A DNA stretch of 43,016 nt from an uncultured Pelagibacteraceae bacterium. GTDB taxonomy: Bacteria; Pseudomonadota; Alphaproteobacteria; Pelagibacterales; Pelagibacteraceae. Below, one piece after another: positions 1 to 43,016 of the stretch; position 1 is the stretch's first letter; the number at the start of each line of letters is the position of its first letter. Below the pieces are notes generated by a model that saw only the letters and a program-made list of their open reading frames with translations, had not been told where the DNA came from and ran no database searches. A program made the translations under genes and the position numbers. The stretch spans positions 1-43,016 of the forward strand of contig CABYPZ010000008.1 of assembly GCA_902521005.1 (NCBI GenBank). Reading direction: 5' to 3'.

Positions 1-1
1 T

Positions 2-850
2 GAAGAAGAAGAAGTTTTTATAAACTATAATGAATTTATTGCTAATTTACTAAATAAATCCTTTTTTAGTGATAAAAAACTTCTAATATTTTCAAGAACT
101 TCAGAAAAAATTCTTAAATTTATTGAAGAAATTATCTTAAAAGAGATAAAAGATTTAACAATTATTATTAATTCCAAGACTTTAGAAAAAAAATCAAAAC
201 TTCGAACATTCTTTGAAAAAGACGAGAATTGTGCATGCATTCCATTTTATGAAGATGATGAGAGGACACTACATCAAATATCCTCTAATTTTTTTAGTGA
301 ACATAAAATTTCTATTTCGAGAGAAATGATAAATCTAATAATCGAAAGATGTAGAGGAGATAGACAAAATCTTTTTAATGAAATCGAAAAAATTTCATCA
401 TTATTATTAAGTAAAAAAAAAATCACAACCGAAGATATAATTAAACTAACTAATTTGGCAGAGAACTACAGTATCTCAGAACTAGCAGATAACTGTCTTG
501 CAAAAAATACTAACAAAGTGAATAAAATTCTTAATGAAAATAAGTTTTCTTCTGATGAGTGTATTCTAATTTTAAGAACATTACTTTTTAAAACAAAAAG
601 ATTACTCGAACTTTCTAGGAGGAATATTCAAAATAAAAATGTCGAACAAACAATATCATCATCTAGACCTCCCATTTTTTGGAAAGATAAACAAATTGTA
701 AAAAATCAAATTATGAATTGGAGAGTAAGTGAAGTGGAAAATTTAATAATTAATATTAAAAATTTAGAAATTGATGTTAAAAAACATGCATCTTGCTCAC
801 TAAATCTAGTCTTAGATTTTATTTTAAATACTGCGAGTGCTAATAATTAG
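2..850 (+). CDS. holA: DNA polymerase III delta subunit, 5'-truncated by window edge
   Basis: Delta subunit of the clamp loader, which opens the beta sliding clamp during chromosome replication. The frame is open from base 2 to the stop at 848-850 (282 residues visible), and the family is usually about 340 residues, so roughly the first 60 are outside the window. An internal Met at 326 is not the start, because the same frame runs upstream without a stop and reads as delta-like sequence (LLIFSRTSEKILKFIEE). The part following that Met (ISREMINLIIERCRGDRQNL) matches the delta AAA+ lid region, and the C-terminal part has the all-helical collar character. The gene ends tail to tail with parB and overlaps it by 11 bases. 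In many alphaproteobacteria holA sits beside parB, which supports the call. Confidence 0.88.
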   Translation, partial: EEEEVFINYNEFIANLLNKSFFSDKKLLIFSRTSEKILKFIEEIILKEIKDLTIIINSKTLEKKSKLRTFFEKDENCACIPFYEDDERTLHQISSNFFSEHKISISREMINLIIERCRGDRQNLFNEIEKISSLLLSKKKITTEDIIKLTNLAENYSISELADNCLAKNTNKVNKILNENKFSSDECILILRTLLFKTKRLLELSRRNIQNKNVEQTISSSRPPIFWKDKQIVKNQIMNWRVSEVENLIINIKNLEIDVKKHASCSLNLVLDFILNTASANN

Positions 851-1691
851 CCTTAATAATCATTAATAAATGATTGAGTTGATCGTTGTCCCTATACTCA
901 AACAATACACTTCCTGAATTATTCTTTTTGCTATAAATTTTCACTCTTAGGCCAGTTTTACTCTCAACATTTTCCTCCAAATTAATTATATTTGGATCCC
1001 TAGATTTTGATTTAGAATTTTTTCTAAATTTCAAAACTCTAATAAGGTTCTCAGCTTGTCTTACTGATAGTTTTTTATCTACAATTTTTTTTGCAAGAAA
1101 ATTAGCATTTTCCATGCCCACTAATACTTTTGCATGACCTTGCGTTAATTTTTTAGTTTCTATTAAATTTTGAACCTCGTTAGGAAGAGATAGCAATCTT
1201 AAAGAATTTGATATATGTGAACGACTCTTTCCGATAAATTTAGAAACTTTTTCTTGGTCATAATCAAATTCTTTAATTAATCTTTGATAACCCATTGCTT
1301 CCTCTATTGGATTCAAATCGGATCTTTGAACATTTTCCACGATAGCAAATTCTAATGATTTTAAATCATCTACATCAATCTCAACAATTGGGACTTCATG
1401 AAGACCTGCATTTTGTGCTGCTTGCCACCTTCTTTCTCCAGCAACTATTTCAAATTTGTCATTTTCAGTTTTTGATTTTCTTACAATAATCGGTTGAATA
1501 ATTCCTCTTTCTTTGATCGAATTTGTAAGTTCTTCTAACGCGTCCTTTTCAAAATATTTCCTTGGTTGAAATTTATTTTTAGTTATAGAACTAATAGATA
1601 TTTTATTTTTAGAGACTCTAATTTCGTTATCTCCTATCAAAGAAGAAAGGCCTCTACCAAGACCCTTTTTTGCTTTAAATGGATTCATCAT
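840..1691 (-). CDS. parB: Chromosome partitioning protein ParB
   Basis: ParB binds parS, spreads as a CTP-dependent clamp and works with ParA to segregate replicated origins. At 283 residues it has the usual chromosomal ParB length. Visible are the N-terminal LGRGLSSLIG segment typical of alphaproteobacterial ParB, the GERR motif at residues 85-88 (CTP-binding/clamp region), ENVQRSDLNP at 119-128, and a helix-turn-helix around 147-167 for parS recognition. The start overlaps the parA stop as ATGA; a second Met follows immediately, so either could be used. Two parS-like sites lie within 2 kb (3063-3078, 3395-3410). Confidence 0.95.
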   Translation of the reverse strand: MMNPFKAKKGLGRGLSSLIGDNEIRVSKNKISISSITKNKFQPRKYFEKDALEELTNSIKERGIIQPIIVRKSKTENDKFEIVAGERRWQAAQNAGLHEVPIVEIDVDDLKSLEFAIVENVQRSDLNPIEEAMGYQRLIKEFDYDQEKVSKFIGKSRSHISNSLRLLSLPNEVQNLIETKKLTQGHAKVLVGMENANFLAKKIVDKKLSVRQAENLIRVLKFRKNSKSKSRDPNIINLEENVESKTGLRVKIYSKKNNSGSVLFEYRDNDQLNHLLMIIKANY

Positions 1692-2488
1692 GCTGCGCTT
1701 TCAACAATTTTATCTTGGTTCAAAAATTCTTCTGTGAAACCGAAGTAAGCTTTACTTCCTGGACATGATTTATCATATAGCAAAACTGGTACACCATGTG
1801 ATGGTGCTTCGGATAATCTTACGTTTCTAGGAACCACTGTTCCATAAACTTTTTCCTTAAAATAGTTTCTAGCCTCGCTCTCAACCTCTGCTGAAAGTTT
1901 ATTTCTCCTATCATACATTGTAAGAAGTATTCCTCTTATCTCTAATGATGGATTAAGATTAGTTTTGATCCTTTCAATTGTCTTCATAAGCTGAGTTAAG
2001 CCTTCTAATGCAAAAAATTCTGTTTGAAGAGGAACTACAAGGGCGTCTGATGCTACAAGAGCCATGATTGTGAGTAGACTTAACGAAGGAGGGCAATCAA
2101 GTAAGATATAATCATAGGATGCTCTAGAACTATTTAAAATAGCGGTTAATTCGTCTTTCAATTTAAAGGCTCTTCTGCTATCTCCAGCCGTTTCTACTTC
2201 TAATCCGGACAAATCGACATTAGATGTTATCAAATTCAAATTTTCAAAGCTTGTTGACTGTATTACTTCTTCTATTTTCTTATTTCCATTAAGAACATTA
2301 TAAATTGTCATGTCAGAACTTGAAGTGTTCGATAATCCTAGTCCAGTTGTTGCATTACCTTGAGGGTCAAGGTCAATTACTAAAACCTTTTTTCCTTTCA
2401 TGGATAATCCTGCTGCAAGATTTATTACAGTTGTTGTTTTGCCTACTCCTCCTTTTTGATTTATGATTGAAATAATTTTATTATCCAT
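1688..2488 (-). CDS. parA: Chromosome partitioning ATPase ParA (Soj)
   Basis: ParA-type ATPase that forms the nucleoid gradient used to move ParB-parS complexes. It has 266 residues. The deviant Walker A motif KGGVGKTT is at residues 12-19, with the signature lysine 12 and P-loop lysine 17. IDLDPQGNAT follows at 38-47 and the Walker B-like LLDCPPSL lies near 130. There is no N-terminal DNA-binding extension, as expected for a chromosomal (type Ib-like) ParA. It overlaps rsmG by 8 bases and parB by 4, so mnmG-rsmG-parA-parB reads as one translationally coupled operon. Confidence 0.96.
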   Translation of the reverse strand: MDNKIISIINQKGGVGKTTTVINLAAGLSMKGKKVLVIDLDPQGNATTGLGLSNTSSSDMTIYNVLNGNKKIEEVIQSTSFENLNLITSNVDLSGLEVETAGDSRRAFKLKDELTAILNSSRASYDYILLDCPPSLSLLTIMALVASDALVVPLQTEFFALEGLTQLMKTIERIKTNLNPSLEIRGILLTMYDRRNKLSAEVESEARNYFKEKVYGTVVPRNVRLSEAPSHGVPVLLYDKSCPGSKAYFGFTEEFLNQDKIVESAA

Positions 2489-3125
2489 TTTTTTTTTTCA
2501 AATTCCAAATTTTCACTATTATTGAATCTTTATTTGTTAAACTGTTTCTTTCTTCATAATCGAACTTCCAATTTTTTAGCGCCTCACCTAAAATTTTTCT
2601 TCCAGTCTTACCTAAATATAAAATTATATATTTAAAATTTTTGAAATTAGTTAAAGCAATTTCAAAAACTACCGGCAAAGGTTTGAAAGCACGAGAAATA
2701 ATTACATCAGTATTTAAATTTTTTTCTTCAAAAATATTTTTTCTATGAATTTCAGAGTTTAATTTAAATTTTTTTGACATCTCTCCTAAAAAAACTGCTT
2801 TATGATAACTTTTTTCATAAAAAATCAGTTTAAATAGCGGTTTTTTTGGTTTCATTAAAATGCCCAAAACTATCCCAGGCAAACCAGCTCCGGATCCAAG
2901 ATCAGTACAAGTATCAATCTCATTTTCATCAATAAAATCAATTGTTTGCGCACTATCTTCAATATGTCTTGATTTTATTGATTTTTCGGTCGTCTTGCTT
3001 ATTAAATTTATTTCCCTATTTCTAAGTATTATAGATTTGCTGAATTCCTCCAGCTCATTTAATGTTTCACGTGAAACTTCTAGAGGCCCTAAGTTATCAA
3101 TTTTTAAAATATTCGAATCAATCAA
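2481..3125 (-). CDS. rsmG: 16S rRNA (guanine-527-N7)-methyltransferase RsmG
   Basis: SAM-dependent methylation of G527 (E. coli numbering) of 16S rRNA in the small subunit. It has 214 residues, the normal RsmG length. The SAM-binding loop [12 protein letters not shown] lies at about residues 74-85, and the N-terminal VSRETL (17-22) is typical of the family. That VSRET stretch is encoded by a near-perfect parS palindrome (3063-3078), so this part of the gene serves both coding and segregation. The start overlaps the mnmG stop by 4 bases, and parA follows with an 8-base overlap. Confidence 0.93.
3063..3078. promoter_or_regulatory. parS centromere-like site 1 (inside rsmG)
   Basis: TGTTTCACGTGAAACT matches the widespread bacterial parS consensus TGTTTCACGTGAAACA at 15 of 16 bases, including the perfect 14-base palindrome GTTTCACGTGAAAC at 3064-3077. 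It lies in rsmG codons for residues 17-21 (VSRET), close to parAB. Expected role: ParB loading site for origin segregation. Binding itself is inferred. Confidence 0.9.
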
Positions 3126-4993
3126 GCTATATGCTTAATAGACTTTCTTTTGAGATGAGACAACAAAATATATACTGCTGCTGGAGTTATTCCATCAATT
3201 CTTAACGCTTGACCCATAGTTTTAGGTTGAATTTTCTTGAATTTTGACTTTACCTCATTTGATAGGCCTGAGAAATTATCATAGTTTATGTTTTTTGGGA
3301 TAATGAGATTTTCATCTCTTTTGAATGCCAATATATCTGCATTTTGCTTCTTTAAATACCCTTTGTAATGAGAATTTATCTCTAATTGCTCATCTATTTC
3401 ACGTGAAACATACTTAATTTCAGGCCATATTTCCCTAATTTTGCACATGTTTACATCCTTTTGTCCTAAAACTTGGCTAGCTGAACGAGTTATTCCATCT
3501 TTAGCTATATTTATTCCATATTTAGAAATTTTTGTAGGTGTAATATTTAGTTTATCCATCATTTCTTGCATTTCAGTCAACTCTTTAGATTTTTGTTTAA
3601 ATAATTCTGACCTTTTATATGAAATTAAACCTATTTTTATTCCTTTTGCGGTAAGCCTTATATCTGCATTATCAGATCTTAATGATAATCTATATTCAGC
3701 TCTTGAGGTGAACATTCTATAAGGTTCTGCAACTCCCTTGGTGACCAGATCATCTATCATTACTCCAATATATGCATCTGATCTGTCTAGTATAAATGGC
3801 TCCTCACTCTTAATAGAGAGGCCGGCGTTTATTCCAGCTATCAATCCTTGAGCTGCAGCCTCTTCATAACCTGTCGTTCCATTGATTTGTCCTGCTAAAT
3901 ACAGATTTTTGATTTTTTTAGTCTCTAATGTCAAGAAAAGCTCCCTTGGATCGACATAATCATACTCAATAGCGTATCCAGGCCTTATTATTTTAACATT
4001 TTCTAAACCATTGATTTTACTGCATATTTCTTGCTGCACTTCTGAAGGCAATGAAGTTGATATACCATTCGGGTAAATAGTATGATCGTTCAACCCTTCA
4101 GGCTCCAAAAATATTTGATGTCTCTCCTTGTCTGAAAATTTTTTAATCTTATCCTCTATTGATGGACAATACCTAGGTCCAACACCTTTGATGTTACCGG
4201 AGTACATCGCACTTCGTTTAATATTTTTAGAAATTATCTTATGAACAGTCTCATTTGTATACGTCATACGACATGAGATTTGTTGATTTAAATTTTTTTT
4301 AGTAAGGAAAGAAAAAAAATAAGGATCATCATCTGCGAACTGTTCTTCCAAATTTTCAAATTTGATCGTACGAGCATCTAGTCTTGGAGGTGTCCCTGTC
4401 TTCAGTCTTCCAATTCTAAAGTCATACTTTTCTAATTGCTCGCTCAAACCAGTTGAGGGTTTTTCATTAAATCGTCCTGCGGGAGTCCTCTCTTCACCAA
4501 TATGTATTAATCCATTTAAAAAAGTGCCAGTAGTAAGTATTACCTTGTTTGTTTTAATTTTTTTTCCTGATTGAGTTATAAATCCATTTATTTCATTTTT
4601 TGAAAATATAAACTGAATTACAGGATCAGAAAATATGCTTAAATTACAATAGTTTACAAGTTTTTCTTGCATATATTTCTTATATAATGATCTATCACTC
4701 TGTGTTCTTGGTCCTCTTACGGCAGGTCCTCTGCTTCTATTTAGTAATCTAAATTGGATTCCTGACTTATCAGCAACTTCACCCATTAAACCATCTAATG
4801 CATCTATCTCCCTAACTAAGTGTCCTTTGCCTAATCCACCTATAGCAGGGTTACATGACATCTCGCCAATTGTATCGATGTTGTGAGTATATAAGGCTGT
4901 ATTTAGACCTAGCCGTGCTGATGCAGCTGCTGCTTCACATCCAGCATGGCCACCACCGACTACTACAACATCAAAATATAAATCCATTTTCAT
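3122..4993 (-). CDS. mnmG: tRNA uridine-5-carboxymethylaminomethyl modification enzyme MnmG (GidA)
   Basis: FAD-dependent partner of MnmE in forming (carboxymethyl)aminomethyl-uridine at tRNA wobble position 34. It has 623 residues, the standard length. The FAD dinucleotide-binding loop GGGHAG is at residues 13-18, followed by the family motifs [15 protein letters not shown] and [10 protein letters not shown] and the C-terminal helical domain ([19 protein letters not shown] region). The first Met (4993) and a Met two codons on are both possible starts. MnmE is encoded immediately upstream on the same strand across a 116-base gap. The 3' part contains the second parS site. Confidence 0.97.
3395..3410. 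promoter_or_regulatory. parS centromere-like site 2 (inside mnmG)
   Basis: TATTTCACGTGAAACA matches the parS consensus at 15 of 16 bases (G to A at position 2) and keeps the central TTTCACGTGAAA palindrome. It lies 332 bases from site 1, in the mnmG codons for VSREI. I noticed no other CACGTG-centred palindrome of this type in the window, so the two sites form a local pair beside parAB. Confidence 0.85.
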
Positions 4994-5109
4994 TTTATAA
5001 ATTTACAACTCATAATGAAATTTACAAGATGACTTTAATTTTTGATAAATAAACCACTATTACCAACGATTTTGGCTTAAAATGGTCTAAAAATGTTGAT
5101 AAATTAAGG
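4994..5109. other. mnmG-mnmE intergenic region with two pairs of direct repeats
   Basis: This is 116 bases of AT-rich DNA upstream of mnmG (minus strand). AAATTTACAA occurs at 4999-5008 and 5018-5027, with start points 19 bases apart. TTGATAAAT occurs at 5042-5050 and 5096-5104. TGTTGATAA at 5094-5102 differs from the DnaA-box pattern TGTGNATAA at one base. It probably holds the mnmG promoter/operator; a replication role is possible but weaker than for 12677-12959. Confidence 0.4.
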
Positions 5110-6444
5110 TTATTTACCTATACAAAAATCGTTGAAAATACTACCTAATATCTCCTCAACATCGAATTTTCCAACGATAACCCCAAGCTCTCTTGCTGCT
5201 TGTCTTAAATCTTCGGCTGCTTTATCAAAATCTTGTTCGTCACTTTTATTTTCAAAATTTTCAAGATGAATTAAACATTGCTCTAAATGAAGCCTGTGTC
5301 TCTCTCTTGTAATTAAAATATTTTGATTAGATAAAAATTTATTTTTAAGATTATTTCTTATTTTAGAAATTAAAGTGTCTACATTTTTTTCTTTTTTAAT
5401 TGAAATGTAAATAGGGTTATATTGCCTGAAGTCTACTAACATGTTCTCTATACCTAAATCTGATTTATTAACCACTACTAATGTCTTGTCGGATGACACT
5501 AAACCTTTTAAAAAGCCAGTAAAATGGGCCTTTTTGGGCTCAATCACTACTATGTTTAGATCGGCATTTTCAGCTTTTTTTAATGCTAAATTTATCCCTT
5601 TTTTTTCTATTTCGTCTTTTGATTCTCTTATTCCAGCGGTATCAGAAAGAATGACAGGATATCCATCAATATTTAAATGAACTTCAATTACGTCTCTTGT
5701 TGTTCCAGCAACTTCTGAAACAATAGCAGCATCTCTTTTTGAAAGATAATTCAATAAGGAGGATTTACCAGCATTAGGAGGTCCTAAAATCGCAATCTTG
5801 AATCCTTCTCTTATAATTTCGCCAACTTTTTTATCATCTAATACTTTTTTAATTTCAGATTTTATTTTTGAACTACTTAATTTAATTTCGTTTATAATCT
5901 TTTCAGGCAAATCTTCCTCTGGAAAATCTATTTTTGCTTCTACATTTGCTAAAATTTTTAATAATGAGCTTCTCCAGAAATTATATATTTCAGAATTTTT
6001 TCCAGACATGATTTTTATCGCTTGTTGTCTCTGCATTTCAGTTTCTGATCTTACAAGATCGGATATGCTTTCTGCTTTTAATAAATTTATTTTTCCATTT
6101 TGGAATGCAATCTTTGTAAACTCTCCAGGTTCTGCAATTCTACAATTTTCAATTTTGGAAATAGAATTCTGAATGGCTAATACTACCGCAACGCTACCAT
6201 GGACATGAAATTCTGCCATATCCTCACCTGTGTAGCTATTTGGCCCAGGAAACCACAATAATATACCTTCATCAATAAGCTCATTACTGTTGATTTTATT
6301 GATTTTTCTTAATGTTGCTTCTCTTGGTTTAGGAATACCTCCGTCAGTAAGCTTTGATATTACAATTCTAGTATCTGGACCTGAAATTCTTATAACCGAA
6401 ATACCAGAAATCCCTTGTCCTGAAGATAGCGCATAAATAGTCAT
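5110..6444 (-). CDS. mnmE: tRNA modification GTPase MnmE (TrmE)
   Basis: Acts with MnmG to modify U34 of tRNAs; a K+-activated GTPase dimerising through its G domain. It has 444 residues. The N-terminal folate-binding domain (residues 1-120) contains GPNSYTGEDMAEFHVHGS. The inserted G domain has P-loop GPPNAGKSS (221-229), DTAG (268-271) and NKSD near 330. The C-terminus ends CIGK (441-444), the invariant MnmE cysteine motif. A TATAAT hexamer on the minus strand at 6452-6457 ends 7 bases before the ATG, so the transcript may be leaderless or nearly so. Confidence 0.97.
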   Translation of the reverse strand: MTIYALSSGQGISGISVIRISGPDTRIVISKLTDGGIPKPREATLRKINKINSNELIDEGILLWFPGPNSYTGEDMAEFHVHGSVAVVLAIQNSISKIENCRIAEPGEFTKIAFQNGKINLLKAESISDLVRSETEMQRQQAIKIMSGKNSEIYNFWRSSLLKILANVEAKIDFPEEDLPEKIINEIKLSSSKIKSEIKKVLDDKKVGEIIREGFKIAILGPPNAGKSSLLNYLSKRDAAIVSEVAGTTRDVIEVHLNIDGYPVILSDTAGIRESKDEIEKKGINLALKKAENADLNIVVIEPKKAHFTGFLKGLVSSDKTLVVVNKSDLGIENMLVDFRQYNPIYISIKKEKNVDTLISKIRNNLKNKFLSNQNILITRERHRLHLEQCLIHLENFENKSDEQDFDKAAEDLRQAARELGVIVGKFDVEEILGSIFNDFCIGK

Positions 6445-6490
6445 AATATTAATTATAGCTTGATTTAAATTTTAATATATATTTTTTTAT

Positions 6491-7330
6491 ATGATCGTTT
6501 GGTTAGCTTCCTATCCTAAAAGTGGCAACACATGGGTTAGATTATTTTTAAATTGTCTATTATATTCAAAAAATTGTTCAGTGGATATAAATAAGGTTTA
6601 TATTCGTCAGTTTCCATTGAGAAAAGATTTTGATCAGATTACAAACAACATTGGTAACGTTGATGATTTCGTCAAAAATAGTTTATATTCACAAACTAAA
6701 ATAAATTTAGATAATAAAATAAAAATTTTTAAAACTCATAATGCCTTTTGGAAATCTGGTAATTTTAGTTTTACAGATATAAAAAATACATTGGGCGTGG
6801 TTTATATAGTTAGAGATCCAAGAAATGTAATTACATCAGTTAAAAATCATTATTTATTTGAGAGTTATCAAAAATCATACGATTTTATGACAAATGACAG
6901 ACAAACAATTGGTGCTAAAGATGACCCTAAATTTGAAATAGATTTACCAACAATAATTTCATCATGGAAAAATCATTATAATTCATGGAAAAAACTTAAG
7001 GTTAATTATTTATTAATAAAGTATGAAAATCTTTTAAAAAAACCATTAGAGGAATTTACAAAAATAGTAAATTTTTTAAACTTATATTCTGAACTTAATA
7101 TTAAAAAAGAAAATATGGAAGATTGTATTAAGAATTGCGATTTTTTAAAATTGCAATCACAAGAGAAAAGAAATGGTTTTAGAGAGTCTCCAGTTGATAA
7201 ATTTGGCAATTCAATAAAATTTTTCAATTTAGGTAATAAAAATAATTGGAAACAAATAGCTGAAACGCAAGTAACAGCAAAATTGGAGGAAAACTTTAAA
7301 GATGAAATGAAAGAACTTGGATATTTATAA
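6491..7330 (+). CDS. Sulfotransferase family protein
   Basis: Likely transfers sulfate from PAPS to an unknown acceptor. It has 279 residues without a signal peptide or membrane segment. The 5'-phosphosulfate loop PKSGNTW is at residues 9-15, the 3'-phosphate-binding segment VRDPRNVITS at about 107-116, and a C-terminal LGNKNNWK segment near 247-254 resembles the RKGxxGxWK motif of cytosolic-type sulfotransferases. It is one of few plus-strand genes left of 12.7 kb and is convergent with a TPR-sulfotransferase, overlapping it by 6 bases. Both sit between mnmE and rho, so the pair looks inserted into conserved order. The acceptor is not predictable. No clear Shine-Dalgarno sequence is seen. 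Confidence 0.85.
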   Translation: MIVWLASYPKSGNTWVRLFLNCLLYSKNCSVDINKVYIRQFPLRKDFDQITNNIGNVDDFVKNSLYSQTKINLDNKIKIFKTHNAFWKSGNFSFTDIKNTLGVVYIVRDPRNVITSVKNHYLFESYQKSYDFMTNDRQTIGAKDDPKFEIDLPTIISSWKNHYNSWKKLKVNYLLIKYENLLKKPLEEFTKIVNFLNLYSELNIKKENMEDCIKNCDFLKLQSQEKRNGFRESPVDKFGNSIKFFNLGNKNNWKQIAETQVTAKLEENFKDEMKELGYL

Positions 7331-8869
7331 AGCTAATTTTTCAAAATATGAATTTAAATAATTTTCATATTTCAAACTAAGATTTTTGGAAGATTTATAA
7401 ATTGGTTTTCTGGCTTGAATTATACTAACTGTATTAATGGTTCCTTTTGTATTTTTATGATGAAGCAAACAATTCTGATCCCAATTAAGATCGCAATTTT
7501 TAAGTAAAATTTTAATTTCTTCTTCTTTGTTCTGAACAAGTTTATCATAGTCCAATACATAGATATCTTTAGGATATTTTTTAAGCCAAAAATTAATTAG
7601 ATCCAAATACATATTAAAATAAGTAATAATATTTTCTGGATTAAAAGACCATCCCATATGTTTATTTGATGCAAAATAATTTTTAAATATAGATAGAAAA
7701 TTGTCTTTTAGATTTCTTTTACATAAAATTATTTTTGCGTTTGGAAAAGAATTTTTAATAAAACCTAACCATCTAAAATTATGAGGTGTTTTATCTACTA
7801 TTGTATTTTCAAGATATCCAAAGACTTCAATTTGTTTCATATAGAAATTAAAAAGATTATTACTATGAATATTATTTTTAAAATTTTGTGACAGGATTTT
7901 ATTATCTTGAACAATTAGCTCGTTTAAACCTTTTTCTAAATATTCAACTTCACCTATCCCTATAACGTCTTTATGAGATGACAGAATTTGTTCGACTAAT
8001 GTGGTCCCTGATCTAGGCAATCCACATACAAATATTATTTTTTTACTTTGTGTTTTTTCTAATTGAATATTATGAAAATTATCAAAAGTTTTTTTAATAC
8101 TATTAAATAATTTTTTCTCATTTTCTAATCTAAAATTTAAATTTTTATCTATTAAATTATTTGCCTTTTTAAAAAATATATAAGATTTTTCAAAATTTCT
8201 TAAATCCTCATAAGCTTTTGATATCCCAAAACATAGAATCCCTTTTTCTTTATCACTTAATTTTTGTTTATTATAAATATCAGTCATTTTATCTAAATGT
8301 GTTCTATCATTTGAATAATTTATTAATCTACTTAAAGAAATATGTGCATCAATTAGTAATGGAAATTTATCAATTAGTTTTTCATATAAATTTTTTGATT
8401 TTTCAAATTCACCAATATTTAAATATATCTTTGCTAAATCATTCATAATAAACATTTGAGAATTTGATTTTTTGACTGCATCTTCATATAATTTTACAGC
8501 TTCTTTAAATTGCTTAATTTTTTTTTTAAAATTTGCATAATTTGCAATTAACAAAAATTCATCAGGTTTTTCTAAAAGCAATTTATTAAAAATTTTTTCT
8601 GCGTTTTGAAAGTCATTTAAATACATATATGTATTTGCAAGATTAATTTTTGGAGCAAAATCTTTTTGATCAAGTTCAATGGCTTTTTTAAAACAAATTA
8701 GTGACTCTGAGTGATTTAATTTAGCCTGAAAAGCAAGACCTAGAAAGTTATAAAGTATGGATATATTGGGATTAACTTTGATTAATTTATTACAGTCATT
8801 AATTACATCGTTAAATTTTTTTAAATTGAGCTTGTTGTTTATTTGATCAATTTTTTTGTTTATATCCAC
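7325..8869 (-). CDS. TPR-repeat sulfotransferase
   Basis: A two-part protein of 514 residues. Residues 1 to about 245 form tandem helix pairs of TPR type (for example NFLGLAFQAKLNHSESLICF). A sulfotransferase domain follows, with P-loop GLPRSGTT at 283-290, an HxDxxG-like VIGIGEVEYL strand after it, CKRNLKDNFLS (383-393) as the 3'-phosphate segment, and a C-terminal SIIQARKPIYKSS signature. The family resembles tyrosine-protein-type sulfotransferases. The TPR half probably binds a protein or glycan partner. It is a paralogue of the gene at 32334-33908, with the same architecture. The real acceptor is unknown. Confidence 0.87.
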   Translation of the reverse strand: MDINKKIDQINNKLNLKKFNDVINDCNKLIKVNPNISILYNFLGLAFQAKLNHSESLICFKKAIELDQKDFAPKINLANTYMYLNDFQNAEKIFNKLLLEKPDEFLLIANYANFKKKIKQFKEAVKLYEDAVKKSNSQMFIMNDLAKIYLNIGEFEKSKNLYEKLIDKFPLLIDAHISLSRLINYSNDRTHLDKMTDIYNKQKLSDKEKGILCFGISKAYEDLRNFEKSYIFFKKANNLIDKNLNFRLENEKKLFNSIKKTFDNFHNIQLEKTQSKKIIFVCGLPRSGTTLVEQILSSHKDVIGIGEVEYLEKGLNELIVQDNKILSQNFKNNIHSNNLFNFYMKQIEVFGYLENTIVDKTPHNFRWLGFIKNSFPNAKIILCKRNLKDNFLSIFKNYFASNKHMGWSFNPENIITYFNMYLDLINFWLKKYPKDIYVLDYDKLVQNKEEEIKILLKNCDLNWDQNCLLHHKNTKGTINTVSIIQARKPIYKSSKNLSLKYENYLNSYFEKLAL

Positions 8870-8915
8870 TTTTTGGACTTTAAATTAAATAAAATATATT
8901 AAAAGAGAATTAATT

Positions 8916-10187
8916 TTAAGAAGGTTTATTCATTGAATTAAAAAACTCTGCATTACTTTTAGTATTTTTTAATTTAGAGTTAATAAATTCAATTGCATCC
9001 ATAGATCCCATTGGAGCTATAATTCTCCTTAGAACATTCATTTTTTGGAGATCATTTTTATCAAATAATAATTCTTCTCTTCTTGTTCCTGATTTAGTTA
9101 TATCTATTGCTGGGTAAATTCTTTTTTCTGAAATTTTTCTATCGAGAATAGTTTCACTATTACCAGTTCCTTTAAATTCTTCGAATATAACTTCATCCAT
9201 TCGACTTCCAGTATCGATTAAAGCTGTCGCAATAATAGTTAATGATCCACCTTCTTCTATATTTCTAGCCGCACCAAAAAATCTTTTTGGTCGTTGTAAA
9301 GCATTAGCATCAACACCACCTGTCAAAACTTTTCCTGAACTTGGAACAACTGCATTATACGCTCTTCCCAATCTAGTTATAGAATCTAATAAAATAACAA
9401 CATCTTTTTTATGTTCAGTTAATCTTTTTGCTTTTTCTATAACCATTTCAGCAACAGCAACATGTCTTTGGGCTGGTTCATCAAAAGTTGAACTTATTAC
9501 TTCACCTTGAACTGTTCTTTGCATATCTGTAACCTCTTCAGGTCTTTCATCAATTAAAAGAACCATTAAATAGCATTCTGGATGATTGGCGGTTATAGAA
9601 TTTGCAATACTTTGCAGAATCATTGTCTTACCAGCTTTTGGAGGTGATATTATTAAAGATCTTTGTCCTTTTCCAATGGGGCTAACTAAATCTATTAGCC
9701 TAGGAGTTAAATCAGGTTTTTTTTCAATTTTGTTACTTTCTACTTCTAAAGTAATTTGTTTGTTAGGATAAAGTGGTGTTAGGTTATCAAATGCAATTTT
9801 ATGTTTTGATTTTTCTGGCTCTTCAAAATTAATCTTATTTACTTGCAACAATGCAAAATATCTCTCACTTTCTTTAGGGGCTCTTATAGGACCCTCAATA
9901 GTATCCCCAGTTCTTAAACCAAATTTTCTTATCTGGTTAGGGCTTATATAAATATCATCTGCACCAGGAAGATAATTTGACTCTATTGCTCTTAAGAAAC
10001 CAAATCCGTCCTGCAACAACTGCAAAACTCCACCTGCTGTAATTTCCTCTCCTTTTTCAGCTAATTTCTTTAAGATTGCAAAATATATTTCTTGTCTTCT
10101 TAAAGTACTTGCATTTTCAATACCTAATTTTTCAGCTTCCTCAATTAGTTGTTCAGAACTTTTTTGTTTTAATTCTTGGATATTCAT
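8916..10187 (-). CDS. rho: Transcription termination factor Rho
   Basis: Hexameric RNA-dependent ATPase/helicase ending transcription at C-rich sites. It has 423 residues, the normal length. The N-terminal helical part is followed by a cold-shock-like RNA-binding domain (about residues 51-110, with [14 protein letters not shown]). Walker A SPPKAGKT is at 181-188, Walker [12 protein letters not shown] around 263-273, and the Q/R loop region [16 protein letters not shown] lies beyond. The start has no Shine-Dalgarno sequence; instead a CCCCCC run lies 6-11 bases upstream on the coding strand. Given how little room there is for hairpin terminators between genes here, Rho may matter for most transcript ends. 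Confidence 0.98.
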
Positions 10188-10245
10188 TTTTAGGGGGGTT
10201 CCGTTAGATATGATTAATATATATTTCTTTTAATAAATTTCAACC

Positions 10246-10680
10246 CTAGATTGGCTTAAAAATAACAATAAATACTGTAATTATTAGTAAAATAGTAGGT
10301 ATTTCGTTAATAATTCTAAAAAATCTAGAGCTTCTTTTGAAAATATTGTTCTTCAAATCATTAAGACAAATTCCTAGATAAAAATGATAAAAAGTTAGAA
10401 TTGCCACAAATAAGATTTTTATTTGCATCCACAAGAACGAGAGGCTTGAAAAACCTATTATGGAAATCAGTATTAAACCAAATATCCAAGATAAAGCCAT
10501 TGCAGGAAACATGATGTAATAAAATAATTTTCTTTCCATTGTTTTAAAAATATCAGTAGTTTCATTTTTGTTTTGATTTTCGGTGTGATATACAAATATT
10601 CTAGGCAAATAAAGAAGCCCAGCCATCCAAGATATAACAGCTATTAGATGTAAGGATTTAAATAATAAATACGAATTCAT
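10246..10680 (-). CDS. hemJ: Protoporphyrinogen IX oxidase HemJ
   Basis: Membrane oxidase converting protoporphyrinogen IX to protoporphyrin IX, the step before ferrochelatase. It has 144 residues and four predicted membrane helices. The conserved N-terminal His (H11 in SLHLIAVISWMAGLLYLPR) and a membrane lysine (WMQIKILF) match the HemJ family. The start overlaps the hemH stop as TAATG. Sitting in a hemE-hemH-hemJ operon makes the function firm. No HemF, HemG or HemY-type gene is visible in the window. Confidence 0.88.
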   Translation of the reverse strand: MNSYLLFKSLHLIAVISWMAGLLYLPRIFVYHTENQNKNETTDIFKTMERKLFYYIMFPAMALSWIFGLILISIIGFSSLSFLWMQIKILFVAILTFYHFYLGICLNDLKNNIFKRSSRFFRIINEIPTILLIITVFIVIFKPI

Positions 10681-11675
10681 TAAATATTTTTTCTAGAAAT
10701 TAAATACTTTAAGAGTTTGATATGATCATCACTATCATTAAGACAGGGCACCATCTCAAAATTTAATCCACCTGATTTTAAAAAAGAATCTTTTGCTTGA
10801 ATAGATATTTCTTCCAGCGTTTCTACACAATCAGATGAAAACCCTGGACTTATAACTAAAATATTCTTTTTTCCTTCCTCTGGCAATTTTTCAATTGTTT
10901 TGTCAGTGTAAGGTTGCAACCATTCCTGTGGTCCAAATCTAGATTGAAAAGTAGTTTTTATTGGTATTTCTTTGAATTTTTCAGATAACAATCTAGTAGT
11001 TTTATGACAATAACAATGGTAGGGATCTCCTTTATCAAAATATTTTTTTGGAATACCGTGATAAGATGCAATTACCAAGTCGGGTTTCCAACTAATTTCA
11101 TTTATTTTTTTTCTCAAACTGTTAATCAAAGCATCAATATAAAGTGGTTCTGACTCATAATGAGGTATAATTTGTAAGTTGGGTTGCCATCTCATCTTCA
11201 TTAAAGTTCTATAAACTTCGTCACATACTGTTGCTGTAGTGGCTGCTGCATATTGAGGATATAAAGGTAAAACAATTAGATTTTCACATCCATTTTCTTT
11301 GAGACCATGAATTTTAGACTTAATGCTAGGATTTCCATAACGCATAGCATAATCAACTAATAAATTTTTATTTCCTATCTCTTTAGTAAGTTTGTCTGCT
11401 TGTTTTAGTGTATAATATCTTAAGGGGGACATGTTTTCATCTTTCATCCAAATCTCTTTATAAGCTTTTGCTGTTTTAGAAGGCCTTAAATTTAAAATGA
11501 ATAAATTAAGAATAATCTGCCATAATATTGGGTTTACCTCAATAACTCGTCTATCAGATAAAAATTCTTTTAAATATTTTCTTATGTCAAACCAACTTGT
11601 TGAGTCCGGTGTACCAAGATTAACAATTAAAACTCCTGTTTTACCAAATTGTACTTTTGGATGGTCTTCAATCAT
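10680..11675 (-). CDS. hemH: Ferrochelatase
   Basis: Inserts Fe2+ into protoporphyrin IX to make protoheme. It has 331 residues. Motifs are LIVNLGTPDS (17-26), the metal-site histidine in ASYHGIPKKY (H206), YHCYCHKTT (219-227), FQSRFGPQEWLQPYT (243-257) and SDCVETLEEI (281-290), which carries the acidic residues of the active site. The start overlaps the hemE stop by 4 bases (ATGA), and hemJ follows with a TAATG overlap, so the three heme genes are translationally coupled. Confidence 0.97.
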   Translation of the reverse strand: MIEDHPKVQFGKTGVLIVNLGTPDSTSWFDIRKYLKEFLSDRRVIEVNPILWQIILNLFILNLRPSKTAKAYKEIWMKDENMSPLRYYTLKQADKLTKEIGNKNLLVDYAMRYGNPSIKSKIHGLKENGCENLIVLPLYPQYAAATTATVCDEVYRTLMKMRWQPNLQIIPHYESEPLYIDALINSLRKKINEISWKPDLVIASYHGIPKKYFDKGDPYHCYCHKTTRLLSEKFKEIPIKTTFQSRFGPQEWLQPYTDKTIEKLPEEGKKNILVISPGFSSDCVETLEEISIQAKDSFLKSGGLNFEMVPCLNDSDDHIKLLKYLISRKNI

Positions 11676-12676
11676 TTAAAATCTTTTACAGTGTTAACTA
11701 AATATTTAACCATATCAGGATTTGTTTCCGGCAAAACACCATGCCCTAAATTAAAGATATAGGGATGATCTCTAAAAATTTCCATATATTTAATTGCATT
11801 TCTTTTAACATTATCTTTGTCAGTCAAAAGTACTTTGGGATCTAAACCACCTTGTACAGGGATTTCTATATTTTTTACAATTTCTTTAGGATCTACACTG
11901 TAATCAATATTGACCACATCTGGCTTAACATTATTAACAAACTTTTTGTAATCTTTTATTTCTCTAGGAAAACATATCACAGGTACGTTTAAAGTTTTGA
12001 CAAAATTTACTAGATCTAAAGTTGGTTTATATATTAAGAAATCTAATTTTTTTTCTTCTACCAGACCTGCCCAACTATCAAAAATTTGAATAATTGTTGC
12101 GCCACTGTTGATTTGATTTTTTATATGTAATTTTAAAAATTTAACTATGGTTGTAAGTAATTTTTCAATTAATATTTGATCATCAAAAAAATCTTTCTTT
12201 AGTTCTTTTTTTGGTGAAAGTTGATTTATCATATAAACTAAGATTGTCCACGGTGCCCCAACGAAACCGAATAAATCTTTTTCTTGTAGTAAATTATCTT
12301 TAGAAGAAATATCTATTAGTTTATAGACAGGATCTAATTTGTTTGTAAATTCATTTTCAGTTACTTTTAAAATATCATCAACATTTAATTTATCTAATCT
12401 AGGTCCAAAATTCTTTTCAAATTTAACGTTTTGACCCAAACCATAAGGCAACATCAAAATATCAGAAAATATAATTGCTGCATCTAAATTAAATCTTTTT
12501 AGTGGTTGAAGTGTTATTTCGGAAGATAATCTTTCATCTAAACACAATTTAACAAAGTCGGGATTTTTGGATCTTATCTCTCTAAACTCAGGCAAATATC
12601 TTCCAGCCTGTCTCATTAACCAAATAGTATTAATTTTTGTATCTTCATTTTTTATACATTTTTGAATTGGACTCAT
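11672..12676 (-). CDS. hemE: Uroporphyrinogen decarboxylase
   Basis: Decarboxylates uroporphyrinogen III to coproporphyrinogen III in heme synthesis. It has 334 residues. The N-terminal signature WLMRQAGRYLPEFREIR (19-35) carries the substrate-binding Arg residues; AAIIFSDILMLPYGLG and the C-terminal FNLGHGVLPETNPD are also typical. It is the first gene of the hemE-hemH-hemJ operon and diverges from ppsR across a 283-base non-coding gap. In Caulobacter and several other alphaproteobacteria hemE borders the replication origin. Confidence 0.97.
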   Translation of the reverse strand: MSPIQKCIKNEDTKINTIWLMRQAGRYLPEFREIRSKNPDFVKLCLDERLSSEITLQPLKRFNLDAAIIFSDILMLPYGLGQNVKFEKNFGPRLDKLNVDDILKVTENEFTNKLDPVYKLIDISSKDNLLQEKDLFGFVGAPWTILVYMINQLSPKKELKKDFFDDQILIEKLLTTIVKFLKLHIKNQINSGATIIQIFDSWAGLVEEKKLDFLIYKPTLDLVNFVKTLNVPVICFPREIKDYKKFVNNVKPDVVNIDYSVDPKEIVKNIEIPVQGGLDPKVLLTDKDNVKRNAIKYMEIFRDHPYIFNLGHGVLPETNPDMVKYLVNTVKDFK

Positions 12677-12959
12677 AATTAATAGTAATAGTAATTATAT
12701 TATTAGATTTATATCTTGTTAATTATCTTTATTAATTACTATTAACAGATTACTAACTAAATATTCACATTTTTAAGATATAATTAATTAAAGTAAATGT
12801 GATATTTTCGATAAATATTAGTAATTATAGGAATTTCTGTATAAAAATATTAACCATGTTTAATTATGTTAATAATTCAGCGTTTATACTTAAAAAACAT
12901 TAAAAACTACATTTTTAGAAATAACTATATATTATTACAATATTATAAACATTTTATAC
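12677..12959. other. Candidate chromosomal origin of replication (oriC) between hemE and ppsR
   Basis: A 283-base gene-free gap of only 41 G+C bases by hand count (about 14.5%). Seen: divergent flanking genes; mostly minus-strand genes to the left and plus-strand genes to the right; five copies of TAGTAAT or its complement; the DnaA-box-like ATATTCACA at 12761-12769 (one mismatch to TTATNCACA); and TTAACCAT at 12850-12857, which equals the CtrA half-site of Caulobacter. Known: the Caulobacter origin lies between hemE and the homologue of Rickettsia RP001, which belongs to the ppsR family. Inference: this is oriC. Caveat: no perfect DnaA box was found. Confidence 0.62.
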
Positions 12960-13784
12960 ATGAGTTCTAAACATCATATTTATTTAATTTCTGACTCTAC
13001 AGGAGAAACAATAGATAGAATTTTTCTCGCAATAAAAGCGCAATTTCAAGGTTTTCAATATGAGGATCACCAATACTCATTCACTAGAACTGAAAATCAA
13101 ATTAAAAAGATTTTAGAATTAGCAGAAAAACACCAACATCCAATAATTCTGTATACTATAGTGGACAGTGAATTAGCTAACTTTTTAGAATATAATTCTA
13201 AAAAATTAAATATACCATGCTTTGGAGTTTTAGGAAAACTTATAGAAAATTTTTCACAAATTATAAAAAGAACGGCAACTCACATTCCAAGTGCTCAGTA
13301 TTTATTGAATGATGAATATTATAAAAAAGTTGAAGCAATACAATTTACAATGGATCATGATGACGGAAACTCTTTAGATGATATTGAAAAATCTGATATA
13401 ATATTGCTTGGGGTTAGTAGAACTAGCAAAACCCCAACCGCAATATATTTAGCGAACCGAGGGTTTAAAACTACAAATATTCCTTTGGTTAATGAAAAAT
13501 CTATTCCTGATTTTCTTAAAAAAAACCCAGATAAAAGGTGTGTTATTGGTTTAACATTAGAACCTGTAAGATTAGTGGAACTGAGAAAAAATAGGATGAA
13601 TTCTTTGAAAGAAAACCACAGCATAGACTACACAAACCAACAAAAAGTAGAACTTGAAATTCAAAATGCAAAAAAAACATTTAAAAAATATCAATGGCCT
13701 GTAGTTGATGTCACGAGGAAGTCAGTAGAAGAAACTGCAGCTTCAATAATCAAAATTTATGAAATTAAAAGAGAAAATAGATAA
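12960..13784 (+). CDS. ppsR: Bifunctional kinase/pyrophosphorylase, PPDK or PEP synthase regulatory protein (DUF299)
   Basis: Members of this family phosphorylate, using ADP, and dephosphorylate a threonine next to the catalytic His of pyruvate phosphate dikinase or PEP synthase, switching gluconeogenic flux. It has 274 residues, the usual length. Visible are the N-terminal YLISDSTGETIDR and the family P-loop-like motif GVSRTSKTP at 151-159. Whether the target is PPDK or PEP synthase cannot be told from this window, and neither target gene is present. It is the first plus-strand gene after the candidate origin and overlaps maf by 26 bases. Confidence 0.93.
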   Translation: MSSKHHIYLISDSTGETIDRIFLAIKAQFQGFQYEDHQYSFTRTENQIKKILELAEKHQHPIILYTIVDSELANFLEYNSKKLNIPCFGVLGKLIENFSQIIKRTATHIPSAQYLLNDEYYKKVEAIQFTMDHDDGNSLDDIEKSDIILLGVSRTSKTPTAIYLANRGFKTTNIPLVNEKSIPDFLKKNPDKRCVIGLTLEPVRLVELRKNRMNSLKENHSIDYTNQQKVELEIQNAKKTFKKYQWPVVDVTRKSVEETAASIIKIYEIKRENR

Positions 13785-14364
13785 GATAATTTTAGCTTCA
13801 CAGAGCGTAGTGAGACAAAAAATTCTACTTGATCACAACATTAATTGTGATGTGGTTCCATCCAAGTTAGATGAAGAGCCAATTAAAGAAAAATTAATAA
13901 TTAATAATATTGATCCAGATAAAATATCTCAAAATTTAGCTTCTCTGAAAGCAAAAAAAGTGAGCAATAAGTTTTTTGATAGATTGGTTTTAGGCGCAGA
14001 TAGTGTAATTAATCTTAATGGTGAACTGATATCTAAACCATCCAATAGAAAACAAGCTATGGAAATTTTAAAGAAATTAAATGGAAAAATACATCATTTA
14101 ATTAGTTCGGTTAGTATATTTAAAAATGGAAAAGAAGTCTGGAAATATACCGATAAAGCCTCATTAACTATGAAAAATTTTACCAATGATCAATTAGAAA
14201 ACTATTTATCAAAAATAAGCGATAGAGATTTATATGCTTACAATGTTTATCAAATAGAAGGACAGGGGAGACAGCTTTTTCAAAAGATTGAAGGGGACAA
14301 AAATACAGTGATGGGGCTGCCGGTAAGTAAAATTAAGGAATATATAAATAGTTTAAAATGTTAA
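13759..14364 (+). CDS. maf: Maf-family nucleotide pyrophosphatase
   Basis: House-cleaning nucleoside triphosphate pyrophosphatase acting on non-canonical or modified nucleotides. It has 201 residues. The N-terminal IILASQSVVRQKIL (residues 10-23) is the Maf signature, LGADSVI carries the conserved Asp, SKPSNRKQAMEILKKLNGK follows, and the C-terminal GQGRQLFQKIEGD with MGLPV completes the fold. The only in-frame ATG gives a 26-base overlap with ppsR. A 49-residue membrane ORF starts within its last codons. Confidence 0.9.
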   Translation: MKLKEKIDKIILASQSVVRQKILLDHNINCDVVPSKLDEEPIKEKLIINNIDPDKISQNLASLKAKKVSNKFFDRLVLGADSVINLNGELISKPSNRKQAMEILKKLNGKIHHLISSVSIFKNGKEVWKYTDKASLTMKNFTNDQLENYLSKISDRDLYAYNVYQIEGQGRQLFQKIEGDKNTVMGLPVSKIKEYINSLKC

Positions 14365-14507
14365 TTCTTGTTTGGTTTATAGTTTGTATAATATTTGCTT
14401 TTGTGCAGTATATCATACCTAATTCTGGTCATTCCTTAGAACTATTTGCCTTATTATCTGCAATTGCCTTGTTTATATTAAATAGATTAACTAGAAAAAC
14501 CAAATAA
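14358..14507 (+). CDS. Small two-helix membrane protein, 49 residues
   Basis: A short open frame that fills nearly the whole maf-aroE gap. It begins with an ATG overlapping the last 7 bases of maf and stops at 14505-14507, just 4 bases before the aroE ATG. The product starts MLILVWFIVCIIFAFVQYI, a membrane helix, followed by a short polar turn (PNSGHSLE), a second hydrophobic stretch (residues 30-41) and a basic tail NRLTRKTK. That topology, the tight packing and the lack of any other use for the gap argue that it is real. I do not recognise a family. Confidence 0.6.
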   Translation: MLILVWFIVCIIFAFVQYIIPNSGHSLELFALLSAIALFILNRLTRKTK

Positions 14508-14511
14508 TAAA

Positions 14512-15309
14512 ATGAAAAAATTTTTAGTAATCGGGAATCCAATTCAACATTCGTTGTCCCCAAAACTTCATAACCACTGGTTAAAGAAAAATAAAATCGA
14601 TGCAATTTATGAAAAAAAATTAGTAGATGATCATAATATAAAAGAAATTATTACTGGAATAAAAGAAAATAAAATTCAAGGAATTAACATTACAGTACCT
14701 TTTAAAAAAAAAATTATAGAATTCGTTGATGAATTAAGTGATGAAGCAAAAGAAACACAATCTGTGAATACAGTATATAAAAACGATAACAAATTGATCG
14801 GACATAATACTGATATCTCTGGATTTGAATTAAGTTTACGACATATAAAATATAACGTTAATGAAAGGAAAGTTTTTATACTTGGATCAGGTGGAGTAGT
14901 TTCTTCAATCGTTTTAGCTTTAAAAAAAATGAAGCCATCGCAAATTATATTGAGCAATAGAACCCAATCAAAAGCTGAAAAAATTAAAGCAATGTTTAAA
15001 GGACTAGAAATAGTAAAATGGGGGGAAGTTCCAGATTTTGATCTAATTATTAACGCAACAAGTTTAGGTTTAAATGAAGCTGATGATTTGGATTTAGATT
15101 ATGAAAAAATAGGAGAAAACAAACACTTTTATGATGTAATCTACAATCCAAAAGAGACAAACTTTCTTAAAAAAGGAAAGCTTTATGGGCACTCAACTAC
15201 TAACGGTAAAATGATGTTTATTTATCAAGCACATCAATCATTTACTATATGGCATAAAATTATGCCCAAGATAGATGATGATACAATAAAGCTTATAGAA
15301 AATGATTAA
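14512..15309 (+). CDS. aroE: Shikimate 5-dehydrogenase
   Basis: NADPH-dependent reduction of 3-dehydroshikimate to shikimate in aromatic amino acid synthesis. It has 265 residues. The substrate-binding serines lie in NPIQHSLSPKLHN (S14, S16), the catalytic lysine in ITVPFKKK (K65), and Asp101 in HNTDISGFE. The NADP loop LGSGGVVSS is near residue 124, and NGKMMFIYQAHQSF closes the fold. It overlaps coaE by 8 bases. The order maf-aroE-coaE-dnaQ is standard in alphaproteobacteria. Confidence 0.95.
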   Translation: MKKFLVIGNPIQHSLSPKLHNHWLKKNKIDAIYEKKLVDDHNIKEIITGIKENKIQGINITVPFKKKIIEFVDELSDEAKETQSVNTVYKNDNKLIGHNTDISGFELSLRHIKYNVNERKVFILGSGGVVSSIVLALKKMKPSQIILSNRTQSKAEKIKAMFKGLEIVKWGEVPDFDLIINATSLGLNEADDLDLDYEKIGENKHFYDVIYNPKETNFLKKGKLYGHSTTNGKMMFIYQAHQSFTIWHKIMPKIDDDTIKLIEND

Positions 15310-15889
15310 AATTGCAATCCTGGGAGATATTGGAGCTGGGAAAACTTTTGTTTCAAAATTATTTGGTTTTCCAGTTTTTAATGCTGATAAAGAAGTAAAA
15401 AAAATTTATAAGAGTAATAATAAATGTTTTAATAAACTTAAAAAAAAATTTCCAAACAAACAAATTTTCTATCCAATAAATAAAAAAGTTTTAATTGATA
15501 TTATTATAGAAAAAAAACAAAATTTAAAAATTATAAATGAAATTGTTCATCCAATTGTTAGAGGAAAAATGAAATCCTTTCTGAAAAAAAATAAAAATAA
15601 AAAAGCCATTGTTCTTGATATACCCTTATACTTAGAGAATAAGTTAAATAAAAAAAGAGATTATCTAGTTTTTGTAAATGCTAAAACTGGAGATATAAAT
15701 AAAAAAATAAGTCGAAGAAAGACCAGTAATAAATTAATAAAAATACTTAAAAAATTCCAAATGAGTAATAAAATTAAGAAGAAAAAAGCAGATTTTATAA
15801 TTAACAATAACTTTAGAGAATTAAATGTTAAAAGAAATGTTAGAATTATTAAATCAAAAATATTAAAAAATGAGAGAAATTATACTTGA
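15302..15889 (+). CDS. coaE: Dephospho-CoA kinase
   Basis: Last step of coenzyme A synthesis: phosphorylation of the ribose 3'-OH of dephospho-CoA. It has 195 residues. P-loop GDIGAGKT is at residues 8-15, followed by FPVFNADKEV (the conserved Asp after the P-loop) and VLDIPLYLENKL (substrate segment). The N-terminal stretch is slightly shorter than usual and the protein is extremely Lys/Asn/Ile rich, in line with AT-driven drift. It overlaps aroE by 8 bases and dnaQ by 20, so the trio is coupled. Annotation rests on P-loop, length and synteny together. Confidence 0.87.
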   Translation: MIKIAILGDIGAGKTFVSKLFGFPVFNADKEVKKIYKSNNKCFNKLKKKFPNKQIFYPINKKVLIDIIIEKKQNLKIINEIVHPIVRGKMKSFLKKNKNKKAIVLDIPLYLENKLNKKRDYLVFVNAKTGDINKKISRRKTSNKLIKILKKFQMSNKIKKKKADFIINNNFRELNVKRNVRIIKSKILKNERNYT

Positions 15890-16538
15890 TACAGAGACAA
15901 CCGGGTTGTCAGTAAAAGAGGGACATAGAATAGTAGAAATTGGTTGTATTGAAATTGAAAATTATTTACCTACAAAAAAAATCTTTCATTGTTATTTAAA
16001 TCCAGAAAGAAAGGTTTCACAAAAAGCACTCGAAGTTCACGGTTATACAGATGAATTCCTTGCCGATAAAAAAAAATTTATAGATATAGCTGAAGAATTT
16101 TTAGATTTTATAAAAGAAAAAAGGATAATTATTCATAACGCAGAGTTTGATATTGCACATTTAAATCATGAATTAGAAATAGCTGGTAAAGGCAAAATAG
16201 ATATCAAGAATACTCTAGATACTTTAGAGGTAGCTAGAGATAAATTTCCAGGATCTGGTGCCAGTCTTGATGCCTTATGTAAAAAATTTAGAATTGATAA
16301 TTCGAAAAGAGAAAAACATACTGCCTTAATAGATTGTGAATTATTGTACAAAGTTTACATCAATCTATTCAATCAAAAAGAACCGAGTTTAGATTTCAGA
16401 AGTGAGAATGAAAAAGTATTAAAATTTGATAAAACAGGAAGCAAAGAATACTTCAAAGGCTTAGTTGTCCCATCTTCTGAAGAATTAAATGATCATAAAA
16501 ATTTTATAAAAAATTCTCTTAAAAAAAATAATTTTTAA
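15870..16538 (+). CDS. dnaQ: DNA polymerase III epsilon subunit (3'-5' proofreading exonuclease)
   Basis: Proofreading exonuclease of the replicative polymerase. It has 222 residues. DEDDh active-site residues are visible: D7 and E9 in ILDTETTGL, an Asp in HNAEFDIAHL near residue 95, and His with Asp in EKHTALIDCE near 150. The C-terminal tail (about 175-222), which binds the alpha subunit, is divergent. Translation begins inside coaE. It is convergent with secB and overlaps it by 4 bases. Confidence 0.95.
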   Translation: MREIILDTETTGLSVKEGHRIVEIGCIEIENYLPTKKIFHCYLNPERKVSQKALEVHGYTDEFLADKKKFIDIAEEFLDFIKEKRIIIHNAEFDIAHLNHELEIAGKGKIDIKNTLDTLEVARDKFPGSGASLDALCKKFRIDNSKREKHTALIDCELLYKVYINLFNQKEPSLDFRSENEKVLKFDKTGSKEYFKGLVVPSSEELNDHKNFIKNSLKKNNF

Positions 16539-16957
16539 TTTTGTCTTGAATTATATAATTCATTGAAATCTATTTTTTTATTTGGCTTAGGCTCTGGATA
16601 ACCTGAGTTGACTACCAATTTAAAAAATGTTTTTTCAATGTCTGAATAAATTTTATTTTGTAAGTCACAAAGAATAATTTTCTCAATTTCGTTTTTTTCC
16701 TTTAAGTCATCGTCGATTTTAATAACAGTGGCAAATATTATTTCAAAGTAAGATTTTTTTTCATTTTTATTTGGGTCTGATAAAGATAATTTAGTATTAA
16801 CTTCTATAACTTTATCTTTTACCGCAATAGAATTTATATCAATATTAAAATTATATTTAGATATATAATCCTTAACAAAGATATATGTTTCAATGTTGGG
16901 GGTTTCTGCTGAAACATCTTTTATAAATCTTGCTAGAATTTTATATTTTTCAGTCAT
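16535..16957 (-). CDS. secB: Protein-export chaperone SecB
   Basis: Tetrameric chaperone that keeps pre-proteins unfolded and hands them to SecA. It has 140 residues, slightly short for SecB. ILARFIKDVSAETPN (7-21) matches the N-terminal SecB signature, and SYFEIIFATVIKI with the family's acidic character fits the beta-sheet core. The C-terminal helix is short. It lies 2 bases from fxsA on the same strand, the usual dnaQ-secB-fxsA context in alphaproteobacteria. Confidence 0.9.
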   Translation of the reverse strand: MTEKYKILARFIKDVSAETPNIETYIFVKDYISKYNFNIDINSIAVKDKVIEVNTKLSLSDPNKNEKKSYFEIIFATVIKIDDDLKEKNEIEKIILCDLQNKIYSDIEKTFFKLVVNSGYPEPKPNKKIDFNELYNSRQN

Positions 16958-16959
16958 TT

Positions 16960-17358
16960 TTATTTTTCATCTAAATCTTTATATTCACCATCAATAAATT
17001 TATTTTTTTCTTTATACTTTGAAGAAACTTTTTTGAAAATCATTTTTCTTGTAATTGGGAACACAAGTAGTAATCCGATAGCATCTGTCAAAAAACCTGG
17101 CAGAAGAAGCAAAAAAGCTCCAATTACTAAAGCTGCACCAGAAACTATCTCAAATAAAGGAATTTCATTTTTAATTAATTGCCCCATGGCAGATCTTAGT
17201 GTGTTGAATCCCTCATATCTTACATAAATTATTCCTATAAATGCAGTAGATAAAATTAGTAATATTGTTAAAACTGCTCCAATCTTTGAACCTATTTCTA
17301 TAAATAGATATATTTCAATAATTGGGACACCAATTATAAAAAAAAGTAGTGAGTTCAT
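16960..17358 (-). CDS. fxsA: FxsA family membrane protein
   Basis: Small inner-membrane protein of the FxsA family, named in E. coli for lifting phage T7 exclusion by the F plasmid; its normal role is not settled. It has 132 residues. The N-terminus LLFFIIGVPIIEIYLFIEIGSKIGA matches the FxsA core, with a second hydrophobic pair (residues 22-48 and about 73-98) and the SAMGQL segment between them. The C-terminal tail is charged. It diverges from timA with only a short gap and probably shares a transcript with secB. Confidence 0.88.
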   Translation of the reverse strand: MNSLLFFIIGVPIIEIYLFIEIGSKIGAVLTILLILSTAFIGIIYVRYEGFNTLRSAMGQLIKNEIPLFEIVSGAALVIGAFLLLLPGFLTDAIGLLLVFPITRKMIFKKVSSKYKEKNKFIDGEYKDLDEK

Positions 17359-17416
17359 TTGTCTTAATCTAATTTGTCAGTTGAAATTAAGCAACATAGT
17401 AAATATTATAATATAT

Positions 17417-18004
17417 ATGAGTTATAGTTTTGAATACATAGATATTATATTATTAGCAATGATTGCTGGGTTTATCTTCCTCAGATTAAGAGGAATATTG
17501 GGAAAAAGAACAGGCCATGAAGAAAATATGGCGGCTAGTTTTGCTCATGAAAGTCCCCCAAAAAAAACCACAAAAATTTTAAATAAAGATAATTTTGATG
17601 ATGCTGCCAAAAAAGAATTCCTTAACGGTGCTAAGATTGCCTATGAAACTATCATAACAAGTTTTTCGTCTGGAAATTTAAAAGATATAAAATCTTTATT
17701 AGATAAAAAAGTCTTAAATGAATTTAATGATGCATTAAAAGAAAGAAAAGATCAGGGACTTACATCTGAAACAACATTTATAGGTATTAATTCTGCTGAC
17801 ATAAAAAACCATAATGAGTCTAATAATATGCTTGAGGTTTCAGTCGATTTTGTAAGTGAAATCATTTCATGTGTTAAAGACAAAGACAAAAAAATTGTTT
17901 CTGGAAATCCTAATAAAATTAAAAAAGTATATGACACATGGAAGTTCTCAAGGGATGTAAGATCTCAAAGTCCAAATTGGTTTTTGGTTGACACACAAGG
18001 TTAA
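17417..18004 (+). CDS. Tim44-like / TimA domain protein
   Basis: Alphaproteobacterial relative of the mitochondrial import motor component Tim44. It has one N-terminal membrane helix (IDIILLAMIAGFIFLRL) followed by a soluble Tim44-like domain (about residues 65-195) ending FSRDVRSQSPNWFLVDTQG, the family C-terminus. I start it at the ATG at 17417 (MSYSFEYID) rather than at an upstream ATG (17381), because family proteins begin just before the helix and the extra 12 residues look like read-through of non-coding AT-rich DNA. The location fxsA-timA-smr-hslU is the standard order. Confidence 0.85.
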   Translation: MSYSFEYIDIILLAMIAGFIFLRLRGILGKRTGHEENMAASFAHESPPKKTTKILNKDNFDDAAKKEFLNGAKIAYETIITSFSSGNLKDIKSLLDKKVLNEFNDALKERKDQGLTSETTFIGINSADIKNHNESNNMLEVSVDFVSEIISCVKDKDKKIVSGNPNKIKKVYDTWKFSRDVRSQSPNWFLVDTQG

Positions 18005-18424
18005 TTGAAAAAAAAAATTTCAGATAAAGATATAAAAGATTGGCAGGATTTTATAAATAAATCTGAAAAACTTGAAGATAAAGACAAAAAATCTAATTTA
18101 GAATCAAACAACAAGGAAGAAAAGATATTAGATCTCCACGGATGCTCACTTGAAAAGGCCAATCATATTGCTGAAGAATTTATTAAAAATTGTTTTTCTA
18201 AGAAAATAAAAAAAATAACATTTATAACTGGCAAAGGTACTAGATCTAAAAACAAAGACAATCCTTACCAATCTGACACTTTAAGTATTTTAAAATATTC
18301 TGTACCTGAATATATAAAATCAAACCCAAATTTAATGAAACTCATTCAATCCATAAACGATGATAGTATAAACAATACTACAAAAGGAAGTTTTGAATTG
18401 TATCTAAAAAGATTTAAAGGATAA
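18005..18424 (+). CDS. Smr-domain protein with TTG start
   Basis: Smr domains are nucleic-acid-binding/nuclease modules related to the MutS2 C-terminus. It has 139 residues. An N-terminal [13 protein letters not shown] segment resembles small alphaproteobacterial Smr proteins, [11 protein letters not shown] is the LDLHG motif near residue 43, and FITGKGTRS replaces the usual HGKG loop. The start must be TTG at 18005 or a later non-ATG codon: the timA stop at 18002-18004 immediately precedes it in frame and the next Met lies near the C-terminus. It is convergent with hslU (11-base overlap). Confidence 0.85.
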
Positions 18425-19778
18425 ACTTTGATAAATCTGTATCTTTAACTAATTCACCAAGATTTTTTTCGACATAATCAGAATTTATAGATATTTTTTC
18501 ACCTGCTCTATCAGTTGCAGTGAAACTTATTTCATCTAGTACTCTTTCAATTATAGTGTGCAACCTTCTAGCTCCAATATTTTCTATTTTTGAGTTCACG
18601 TCCGATGCAATGTTTGCAATTGTATCTATTCCATCTTCAGTAAATTCTAAATCAACATTTTCAGTTTTTAGAAGCGCTATATATTGTTTAATTAAACTAT
18701 TGTCTGGTTCTTTTAAAATTCTTTTAAAATCATCGCTATTTAAAGCATCGAGCTCTACTCTTATGGGTAATCTTCCTTGAAGTTCAGGTAATAAATCTGA
18801 AGGCTTTGCTAATTGAAATGCACCAGAAGCAATAAATAAGATATGATCTGTTTTGATAGTGCCGTATTTTGTGCTTACAGATGTACCCTCAATTAATGGT
18901 AACAAGTCTCTTTGGACACCTTCTCTAGAAACATCCCCACCTACTCTATCTGTTCTCGCTGAAATTTTATCAATTTCATCTAAGAAAACTATTCCATTAT
19001 TTTCAGTTGAGTTTTTTGCAGCTTTAATAATTTTGTCTTGTTCAATTAGCTTATCTGACTCTTCATTTATTAAAATTTCATGAGATTCTTTAACTGACAT
19101 TTTTTTCTTTTTAGCTTTACTGCCCATAGATTTACCAAGCATATCCGAGATATTAATCATACCTACATTAGCTCCTGGCATACCAGGGATTTCAAACTGA
19201 GGCATTTGATTGTTTTCACTTATAGCTATCTCAATTTCATTATTATCTAAGTCTCCAGTTCTTAATCTTTTTCTAAAACTTTCTCTTGTTGCAACAGTTG
19301 CTTTTTCACCAACTAATGCGTCCAAAACTCTTTCCTCAGCTAGTTTTTGAGCTTTTGCATGAACTTCTTTTCTTTTTTTAACTTTTTCCATAGAAATTGC
19401 AATTTCAAGTAAGTCTCTGATAATCTGCTCAACATCTCTTCCAACATAACCAACTTCAGTAAATCTAGTTGCTTCAACTTTTACAAATGGAGCCTCTGCT
19501 AATTTTGACAATCGTCTTGAAATTTCAGTCTTTCCAACTCCTGTAGGCCCCATCATTAATATATTTTTTGGAAGCACCTCGTCTTTCATATCTCCTTCAA
19601 GTGCCTGTCTTCTCCACCTATTTCTTAAAGCTATTGCAACTGCTCTTTTTGCATTTTTTTGACCTACAACAAATCTATCAAGTTCCGATACTATTTCTCT
19701 AGGCGACAAAGAATTTAAAATATTTTCATTATCTTTTTTGTCTTTAGGTACAAGTGTTGTAACGTTTGATTTTTCCAT
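18414..19778 (-). CDS. hslU: HslUV protease ATPase subunit HslU
   Basis: AAA+ unfoldase that feeds substrates to HslV. It has 454 residues. Walker A is GPTGVGKT at 77-84, and Walker B lies within [12 protein letters not shown]. The I-domain insertion lies between them (charged KKKMSVKES region), the sensor/arginine-finger segment is [17 protein letters not shown], and the C-terminal LSKFIL tail docks into HslV. The ATG overlaps the hslV stop as TAATG, so hslV-hslU is an operon. Confidence 0.97.
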
Positions 19779-20293
19779 TAAATTTTTTCTATACTGATAT
19801 TATTGTTTGTAAAAACACAGATATCTGATGCAACTTTAATTGCTTTTTTTGCAATTTCTTCTGCTGATAAATCAGTATCCATTAATACTTTTGCTGAAGC
19901 TAATGCATAATTTCCACCAGATCCAATACCGATTACGTCTCCTTCAGGTTCTAATACATCTCCAGTTCCAGAAATTATAAAACTTTTTTCTTTATCACCA
20001 ACTGCCATAAGTGCCTCTAATCTTCTTAAATACTTGTCAGTTCTCCAATCTTTAGCTAATTCGACAGCAGCTCTTGCTAAATTTCCTGCATGTTTTTCTA
20101 GTTTTGACTCAAGTCTTTCAAATAGTGTAAGTGCATCTGCAGTTGATCCTGCAAATCCAGCAATCACATTTCTTTTCTCAATCTTTCTAACTTTGTTTGC
20201 GGTACTTTTGATTACTGTATTGCCCATGCTGACTTGCCCATCGCTAGCAACTACAACATTATTTTGTTTTCTTACTAAGACTATCGTTGTCAT
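19778..20293 (-). CDS. hslV: HslUV peptidase subunit HslV
   Basis: Proteasome-like threonine peptidase. It has 171 residues. The product reads Met followed directly by TTIVLVRK, so Thr2 becomes the catalytic N-terminal nucleophile after Met removal; there is no propeptide, unlike many other alphaproteobacterial HslV proteins. [14 protein letters not shown] and [15 protein letters not shown] are family motifs. It diverges from hisB across 89 bases, which must hold promoters for both. Confidence 0.96.
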
Positions 20294-20382
20294 ACCTATT
20301 AAATGGATATTATTTTATATAGTTCAAGGGGTGTTTAGTTTTATTGATATAAGAAGAATATGTTATATACCTTACAAAATTA

Positions 20383-20973
20383 ATGAAGAGAAAAGCTAAA
20401 ATTTCAAGAAAAACCAAGGAAACGTCTATCAGTGTAGATTTAAATATTGATGGAAAAGGTAAGTATAAGGTTGACACAGGCATAGGATTTTTAAATCACA
20501 TGCTTGAGCAATTATCAAAGCATTCATCGATAGATTTAACATTAAAAGCAAAAGGAGATACTCATATTGATCTTCACCACACAACTGAAGATACAGGAAT
20601 TGCTATAGGAGAATGTCTAAAAAAAGCATCAAAAAACTTTATTGGCATTAAAAGATATGCGCATGCTTTATTGCCAATGGACGAAACCTTAACTAGAGTA
20701 GCAATTGATGTATCAAACAGACCTTATCTTATATGGAATGTTAAGCTAAAAGTTGAGAAATTAGGAGAGATGGATACTGAACTTTTTAAAGAATGGTTTC
20801 AAGCTTTTTCCCAGTCAGCTGGTATTACTTTGCACGTTGAAAATATTTATGGTGATAATAGCCATCATATAATTGAGTCATGTTTTAAAGGTCTAGCACG
20901 ATCATTAAGATCTGCTTTAGAAATAGACCCAAGAAATAAAAAAACAATACCATCTACTAAAGGTTCTTTATAA
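20383..20973 (+). CDS. hisB: Imidazoleglycerol-phosphate dehydratase
   Basis: Mn-dependent dehydration of imidazole glycerol phosphate in histidine synthesis. It has 196 residues, i.e. the monofunctional form without the phosphatase domain of E. coli HisB. Metal-binding repeats are [30 protein letters not shown] and [19 protein letters not shown]. It heads hisB-hisH-hisA-hisF. TATATA at 20364-20369 is a possible -10 box with a poorly spaced -35, so I do not list a promoter. Confidence 0.97.
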
Positions 20974-20978
20974 ATTTG

Positions 20979-21605
20979 ATGAATGTCACAATTGTTGACT
21001 ACAAATCAGGCAATATTAGTTCTGTAATTAATTCTTTTAAGGAAGTTGCAAAAGGAAAAGTTAATATAGATGTAACTTCAGATTTAAATAAGATTGAAAC
21101 GAGTGATAAAGTAGTTTTGCCAGGGCAAGGTTCGTTTAAAAGTTGTGTTGATGCACTAAATAGTATTAATGGATTAGTTGAAACTTTAAATGAATTTGCA
21201 ATTACTAATAAAAAACCACTCCTTGGTATTTGTGTTGGCTTACAAATGTTTGCAGACATTGGTTATGAAGAAACAGAAACTAAAGGATTGGGTTGGATTT
21301 CAGGAAAAGTTTCAAAAATCAATAATCAAAATGGAAAGTATAAACTTCCTCACATTGGTTGGAACCAAATTAATATTGTTAAGGATAGTAAAATTTATAA
21401 AGATATTGAAAATAACTCACACATGTATTTTGTTCATAGTTATGAATTTCTACCAGAAGACAAAAATTTAATTTCAGCAACAACAGAGTATTCGTCAAAT
21501 ATTGTTTGTTCTGTTGAAAAAGAAAATATCTTTGGAACACAATTTCACCCAGAGAAGAGTGATAAAATTGGATTACAAATTATAGAAAATTTTATAAAAT
21601 TATAA
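20979..21605 (+). CDS. hisH: Imidazole glycerol phosphate synthase, glutaminase subunit HisH
   Basis: Supplies ammonia from glutamine to HisF. It has 208 residues. The class I amidotransferase nucleophile is Cys85 in LLGICVGLQM, with His and Glu in GTQFHPEKS near the C-terminus, and VDYKSGNISSV is the N-terminal signature. I use the ATG at 20979; a TTG one codon earlier is in frame but the ATG fits the family. It sits 5 bases after hisB and 2 before hisA. Confidence 0.96.
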   Translation: MNVTIVDYKSGNISSVINSFKEVAKGKVNIDVTSDLNKIETSDKVVLPGQGSFKSCVDALNSINGLVETLNEFAITNKKPLLGICVGLQMFADIGYEETETKGLGWISGKVSKINNQNGKYKLPHIGWNQINIVKDSKIYKDIENNSHMYFVHSYEFLPEDKNLISATTEYSSNIVCSVEKENIFGTQFHPEKSDKIGLQIIENFIKL

Positions 21606-21607
21606 AA

Positions 21608-22330
21608 ATGAAAATATTCCCAGCTATAGATATTAAAGACAAAAAATGTGTAAGGTTAGTTAAAGGGAACTTCGATAACAAAACTGAATATGAAATGTCT
21701 CCCGTTGAGCAAGCAGGAAAATATAAAGATCATGGCTTCAAAAATTTACATGTAGTTGATTTGGATGGAGCTTTAACTGGTGAAATAGTTAATTTGGATA
21801 TTATTCATGAAATAGTCACGAAATTTGACCTTAAAATTGAAATTGGTGGAGGTATTAGAAATTTTGAAAGTATTCAGAAATATACTGATGCCGGCGTTGA
21901 AAAAGTTATTTTAGGAAGTGCTGCAATAAAAGATAAAAATTTTTTAAAAGAAGCATGTAAAAAATTTCCTAATAAAATTGCTTTGGGTTTGGACTCTAAA
22001 GATGGGTATTTATCAGTTTCAGGTTGGAAGGAAAATTCTAATCAATTAACTATAGATTATTTGAAAGAGGTGAATAATTTTGGTGCGAGTAGATTGATTT
22101 ATACTGACATTAATAGAGATGGGATGAAACAAAGTCCTAATTTCGAAGAGACATCAAAAGTTGCGGATATTTCAAATTGTCCTGTAATTATATCAGGTGG
22201 AGTTTCTTCAATTGAAGATGTTAAAAAAGCCAAACATTTAAATAATAAAAATATTGAAGGTATCATAGTTGGTAAAGCTATCTATGATGGAGATATTAAA
22301 TTAAAAGAATTAGTTAAAGAAGATGCTTAA
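21608..22330 (+). CDS. hisA: Phosphoribosylformimino-5-aminoimidazole carboxamide ribotide isomerase
   Basis: ProFAR isomerase, a (beta/alpha)8 barrel. It has 240 residues. The catalytic Asp lies in [15 protein letters not shown] (D8) and the second in [10 protein letters not shown]; phosphate-binding GGGIRN and ISGGVSS loops mark the two half-barrels. It overlaps hisF by 8 bases. Confidence 0.96.
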
Positions 22331-23078
22331 AAATAGAATAATTCCATGTTTGGATGTTAAGAATGGCCGTGTTGTAAAAGGCATTAACTTTGTTGATCTT
22401 AAAGATGCCGGTGATCCAGTTGAGCAAGCTAAAATTTATTCTGATGGCGGAGCAGACGAAATTTGTTTTTTAGATATTACTGCTTCAAATGAAAATAGAG
22501 ATACTATCTACGATGTGGTTGAAAGAACATCAAAAAAATGTTTTGTTCCTTTAACTGTTGGTGGTGGGGTTAGAAGCATTGATGATATAAATAAATTATT
22601 AAACTGTGGCGCTGATAAAGTTTCTATTAATACTGCTGCAGTTCAAAATCCTGATGTAGTAGAAAAAAGTTCAAAAAAATTTGGATCTCAATGTATTGTT
22701 GTTGCTATTGATGCTAAAAAAGTAAACGATAGTTGGAAAGTTTTCACACATGGTGGAAGAAATGAAACTGAAATTGATGTTTTGGAATTTGCAAAACAAA
22801 TGGAAATTTGTGGAGCTGGAGAATTATTAGTAACCTCTATGGATAGAGATGGAACCCAAATTGGTTATGATATTGATTTAATGAAATCAATTTCTTCTAA
22901 AGTTAACATACCTTTAATAGCATCTGGTGGAGTAGGAAATCTTGATCATTTATTAGATGGCATAAAATTTGGAAATGCTAATGCTGTGTTGGCTGCATCA
23001 ATATTTCATTACGGGAAATATTCAATTTTGGATGCAAAAAAATTTTTACATTCAAAAGGAATACCTATTAGAATTTAA
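22323..23078 (+). CDS. hisF: Imidazole glycerol phosphate synthase, cyclase subunit HisF
   Basis: Uses HisH-derived ammonia to close the imidazole ring, giving IGP and AICAR; the AICAR is a substrate of PurH, encoded at 34392-35933. It has 251 residues. Catalytic aspartates lie in [14 protein letters not shown] (D11) and [11 protein letters not shown], and phosphate loops are VGGGVRS and ASGGVGN. It is convergent with an oxygenase gene, with a 4-base gap and no convincing terminator. Confidence 0.97.
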
Positions 23079-23082
23079 TTAA

Positions 23083-23658
23083 TTATCTAAATTTTGGACC
23101 TTCCATCCAAATTGCCAATGTTGCTCTTGAACCATAAGTAATTTTATTAACTTTATGATTTGTGAAAGATGGAAATATTACTGCGGAACCTGGATTAAAA
23201 TTTTGTATTTTAATTTCACCATCTCTGAAAAGGCATAAATCTCCACCCTCATATTTTTCCTCAGAGCAATTTAACAGGCATGTAAGTTTGATATCTCTGA
23301 CAGGTGATTGCATTGAAGCATCTATATGCCATGTATATTCCTCATTGACCTCATAAGTATTATAATTAAGTATCTTGCTAGCAGTTAGCTGAAATAAATC
23401 ATAACCAAAATGATTAGTATTTGAAGATATTATAAAATCTATAAATGGAAGAATTAGTTTTTGAATTGAAAATAATCTAACAAACTTTACTTGAGATGTT
23501 TTGATAGCCTCTTTATTTGGAGTATCTTTGGCAATAATAAGATTTTTTTTTATATTTTCGTTTAAAAGCCTAATTTGATCACTATTAAATAATTTTGAGG
23601 TAATATACGAAGTCTCTCTCATAAACTTGAACCTATAATAATTAAAATCTTTTATCAA
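23083..23658 (-). CDS. 2-oxoglutarate/Fe(II)-dependent oxygenase, prolyl-hydroxylase-like
   Basis: Probable non-heme iron dioxygenase of the PKHD/P4Hc type. It has 191 residues with no signal peptide. The facial triad is visible: HxD in YTWHIDAS (H111, D113) and distal His168 in FTNHKVNKITYGSR, with Arg178 in place for the 2-oxoglutarate carboxylate. The GGDLCLFRDGE strand and GSAVIFPS turn are typical. The substrate is unknown (protein residue or small molecule). A Met at residue 13 is an alternative start. It lies inverted between hisF and hisE, genes that are usually adjacent in this class. Confidence 0.82.
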   Translation of the reverse strand: MIKDFNYYRFKFMRETSYITSKLFNSDQIRLLNENIKKNLIIAKDTPNKEAIKTSQVKFVRLFSIQKLILPFIDFIISSNTNHFGYDLFQLTASKILNYNTYEVNEEYTWHIDASMQSPVRDIKLTCLLNCSEEKYEGGDLCLFRDGEIKIQNFNPGSAVIFPSFTNHKVNKITYGSRATLAIWMEGPKFR

Positions 23659-23686
23659 CTGATTGAATTTATTAAAACTTATTGAT

Positions 23687-23690
23687 AGGA
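23687..23690 (+). promoter_or_regulatory. Ribosome binding site of hisE
   Basis: AGGA with 6 bases to the ATG at 23697. It decides the hisE start: an in-frame TTG at 23682 lies upstream of this site and would add five residues that are not part of the family's N-terminus. Confidence 0.6.
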
Positions 23691-23696
23691 TTTATA

Positions 23697-23969
23697 ATGC
23701 TAAAAACCCTAGAAGACCTATTTGAACTTGCAAGATCAAGAAAAAATAATCCAGTAAGCGACTCTTATACCAATAAATTATTAAGCGATAAGTCACTTAG
23801 CAAAGAAAAAGTATTAGAGGAAATAAATGAATTAATTGAAGCGGTAGAAAATAATTCAAATAAAGTTCATGAAGCAGCAGATGTATTCTATCATTTGATA
23901 ATGTATTTAGAGGCAAATGAAATTAAAATTGAAGATGTAATGGAAGAACTAAATAAAAGAAAAAAATGA
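23697..23969 (+). CDS. hisE: Phosphoribosyl-ATP pyrophosphatase
   Basis: Second step of histidine synthesis, hydrolysing PR-ATP to PR-AMP. It has 90 residues from the ATG at 23697, which has a well-placed AGGA. The MazG-like helical fold shows in LEEINELIEAVENN and VHEAADVFYHLIMYL, with the acidic Mg-binding residues. It is separated from hisBHAF by an inverted oxygenase gene, so it probably has its own promoter. It overlaps the downstream malyl-CoA lyase gene by 4 bases (ATGA), an unusual pairing of pathways. Confidence 0.93.
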   Translation: MLKTLEDLFELARSRKNNPVSDSYTNKLLSDKSLSKEKVLEEINELIEAVENNSNKVHEAADVFYHLIMYLEANEIKIEDVMEELNKRKK

Positions 23970-24904
23970 GTCATAAATTTTATAAACCTGCAAAATCTAG
24001 ACTGCAAAGAAGTGAACTCGCAGTTCCTGGTTCATCTCCAAAAATGTTTGAAAAGGCTCTTAATTCAGCCGCAGATTATATTTTTTTAGATCTAGAGGAT
24101 GCTGTTTCACCAAATGATAAACTATCAGCAAGAGCAAATGTAATCAAAGCACTAAAAGAAATTAATTGGAAAGAAAAAGGCAAAACAATTTCTGTAAGAA
24201 TAAATAGTTTAGATACTCACTATATGTATAGAGATATAGTTGAACTAGTAGAAGAGGCAGGTGAAAAAATTGATACAATTTTAGTACCTAAAGCTGGAAC
24301 CGCATGTGATGTATATATGGTTGATTGTTTACTTACTCAAATTGAGACAAACAAAAAATTAAAAAATAAAATAGGTATTGAATGTTTAATTGAAACTGCC
24401 TTAGGAATGTCAAACATAAAAGAAATTGCTACCTCAAGTGAAAGGCTTGAAGCTTTGCATTTTGGGGTTGCCGATTATGCTGCTAGCTTAAGAGCTAGAA
24501 CAACAGTCATCGGTGGATTGAACCCAGATTATCCTGGCGATCAATGGCATCACGGCTTGTCAGAATTGGTTGTAACATGCAGAGCCTATGGCTTACGTGC
24601 AATAGACGGTCCTTTCGGAGATTTTAATGATCCAGATGCTTACACAGATGCAGCAAAAAGAGGAGCTGCAATAGGTATAGAGGGAAAGTGGGCTATTCAT
24701 CCTTCTCAAATTGAACTAGCTAATAAGGTTTTTTCACCTCCTAAAGATGAAGTAGATAAAGCAAAAAGAATTTTGGACGAACTTAAGAAAGCAGCCAAAG
24801 AAGGAAGGGGAGCCGCTCAATTAGATGGAAGAATGATCGATGCAGCCTCTGCTAGGATGGCCGAAAACATTGTAAAAATTAACGACTTAATCCATAATAA
24901 CTAA
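23966..24904 (+). CDS. mcl: L-malyl-CoA/beta-methylmalyl-CoA lyase (Mcl1/CitE family)
   Basis: Cleaves (S)-malyl-CoA to acetyl-CoA and glyoxylate, and may act reversibly on beta-methylmalyl-CoA. It has 312 residues, the length of Mcl1-type lyases. It starts with SRLQRSELAVPGSSPKM. LDLEDAVSP (41-49) and the Arg in SVRINS (R78) lie before GIECLIETALGM (E143) and FGVADYAASL (D170), the CoA/Mg2+ active-site set of the CitE-like barrel. The long C-terminal lid (WAIHPSQIELANKVF onward) is present. The next two genes are malate-CoA ligase subunits, which makes malyl-CoA lyase more likely than citramalyl-CoA lyase. Confidence 0.9.
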   Translation: MSHKFYKPAKSRLQRSELAVPGSSPKMFEKALNSAADYIFLDLEDAVSPNDKLSARANVIKALKEINWKEKGKTISVRINSLDTHYMYRDIVELVEEAGEKIDTILVPKAGTACDVYMVDCLLTQIETNKKLKNKIGIECLIETALGMSNIKEIATSSERLEALHFGVADYAASLRARTTVIGGLNPDYPGDQWHHGLSELVVTCRAYGLRAIDGPFGDFNDPDAYTDAAKRGAAIGIEGKWAIHPSQIELANKVFSPPKDEVDKAKRILDELKKAAKEGRGAAQLDGRMIDAASARMAENIVKINDLIHNN

Positions 24905-24912
24905 TTAAAATT

Positions 24913-26076
24913 ATGGACATTCATGAATACCAGGCAAAAAAAATTCTTTCAAATTTTGGAGTTACAATTCCGAGAGGAGGAATAGTATATAGTCCTGAAA
25001 ATGCAGAAAATAAAGCAAGGGAAATTGGTGGTTCTAAGTGGGTAGTTAAAGCTCAGATCCATTCAGGTGCCAGAGGGAAAGCAGGTGGCATTATACTTTG
25101 TAATAGCCCTTTAGAAGTTGCTCAAGCAACAGACAAATTGTTAGGTAAAAAATTAGTTACCAACCAAACAGGGCCTCTGGGAAAAATTGTTAATAAAATT
25201 TATATTGAAGAAGCAACTGATATTGAAAGAGAATTATATCTAGGATTAGTATTTGATAGAAGTTCTGAAAGTATAATGGTTGTTGCATCAACTGAAGGAG
25301 GAATGAGTGTTGAAGAAATTTCAAAAGAAAAACCAGAAACTATCATAAGATCAAAAATTGAAGTTGCTGTTGGAATGCAAAATTTTCAAGCTAGAGAATT
25401 AGCTTTTGGTTTAGGAATTGAACCAGATTTAATTAGAAGAGCATCAGATACAATTATAGGCTGTTATAAAGCTTTTAGTGAACTTGATGCTACCATGGTG
25501 GAGGTTAATCCTCTAGTTATTTCAAAACAAAAACAGATATTAGCATTAGATTGTAAAATGAGTTTTGATAATAATGCAATGTTTAGAAGAAGCCAGGTAT
25601 CTGAATTGAGAGATAAAACACAAGAAGATCCCAAGGAAATTTATGCATCAGATAGAGGTCTTAATTACGTAAGCCTTGATGGAAATATTGGTAATATTAT
25701 AAATGGTGCAGGTCTTGCAATGGCTTCAATGGATATGATTAAATTAGCAGGCGGAAGTCCAGCGAATTTTTTAGATGTTGGGGGTGGAGCTACACCAGAA
25801 AAAATAGTTAAAGCATTTAAATTAATAACAATGGATGAAAAAGTTAAAGTTATTTTAGTAAATATTTTTGCAGGAATAAATAGATGTGATTGGGTGGCAG
25901 AAGGGATTGTTCAAGCATTACAAAAAATTGAAATTAAAGTTCCTCTAGTTATTAGATTAGCTGGCACCAATGTTGAAAAAGGAAACAAAATCCTAAAAGA
26001 AAGTAAATTAAAATATATAGAAGCAAATACCTTAGAAGATGCAGCTAATAAAGCTGTGAAAGCTTTAAAGAATTAA
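24913..26076 (+). CDS. mtkA: Malate-CoA ligase (malate thiokinase) beta subunit
   Basis: With MtkB makes malyl-CoA from malate, CoA and ATP. It has 387 residues with an ATP-grasp domain at the N-terminus (MDIHEYQAKKILSNFGV; AQIHSGARGKAGGI). It resembles SucC, but IFAGINRCDWVAEG (318-331) matches the malate thiokinase form rather than the usual FGGIVRCD of succinyl-CoA synthetase, and VGMQNFQARELAFGLG is likewise MtkA-like. Position directly after mcl supports this. It is separated by 8 bases from mcl and 4 from mtkB. Confidence 0.88.
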   Translation: MDIHEYQAKKILSNFGVTIPRGGIVYSPENAENKAREIGGSKWVVKAQIHSGARGKAGGIILCNSPLEVAQATDKLLGKKLVTNQTGPLGKIVNKIYIEEATDIERELYLGLVFDRSSESIMVVASTEGGMSVEEISKEKPETIIRSKIEVAVGMQNFQARELAFGLGIEPDLIRRASDTIIGCYKAFSELDATMVEVNPLVISKQKQILALDCKMSFDNNAMFRRSQVSELRDKTQEDPKEIYASDRGLNYVSLDGNIGNIINGAGLAMASMDMIKLAGGSPANFLDVGGGATPEKIVKAFKLITMDEKVKVILVNIFAGINRCDWVAEGIVQALQKIEIKVPLVIRLAGTNVEKGNKILKESKLKYIEANTLEDAANKAVKALKN

Positions 26077-26080
26077 TAAA

Positions 26081-26971
26081 ATGGCAGTATTAATAAATCA
26101 AAATTCAAAAATTATAATTCAAGGTTTTACCGGTAAAATGGGAACTTTTCATGCTGAGGAAATGATTAAATATGGTTCCAATGTCGTTGGAGGTGTAACA
26201 CCAGGAAAGGGTGGTCAAAAACATTTAGATAGGCCCGTTTTTAATACCGTAAAGGATGCAGTTATGGATACGGGAGCTAACGCATCAGTACTCTTTGTTC
26301 CGCCAGCTTTTGCTGCTGACTCTGCGATGGAAGCTGCAGATGCAGGAATTAAAACTTGTGTTGCAATAGTAGATGGCATTCCTTCACATGACATGATTAG
26401 GATAAAAAGATATATGCGAAGATATACAAAGACTGATAAAATGACTTTAGTAGGTCCAAATTGTGCTGGAATAATAAGTCCAGGAAAATCTATGTTAGGG
26501 ATTATGCCTGGGCATATTTATAAAGAGGGAAGAGTTGGTATAATTAGTAGATCAGGTACTTTAGGTTATGAAGCTGCTCAACAATTAAAAAATCTAAATA
26601 TAGGTGTTTCAACAAGTGTTGGTATAGGAGGAGATCCAATAAACGGAAGTTCTTTCAGAGATGTAATAGAAAAATTTGAAACTGATGATGAAACAGATGG
26701 TATTTTAATGATTGGAGAAATTGGTGGACCCCAAGAAGTGGCTGCTGGAGAATTTGCAAAAGAAAATATGAAAAAACCAGTGATAGCATACATAGCTGGA
26801 CTCACTGCTCCAAAAGGAAGAGTTATGGGGCATGCAGGAGCAATAGTTTCAGCTTATGGTGAGAGTGCAATTGAAAAGGTAGAAATTCTAAAAGAATGTG
26901 GAATATCAATTTCTAAAAATCCCTCTGTAATGGGTGAAACAGTTAAAACAGTATTAGAAAAAATAAAATGA
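26081..26971 (+). CDS. mtkB: Malate-CoA ligase (malate thiokinase) alpha subunit
   Basis: CoA-binding subunit carrying the phosphohistidine. It has 296 residues, the length I recall for methylotroph MtkB (SucD is about 289). The Rossmann loop IQGFTGKMGTFHAEEM is at 13-28, GPNCAGIISPGKSMLGIMPG at 125-144 and SRSGTLGYEAA at 157-167. The phosphorylated His251 lies in MGHAGAIVSA. The stop overlaps the HIT gene start as ATGA. Confidence 0.88.
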   Translation: MAVLINQNSKIIIQGFTGKMGTFHAEEMIKYGSNVVGGVTPGKGGQKHLDRPVFNTVKDAVMDTGANASVLFVPPAFAADSAMEAADAGIKTCVAIVDGIPSHDMIRIKRYMRRYTKTDKMTLVGPNCAGIISPGKSMLGIMPGHIYKEGRVGIISRSGTLGYEAAQQLKNLNIGVSTSVGIGGDPINGSSFRDVIEKFETDDETDGILMIGEIGGPQEVAAGEFAKENMKKPVIAYIAGLTAPKGRVMGHAGAIVSAYGESAIEKVEILKECGISISKNPSVMGETVKTVLEKIK

Positions 26972-27333
26972 CATATGATGACAATAATATTTTTGCAAAA
27001 ATTTTAAGAGGAGAAATTCCTTGCAAAAAAATTTATGAAGATGAGTATGTATTATCTTTTCATGATGTAAATCCTCAGAAAAAAATTCATGCTTTGGTTA
27101 TTCCTAAAGGTAAATATATTAATCTTGATGATTTTAATAAAAACGCTTCAGAAAAAGAAATAGTTGGTTTAATGAAAGGTATATCAATCGTTTCCAAAAA
27201 ACTTGGCATTTCATCTGAAGTAGCACATGGTTATAGAACTTTAAGTAATATTTCAGAACATGGTGGACAGGAAGTTCCTCATTTACATTTTCATATTTTT
27301 GGTGGTGAAAGTGTTGGTAAAATGGTTCAATGA
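26968..27333 (+). CDS. HIT (histidine triad) family hydrolase
   Basis: Nucleotide-binding hydrolase of the HINT type, usually acting on adenosine phosphoramidates or related nucleotides. It has 121 residues. The catalytic triad motif HLHFHIF is at 105-111, and the N-terminal DDNNIFAKILRGEIPCKKIYEDEYVLSFHD region is typical HINT sequence. It overlaps mtkB and the GNAT gene by 4 bases each, so it is the fifth gene in the hisE-mcl-mtkAB unit. A link to malyl-CoA metabolism is not established. Confidence 0.93.
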   Translation: MTYDDNNIFAKILRGEIPCKKIYEDEYVLSFHDVNPQKKIHALVIPKGKYINLDDFNKNASEKEIVGLMKGISIVSKKLGISSEVAHGYRTLSNISEHGGQEVPHLHFHIFGGESVGKMVQ

Positions 27334-27836
27334 GCAATATAGTTCAAAGAAATTATTTAGAAATAAAATCCATTGATAGTTTATTAGAAGTAAGTAAACC
27401 AAATTTAAATTTAAATATTTTATTAATTGATAAACCTGATCATCAATTAAATAAGTTTTTCTATAAAGAAATTGGAAAAAAACACCATTGGATAGACAGA
27501 TTGTCTTGGAGTGAAAAGCAATGGGTAGACTATTTAAATAATCAGTACGTAAAAACATATATACTTAAAGAAAATCATAATCTCATTGGCTATTTTGAAC
27601 AAATATTTTATGAGGCAGAAAAGGACAGTGAAATTGCTTATTTTGGTGTACTAGAAGAATATATCGGTCAAAGATATGGAGGTTACTTATTGTCAGAAGC
27701 AATCAAGATATCATTTGAAAAAGGTTCTAAAAGAGTTTGGGTTCACACATGTTCATTAGACCATAAACATGCTTTACAAAACTATAAGGCTCGAGGAATG
27801 AAAGTGTTTAAATCTGAAAATTTAAATATTAGTTAA
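27330..27836 (+). CDS. GNAT-family N-acetyltransferase
   Basis: Probable acetyl-CoA-dependent transferase; the substrate is unknown. It has 168 residues. The acetyl-CoA binding region shows as YFGVLEEYIGQRYGG (a degenerate Q/RxxGxG/A loop) followed by LLSEAIKISFEKGSKRVWVHTC and the C-terminal HALQNYKARGMKVFKSE, the last strand-helix pair of the GNAT fold. The N-terminal 90 residues are less conserved. It is the end of the hisE-to-GNAT unit and overlaps lolA tail to tail by 4 bases in a shared TTAATTAA. Confidence 0.8.
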   Translation: MSNIVQRNYLEIKSIDSLLEVSKPNLNLNILLIDKPDHQLNKFFYKEIGKKHHWIDRLSWSEKQWVDYLNNQYVKTYILKENHNLIGYFEQIFYEAEKDSEIAYFGVLEEYIGQRYGGYLLSEAIKISFEKGSKRVWVHTCSLDHKHALQNYKARGMKVFKSENLNIS

Positions 27837-28390
27837 TTAATAGTAGGAAGTATAAATTTATTTTTATCTATTTTTTTATTTTTTTGTAAATTGAAAATAT
27901 AGGTAACTGCTAAGTTTTGATATAAATCTTCAGTTTGCCAACCTAATATGTTAAAAGAATTTTTGTCAAAAAATATATTTATACTATTATTATTTTCATC
28001 AAAAGAAATCATGTAAAATTTATCTTGGACTTTGCTTATTTCAGTTTCTAAAATTTTTTTAATTATACTTTCTTTATCTAAAATAAAAACTAATGGTGTT
28101 TTATCGAGTGGATATATATAATACTGGTTATTATTTTTATTAGTGATTACAAGTGACTTTCCATTAGAAACCAAAATTTTATTTTTTACATTGTCATATT
28201 CGCAAAATATTTTTTTTGGATATTGAATTATACAAATACCTTTTTCAGATCTTTCGTTTATAGTTTGTTCAAAACTAAAACTTATATTTTCAATACTTTT
28301 TAAATTTGAGATAATATTATCTTTAGCCGATGCAAAACAATAAGATGAATAAATAGTAAAAAAAAAAGAGAATAAATAAATTTTTATCAT
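27833..28390 (-). CDS. lolA: Outer-membrane lipoprotein carrier protein LolA-like
   Basis: Periplasmic carrier taking lipoproteins from LolCDE to the outer membrane. It has 185 residues. The N-terminal signal peptide (about residues 1-21) ends near SYCFASA. Then comes the LolA-type curved sheet: NLKSIENISFSFEQTINER, a KGICIIQYPKKIFCEYD strand, and the DKTPLVFILD segment. Sequence conservation is low, but length, signal peptide and placement next to ftsK (the usual alphaproteobacterial neighbour) agree. The start overlaps ftsK's stop by 4 bases. Confidence 0.8.
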   Translation of the reverse strand: MIKIYLFSFFFTIYSSYCFASAKDNIISNLKSIENISFSFEQTINERSEKGICIIQYPKKIFCEYDNVKNKILVSNGKSLVITNKNNNQYYIYPLDKTPLVFILDKESIIKKILETEISKVQDKFYMISFDENNNSINIFFDKNSFNILGWQTEDLYQNLAVTYIFNLQKNKKIDKNKFILPTIN

Positions 28391-30483
28391 TTTAATAGCT
28401 CTCTCTTACCAACATGATTAGCTTTACTTACTTCTCCATTTGCTTCCATCATGTCTATTATTCTTGCTGCTCTATTATATCCAATTTGTAATTTTCTTTG
28501 CAAAAAAGAAGTTGATGCTTTACCTTCAGATTTTACAATCTCTAAAGCAGCATTATAAAGCTCATCTTTACTATCATTATCTTTATCATTTAGCTTTTCA
28601 TCTTTTTCATCTACAAAATTTAATATCTCATCTACATATTCTGGTTCTGCTTGTGATCTAATAAAATTATTAACTTTTTCTATTTCACCTTCAGATACAA
28701 ATGGTCCATGAATTCTAATCATTTTATTTGCGGAAGTCATATAAAGCATATCACCTTTACCTAATAATTGTTCAGCTCCCTGTTCTCCTAATATTGTTCT
28801 GCTATCTATTTTTGAACTAACTTGAAAAGATACTCTTGTAGGAAAATTTGCCTTAATTGTTCCTGTTATAACATCTACACTAGGTCTTTGAGTTGCCATT
28901 ATTATATGAATACCAGCAGCTCTTGCCATTTGAGATAATTTTTGGATGTAGTTTTCTATTTCTTTGCCGGCTACTAACATCAAGTCTGACATTTCATCAA
29001 CAATTACAACTATATAAGGCATCGAAATTTTGTTTTTTGAGTTATAACCATCTATATTTTTTACTCCTACTCTAGTCATCAGTTTGTATCTATTTTCCAT
29101 CTCTTTTACTACCCAACCAAGAACTGATGCAGCTTTTTTAGCTTCAGTTATGACTGGGCAAAGCAAATGAGGAATTCCTTCGTAAGCAGATAATTCTAAC
29201 ATTTTTGGATCTATTAAAATAAATTTACATTTATCAGGACCGTGTTTGTAAAGAAGTGATAGTATAATTGTATTAATACAAACTGATTTTCCTGAACCAG
29301 TAGTACCTGCTATAAGTAAGTGAGGCATTGATGTAAGGTCACCCACAACTGCTAATCCCGAAATATTTTTTCCCAGAGCTATCGGTAATTTAGCTTGTTT
29401 ACCAGAAAAACTGTTACTTGATACAATCTCACTTAGATAAACATTTTCCCTATAGGTATTTGGTAGTTCTATTCCAATTGTATTACTTCCAGGAATTGTA
29501 GAAATTCTGGCTGACTCAGAACTTGTATTTCTAGCTATATCTTCAGACAAGTTAATTATTTTAGAAACTTTAACACCAGCAGCTGGTTCAAATTCATTTA
29601 AAGTTACCACTGGCCCTCTACTAATTTTTTTTATTTTACCTTCTACACCAAAATCTAATAGTATTTTTTCTAAAGTACTTTCATCAATCTTATATTCAGA
29701 TGTACTTTTCTCCCTTTCTTTTTTTGTGGGTAATTTTAAGAAATCAATTGAAGGTAATTTGTATTTTAACCTTGTTTTTTGATTGTTATCTTGTACCCGA
29801 TTAAATGGTAAATCAACTTGCACTAAATTTTCATCCTTACTTTCATCTATTTCTTTGTTTTGGAATTTTAAATCTTCATTTTTACTTGCCTCTTTTTTAT
29901 TTATTATAACAATTCCAAAAATTTTTTTTATAAAACTTAAAAAATGAAATAAATTAAAGTTTATGCTAATTAAAAAAAATAAAATAGTAATCAAAATTAA
30001 AAAATAAAATGATATAGTTTTATTTATATTTACTATTGAACTTAAAAAAGTATCTTGAAGTAAATTTCCTATGAAACCTCCATTTCCATTAAAAGTTAAC
30101 CAAAATGAATCTGGATAAAAAATTGAAAAGAAAAAACTTCCACTTATTAAGTATATTAAAGAAAAAAATAAATTTTCAATTATTAATAATATTTTTTTAT
30201 ATCTAATTACATTTATTCCTGTAAAAAAAATTGTTAAGCATAATAAAATAGAAATAAGACCTAAGGACTGAAACAATAAATCCGAAGCAAAGCTTCCTTG
30301 AAAGCCTAAAACATTTTTTATTTCAATATTTTCAGAATATATAAAATTAGGATCCTCTGGAGAATAACTTAATAATGATATTGCAATTAATACTGAAATA
30401 ATGCTTAAAGTTAATCCTATCAGCTCTTTCAATCTATCCGTGATAAAATTAACTGTTTTATTTGCAAAATTTCTTAAATCCAT
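28387..30483 (-). CDS. ftsK: DNA translocase FtsK
   Basis: Septum-anchored DNA pump aligning chromosome dimers at division. It has 698 residues, short for the family, because the linker between membrane and motor domains (about 195-260) is small. There are four N-terminal membrane helices (about 20-40, 66-92, 97-122, 157-183). The motor has Walker A GTTGSGKS (393-400) and Walker B VVIVDEMSDLM (about 487-497). The C-terminal gamma winged-helix is present (FLQRKLQIGYNRAARIIDMME). It diverges from ubiH. Confidence 0.96.
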   Translation of the reverse strand: MDLRNFANKTVNFITDRLKELIGLTLSIISVLIAISLLSYSPEDPNFIYSENIEIKNVLGFQGSFASDLLFQSLGLISILLCLTIFFTGINVIRYKKILLIIENLFFSLIYLISGSFFFSIFYPDSFWLTFNGNGGFIGNLLQDTFLSSIVNINKTISFYFLILITILFFLISINFNLFHFLSFIKKIFGIVIINKKEASKNEDLKFQNKEIDESKDENLVQVDLPFNRVQDNNQKTRLKYKLPSIDFLKLPTKKEREKSTSEYKIDESTLEKILLDFGVEGKIKKISRGPVVTLNEFEPAAGVKVSKIINLSEDIARNTSSESARISTIPGSNTIGIELPNTYRENVYLSEIVSSNSFSGKQAKLPIALGKNISGLAVVGDLTSMPHLLIAGTTGSGKSVCINTIILSLLYKHGPDKCKFILIDPKMLELSAYEGIPHLLCPVITEAKKAASVLGWVVKEMENRYKLMTRVGVKNIDGYNSKNKISMPYIVVIVDEMSDLMLVAGKEIENYIQKLSQMARAAGIHIIMATQRPSVDVITGTIKANFPTRVSFQVSSKIDSRTILGEQGAEQLLGKGDMLYMTSANKMIRIHGPFVSEGEIEKVNNFIRSQAEPEYVDEILNFVDEKDEKLNDKDNDSKDELYNAALEIVKSEGKASTSFLQRKLQIGYNRAARIIDMMEANGEVSKANHVGKRELLK

Positions 30484-30546
30484 TTTATAAAAGTATTAAT
30501 TGATACTTTGTACCATTTTATATTTATTGTTAAAATATATTTAAAT

Positions 30547-31638
30547 ATGAATATTGCACTAATTGGAAATAGCTTGGCAAACTTAGTTTTATCAAAATTT
30601 TTAATAAAAAAAGGGATCAAAGTTTGTTTATATCATTCTAAAAATAATTTTAAAATTTCACCAACAAGGACAATTGCAATAAGTAAAAGTAACGTTAACT
30701 TTTTGCAAGATATTGGATTAGACATATCAAAATTTAGTTGGCCTATTAAAAATATTAAAATTTTTAATGAAAAAAATAAATCAAAAGAATTGTTTAACTT
30801 TAAAAATAAAGATAAATATTTGTTTTTATTGATTAGAAACAAATCTTTCTTTTCTTTTTTAGAAAAAAACCTCAAAAAAAACAAAAATTTTTCTACGAAA
30901 ACTATAAGTAAAAGTTTTAAATATAAAAGATTGATCAATGATCAGTATGATTTAATAATTAATAGTGACTCTAAAAATATCTTATCGAAAGCATATTTTT
31001 CCAAAAGAATAAAAAAAAATTATAATAGTAAAGCTATTACAACCATAATTAATCATCAGGTTAATAAAAATGATTGTGCTTATCAGGTATTTACAAAATT
31101 TGGACCACTTGCTTTTCTACCATACTCGAAAAATAAAACTTCTGTTGTTTTTTCATTTAATAATTCCAGTAAAGAAATTTCAGATCATCAAATAAAAGAT
31201 ATAATATCGAAATATAATAAATTTTATAAACTAAAATCATTTTCAATATTTGAAAAATTTAATTTAGATTTATCATTATCAAAAAATTATTATTATAAAA
31301 ATATATTAGGTTTTTCCGATAATTTGCATAAAATTCATCCTTTAGCTGGCCAAGGTTTTAATATGACATTGAGAGATATAAAAATTTTTGGCGATATAGT
31401 TGAAAAAAAATTAGAACTTGGATTACCTTTAGACAACAGTGTTCTTAAAGATTTTTGTAAAGAAACAAAACACTTGAACCAAATATTTTCTACAGGAATA
31501 GATTTAATTTATGAATTTTTTAAATTAGAAAATAAAATAGATAATATTTATACAGATAAAATTATAAAGTATTTTAGTAATAACAAATTTTTTAATACTC
31601 AGATACCCAAGTTTGCTGATAAAGGATTATTTTTTTAG
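30547..31638 (+). CDS. UbiH/Coq6-family FAD monooxygenase (ubiquinone synthesis), divergent
   Basis: Probable aromatic-ring hydroxylase of ubiquinone synthesis. It has 363 residues from the ATG at 30547; an upstream ATG at 30508 would add 13 residues ahead of the Rossmann strand and is less likely. Near residues 263-276 is HPLAGQGFNMTLRD, the hallmark of UbiH/UbiF/VisC enzymes, preceded by the GFSDNLHKI segment matching GDAAH. The N-terminal dinucleotide loop is degenerate: LIGNSLAN instead of GxGxxG. The location beside ftsK-lolA is common in alphaproteobacteria. Which ring position it hydroxylates cannot be told. Confidence 0.82.
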   Translation: MNIALIGNSLANLVLSKFLIKKGIKVCLYHSKNNFKISPTRTIAISKSNVNFLQDIGLDISKFSWPIKNIKIFNEKNKSKELFNFKNKDKYLFLLIRNKSFFSFLEKNLKKNKNFSTKTISKSFKYKRLINDQYDLIINSDSKNILSKAYFSKRIKKNYNSKAITTIINHQVNKNDCAYQVFTKFGPLAFLPYSKNKTSVVFSFNNSSKEISDHQIKDIISKYNKFYKLKSFSIFEKFNLDLSLSKNYYYKNILGFSDNLHKIHPLAGQGFNMTLRDIKIFGDIVEKKLELGLPLDNSVLKDFCKETKHLNQIFSTGIDLIYEFFKLENKIDNIYTDKIIKYFSNNKFFNTQIPKFADKGLFF

Positions 31639-32280
31639 TTATTGAACAGTCTTATTGTTAAAGTTATCTAAAACGTAAGTATTCAAAATTTCCTCGAGTT
31701 TTTTTCGTCTTTCGCCAATATTTTTTGCTTCAAGAAGAATTTGTTTTTCTTCTAGAGAAAAAGGTGAAGCCATAGCCAAAGCATTAAGTGTTTCATTTAA
31801 GTCTTCTTTTTCTAATTCTTTCCAATTTATTATATATCCTTCTTTGTCAAATAAAGATTTTAGATTTTGAAATATTAACCTTAGATCTGAAAAATTTACT
31901 TTCTCTTTAGATCTATTAAAATCTTCAGTAAAATCTGAAAAATCTACTTTGCATTTCCTATACAAATCATCAGATTTTATTTCGTCTAAAATTTTAAACC
32001 TACTAATACCAGAAAGTGCTATTACATACCTACCGTCTTCAGTCTCATTAAAACTAGTTATTTTTCCTGCGCATCCAATTTGATATAAAGTCGGTTTTTC
32101 TTTATTTTTTTCCTTAGGCTGAATCATTCCAATAATTCTATTACCACTCATTGAGTCGTTTATCATTTCTAGGTACCTTTTCTCAAATATATTGAGTGGA
32201 ACAGTTGTTTTGGGAAAAAAAATAAAATTACTTAAAGGAAATACTGGTATTATATCAGGTAAATTAATTGTTTTATTCAT
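31639..32280 (-). CDS. Stand-alone Lon protease N-terminal (substrate-binding) domain protein
   Basis: It has 213 residues consisting only of the Lon N-terminal PUA-like domain plus a helical tail; no AAA+ or peptidase part is present and there is no room for one. IIPVFPLSNFIFFPKTTVPLNIFEKRYLEM is the family opening, followed by GNRIIGMIQP, YQIGCAGKIT and GRYVIALSGISRFKI. Such short forms are common in alphaproteobacteria and their biochemical role is not firmly known. It abuts ubiH exactly, stop codon to stop codon. Confidence 0.88.
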   Translation of the reverse strand: MNKTINLPDIIPVFPLSNFIFFPKTTVPLNIFEKRYLEMINDSMSGNRIIGMIQPKEKNKEKPTLYQIGCAGKITSFNETEDGRYVIALSGISRFKILDEIKSDDLYRKCKVDFSDFTEDFNRSKEKVNFSDLRLIFQNLKSLFDKEGYIINWKELEKEDLNETLNALAMASPFSLEEKQILLEAKNIGERRKKLEEILNTYVLDNFNNKTVQ

Positions 32281-32333
32281 ACATTATAAATATAACAAAT
32301 TTATTTTATGAAATATAAAAAAATTGTCGCTAA

Positions 32334-33908
32334 ATGAAGTTAAAAATAGGAAATATTGAGCAAGAATTAAAGTTTATGAATAAACTTTATATGGAAAATA
32401 GATTTTCAGAGATAGTAATAAGAGGACAAATACTTAATAAAAAATTTCCTAATATAGTGCCATTCTATAATATCTTGGGTTTATCATATGTAAAAATAGG
32501 AAAAGATTTGTTAGCGGCTAAGATCTTTGAAAATGGATTGTTCCATAATCAAAATGAATTAAGTCTTTTGACAAATTTAGCTGATACCTACAGAAATTTA
32601 AACAGACTTAAAGACTCTGAAGAATTGCTAAAAAGAGCGATACACATCAACGAAAAAGATTTATATACGCTAATTAGTTATGGTAGATTAAGGATATCTC
32701 AAGGAAAAGCAGAAGAAGCAATAGATTATTTTAAAAGGGTTTATGATATTGATAAAAATTTTAACGATGTAATTTTACGAATTGCAAATGCATATCTTTC
32801 AATAAGAAATTTCAAAGAGGCAAAAAAATATTTTGAAATGGCAGTTTATGAAACTCCATTAAAAATAGGAGCAGACTATTCTTATAGTCAGATGGTAGAC
32901 TACTCACAAGATGATAAACATCAAAAACATATGTTAGAAAAACTTAAAAATAAAGAAATAGAGAAAATTACTAAAGGACCATTATATTTTGCAATAGCCA
33001 AATCATTCAATGATCAAAAAAAATATGATGAGGCTTTTAAATATTTTAAACTTGGCAATGAGGATATGAACAGCAGAGTTAAAGATAAAATTCTTAAAAG
33101 AGAAAAACATGATCTTGAAAAATTAAAGTATATATTTGAAAATTTTGATTTTACAAAAAATATAAACATACAAAATATTTATAGTAAAAAACTAATATTC
33201 ATTCTTGGCTTGCCTAGAACTGGCACTACCTTAATACATCAAATTATTTCTTCTCATCCTAAAGTTCGGGGTGTAGGCGAGTCAAATGTATTGCATGCTT
33301 ATTTTTTACCAAATATTAAAAAAGAGAATTTTATCAATAATATATTTCAAGGCAATGAATTAAATGAGAAATTTATTTCTGAGTTATCATTAAGTTTAGG
33401 AAAAAATTATGAATATTTTTCAAAAGATAAAATTATTTTAGATAAATCACCTTTTAATTTTTTTTGGATAGGTTTTATAAAAATAATTTTTCCAAATGCC
33501 AAAATTATTCATATGAATAGAGACATTAAAGATACTGCAGTATCCATATATAATAATCTATTTGGTGGTATAAAAATGGATTGGACATATAGTCAAAAAA
33601 ATATAGTAAAATATGTTCAAATTTATAAAGAAATTATGACTTTTTGGAAAGAAAAAATTCCAAATTATATTTATGATTTAAACTATGAAGATTTAGTAAA
33701 TGATCAAGAGAATATATCTAAGCAAATATTAAAATTTTGTGGTTTAGAATGGGATGATAAGTGTTTAAATTTTTATGAAACAGCTGTACCAGTACATACT
33801 GTTAGTTTGCACCAAAGCAGACAACCAATTTATAAAAAATCAATTAATTCAAACATTAATTATAGCAAATATAAAGATTTCTTCGACAAATTAGAAAAAT
33901 TAAAATAA
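32334..33908 (+). CDS. TPR-repeat sulfotransferase (second copy)
   Basis: A 524-residue paralogue of the gene at 7325-8869 with the same layout. An N-terminal TPR array (about residues 10-250, for example NILGLSYVKIGKDLLAAKIF) leads into a sulfotransferase domain with P-loop GLPRTGTT at 292-299, NRDIKDTAVS (395-404) as the 3'-phosphate segment, and the C-terminal SLHQSRQPIYKKS signature. No signal peptide is seen, so it probably acts in the cytoplasm. It is followed after 64 bases by tRNA-Gly. The acceptor is unknown. Confidence 0.87.
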   Translation: MKLKIGNIEQELKFMNKLYMENRFSEIVIRGQILNKKFPNIVPFYNILGLSYVKIGKDLLAAKIFENGLFHNQNELSLLTNLADTYRNLNRLKDSEELLKRAIHINEKDLYTLISYGRLRISQGKAEEAIDYFKRVYDIDKNFNDVILRIANAYLSIRNFKEAKKYFEMAVYETPLKIGADYSYSQMVDYSQDDKHQKHMLEKLKNKEIEKITKGPLYFAIAKSFNDQKKYDEAFKYFKLGNEDMNSRVKDKILKREKHDLEKLKYIFENFDFTKNINIQNIYSKKLIFILGLPRTGTTLIHQIISSHPKVRGVGESNVLHAYFLPNIKKENFINNIFQGNELNEKFISELSLSLGKNYEYFSKDKIILDKSPFNFFWIGFIKIIFPNAKIIHMNRDIKDTAVSIYNNLFGGIKMDWTYSQKNIVKYVQIYKEIMTFWKEKIPNYIYDLNYEDLVNDQENISKQILKFCGLEWDDKCLNFYETAVPVHTVSLHQSRQPIYKKSINSNINYSKYKDFFDKLEKLK

Positions 33909-33931
33909 TTTTGAATTGTTATTTTTGTAAC

Positions 33932-33959
33932 TTGCCTAATAAGATTCTTTACCTATAAT
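33932..33959 (+). promoter_or_regulatory. Sigma-70-type promoter of tRNA-Gly
   Basis: TTGCCT at 33932-33937 (-35, 4 of 6 matches) and a perfect TATAAT at 33954-33959 (-10) are spaced by 16 bases. The predicted start at about 33966 is 7 bases before the tRNA 5' end at 33973. This is one of the clearest promoters in the window and would also drive the downstream dehydratase gene. Confidence 0.72.
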
Positions 33960-33972
33960 ACTTTTTATAAAA

Positions 33973-34047
33973 GCGGGCATAGCTCAGTGGTAGAGCGTCT
34001 CGTTGCCAACGAGAAGGTCGAGGGTTCGACCCCCTTTGCCCGCTCCA
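33973..34047 (+). tRNA. tRNA-Gly (anticodon GCC)
   Basis: 75 bases including an encoded CCA. The acceptor stem GCGGGCA pairs with TGCCCGC (34037-34043), with discriminator T44 and CCA at 34045-34047. The D-arm GCTCAGTGGTAGAGC is canonical. The anticodon stem TCTCG/CGAGA encloses the loop TTGCCAA, giving anticodon GCC. The T-arm GAGGG-TTCGACC-CCCTT is intact. The final A of CCA is also the first base of the Shine-Dalgarno sequence of the next gene. Confidence 0.98.
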
Positions 34048-34051
34048 GGAG
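34047..34051 (+). promoter_or_regulatory. Ribosome binding site overlapping the tRNA 3' end
   Basis: AGGAG, 5 bases before the ATG at 34057. Its first base is the last A of the tRNA CCA, so processing of the tRNA would leave the mRNA starting GGAGAAATT. It fixes the dehydratase start at 34057 rather than the in-frame upstream codon inside the tRNA. Confidence 0.75.
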
Positions 34052-34056
34052 AAATT

Positions 34057-34395
34057 ATGACTGATTTAGCGGATAAAAAATGTATTCCTTGTGAAGGAGG
34101 TATTCCTGCATTTGATATAAAGGAAATACATAAATATTTAAAAAAAGTAGATGGATGGGATGTTAAAGAGGATGAGACGAAAAATTATTACTTAAGCAAA
34201 GAGTTTAAGTTTCAAAATTTTTTAGAAAGCCAAAACTTCGTTAACAAAGTAGGAGAGATTGCTGAAAATGAGGGTCATCATCCAGATATTGCATTTGGTT
34301 GGGGTTATGCAAAAGTTAAAATTTTTACTCATGCCATAAAAGGTTTACATGAAAGTGATTTTGTTCTTGCTGCTAAAGTGGATAAAATCTCTTAG
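34057..34395 (+). CDS. phhB: Pterin-4a-carbinolamine dehydratase
   Basis: Dehydrates 4a-hydroxytetrahydrobiopterin, recycling the pterin cofactor of aromatic amino acid hydroxylases; no hydroxylase gene is visible here. It has 112 residues. The active-site motif EGHHPDIAFGWGYAKVKI with downstream THAIKGLHESD matches the family pattern (His-His-Pro, Trp, His, Asp). It apparently shares the tRNA-Gly transcript. It is convergent with purH, overlapping by 4 bases. Confidence 0.92.
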   Translation: MTDLADKKCIPCEGGIPAFDIKEIHKYLKKVDGWDVKEDETKNYYLSKEFKFQNFLESQNFVNKVGEIAENEGHHPDIAFGWGYAKVKIFTHAIKGLHESDFVLAAKVDKIS

Positions 34396-35933
34396 TGTCT
34401 AAAATGTCTGGTTTTTGAAAAAACAAGTATTATATCCATTTGATTTGCAAATTTTATAATTTCTTTATCTCTAATTGAACCAAAAGGTTGTACAATAGCT
34501 TTTACTCCTGCTTGAACTAAAGTCTCAATTCCATCCACAAAAGGGAAAAAAGCATCAGAAGCTGCAATTATATCTTCATTATTATTTTTTTTATAAAATT
34601 TTTGCATTTTATTTATCGCAATATTACAACTATCAAGTCTACTTGGTTGACCAGAACCTATACCTATTGTGGAGTCTCCATTAGATATAATAATTCCATT
34701 AGACTTAACAAATCTACATATATTTAATGTTGAAATCAAATTTTTCATCATTTTTGCACTTGGTTTTTTTTTAGAAACTACTTTAAAATTTTTTGATGTA
34801 AATTTTATATTATCATTATTTTGAACCAAAAAATTATCAAAATTAAACATTATATTTTCAAAATTATTTTTTTTCATTCTACTGCAATCAATTATCCTAA
34901 GGTTTTTCTTATTTTTTAAAATTTTCAATGCATTTTTTTCAATACCAATTCCTATAATTACTTCATAAAAATTTTTAGACATTTCTTTTGCTATAGATGT
35001 ATTAATTTTAAAATTACAAGAAACTACACCACCAAAAGCGCTAATAGGGTCACTCGCGAGTGCTGAGATATAACTCTTTTTATGATTATTATTAGTTGAA
35101 ACTCCACAGGGGTTTGAATGTTTAACAATAACTGTACCAATATTTTTTGGTAACGATCTAGAAATTGATAAAGAAGCAAATATATCTCCGTAATTATTAA
35201 AACTTAATTCTTTTCCATTCAGTTGATCTAATCCAATATCATTATATTTAGAATATAAACTAGCTTTTTGATGCGGGTTTTCTCCATATCTTAATTCTTT
35301 TATTAATTTTCCATGTAGAACCCTTTTTTCTTTAAATTTTTTCTTTGAATTAAAATTAAAATAACTTGATATAACAGAGTCATAGAATGCAGTTTCAGTA
35401 AAAGCAATTTCTGACATTTCCTGTCTAAAATTTAAACTTGTGCGACCATTATTAATCTCAAGTTCATCTATTAAGTTGCTATAAAATTTGACACTTGTTA
35501 TTACCGTAACATCATTATAATTTTTTGCAGCTGCTCTGACCATTGTTGGTCCACCTATATCAATATTTTCAATAATTTTTTTATGATTACTTGACTTCTC
35601 TACAACATTTTCAAATGGATAAAAGTTTACAATGACTAAATCAATTTCAGAAAAATTGTTATTTTTTAATTCTTTAATATGTTTTTTGTTGTTTCTTTTA
35701 CTTAATATGCCAGCATGAATTTTTGGGTGAAGTGTCTTAACTCTCCCACTTAAAATTTCTGGAGAGTTAGTATATTTTGATATCTCTGTACATTTATATC
35801 CCAGTTTTTTTATTTCTTTGAAGGTTCCACCGGAGCTTATAATATCAATTTTGAATTTAGTTAGTTTTTTTAATAAAAGACCAAGATCTTTTTTATCAGA
35901 AACAGAGATAAGAGCTTTTTTAATTTTTTTCAT
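34392..35933 (-). CDS. purH: Bifunctional AICAR transformylase / IMP cyclohydrolase
   Basis: Last two steps of IMP synthesis. It has 513 residues from the ATG at 35933, whose A is the last base of the upstream stop (TAATG); an ATG 21 bases further up would overlap the heparinase gene and add seven residues not found in the family. The N-terminal IMP cyclohydrolase/MGS-like domain reads KKALISVSDKKDLG and STGGT-like SSGGTFKEIKKLG with SGRVKTLHPKIHAGIL. The transformylase domain carries LRYGENPHQKASLY, VKHSNPCGVS and the C-terminal ASDAFFPFVDGIETL. It also recycles AICAR released by HisF. Confidence 0.96.
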   Translation of the reverse strand: MKKIKKALISVSDKKDLGLLLKKLTKFKIDIISSGGTFKEIKKLGYKCTEISKYTNSPEILSGRVKTLHPKIHAGILSKRNNKKHIKELKNNNFSEIDLVIVNFYPFENVVEKSSNHKKIIENIDIGGPTMVRAAAKNYNDVTVITSVKFYSNLIDELEINNGRTSLNFRQEMSEIAFTETAFYDSVISSYFNFNSKKKFKEKRVLHGKLIKELRYGENPHQKASLYSKYNDIGLDQLNGKELSFNNYGDIFASLSISRSLPKNIGTVIVKHSNPCGVSTNNNHKKSYISALASDPISAFGGVVSCNFKINTSIAKEMSKNFYEVIIGIGIEKNALKILKNKKNLRIIDCSRMKKNNFENIMFNFDNFLVQNNDNIKFTSKNFKVVSKKKPSAKMMKNLISTLNICRFVKSNGIIISNGDSTIGIGSGQPSRLDSCNIAINKMQKFYKKNNNEDIIAASDAFFPFVDGIETLVQAGVKAIVQPFGSIRDKEIIKFANQMDIILVFSKTRHFRH

Positions 35934-37555
35934 TATATTTTTATAATCTGCCATCCTATAGTTTGCTCTTCATTCCTTGTTTTTCCACTAATAGATATAT
36001 TTTGATTTTCAACAAAAGAATTTTTATTACCAAAATATAGACCAGTTTCTATATCAATTAAATGATTATCAGCAAAAAACCTCCATCCTGAGTTTTCAAT
36101 TTCTATAAGAATAGATTTATTATCTTGAGTTTTAGTAATTTTAGTGCCTGGTTCAAAATGAAATCTAATATCAAAGTTGGTGCTTTTAAAATTTTTCTTT
36201 TTTACTAATTTATCTTCACCAATTAATTTATTATTATTTGGATAAAAGTCTATTTTCCTTTCATGTATAATTCCATATTTCTTTAAATAACCATCATGAG
36301 AACCCATTATGCTCCAATGATCTTTATTAAATAAGATATTTTTTTTTAAAATTTTAAGGCCTTTATCTACTTTCATTAATCCATTAGAGTCTTTTCTAAA
36401 TTTACATGATGACTGGTTATCTATACACAAAGTAGAATGTGTGGCAGTTGATTTAGATATTAAATTAAGTTGATGCTTAGAATTTTGAAAATAACCATTA
36501 TTAGATATTAGTTTTATATTATTATAATATATCTCAAAAGATAACGCGCCAGATTGATAGTTTTGACTAAATTTTTTTTCAGGAGATGATCCAATGTCTA
36601 CTGATAAAACAATATTTTTATTTTTTAAAACTACATATCCACCATATTCATTATTATCATTTTTAAATTTATAATTATGCAACTTTAAATAATTTTCAAA
36701 TTTAGCATTGTCTGAGTTCTGATTTCCATTAAAAAGAAGGCTTTTATTAATTGTTTGCAAAAGTAAACTATATGATTGACCGTTTAAAAAAATTATTTCA
36801 TTAATGTAATCTGGAATTTCATTTTGGGATTCTTTAAACCATTCTCTTATCAAAATAAAATATTTCAAAAAGAAATTTAATTGTCTGATATTTCGAGATT
36901 TTGGAAATCCTACATTATCAAACGAAGTGTCGATAATTTTTTTTAATAAGTCCAAGCCATATACTAAATATTTTTCATTTTTATAAGATAGACCAGCAAG
37001 TATTATAGCTGCGCATCCTATCATTTTGTCTTCAATCCAAATTGTTCTATTAATTTCATTAATCAAATGGTTGATCTGTTTCTTAATATTTCCATCAAAT
37101 TTTTCCTTATAAATGTCATTACTATCTTCGTATGTAAGTTTGGAATTTGATATCCATGAAATTACTCTTTTTGAAAGTATGTCTAATTCCCAATTTTTTG
37201 AATTATACTTATGATTTTTTTCTATCCAGTTATAAATCACCGACTGAGTAATTTTTTTCGATGATTTTAGATCTAAGCTAAAAAGCCAAAAAAAATTATG
37301 TAATTTTCTATAATCTTTCAAATTTATATTTTCATTCCAAATTGAATTTAAATAAAAATCTTCAATGTTTGTTTTTTTTTTATATTTTATTAAACAGTCT
37401 AACAAATTAGGACTCGGCTTATAAACTAATGATTGTAAATGAATTTTTGATATTTTTTTATTATAGATATTTGAACTTAGATAAATTTTTCTAAATTGAT
37501 TTATTGAATAGCTTATTATTTCACTGAATAAACTTAAGGAATTTTTGACAACCAT
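35933..37555 (-). CDS. Heparinase II/III-like protein
   Basis: It has 540 residues without a clear signal peptide. The N-terminal half is alpha-helical (alginate-lyase-like toroid, with ISKRVISWISNSKL-type helices). The C-terminal half is beta-rich and includes GALSFEIYYNNIKLISNNGYFQ and STATHSTLCIDNQSSCKF, which match the heparinase II/III C-terminal domain containing the THS motif. Proteins of this kind sit next to purH in many alphaproteobacteria, so vertical inheritance is likely; the polysaccharide substrate is unknown. It lies 4 bases after rpe and is coupled to purH. Confidence 0.83.
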   Translation of the reverse strand: MVVKNSLSLFSEIISYSINQFRKIYLSSNIYNKKISKIHLQSLVYKPSPNLLDCLIKYKKKTNIEDFYLNSIWNENINLKDYRKLHNFFWLFSLDLKSSKKITQSVIYNWIEKNHKYNSKNWELDILSKRVISWISNSKLTYEDSNDIYKEKFDGNIKKQINHLINEINRTIWIEDKMIGCAAIILAGLSYKNEKYLVYGLDLLKKIIDTSFDNVGFPKSRNIRQLNFFLKYFILIREWFKESQNEIPDYINEIIFLNGQSYSLLLQTINKSLLFNGNQNSDNAKFENYLKLHNYKFKNDNNEYGGYVVLKNKNIVLSVDIGSSPEKKFSQNYQSGALSFEIYYNNIKLISNNGYFQNSKHQLNLISKSTATHSTLCIDNQSSCKFRKDSNGLMKVDKGLKILKKNILFNKDHWSIMGSHDGYLKKYGIIHERKIDFYPNNNKLIGEDKLVKKKNFKSTNFDIRFHFEPGTKITKTQDNKSILIEIENSGWRFFADNHLIDIETGLYFGNKNSFVENQNISISGKTRNEEQTIGWQIIKI

Positions 37556-37559
37556 TAAA

Positions 37560-38219
37560 TTATTTTATTTTTAGCAAATCAATATTTTTTTTGACATCTC
37601 CATTATTTTCTTCAAAAATTGTAGTTCCAGAAACAAGAATATTTGCACCCGCATCAATAATCATTTGGTTATTATCAAAATTTACCCCACCATCAACTTC
37701 AATATCAAAATTTAATTTCATATCATCTTTAATCTTTTTTAAATTAGTAATTTTTTCTATAACCTCTGGCATAAATTTTTGTCCACCAAAACCTGGATAA
37801 ACACTCATAATTAAAACTAAATCTATTTGACTTAATACATTTTTTATAACATCAATTTTTGTATCTGGGTTTAAAGAAACTCCAACTTTTTTCTTAAAAC
37901 TTTTAATGTGATTAATAGATTCTTCCAAATTTTTTGTTGCTTCTGGATGAATTGTGATTATATCAGAACCAGCTTCTGCAAAGTTTTTAATATATTTATG
38001 AACTGGATCAATCATCAAATGAACATCAAAAGGTAGCTTTGTATGTTTTCTCAAACTTTTAATTACTGGCGGTCCAATAGTTAAATTGGGAACAAAATGA
38101 TTATCCATAACATCTACATGGATCATATCCGCACCACCTTGTTCTAGTCTTTTTATTTCGTTACCTAGCTGACTAAAATCAGCAGATAGTATAGAAGGAG
38201 ATATTTGAATTTTTTTCAT
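37560..38219 (-). CDS. rpe: Ribulose-phosphate 3-epimerase
   Basis: Interconverts ribulose 5-phosphate and xylulose 5-phosphate. It has 219 residues and a TIM barrel. ISPSILSADFSQLG (6-19), HVDVMDNHFVPNLTIGPP with the metal/catalytic Asp, the FDVHLMI strand, SVYPGFGGQKFMP and VDGGVN with the second Asp are all intact. The order rpe-heparinase-like-purH on one strand is a conserved alphaproteobacterial run. Confidence 0.96.
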   Translation of the reverse strand: MKKIQISPSILSADFSQLGNEIKRLEQGGADMIHVDVMDNHFVPNLTIGPPVIKSLRKHTKLPFDVHLMIDPVHKYIKNFAEAGSDIITIHPEATKNLEESINHIKSFKKKVGVSLNPDTKIDVIKNVLSQIDLVLIMSVYPGFGGQKFMPEVIEKITNLKKIKDDMKLNFDIEVDGGVNFDNNQMIIDAGANILVSGTTIFEENNGDVKKNIDLLKIK

Positions 38220-38261
38220 TGATTACTAAATACTAGTATCAATTTTTGTTTTTTATTTGAA

Positions 38262-38600
38262 TTAATTTTTTCCAAAAAGTCTGTATATTTCTTGAGCAAT
38301 CTCGCTTTCAAGTGGAAAAGATAGCATTCCCATTACTGAATAACCTAGTAAATACGGCATTAAGTAAAATCTTATCATATAAAAAAACCATGCAACATAA
38401 AGAGGGACCAAAGGTCCTATTATAAAACTTGGGGTTATAAATCTGAATATTCTAATTACCGGATTTGTATATTTAACAAATATCCTCATAAAAAAGAACT
38501 GTGAGTCTTCTCTTTGAAAAATATTCATAGCTGATCTTCCAATCAAGGTCCACATTATGATACCCATAATGTAATCAATTATTAGAATATATAGAGACAT
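38262..38600 (-). CDS. Small inner-membrane protein, possibly YggT-like
   Basis: It has 112 residues with three hydrophobic stretches (about 2-21, 55-80 and 83-95). The segment KYTNPVIRIFRFITPSFI is reminiscent of the NPxxRPIRRxxP region of YggT proteins, but the similarity is weak and I would not assign a function. It lies downstream of the symporter gene on the same strand, separated by a GC-rich hairpin (38620-38638), and 42 bases before rpe. Confidence 0.6.
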   Translation of the reverse strand: MSLYILIIDYIMGIIMWTLIGRSAMNIFQREDSQFFFMRIFVKYTNPVIRIFRFITPSFIIGPLVPLYVAWFFYMIRFYLMPYLLGYSVMGMLSFPLESEIAQEIYRLFGKN

Positions 38601-38619
38601 TTAAAGGTTTAATTTAGAT

Positions 38620-38638
38620 GGGGGCGAATACCGCCCCC
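38620..38638 (-). terminator. GC-rich hairpin after the symporter gene
   Basis: GGGGGCG (38620-38626), loop AATAC, CGCCCCC (38632-38638): a perfect 7-bp all-GC stem in otherwise AT-rich DNA, 13 bases past the symporter stop. On the minus strand it is followed by ATCTAAATTAAACC, so there is no proper U-run. It may be a terminator, or a 3'-end stabiliser that separates a highly expressed transport mRNA from the next gene. Confidence 0.55.
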
Positions 38639-38651
38639 AAATTAAAATTAT

Positions 38652-40490
38652 TTAGTGTTGTTTTCCAAGAATAGTTTTACCACTTGGTATTCTAACTTCG
38701 TCTATCATTTTTTGAGTAGCGCTATCTGGTTCTGGTGTCATTAAACTGACTACTACCATAACTACCAAACATACACTTGCTCCGATGATACCGAAACGTA
38801 AGTGGTCAATACCTAACCAAGGCGCATTACCCATAAATTTAGGATATACATAGATTAGATAAGCTGTTCCTGATGCTAAACCTGCAATCATACCTGCAAT
38901 TGCTCCTTGCTTAGTTGCTCTCTTCCACCATACTCCAAGTATTAGTGGGAAGAACAATCCTGACATTGCAAAGTCAAATGCCCAAGCAACCGCTCCAAGG
39001 ATACTAGTTATCCTCATTGAAGCAATATAAGCACCTGCAGCACCAATAACTATTAAAAGTGATCTAGCAACTAACAATCTTTTTCTTACATCTGCTTTTG
39101 GATCAATGATTTTGTAATAAATATCATGTGATAAAGCATTAGCTATTGCAAGAATTAAACCATCAGCTGTTGACATGGCTGCAGCCATTCCTCCAGCAGC
39201 AACTAGTCCAGAAATAACGTAAGGTAAACCAGCAACTTCAGGCGTTGCAAGTACAACTACGTCACCTCTCATGAACCATTCATTTAACTGAAGAACACCG
39301 TCTCCGTTAAAGTCTGCTATGAAGGCTTGTTTAACATTAATCCAAGAATTAACCCATTCGATCTGCATAACATCAGCAATAGGTTTACCAATTATACCTG
39401 TTGCTAAAGTTGGATCCATAAGTTGTAATTTAGATAATGTTGCTAACATCGGTGCAGAAGTATAAAGCAATGCTATGAAAAATAGTGACCATGCCACTGA
39501 TTTTCTCGCAGCTTTTACGCTAGGAGTTGTAAAGTATCTCATTAGAATATGAGGTAAAGAAGCTGTTCCTACCATCATACATATTACTAACGATATAAAT
39601 TTCCAAGCACCCATAGCACCTTCAGGCACACCAGAGTGTGGAAGCGCTATTGATTTCAAACCACCTGGAACTCCCGCAGCTTTTATATCTGCCGCAGCGT
39701 TTTTGACTAAACCAAATTGAGCTTCAAGTTCACCTAGTCTTGCTACTTCTTCACCTAACATAAAGTGTGGGAAGAAGCCCATACCATTTTTATTACTCAT
39801 CCAGAAAATTGGTATCAAGTAAGCTATGATCAATACTATGTACTGAGCAACCTGTGTCCAAGTTACTGCTCTCATTCCTCCAAGCATCGAACATAATAAG
39901 ATACTTACTAAACCAACCCAGACTCCTAATTCAAATGGAATACCAAGTGCTCTAGAAGCAATAGTTCCTGTTGCGTTAATTTGAGCTGTCACATATGTGA
40001 AAGAAGCTAAAGTAAGAACAACTACAGCACAGAACCTTGCAAGGTTTCCGCCATATCTTGTTCCTATAAAGTCAGGCACAGTATAACATCCAAATTTTCT
40101 CAAATATGGTGCTAACAGAGATGATACTAATACATAACCACCGGTCCAACCGATTAAGAACGCCATGTATGTGTAACCACCAAAGTAAATTCCACCAGCC
40201 ATTGCAACGAACGATGCACCTGACATCCAGTCAGCTGCAGTAGCCATACCGTTGAAAACTGTTGGAACTTGTCTTCCAGCAACATAGTACGCATCGACTT
40301 GAACAGTTCTAGATAGATATCCGATTATCGCATATATACAAACTGTAAAAGCCACAAACAAAATACCTATTGTCTTGGCAGTCATACCGGCTTGTTCTGC
40401 AATAGCCATCAAAATGATGAATACTAAAAAACCACCTGTATATAGTCCATAGATTTTAGGTAAATTGTCTATAAATTTTCCTTTAAACAT
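38652..40490 (-). CDS. Sodium:solute symporter, acetate/short-carboxylate type (VC_2705-like)
   Basis: Large SSS-family transporter of 612 residues with about 13 membrane helices. ATAADWMSGASFVAMAG near residues 83-99 and RKFGCYTVPDFIGTRYG (131-147) are typical of the ActP-like branch. Compared with ActP it carries a long hydrophilic insertion (about 350-410), including an EF-hand-like loop DFNGDGVLQLNE at 393-404. The start overlaps the DUF4212 stop as TAATG. Acetate, lactate or pyruvate are plausible substrates; acs nearby favours acetate. Codon use is visibly less AT-rich than in the neighbours, as for a strongly expressed gene. Confidence 0.88.
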   Translation of the reverse strand: MFKGKFIDNLPKIYGLYTGGFLVFIILMAIAEQAGMTAKTIGILFVAFTVCIYAIIGYLSRTVQVDAYYVAGRQVPTVFNGMATAADWMSGASFVAMAGGIYFGGYTYMAFLIGWTGGYVLVSSLLAPYLRKFGCYTVPDFIGTRYGGNLARFCAVVVLTLASFTYVTAQINATGTIASRALGIPFELGVWVGLVSILLCSMLGGMRAVTWTQVAQYIVLIIAYLIPIFWMSNKNGMGFFPHFMLGEEVARLGELEAQFGLVKNAAADIKAAGVPGGLKSIALPHSGVPEGAMGAWKFISLVICMMVGTASLPHILMRYFTTPSVKAARKSVAWSLFFIALLYTSAPMLATLSKLQLMDPTLATGIIGKPIADVMQIEWVNSWINVKQAFIADFNGDGVLQLNEWFMRGDVVVLATPEVAGLPYVISGLVAAGGMAAAMSTADGLILAIANALSHDIYYKIIDPKADVRKRLLVARSLLIVIGAAGAYIASMRITSILGAVAWAFDFAMSGLFFPLILGVWWKRATKQGAIAGMIAGLASGTAYLIYVYPKFMGNAPWLGIDHLRFGIIGASVCLVVMVVVSLMTPEPDSATQKMIDEVRIPSGKTILGKQH

Positions 40491-40750
40491 TAATCGTCTC
40501 CTTCCCGCTCAGTAAAGCCGAACTCTTCGTCAATTTTCTCTTGTCTATTTGCAAACCAAAATATTAAAACTACAAATGCAATAATAGATCCTTGCGCACA
40601 CATGTAATACGCTAATGGATATCCAAGAAAACTAGCAGTGTTCAAGCTAGAACCAAACATAAAGACTACGTAACCGAAAAAGAACCAGATAGCTAAAGTG
40701 ATAATCATTAGCCCTTTAGTTTTTTCCCAGTGTTTTTCTTTGTTTGACAT
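40490..40750 (-). CDS. DUF4212 small membrane subunit of the symporter
   Basis: It has 86 residues. Two membrane helices (about 13-33 and 50-67) are flanked by the basic N-terminus KEKHWEKTKG and the acidic tail EEFGFTEREGDD. Proteins of this family are regularly encoded immediately before VC_2705-type symporters and are thought to be accessory subunits. It has one of the strongest ribosome binding sites in the window and overlaps the symporter start. Confidence 0.9.
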   Translation of the reverse strand: MSNKEKHWEKTKGLMIITLAIWFFFGYVVFMFGSSLNTASFLGYPLAYYMCAQGSIIAFVVLIFWFANRQEKIDEEFGFTEREGDD

Positions 40751-40756
40751 TTTTTT

Positions 40757-40764
40757 CCCTCCCT
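40757..40764 (-). promoter_or_regulatory. Strong ribosome binding site of the DUF4212-symporter operon
   Basis: AGGGAGGG on the minus strand, 6 bases before the ATG at 40750. Most genes here have weak or no Shine-Dalgarno sequence, so this one suggests high translation of the transporter operon. Confidence 0.7.
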
Positions 40765-40859
40765 ATAGGTTAAAAGAGGAAACCATACATATTTGAATAT
40801 ATAATGGAACCCTAAAAAAAAGCGCTATTTATGGGAAAAATTAGAAATTAAGGGAAAAA

Positions 40860-41486
40860 ATGGGGATAAAATACAAATTAAGATTAAAAGATCTAAAACT
40901 TGAATATTTAAAGGAATATTTTTTGCCAATTCTAAAATATTTTAAGCCAACAAAAAAAATTAGTAATTATCAAGATTTAAAGGAGTTTATTCAAAAAAAA
41001 GCTGCGTGGGTAACTCAAGAAACACTTTATGGATATCTAAAAACAAGAATGGGAGCAAAATATGTCCTTATGTTTGAAGATGAAATTTTTTTATCATCAA
41101 TAAATAAAGCTAAATGGAATATTTATGCTGTGTCTCTTCAAGATCTAAGTTTTTATTCAATCTCTTACTTAAAAGATATTTCAAATTTACATGATACTTC
41201 AAAAGCAAGAGAAATTTATTATGAAATATTGAACAATGAAAAAGCAAATAGCCTTCCTGATGATATTTTTAAAAAAGCTTCAATGGAATTTGAAAATAGA
41301 AATAAAAATATAGATTGGGAAGTTTATTATAAATCTCTCCCGTTTAATTCAAGTGCTTTAGCTTTATATGAGTGGTCCCCAATTGCTGAGGAGCTAAAAA
41401 CTTTAGATAGAAAAATTGTTTTAAATTCTATGATTTTAAAATGGGACAATATTCAAAAAGAATTTAAAGAACTAATAAACTTTTAA
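40860..41486 (+). CDS. Conserved-looking hypothetical protein, 208 residues
   Basis: I do not recognise a family. It has 208 residues with no signal peptide or membrane helix; it is mostly predicted helical and rich in aromatic residues (Tyr, Trp, Phe). Distinctive stretches are [20 protein letters not shown] (about 47-66) and [19 protein letters not shown] (about 167-185). It is divergent from the symporter operon across 109 bases and convergent with acs (4-base overlap), so its position inside the acetate locus may be meaningful. Clean codon use and full-length openness argue for a real gene. Confidence 0.75.
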
Positions 41487-43016
41487 TTATTTTTTCTATT
41501 TTCAACTAAACTTTTTACTACACTTGGATCAGCAAGTGTTGTTGTATCACCTAATTGATCATGTTCGTTTGCAGCAATTTTTCTTAAAATTCTTCTCATA
41601 ATTTTTCCAGATCTAGTTTTTGGAAGTCCTGGAGAAAACTGAATAAAATCTGGAGTTGCTATAGGTCCAATTTGTTTTCTTACCCAAAGTTTTAATTCTC
41701 TTTCAAGTTCACCATCGTGTTTCTCTCCTACGTTTAAAGTAACATAACAATATAATCCATTACCTTTGATATCATGTGGGTATCCAACAACTGCTGCTTC
41801 AGCAACTTTAGGATGTGCTACAAATGCACTTTCAATTTCTGCAGTTCCTAAGTTATGACCTGATACAATTATAACATCATCAACTCTTCCAGTTATCCAA
41901 TAGTAACCATCTTTATCTCTTCTACATCCGTCCCCAGTAAAATATTTACCCTGAAACTGAGAAAAATATGTCTCTATAAACCTATTATGATCCCCGTAAA
42001 CAGTTCTCATCTGTCCAGGCCAAGATTGAGCAATGCACAATCTACCTTGGGCTTCTCCTTTTAATACATTGCCTTCTTTATCAACTATCTCAGGTTTAAT
42101 TCCGTAAAAAGGTTTAGTAGCAGAGCCTGGTTTAAGATCTATTGCTCCAGTTTGAGGACTGATAAGTATTCCGCCTGTTTCAGTTTGCCACCAGGTATCG
42201 ACGATTGGACATTTCGAATCTCCCACAGTTTTGTAGTACCATTGCCAAGCTTCTGGATTTATTGGCTCTCCAACTGTACCTAGTAATTTCAATGTTTTTC
42301 TTGATGTTTTTTTAACTGGGCCATCTCCTTCTCTCATCAAAGCTCTAATTGCAGTAGGTGCAGTATAAAATATATTTACTTTATATTTATCAACAATTTG
42401 CCACCACCTTGATGTATCAGGATATGTGGGAATACCTTCAAACATTATAGTAGTTGCTCCATTAGAAAGTGGTCCATATATGATGTAACTATGACCAGTT
42501 ACCCATCCTATGTCAGCAGTACACCAATAAATATCTTTAGGTTTGTAATTAAATATATATTGATGTGTCATTGATGCATAAACCATATAACCACCAGTAG
42601 TATGTAAAACACCTTTCGGTTTACCAGTTGATCCTGAGGTATATAAAATAAATAGAGGATCTTCAGCATTCATTTCCTCTGGCTCACAATTTGAAGAGAC
42701 TTTCTTTGTTATCTCATGGTACCAAACATCTCTATCTTCATCCCAATTAATTCTGTTTCCTGTTCTTTTAACAACTATACATTTTTTCACATTTGGGCAG
42801 TTAACTAAAGCTTCGTCAGTAATTGATTTAAGAGGTATTGTTTTTCCCCCTCTTAATCCTTCGTCAGCTGTAACAACATAATCTGACTCACAATCATTTA
42901 TTCTTCCAGAAATACTATCTGGTGAAAAACCACCAAATATTATTGAGTGGATAGCCCCAATTCTTGCACATGCTAGCATCGTGTATGCTAATTCTGGAAT
43001 CATTGTAAGATAAATT
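41483..43016 (-). CDS. acs: Acetyl-CoA synthetase, 5' end cut by window edge
   Basis: AMP-forming ligase making acetyl-CoA from acetate, ATP and CoA. About 510 residues are visible; the frame is open to the last base and reads [21 protein letters not shown], an internal Acs segment, so the Met at 43003 is not the start and roughly 130 residues lie outside. Motifs are [11 protein letters not shown] (phosphate loop), [11 protein letters not shown] and [10 protein letters not shown] (acyl/AMP site), [17 protein letters not shown] (hinge), and the C-terminal [14 protein letters not shown] with the lysine that is acetylated in regulated Acs enzymes. Confidence 0.97.

Follow-up and report, generated by a model that had tools for sequence, protein, structure and literature searches.

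The hemE/ppsR intergenic gap as a probable replication origin in a SAR11 bacterium

The gene-free gap between hemE and ppsR, at positions 12677 to 12959 of a contig from a Pelagibacteraceae (SAR11) bacterium, is very probably the chromosomal origin of replication (oriC) of that organism. It is best described as a hemE/ppsR origin of the alphaproteobacterial kind with a probable basal unwinding system (BUS). A first-pass annotation had proposed this identity. Box density, coding polarity, inversions and a conserved module, mostly from relatives, now support it, along with the location of the gap, its box and trio architecture, and its uniqueness across the whole genome of a relative.

The gap and its gene neighbourhood

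The window, meaning the whole stretch of 43,016 nucleotides that was analysed, is contig C8 of a 1.0-Mb assembly that comprises 33 contigs and is 86% complete; dnaA of the source genome lies on a different contig. The ppsR protein of the window shares 97% identity with its counterpart in Pelagibacteraceae isolate AG-916-I17 and 59-72% with those of other Pelagibacteraceae, and the window is therefore assigned to SAR11. Gene order along the window is parB, parA, gidB, gidA, trmE, and, after further genes, rho, hemJ, hemH, hemE, the gap, ppsR, maf, aroE, coaE, dnaQ and a secB-like gene. The principal features are as follows.

840..2488, minus strand: parB (840-1691; Pfam ParB_N, HTH_ParB, ParB_C) and parA (1688-2488; AAA_31/ParA)
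3395..3410: parS, TATTTCACGTGAAACA, within the 3' part of the gidA coding sequence, the sole copy in the assembly
11672..12676, minus strand: hemE, left boundary gene (TIGR01464, 302.9 bits, at its cut-off)
12677..12959: putative oriC, the hemE(-)/ppsR(+) intergenic gap, 283 bp, 14.5% GC, size and blocks conserved in the family
12960..13784, plus strand: ppsR (DUF299, COG1806), right boundary gene (PRK05339, 300 bits)

The length and base count first reported for the gap (283 bases, 41 of them G or C) are exact, and the model scores above bear out hemE and ppsR as its divergent neighbours. Coding direction switches at the gap as described, with genes on the left nearly all on the minus strand and those from 12960 to 16538 on the plus strand. 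The parS site, which had been placed about 9.5 kb away, is 9.3 kb from the gap; its pattern matches once in the 1.0-Mb assembly, and a reversed control has no match. The same pattern finds no match anywhere in the complete relative G003 (1,199,990 bp, analysed in full), though parA and parB are present there.

No ORF-free stretch of the window is longer than the gap; the next measures 147 bp. In a window of 28.5% GC overall, segments of 283 bp as AT-rich as this occur at just two places, the gap and a spot near 29.9 kb. In G003, the hemE/ppsR gap has the lowest GC of all gaps of at least 200 bp. Two side observations concern the right flank. The second longest ORF-free stretch is the maf-aroE gap (14365-14511, 147 bp), and the SecB-like protein encoded at 16535-16957 scores 39 bits against an NCBIfam SecB cut-off of 143, as a diverged SecB.

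The first-pass annotation had suggested comparing the gap among relatives for conserved blocks. Among 53 aligned family gaps, length stays within 261-294 bp, and specific sequence blocks are conserved as well as size. Compared with its nearest relative, the gap agrees at 279 of 283 bases, with none of the four changes inside a box or trio, whereas hemE and ppsR match at 151 of their 167 four-fold degenerate sites (16 differences). The gap is thus more conserved than those sites (Fisher p = 8e-5) and is therefore under constraint. The inverted repeats found look like AT-rich chance matches plus box pairs.

DnaA boxes and DnaA-trios

Boxes were counted as matches to the published DnaA box, TTATNCACA, with at most one mismatch, a definition independent of our alignments. 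For alignment, each of the 53 gaps was anchored on the word near hemE that best fits TGTKRATAA, which is a DnaA box in reverse complement. Classical DnaA boxes had been described as nearly absent. This holds for exact copies, of which the window's own gap has none, but not once a single mismatch is allowed, when four are present against 0.7 expected (p = 0.008). The 53 family gaps average 3.57 boxes per gap against 0.78 expected, and the count exceeds that of composition-matched simulated sequence in 53 of 53. Genome-wide box density was measured in the complete relative G003, whose gap, with 5 boxes against 0.35 expected, is the top 283-bp window of the entire chromosome. As judged from sequence, the putative DnaA boxes of the gap are present but AT-drifted (TTATTAACA) and arrayed.

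12680..12706, plus strand: DnaA-trio run TAA TAG TAA TAG TAA TTA TAT TAT TAG, presumed to be the unwinding element too; period-3 TA in the homologous block
12717..12725, minus strand: box 1, TAATTAACA, putative DnaA box 10 bp from the proximal trio, placed by anchored alignment; 2 mismatches to TTATNCACA
12739..12747, plus strand: array box CTATTAACA, +22 from box 1; 51% of relatives have a box with at most one mismatch at +22
12750..12758, plus strand: degenerate array position TTACTAACT, +33 from box 1; 51% of relatives have a box at +33, the window's own copy being degenerate
12761..12769, plus strand: array box ATATTCACA, +44 from box 1, 1 mismatch to TTATNCACA; 36% of relatives have a box at +44
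12836..12844, minus strand: possible DnaA box TTATACAGA, 1 mismatch, position not conserved
12867..12875, minus strand: putative DnaA box TTATTAACA, 1 mismatch; 29% of relatives have one on this strand about 93 bp upstream of ppsR
12943..12951, plus strand: ppsR-proximal putative DnaA box TTATAAACA, 1 mismatch; 44% of relatives have a plus-strand box 17 bp upstream of ppsR

The 53 aligned gaps share a fixed module in which TAG/TAT period-3 repeats (DnaA-trios) are followed by a DnaA box and then by head-to-tail boxes 11 bp apart. Box 1 has the family consensus TTATYMACA. The array consists of 9-bp sites with 2-bp spacers on the plus strand, one box per 11 bp, and the ppsR-proximal plus-strand box lies 14-17 bp upstream of ppsR across the aligned gaps.

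A strict BUS-type search, requiring at least three consecutive TA[AGT] including a TAG together with a box of at most one mismatch, gave a match at box 1 in about 20 of the 53 relatives; it found none at box 1 in G003 or in the window's own gap, and a test of period-3 phase was used for that reason. Columns -19 to -5 of the aligned gaps contain a period-3 TA[GT] run, with TA at 72% in one frame and at 13% and 10% in the other two; a control stretch has no period-3 TA phase. The first five trios of 12680-12706 are unmatched within the window, neither strand of which has another series of five or more TA[AGT]. The window's own copy has TAT TAT TAG 10 bp from box 1, with two mismatches in box 1 and one trio out of pattern.

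A leave-one-out position weight matrix (PWM) of the module gives the gap in the G003 genome 50.7 bits, against 10.2 for the next site. A profile trained only on more distant loci still ranks the gap first in G003 (16.4 vs 7.3). In the window, the leave-one-out PWM gives 37.3 bits at the box 1 site, and the next best match scores -0.4. For 72 separately fetched loci, a few of them possibly from genomes already used, every best same-strand match falls 230-250 bp before ppsR. A composition-corrected model, R1, returns the origin as top match in 7 of 10 genomes (two of them in the training set) and misses the copies in genomes of genus g9. When R1 was built without the window's own copy, that site earned only 8.0 bits in its own genome, below chance matches. 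The window's module is therefore a weak member, among the more degenerate copies of the family, and its identity rests on position, homology and the trio run.

DnaA is present (TIGR00362, 471 bits), and its C-terminal domain retains RPRQ and NRDHTTV, with the RDHTT recognition motif intact. In E. coli DnaA, the RPRQ and NRDHTTV regions read the box. No CtrA scores above the curated cut-off in 11 complete relatives or in the source assembly, while one control genome passes. The gap contains one TTAAN7TTAA, although CtrA and IHF motif counts are uninformative at such AT content; neither an IHF consensus (WATCAN4TTR, WATCAN5WTR) nor GANTC, the CcrM site, occurs in it. Since CtrA sites are variable or absent in Rickettsiales origins (PMC1914354), they are not an obligatory feature of a hemE/COG1806-type origin.

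Chromosomal location and relation to neighbouring genes

Because the source assembly is in 33 pieces, the tests of skew and polarity used relatives alone. GC skew in relatives bottoms out in a broad trough, from -33 to +28 kb, which in G003 spans about 60 kb and includes the gap. The raw minimum was rejected as a pin-point for the origin because the trough is too broad, and polarity, strand-corrected skew and inversions were used instead. Directly opposite the gap in G003 is 667 kb, and the cumulative GC-skew maximum, at 675,249, falls 8 kb from that antipode. In or beside this maximum is a 461-bp ORF-free stretch, G003:C1:675193-675653, a candidate terminus region. As an independent check on the terminus, dif was sought; no convincing site was found in G003, and none is recognisable at 675193-675653, a result in line with the report of P. 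ubique without dif/Xer (PMC2731167). In strain NP1, whose ori was placed by GC skew only, GANTC methylation shows a steady gradient between ori and ter (PMC9516812), which supports a single bidirectional origin.

The first-pass annotation had named dnaA as an example of where a skew minimum or coverage peak might lie instead. An origin adjoining dnaA, as in many bacteria, with the gap merely a conserved divergent promoter, now seems very improbable. In the seven genomes measured, dnaA is 62-72 kb from the gap and not adjacent to the box cluster. It consistently borders that broad skew trough, and its upstream gap in G003 is AT-rich too (272 bp, 19.5% GC), but the boxes there number two in G003 and none in the window's own genome, against five and four in the hemE/ppsR gap. 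The leading-strand share of coding DNA in G003 peaks, at 0.642, with the origin set at the gap and is 0.626 near dnaA. The strand-corrected skew signal is weak in relatives; coding-strand-corrected GC3 skew in G003 has its best switch at +10 kb and leaves dnaA (-63 kb) about 3 log-likelihood units worse. Corrected third-position AT skew is flatter, and its best switch, at +65 kb, differs from the gap by no more than 2 units.

Bacterial chromosomes in general show inversions that are symmetric about the origin. Compared with G003, relatives G005 and G009 (genera g5 and g9) have 115-116 genes per 200 kb mirror-inverted, about a median axis of +6 to +7 kb, and G040 (genus g12) has 53 genes mirror-inverted; across the three genomes the axis is +5 to +9 kb from the gap. 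Through these inversions dnaA moved from -63 to +70/+72 kb, and so changed side in g5 and g9. The parS site shifted from about -9 to +17/+20 kb; ppsR and the gap upstream of it remained near the mirror axis. A side observation in G009, G005 and G040 (loci L112-L151) is that an 18-kb core around ppsR, about -3 to +15 kb, keeps its orientation with both flanks mirror-inverted, which implies that two or more nested inversions occurred, their axes almost coincident and close to the origin.

Equally slight is the likelihood that the gap is no origin but a regulatory region, in which DnaA or another protein controls transcription of hemE and ppsR. Divergent start codons do flank the gap on both sides, and PMC3193534 describes Caulobacter DnaA as a transcription regulator. 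Module or trio-box sequences, however, are retained beside whichever neighbour remains. In G009, hemE, hemH and hemJ are gone from the locus and rho adjoins, but ppsR retains the module upstream, as at the other g9 loci (L175-L181), where hemE is not beside ppsR. Conversely, ppsR was not found in the 30 genomes searched of sister family f58; just upstream of hemE, most loci of that family (L218-L230) have TATATATA followed by trios, for instance TAGTAGTAGTAGTTG, and next CC and TGTG, in sequences of the type TATATATA-TAGTAGTAG-CCTGTG. The module belongs to neither gene. A promoter would not be marked by period-3 trios to one side of a single box, and the evidence of polarity and inversions on location also argues against a purely regulatory gap. 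The g9 arrangement in G009 indicates that the origin has lost part of its adjoining haem gene block.

That the gap is a neutral low-GC spacer whose alignment reflects shared descent is hardly credible: chance TTAT-like words do arise in AT-rich DNA, and SAR11 genomes are about 29% GC, but conservation above four-fold sites refutes neutrality at the level of sequence constraint, and both the box excess over simulation in every family gap and the fixed 11-bp phasing stand against it.

Other Alphaproteobacteria often carry, in the hemE/ppsR gap, TGTGGATAACGGGGAT and TAG/TTG/TGG-rich DNA on the hemE side. Matches of 12-14 out of 14 to TGTGGATNNCGGGGAT occur in 12 of 27 class-level gaps but in 1 of 270 simulated ones, mostly with trio-like DNA on the hemE side. 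A formal period-3 count on the class set gave no clear phase, and some TGTGGATNNCGGGGAT matches are on the opposite strand. These sequences suggest a class-wide module at hemE/ppsR across Alphaproteobacteria, with the formal test weak.

Known origins, proposed mechanism and significance

The hemE/COG1806 location is already known, experimentally in Caulobacter and by prediction for Rickettsia and relatives (PMC1914354). What marks the lineage is that its box has drifted toward A + T, that its array has an 11-bp period and that CtrA is lacking. Like Cori of Caulobacter crescentus and the predicted origin of Rickettsia prowazekii (PMC1914354), the SAR11 locus combines the same flanking genes and orientation with an AT-rich gap, DnaA boxes and parAB-parS close by. 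It differs from that type in having no CtrA ortholog over the cut-off (11 complete relatives and the source assembly), no IHF consensus, a shorter gap (261-294 bp vs >400 bp) and boxes drifted to TTATTMACA.

The BUS is defined in the literature by consecutive NAN trios no more than 16 bp from a DnaA box, the spacer peaking at 10-13 bp (PMC8287927). The period-3 TAG/TAT run of SAR11 is like the known BUS of DnaA box plus DnaA-trios (PMC8287927, PMC6669920) in lying on the expected side of the box with a spacer of about 10 bp. It differs in that its trios, known here from sequence, are TAG/TAT mixtures with almost no GC cluster; the window's own copy departs further, with its one irregular trio and weak box 1. 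The low-affinity array of E. coli oriC has weak boxes 2 bp apart (PMC6070618), and SAR11 likewise has weak boxes 2 bp apart beside a stronger anchor box, but its array has three head-to-tail positions of an AT-rich variant and no strict boxes of the R2/R4 type.

DnaA binding, unwinding and actual initiation at the gap are what we infer from these features. DnaA would bind box 1 (12717-12725) and, cooperatively, the weak head-to-tail boxes at +22, +33 and +44. A DnaA-ATP oligomer would then grow from box 1 toward hemE onto the plus-strand TAG/TAT trios (12680-12706) and pull the AT-rich DNA apart, so that helicase could load and two forks leave. The boxes toward ppsR (12867, 12943) may be extra DnaA-loading or regulatory sites, and parAB-parS, 9-12 kb away, would segregate the new origins. 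The odds seem even that an ancestral unwinding module (DnaA-trios, CC, TGTGGATAA, CGGGGAT) was kept across Alphaproteobacteria and in SAR11 drifted to TGTKAATAA plus TTATTAACA arrays, giving a CtrA-free origin whose DnaA accepts A for C at the sixth box base.

SAR11 is among the most abundant bacterial groups of the sea. Studies of its growth in situ rely on GC skew or coverage minima to infer where ori and ter lie (PMC9589681, PMC9516812), and an incomplete literature search found no SAR11 origin defined at base level. The module is easy to overlook because its sites have drifted toward A + T. Skew is weak in SAR11 genomes, and a base-level origin gives peak-to-trough growth estimates a fixed anchor. 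The gap also offers a short DNA target for asking how a streamlined, CtrA-less cell starts replication with AT-drifted DnaA boxes.
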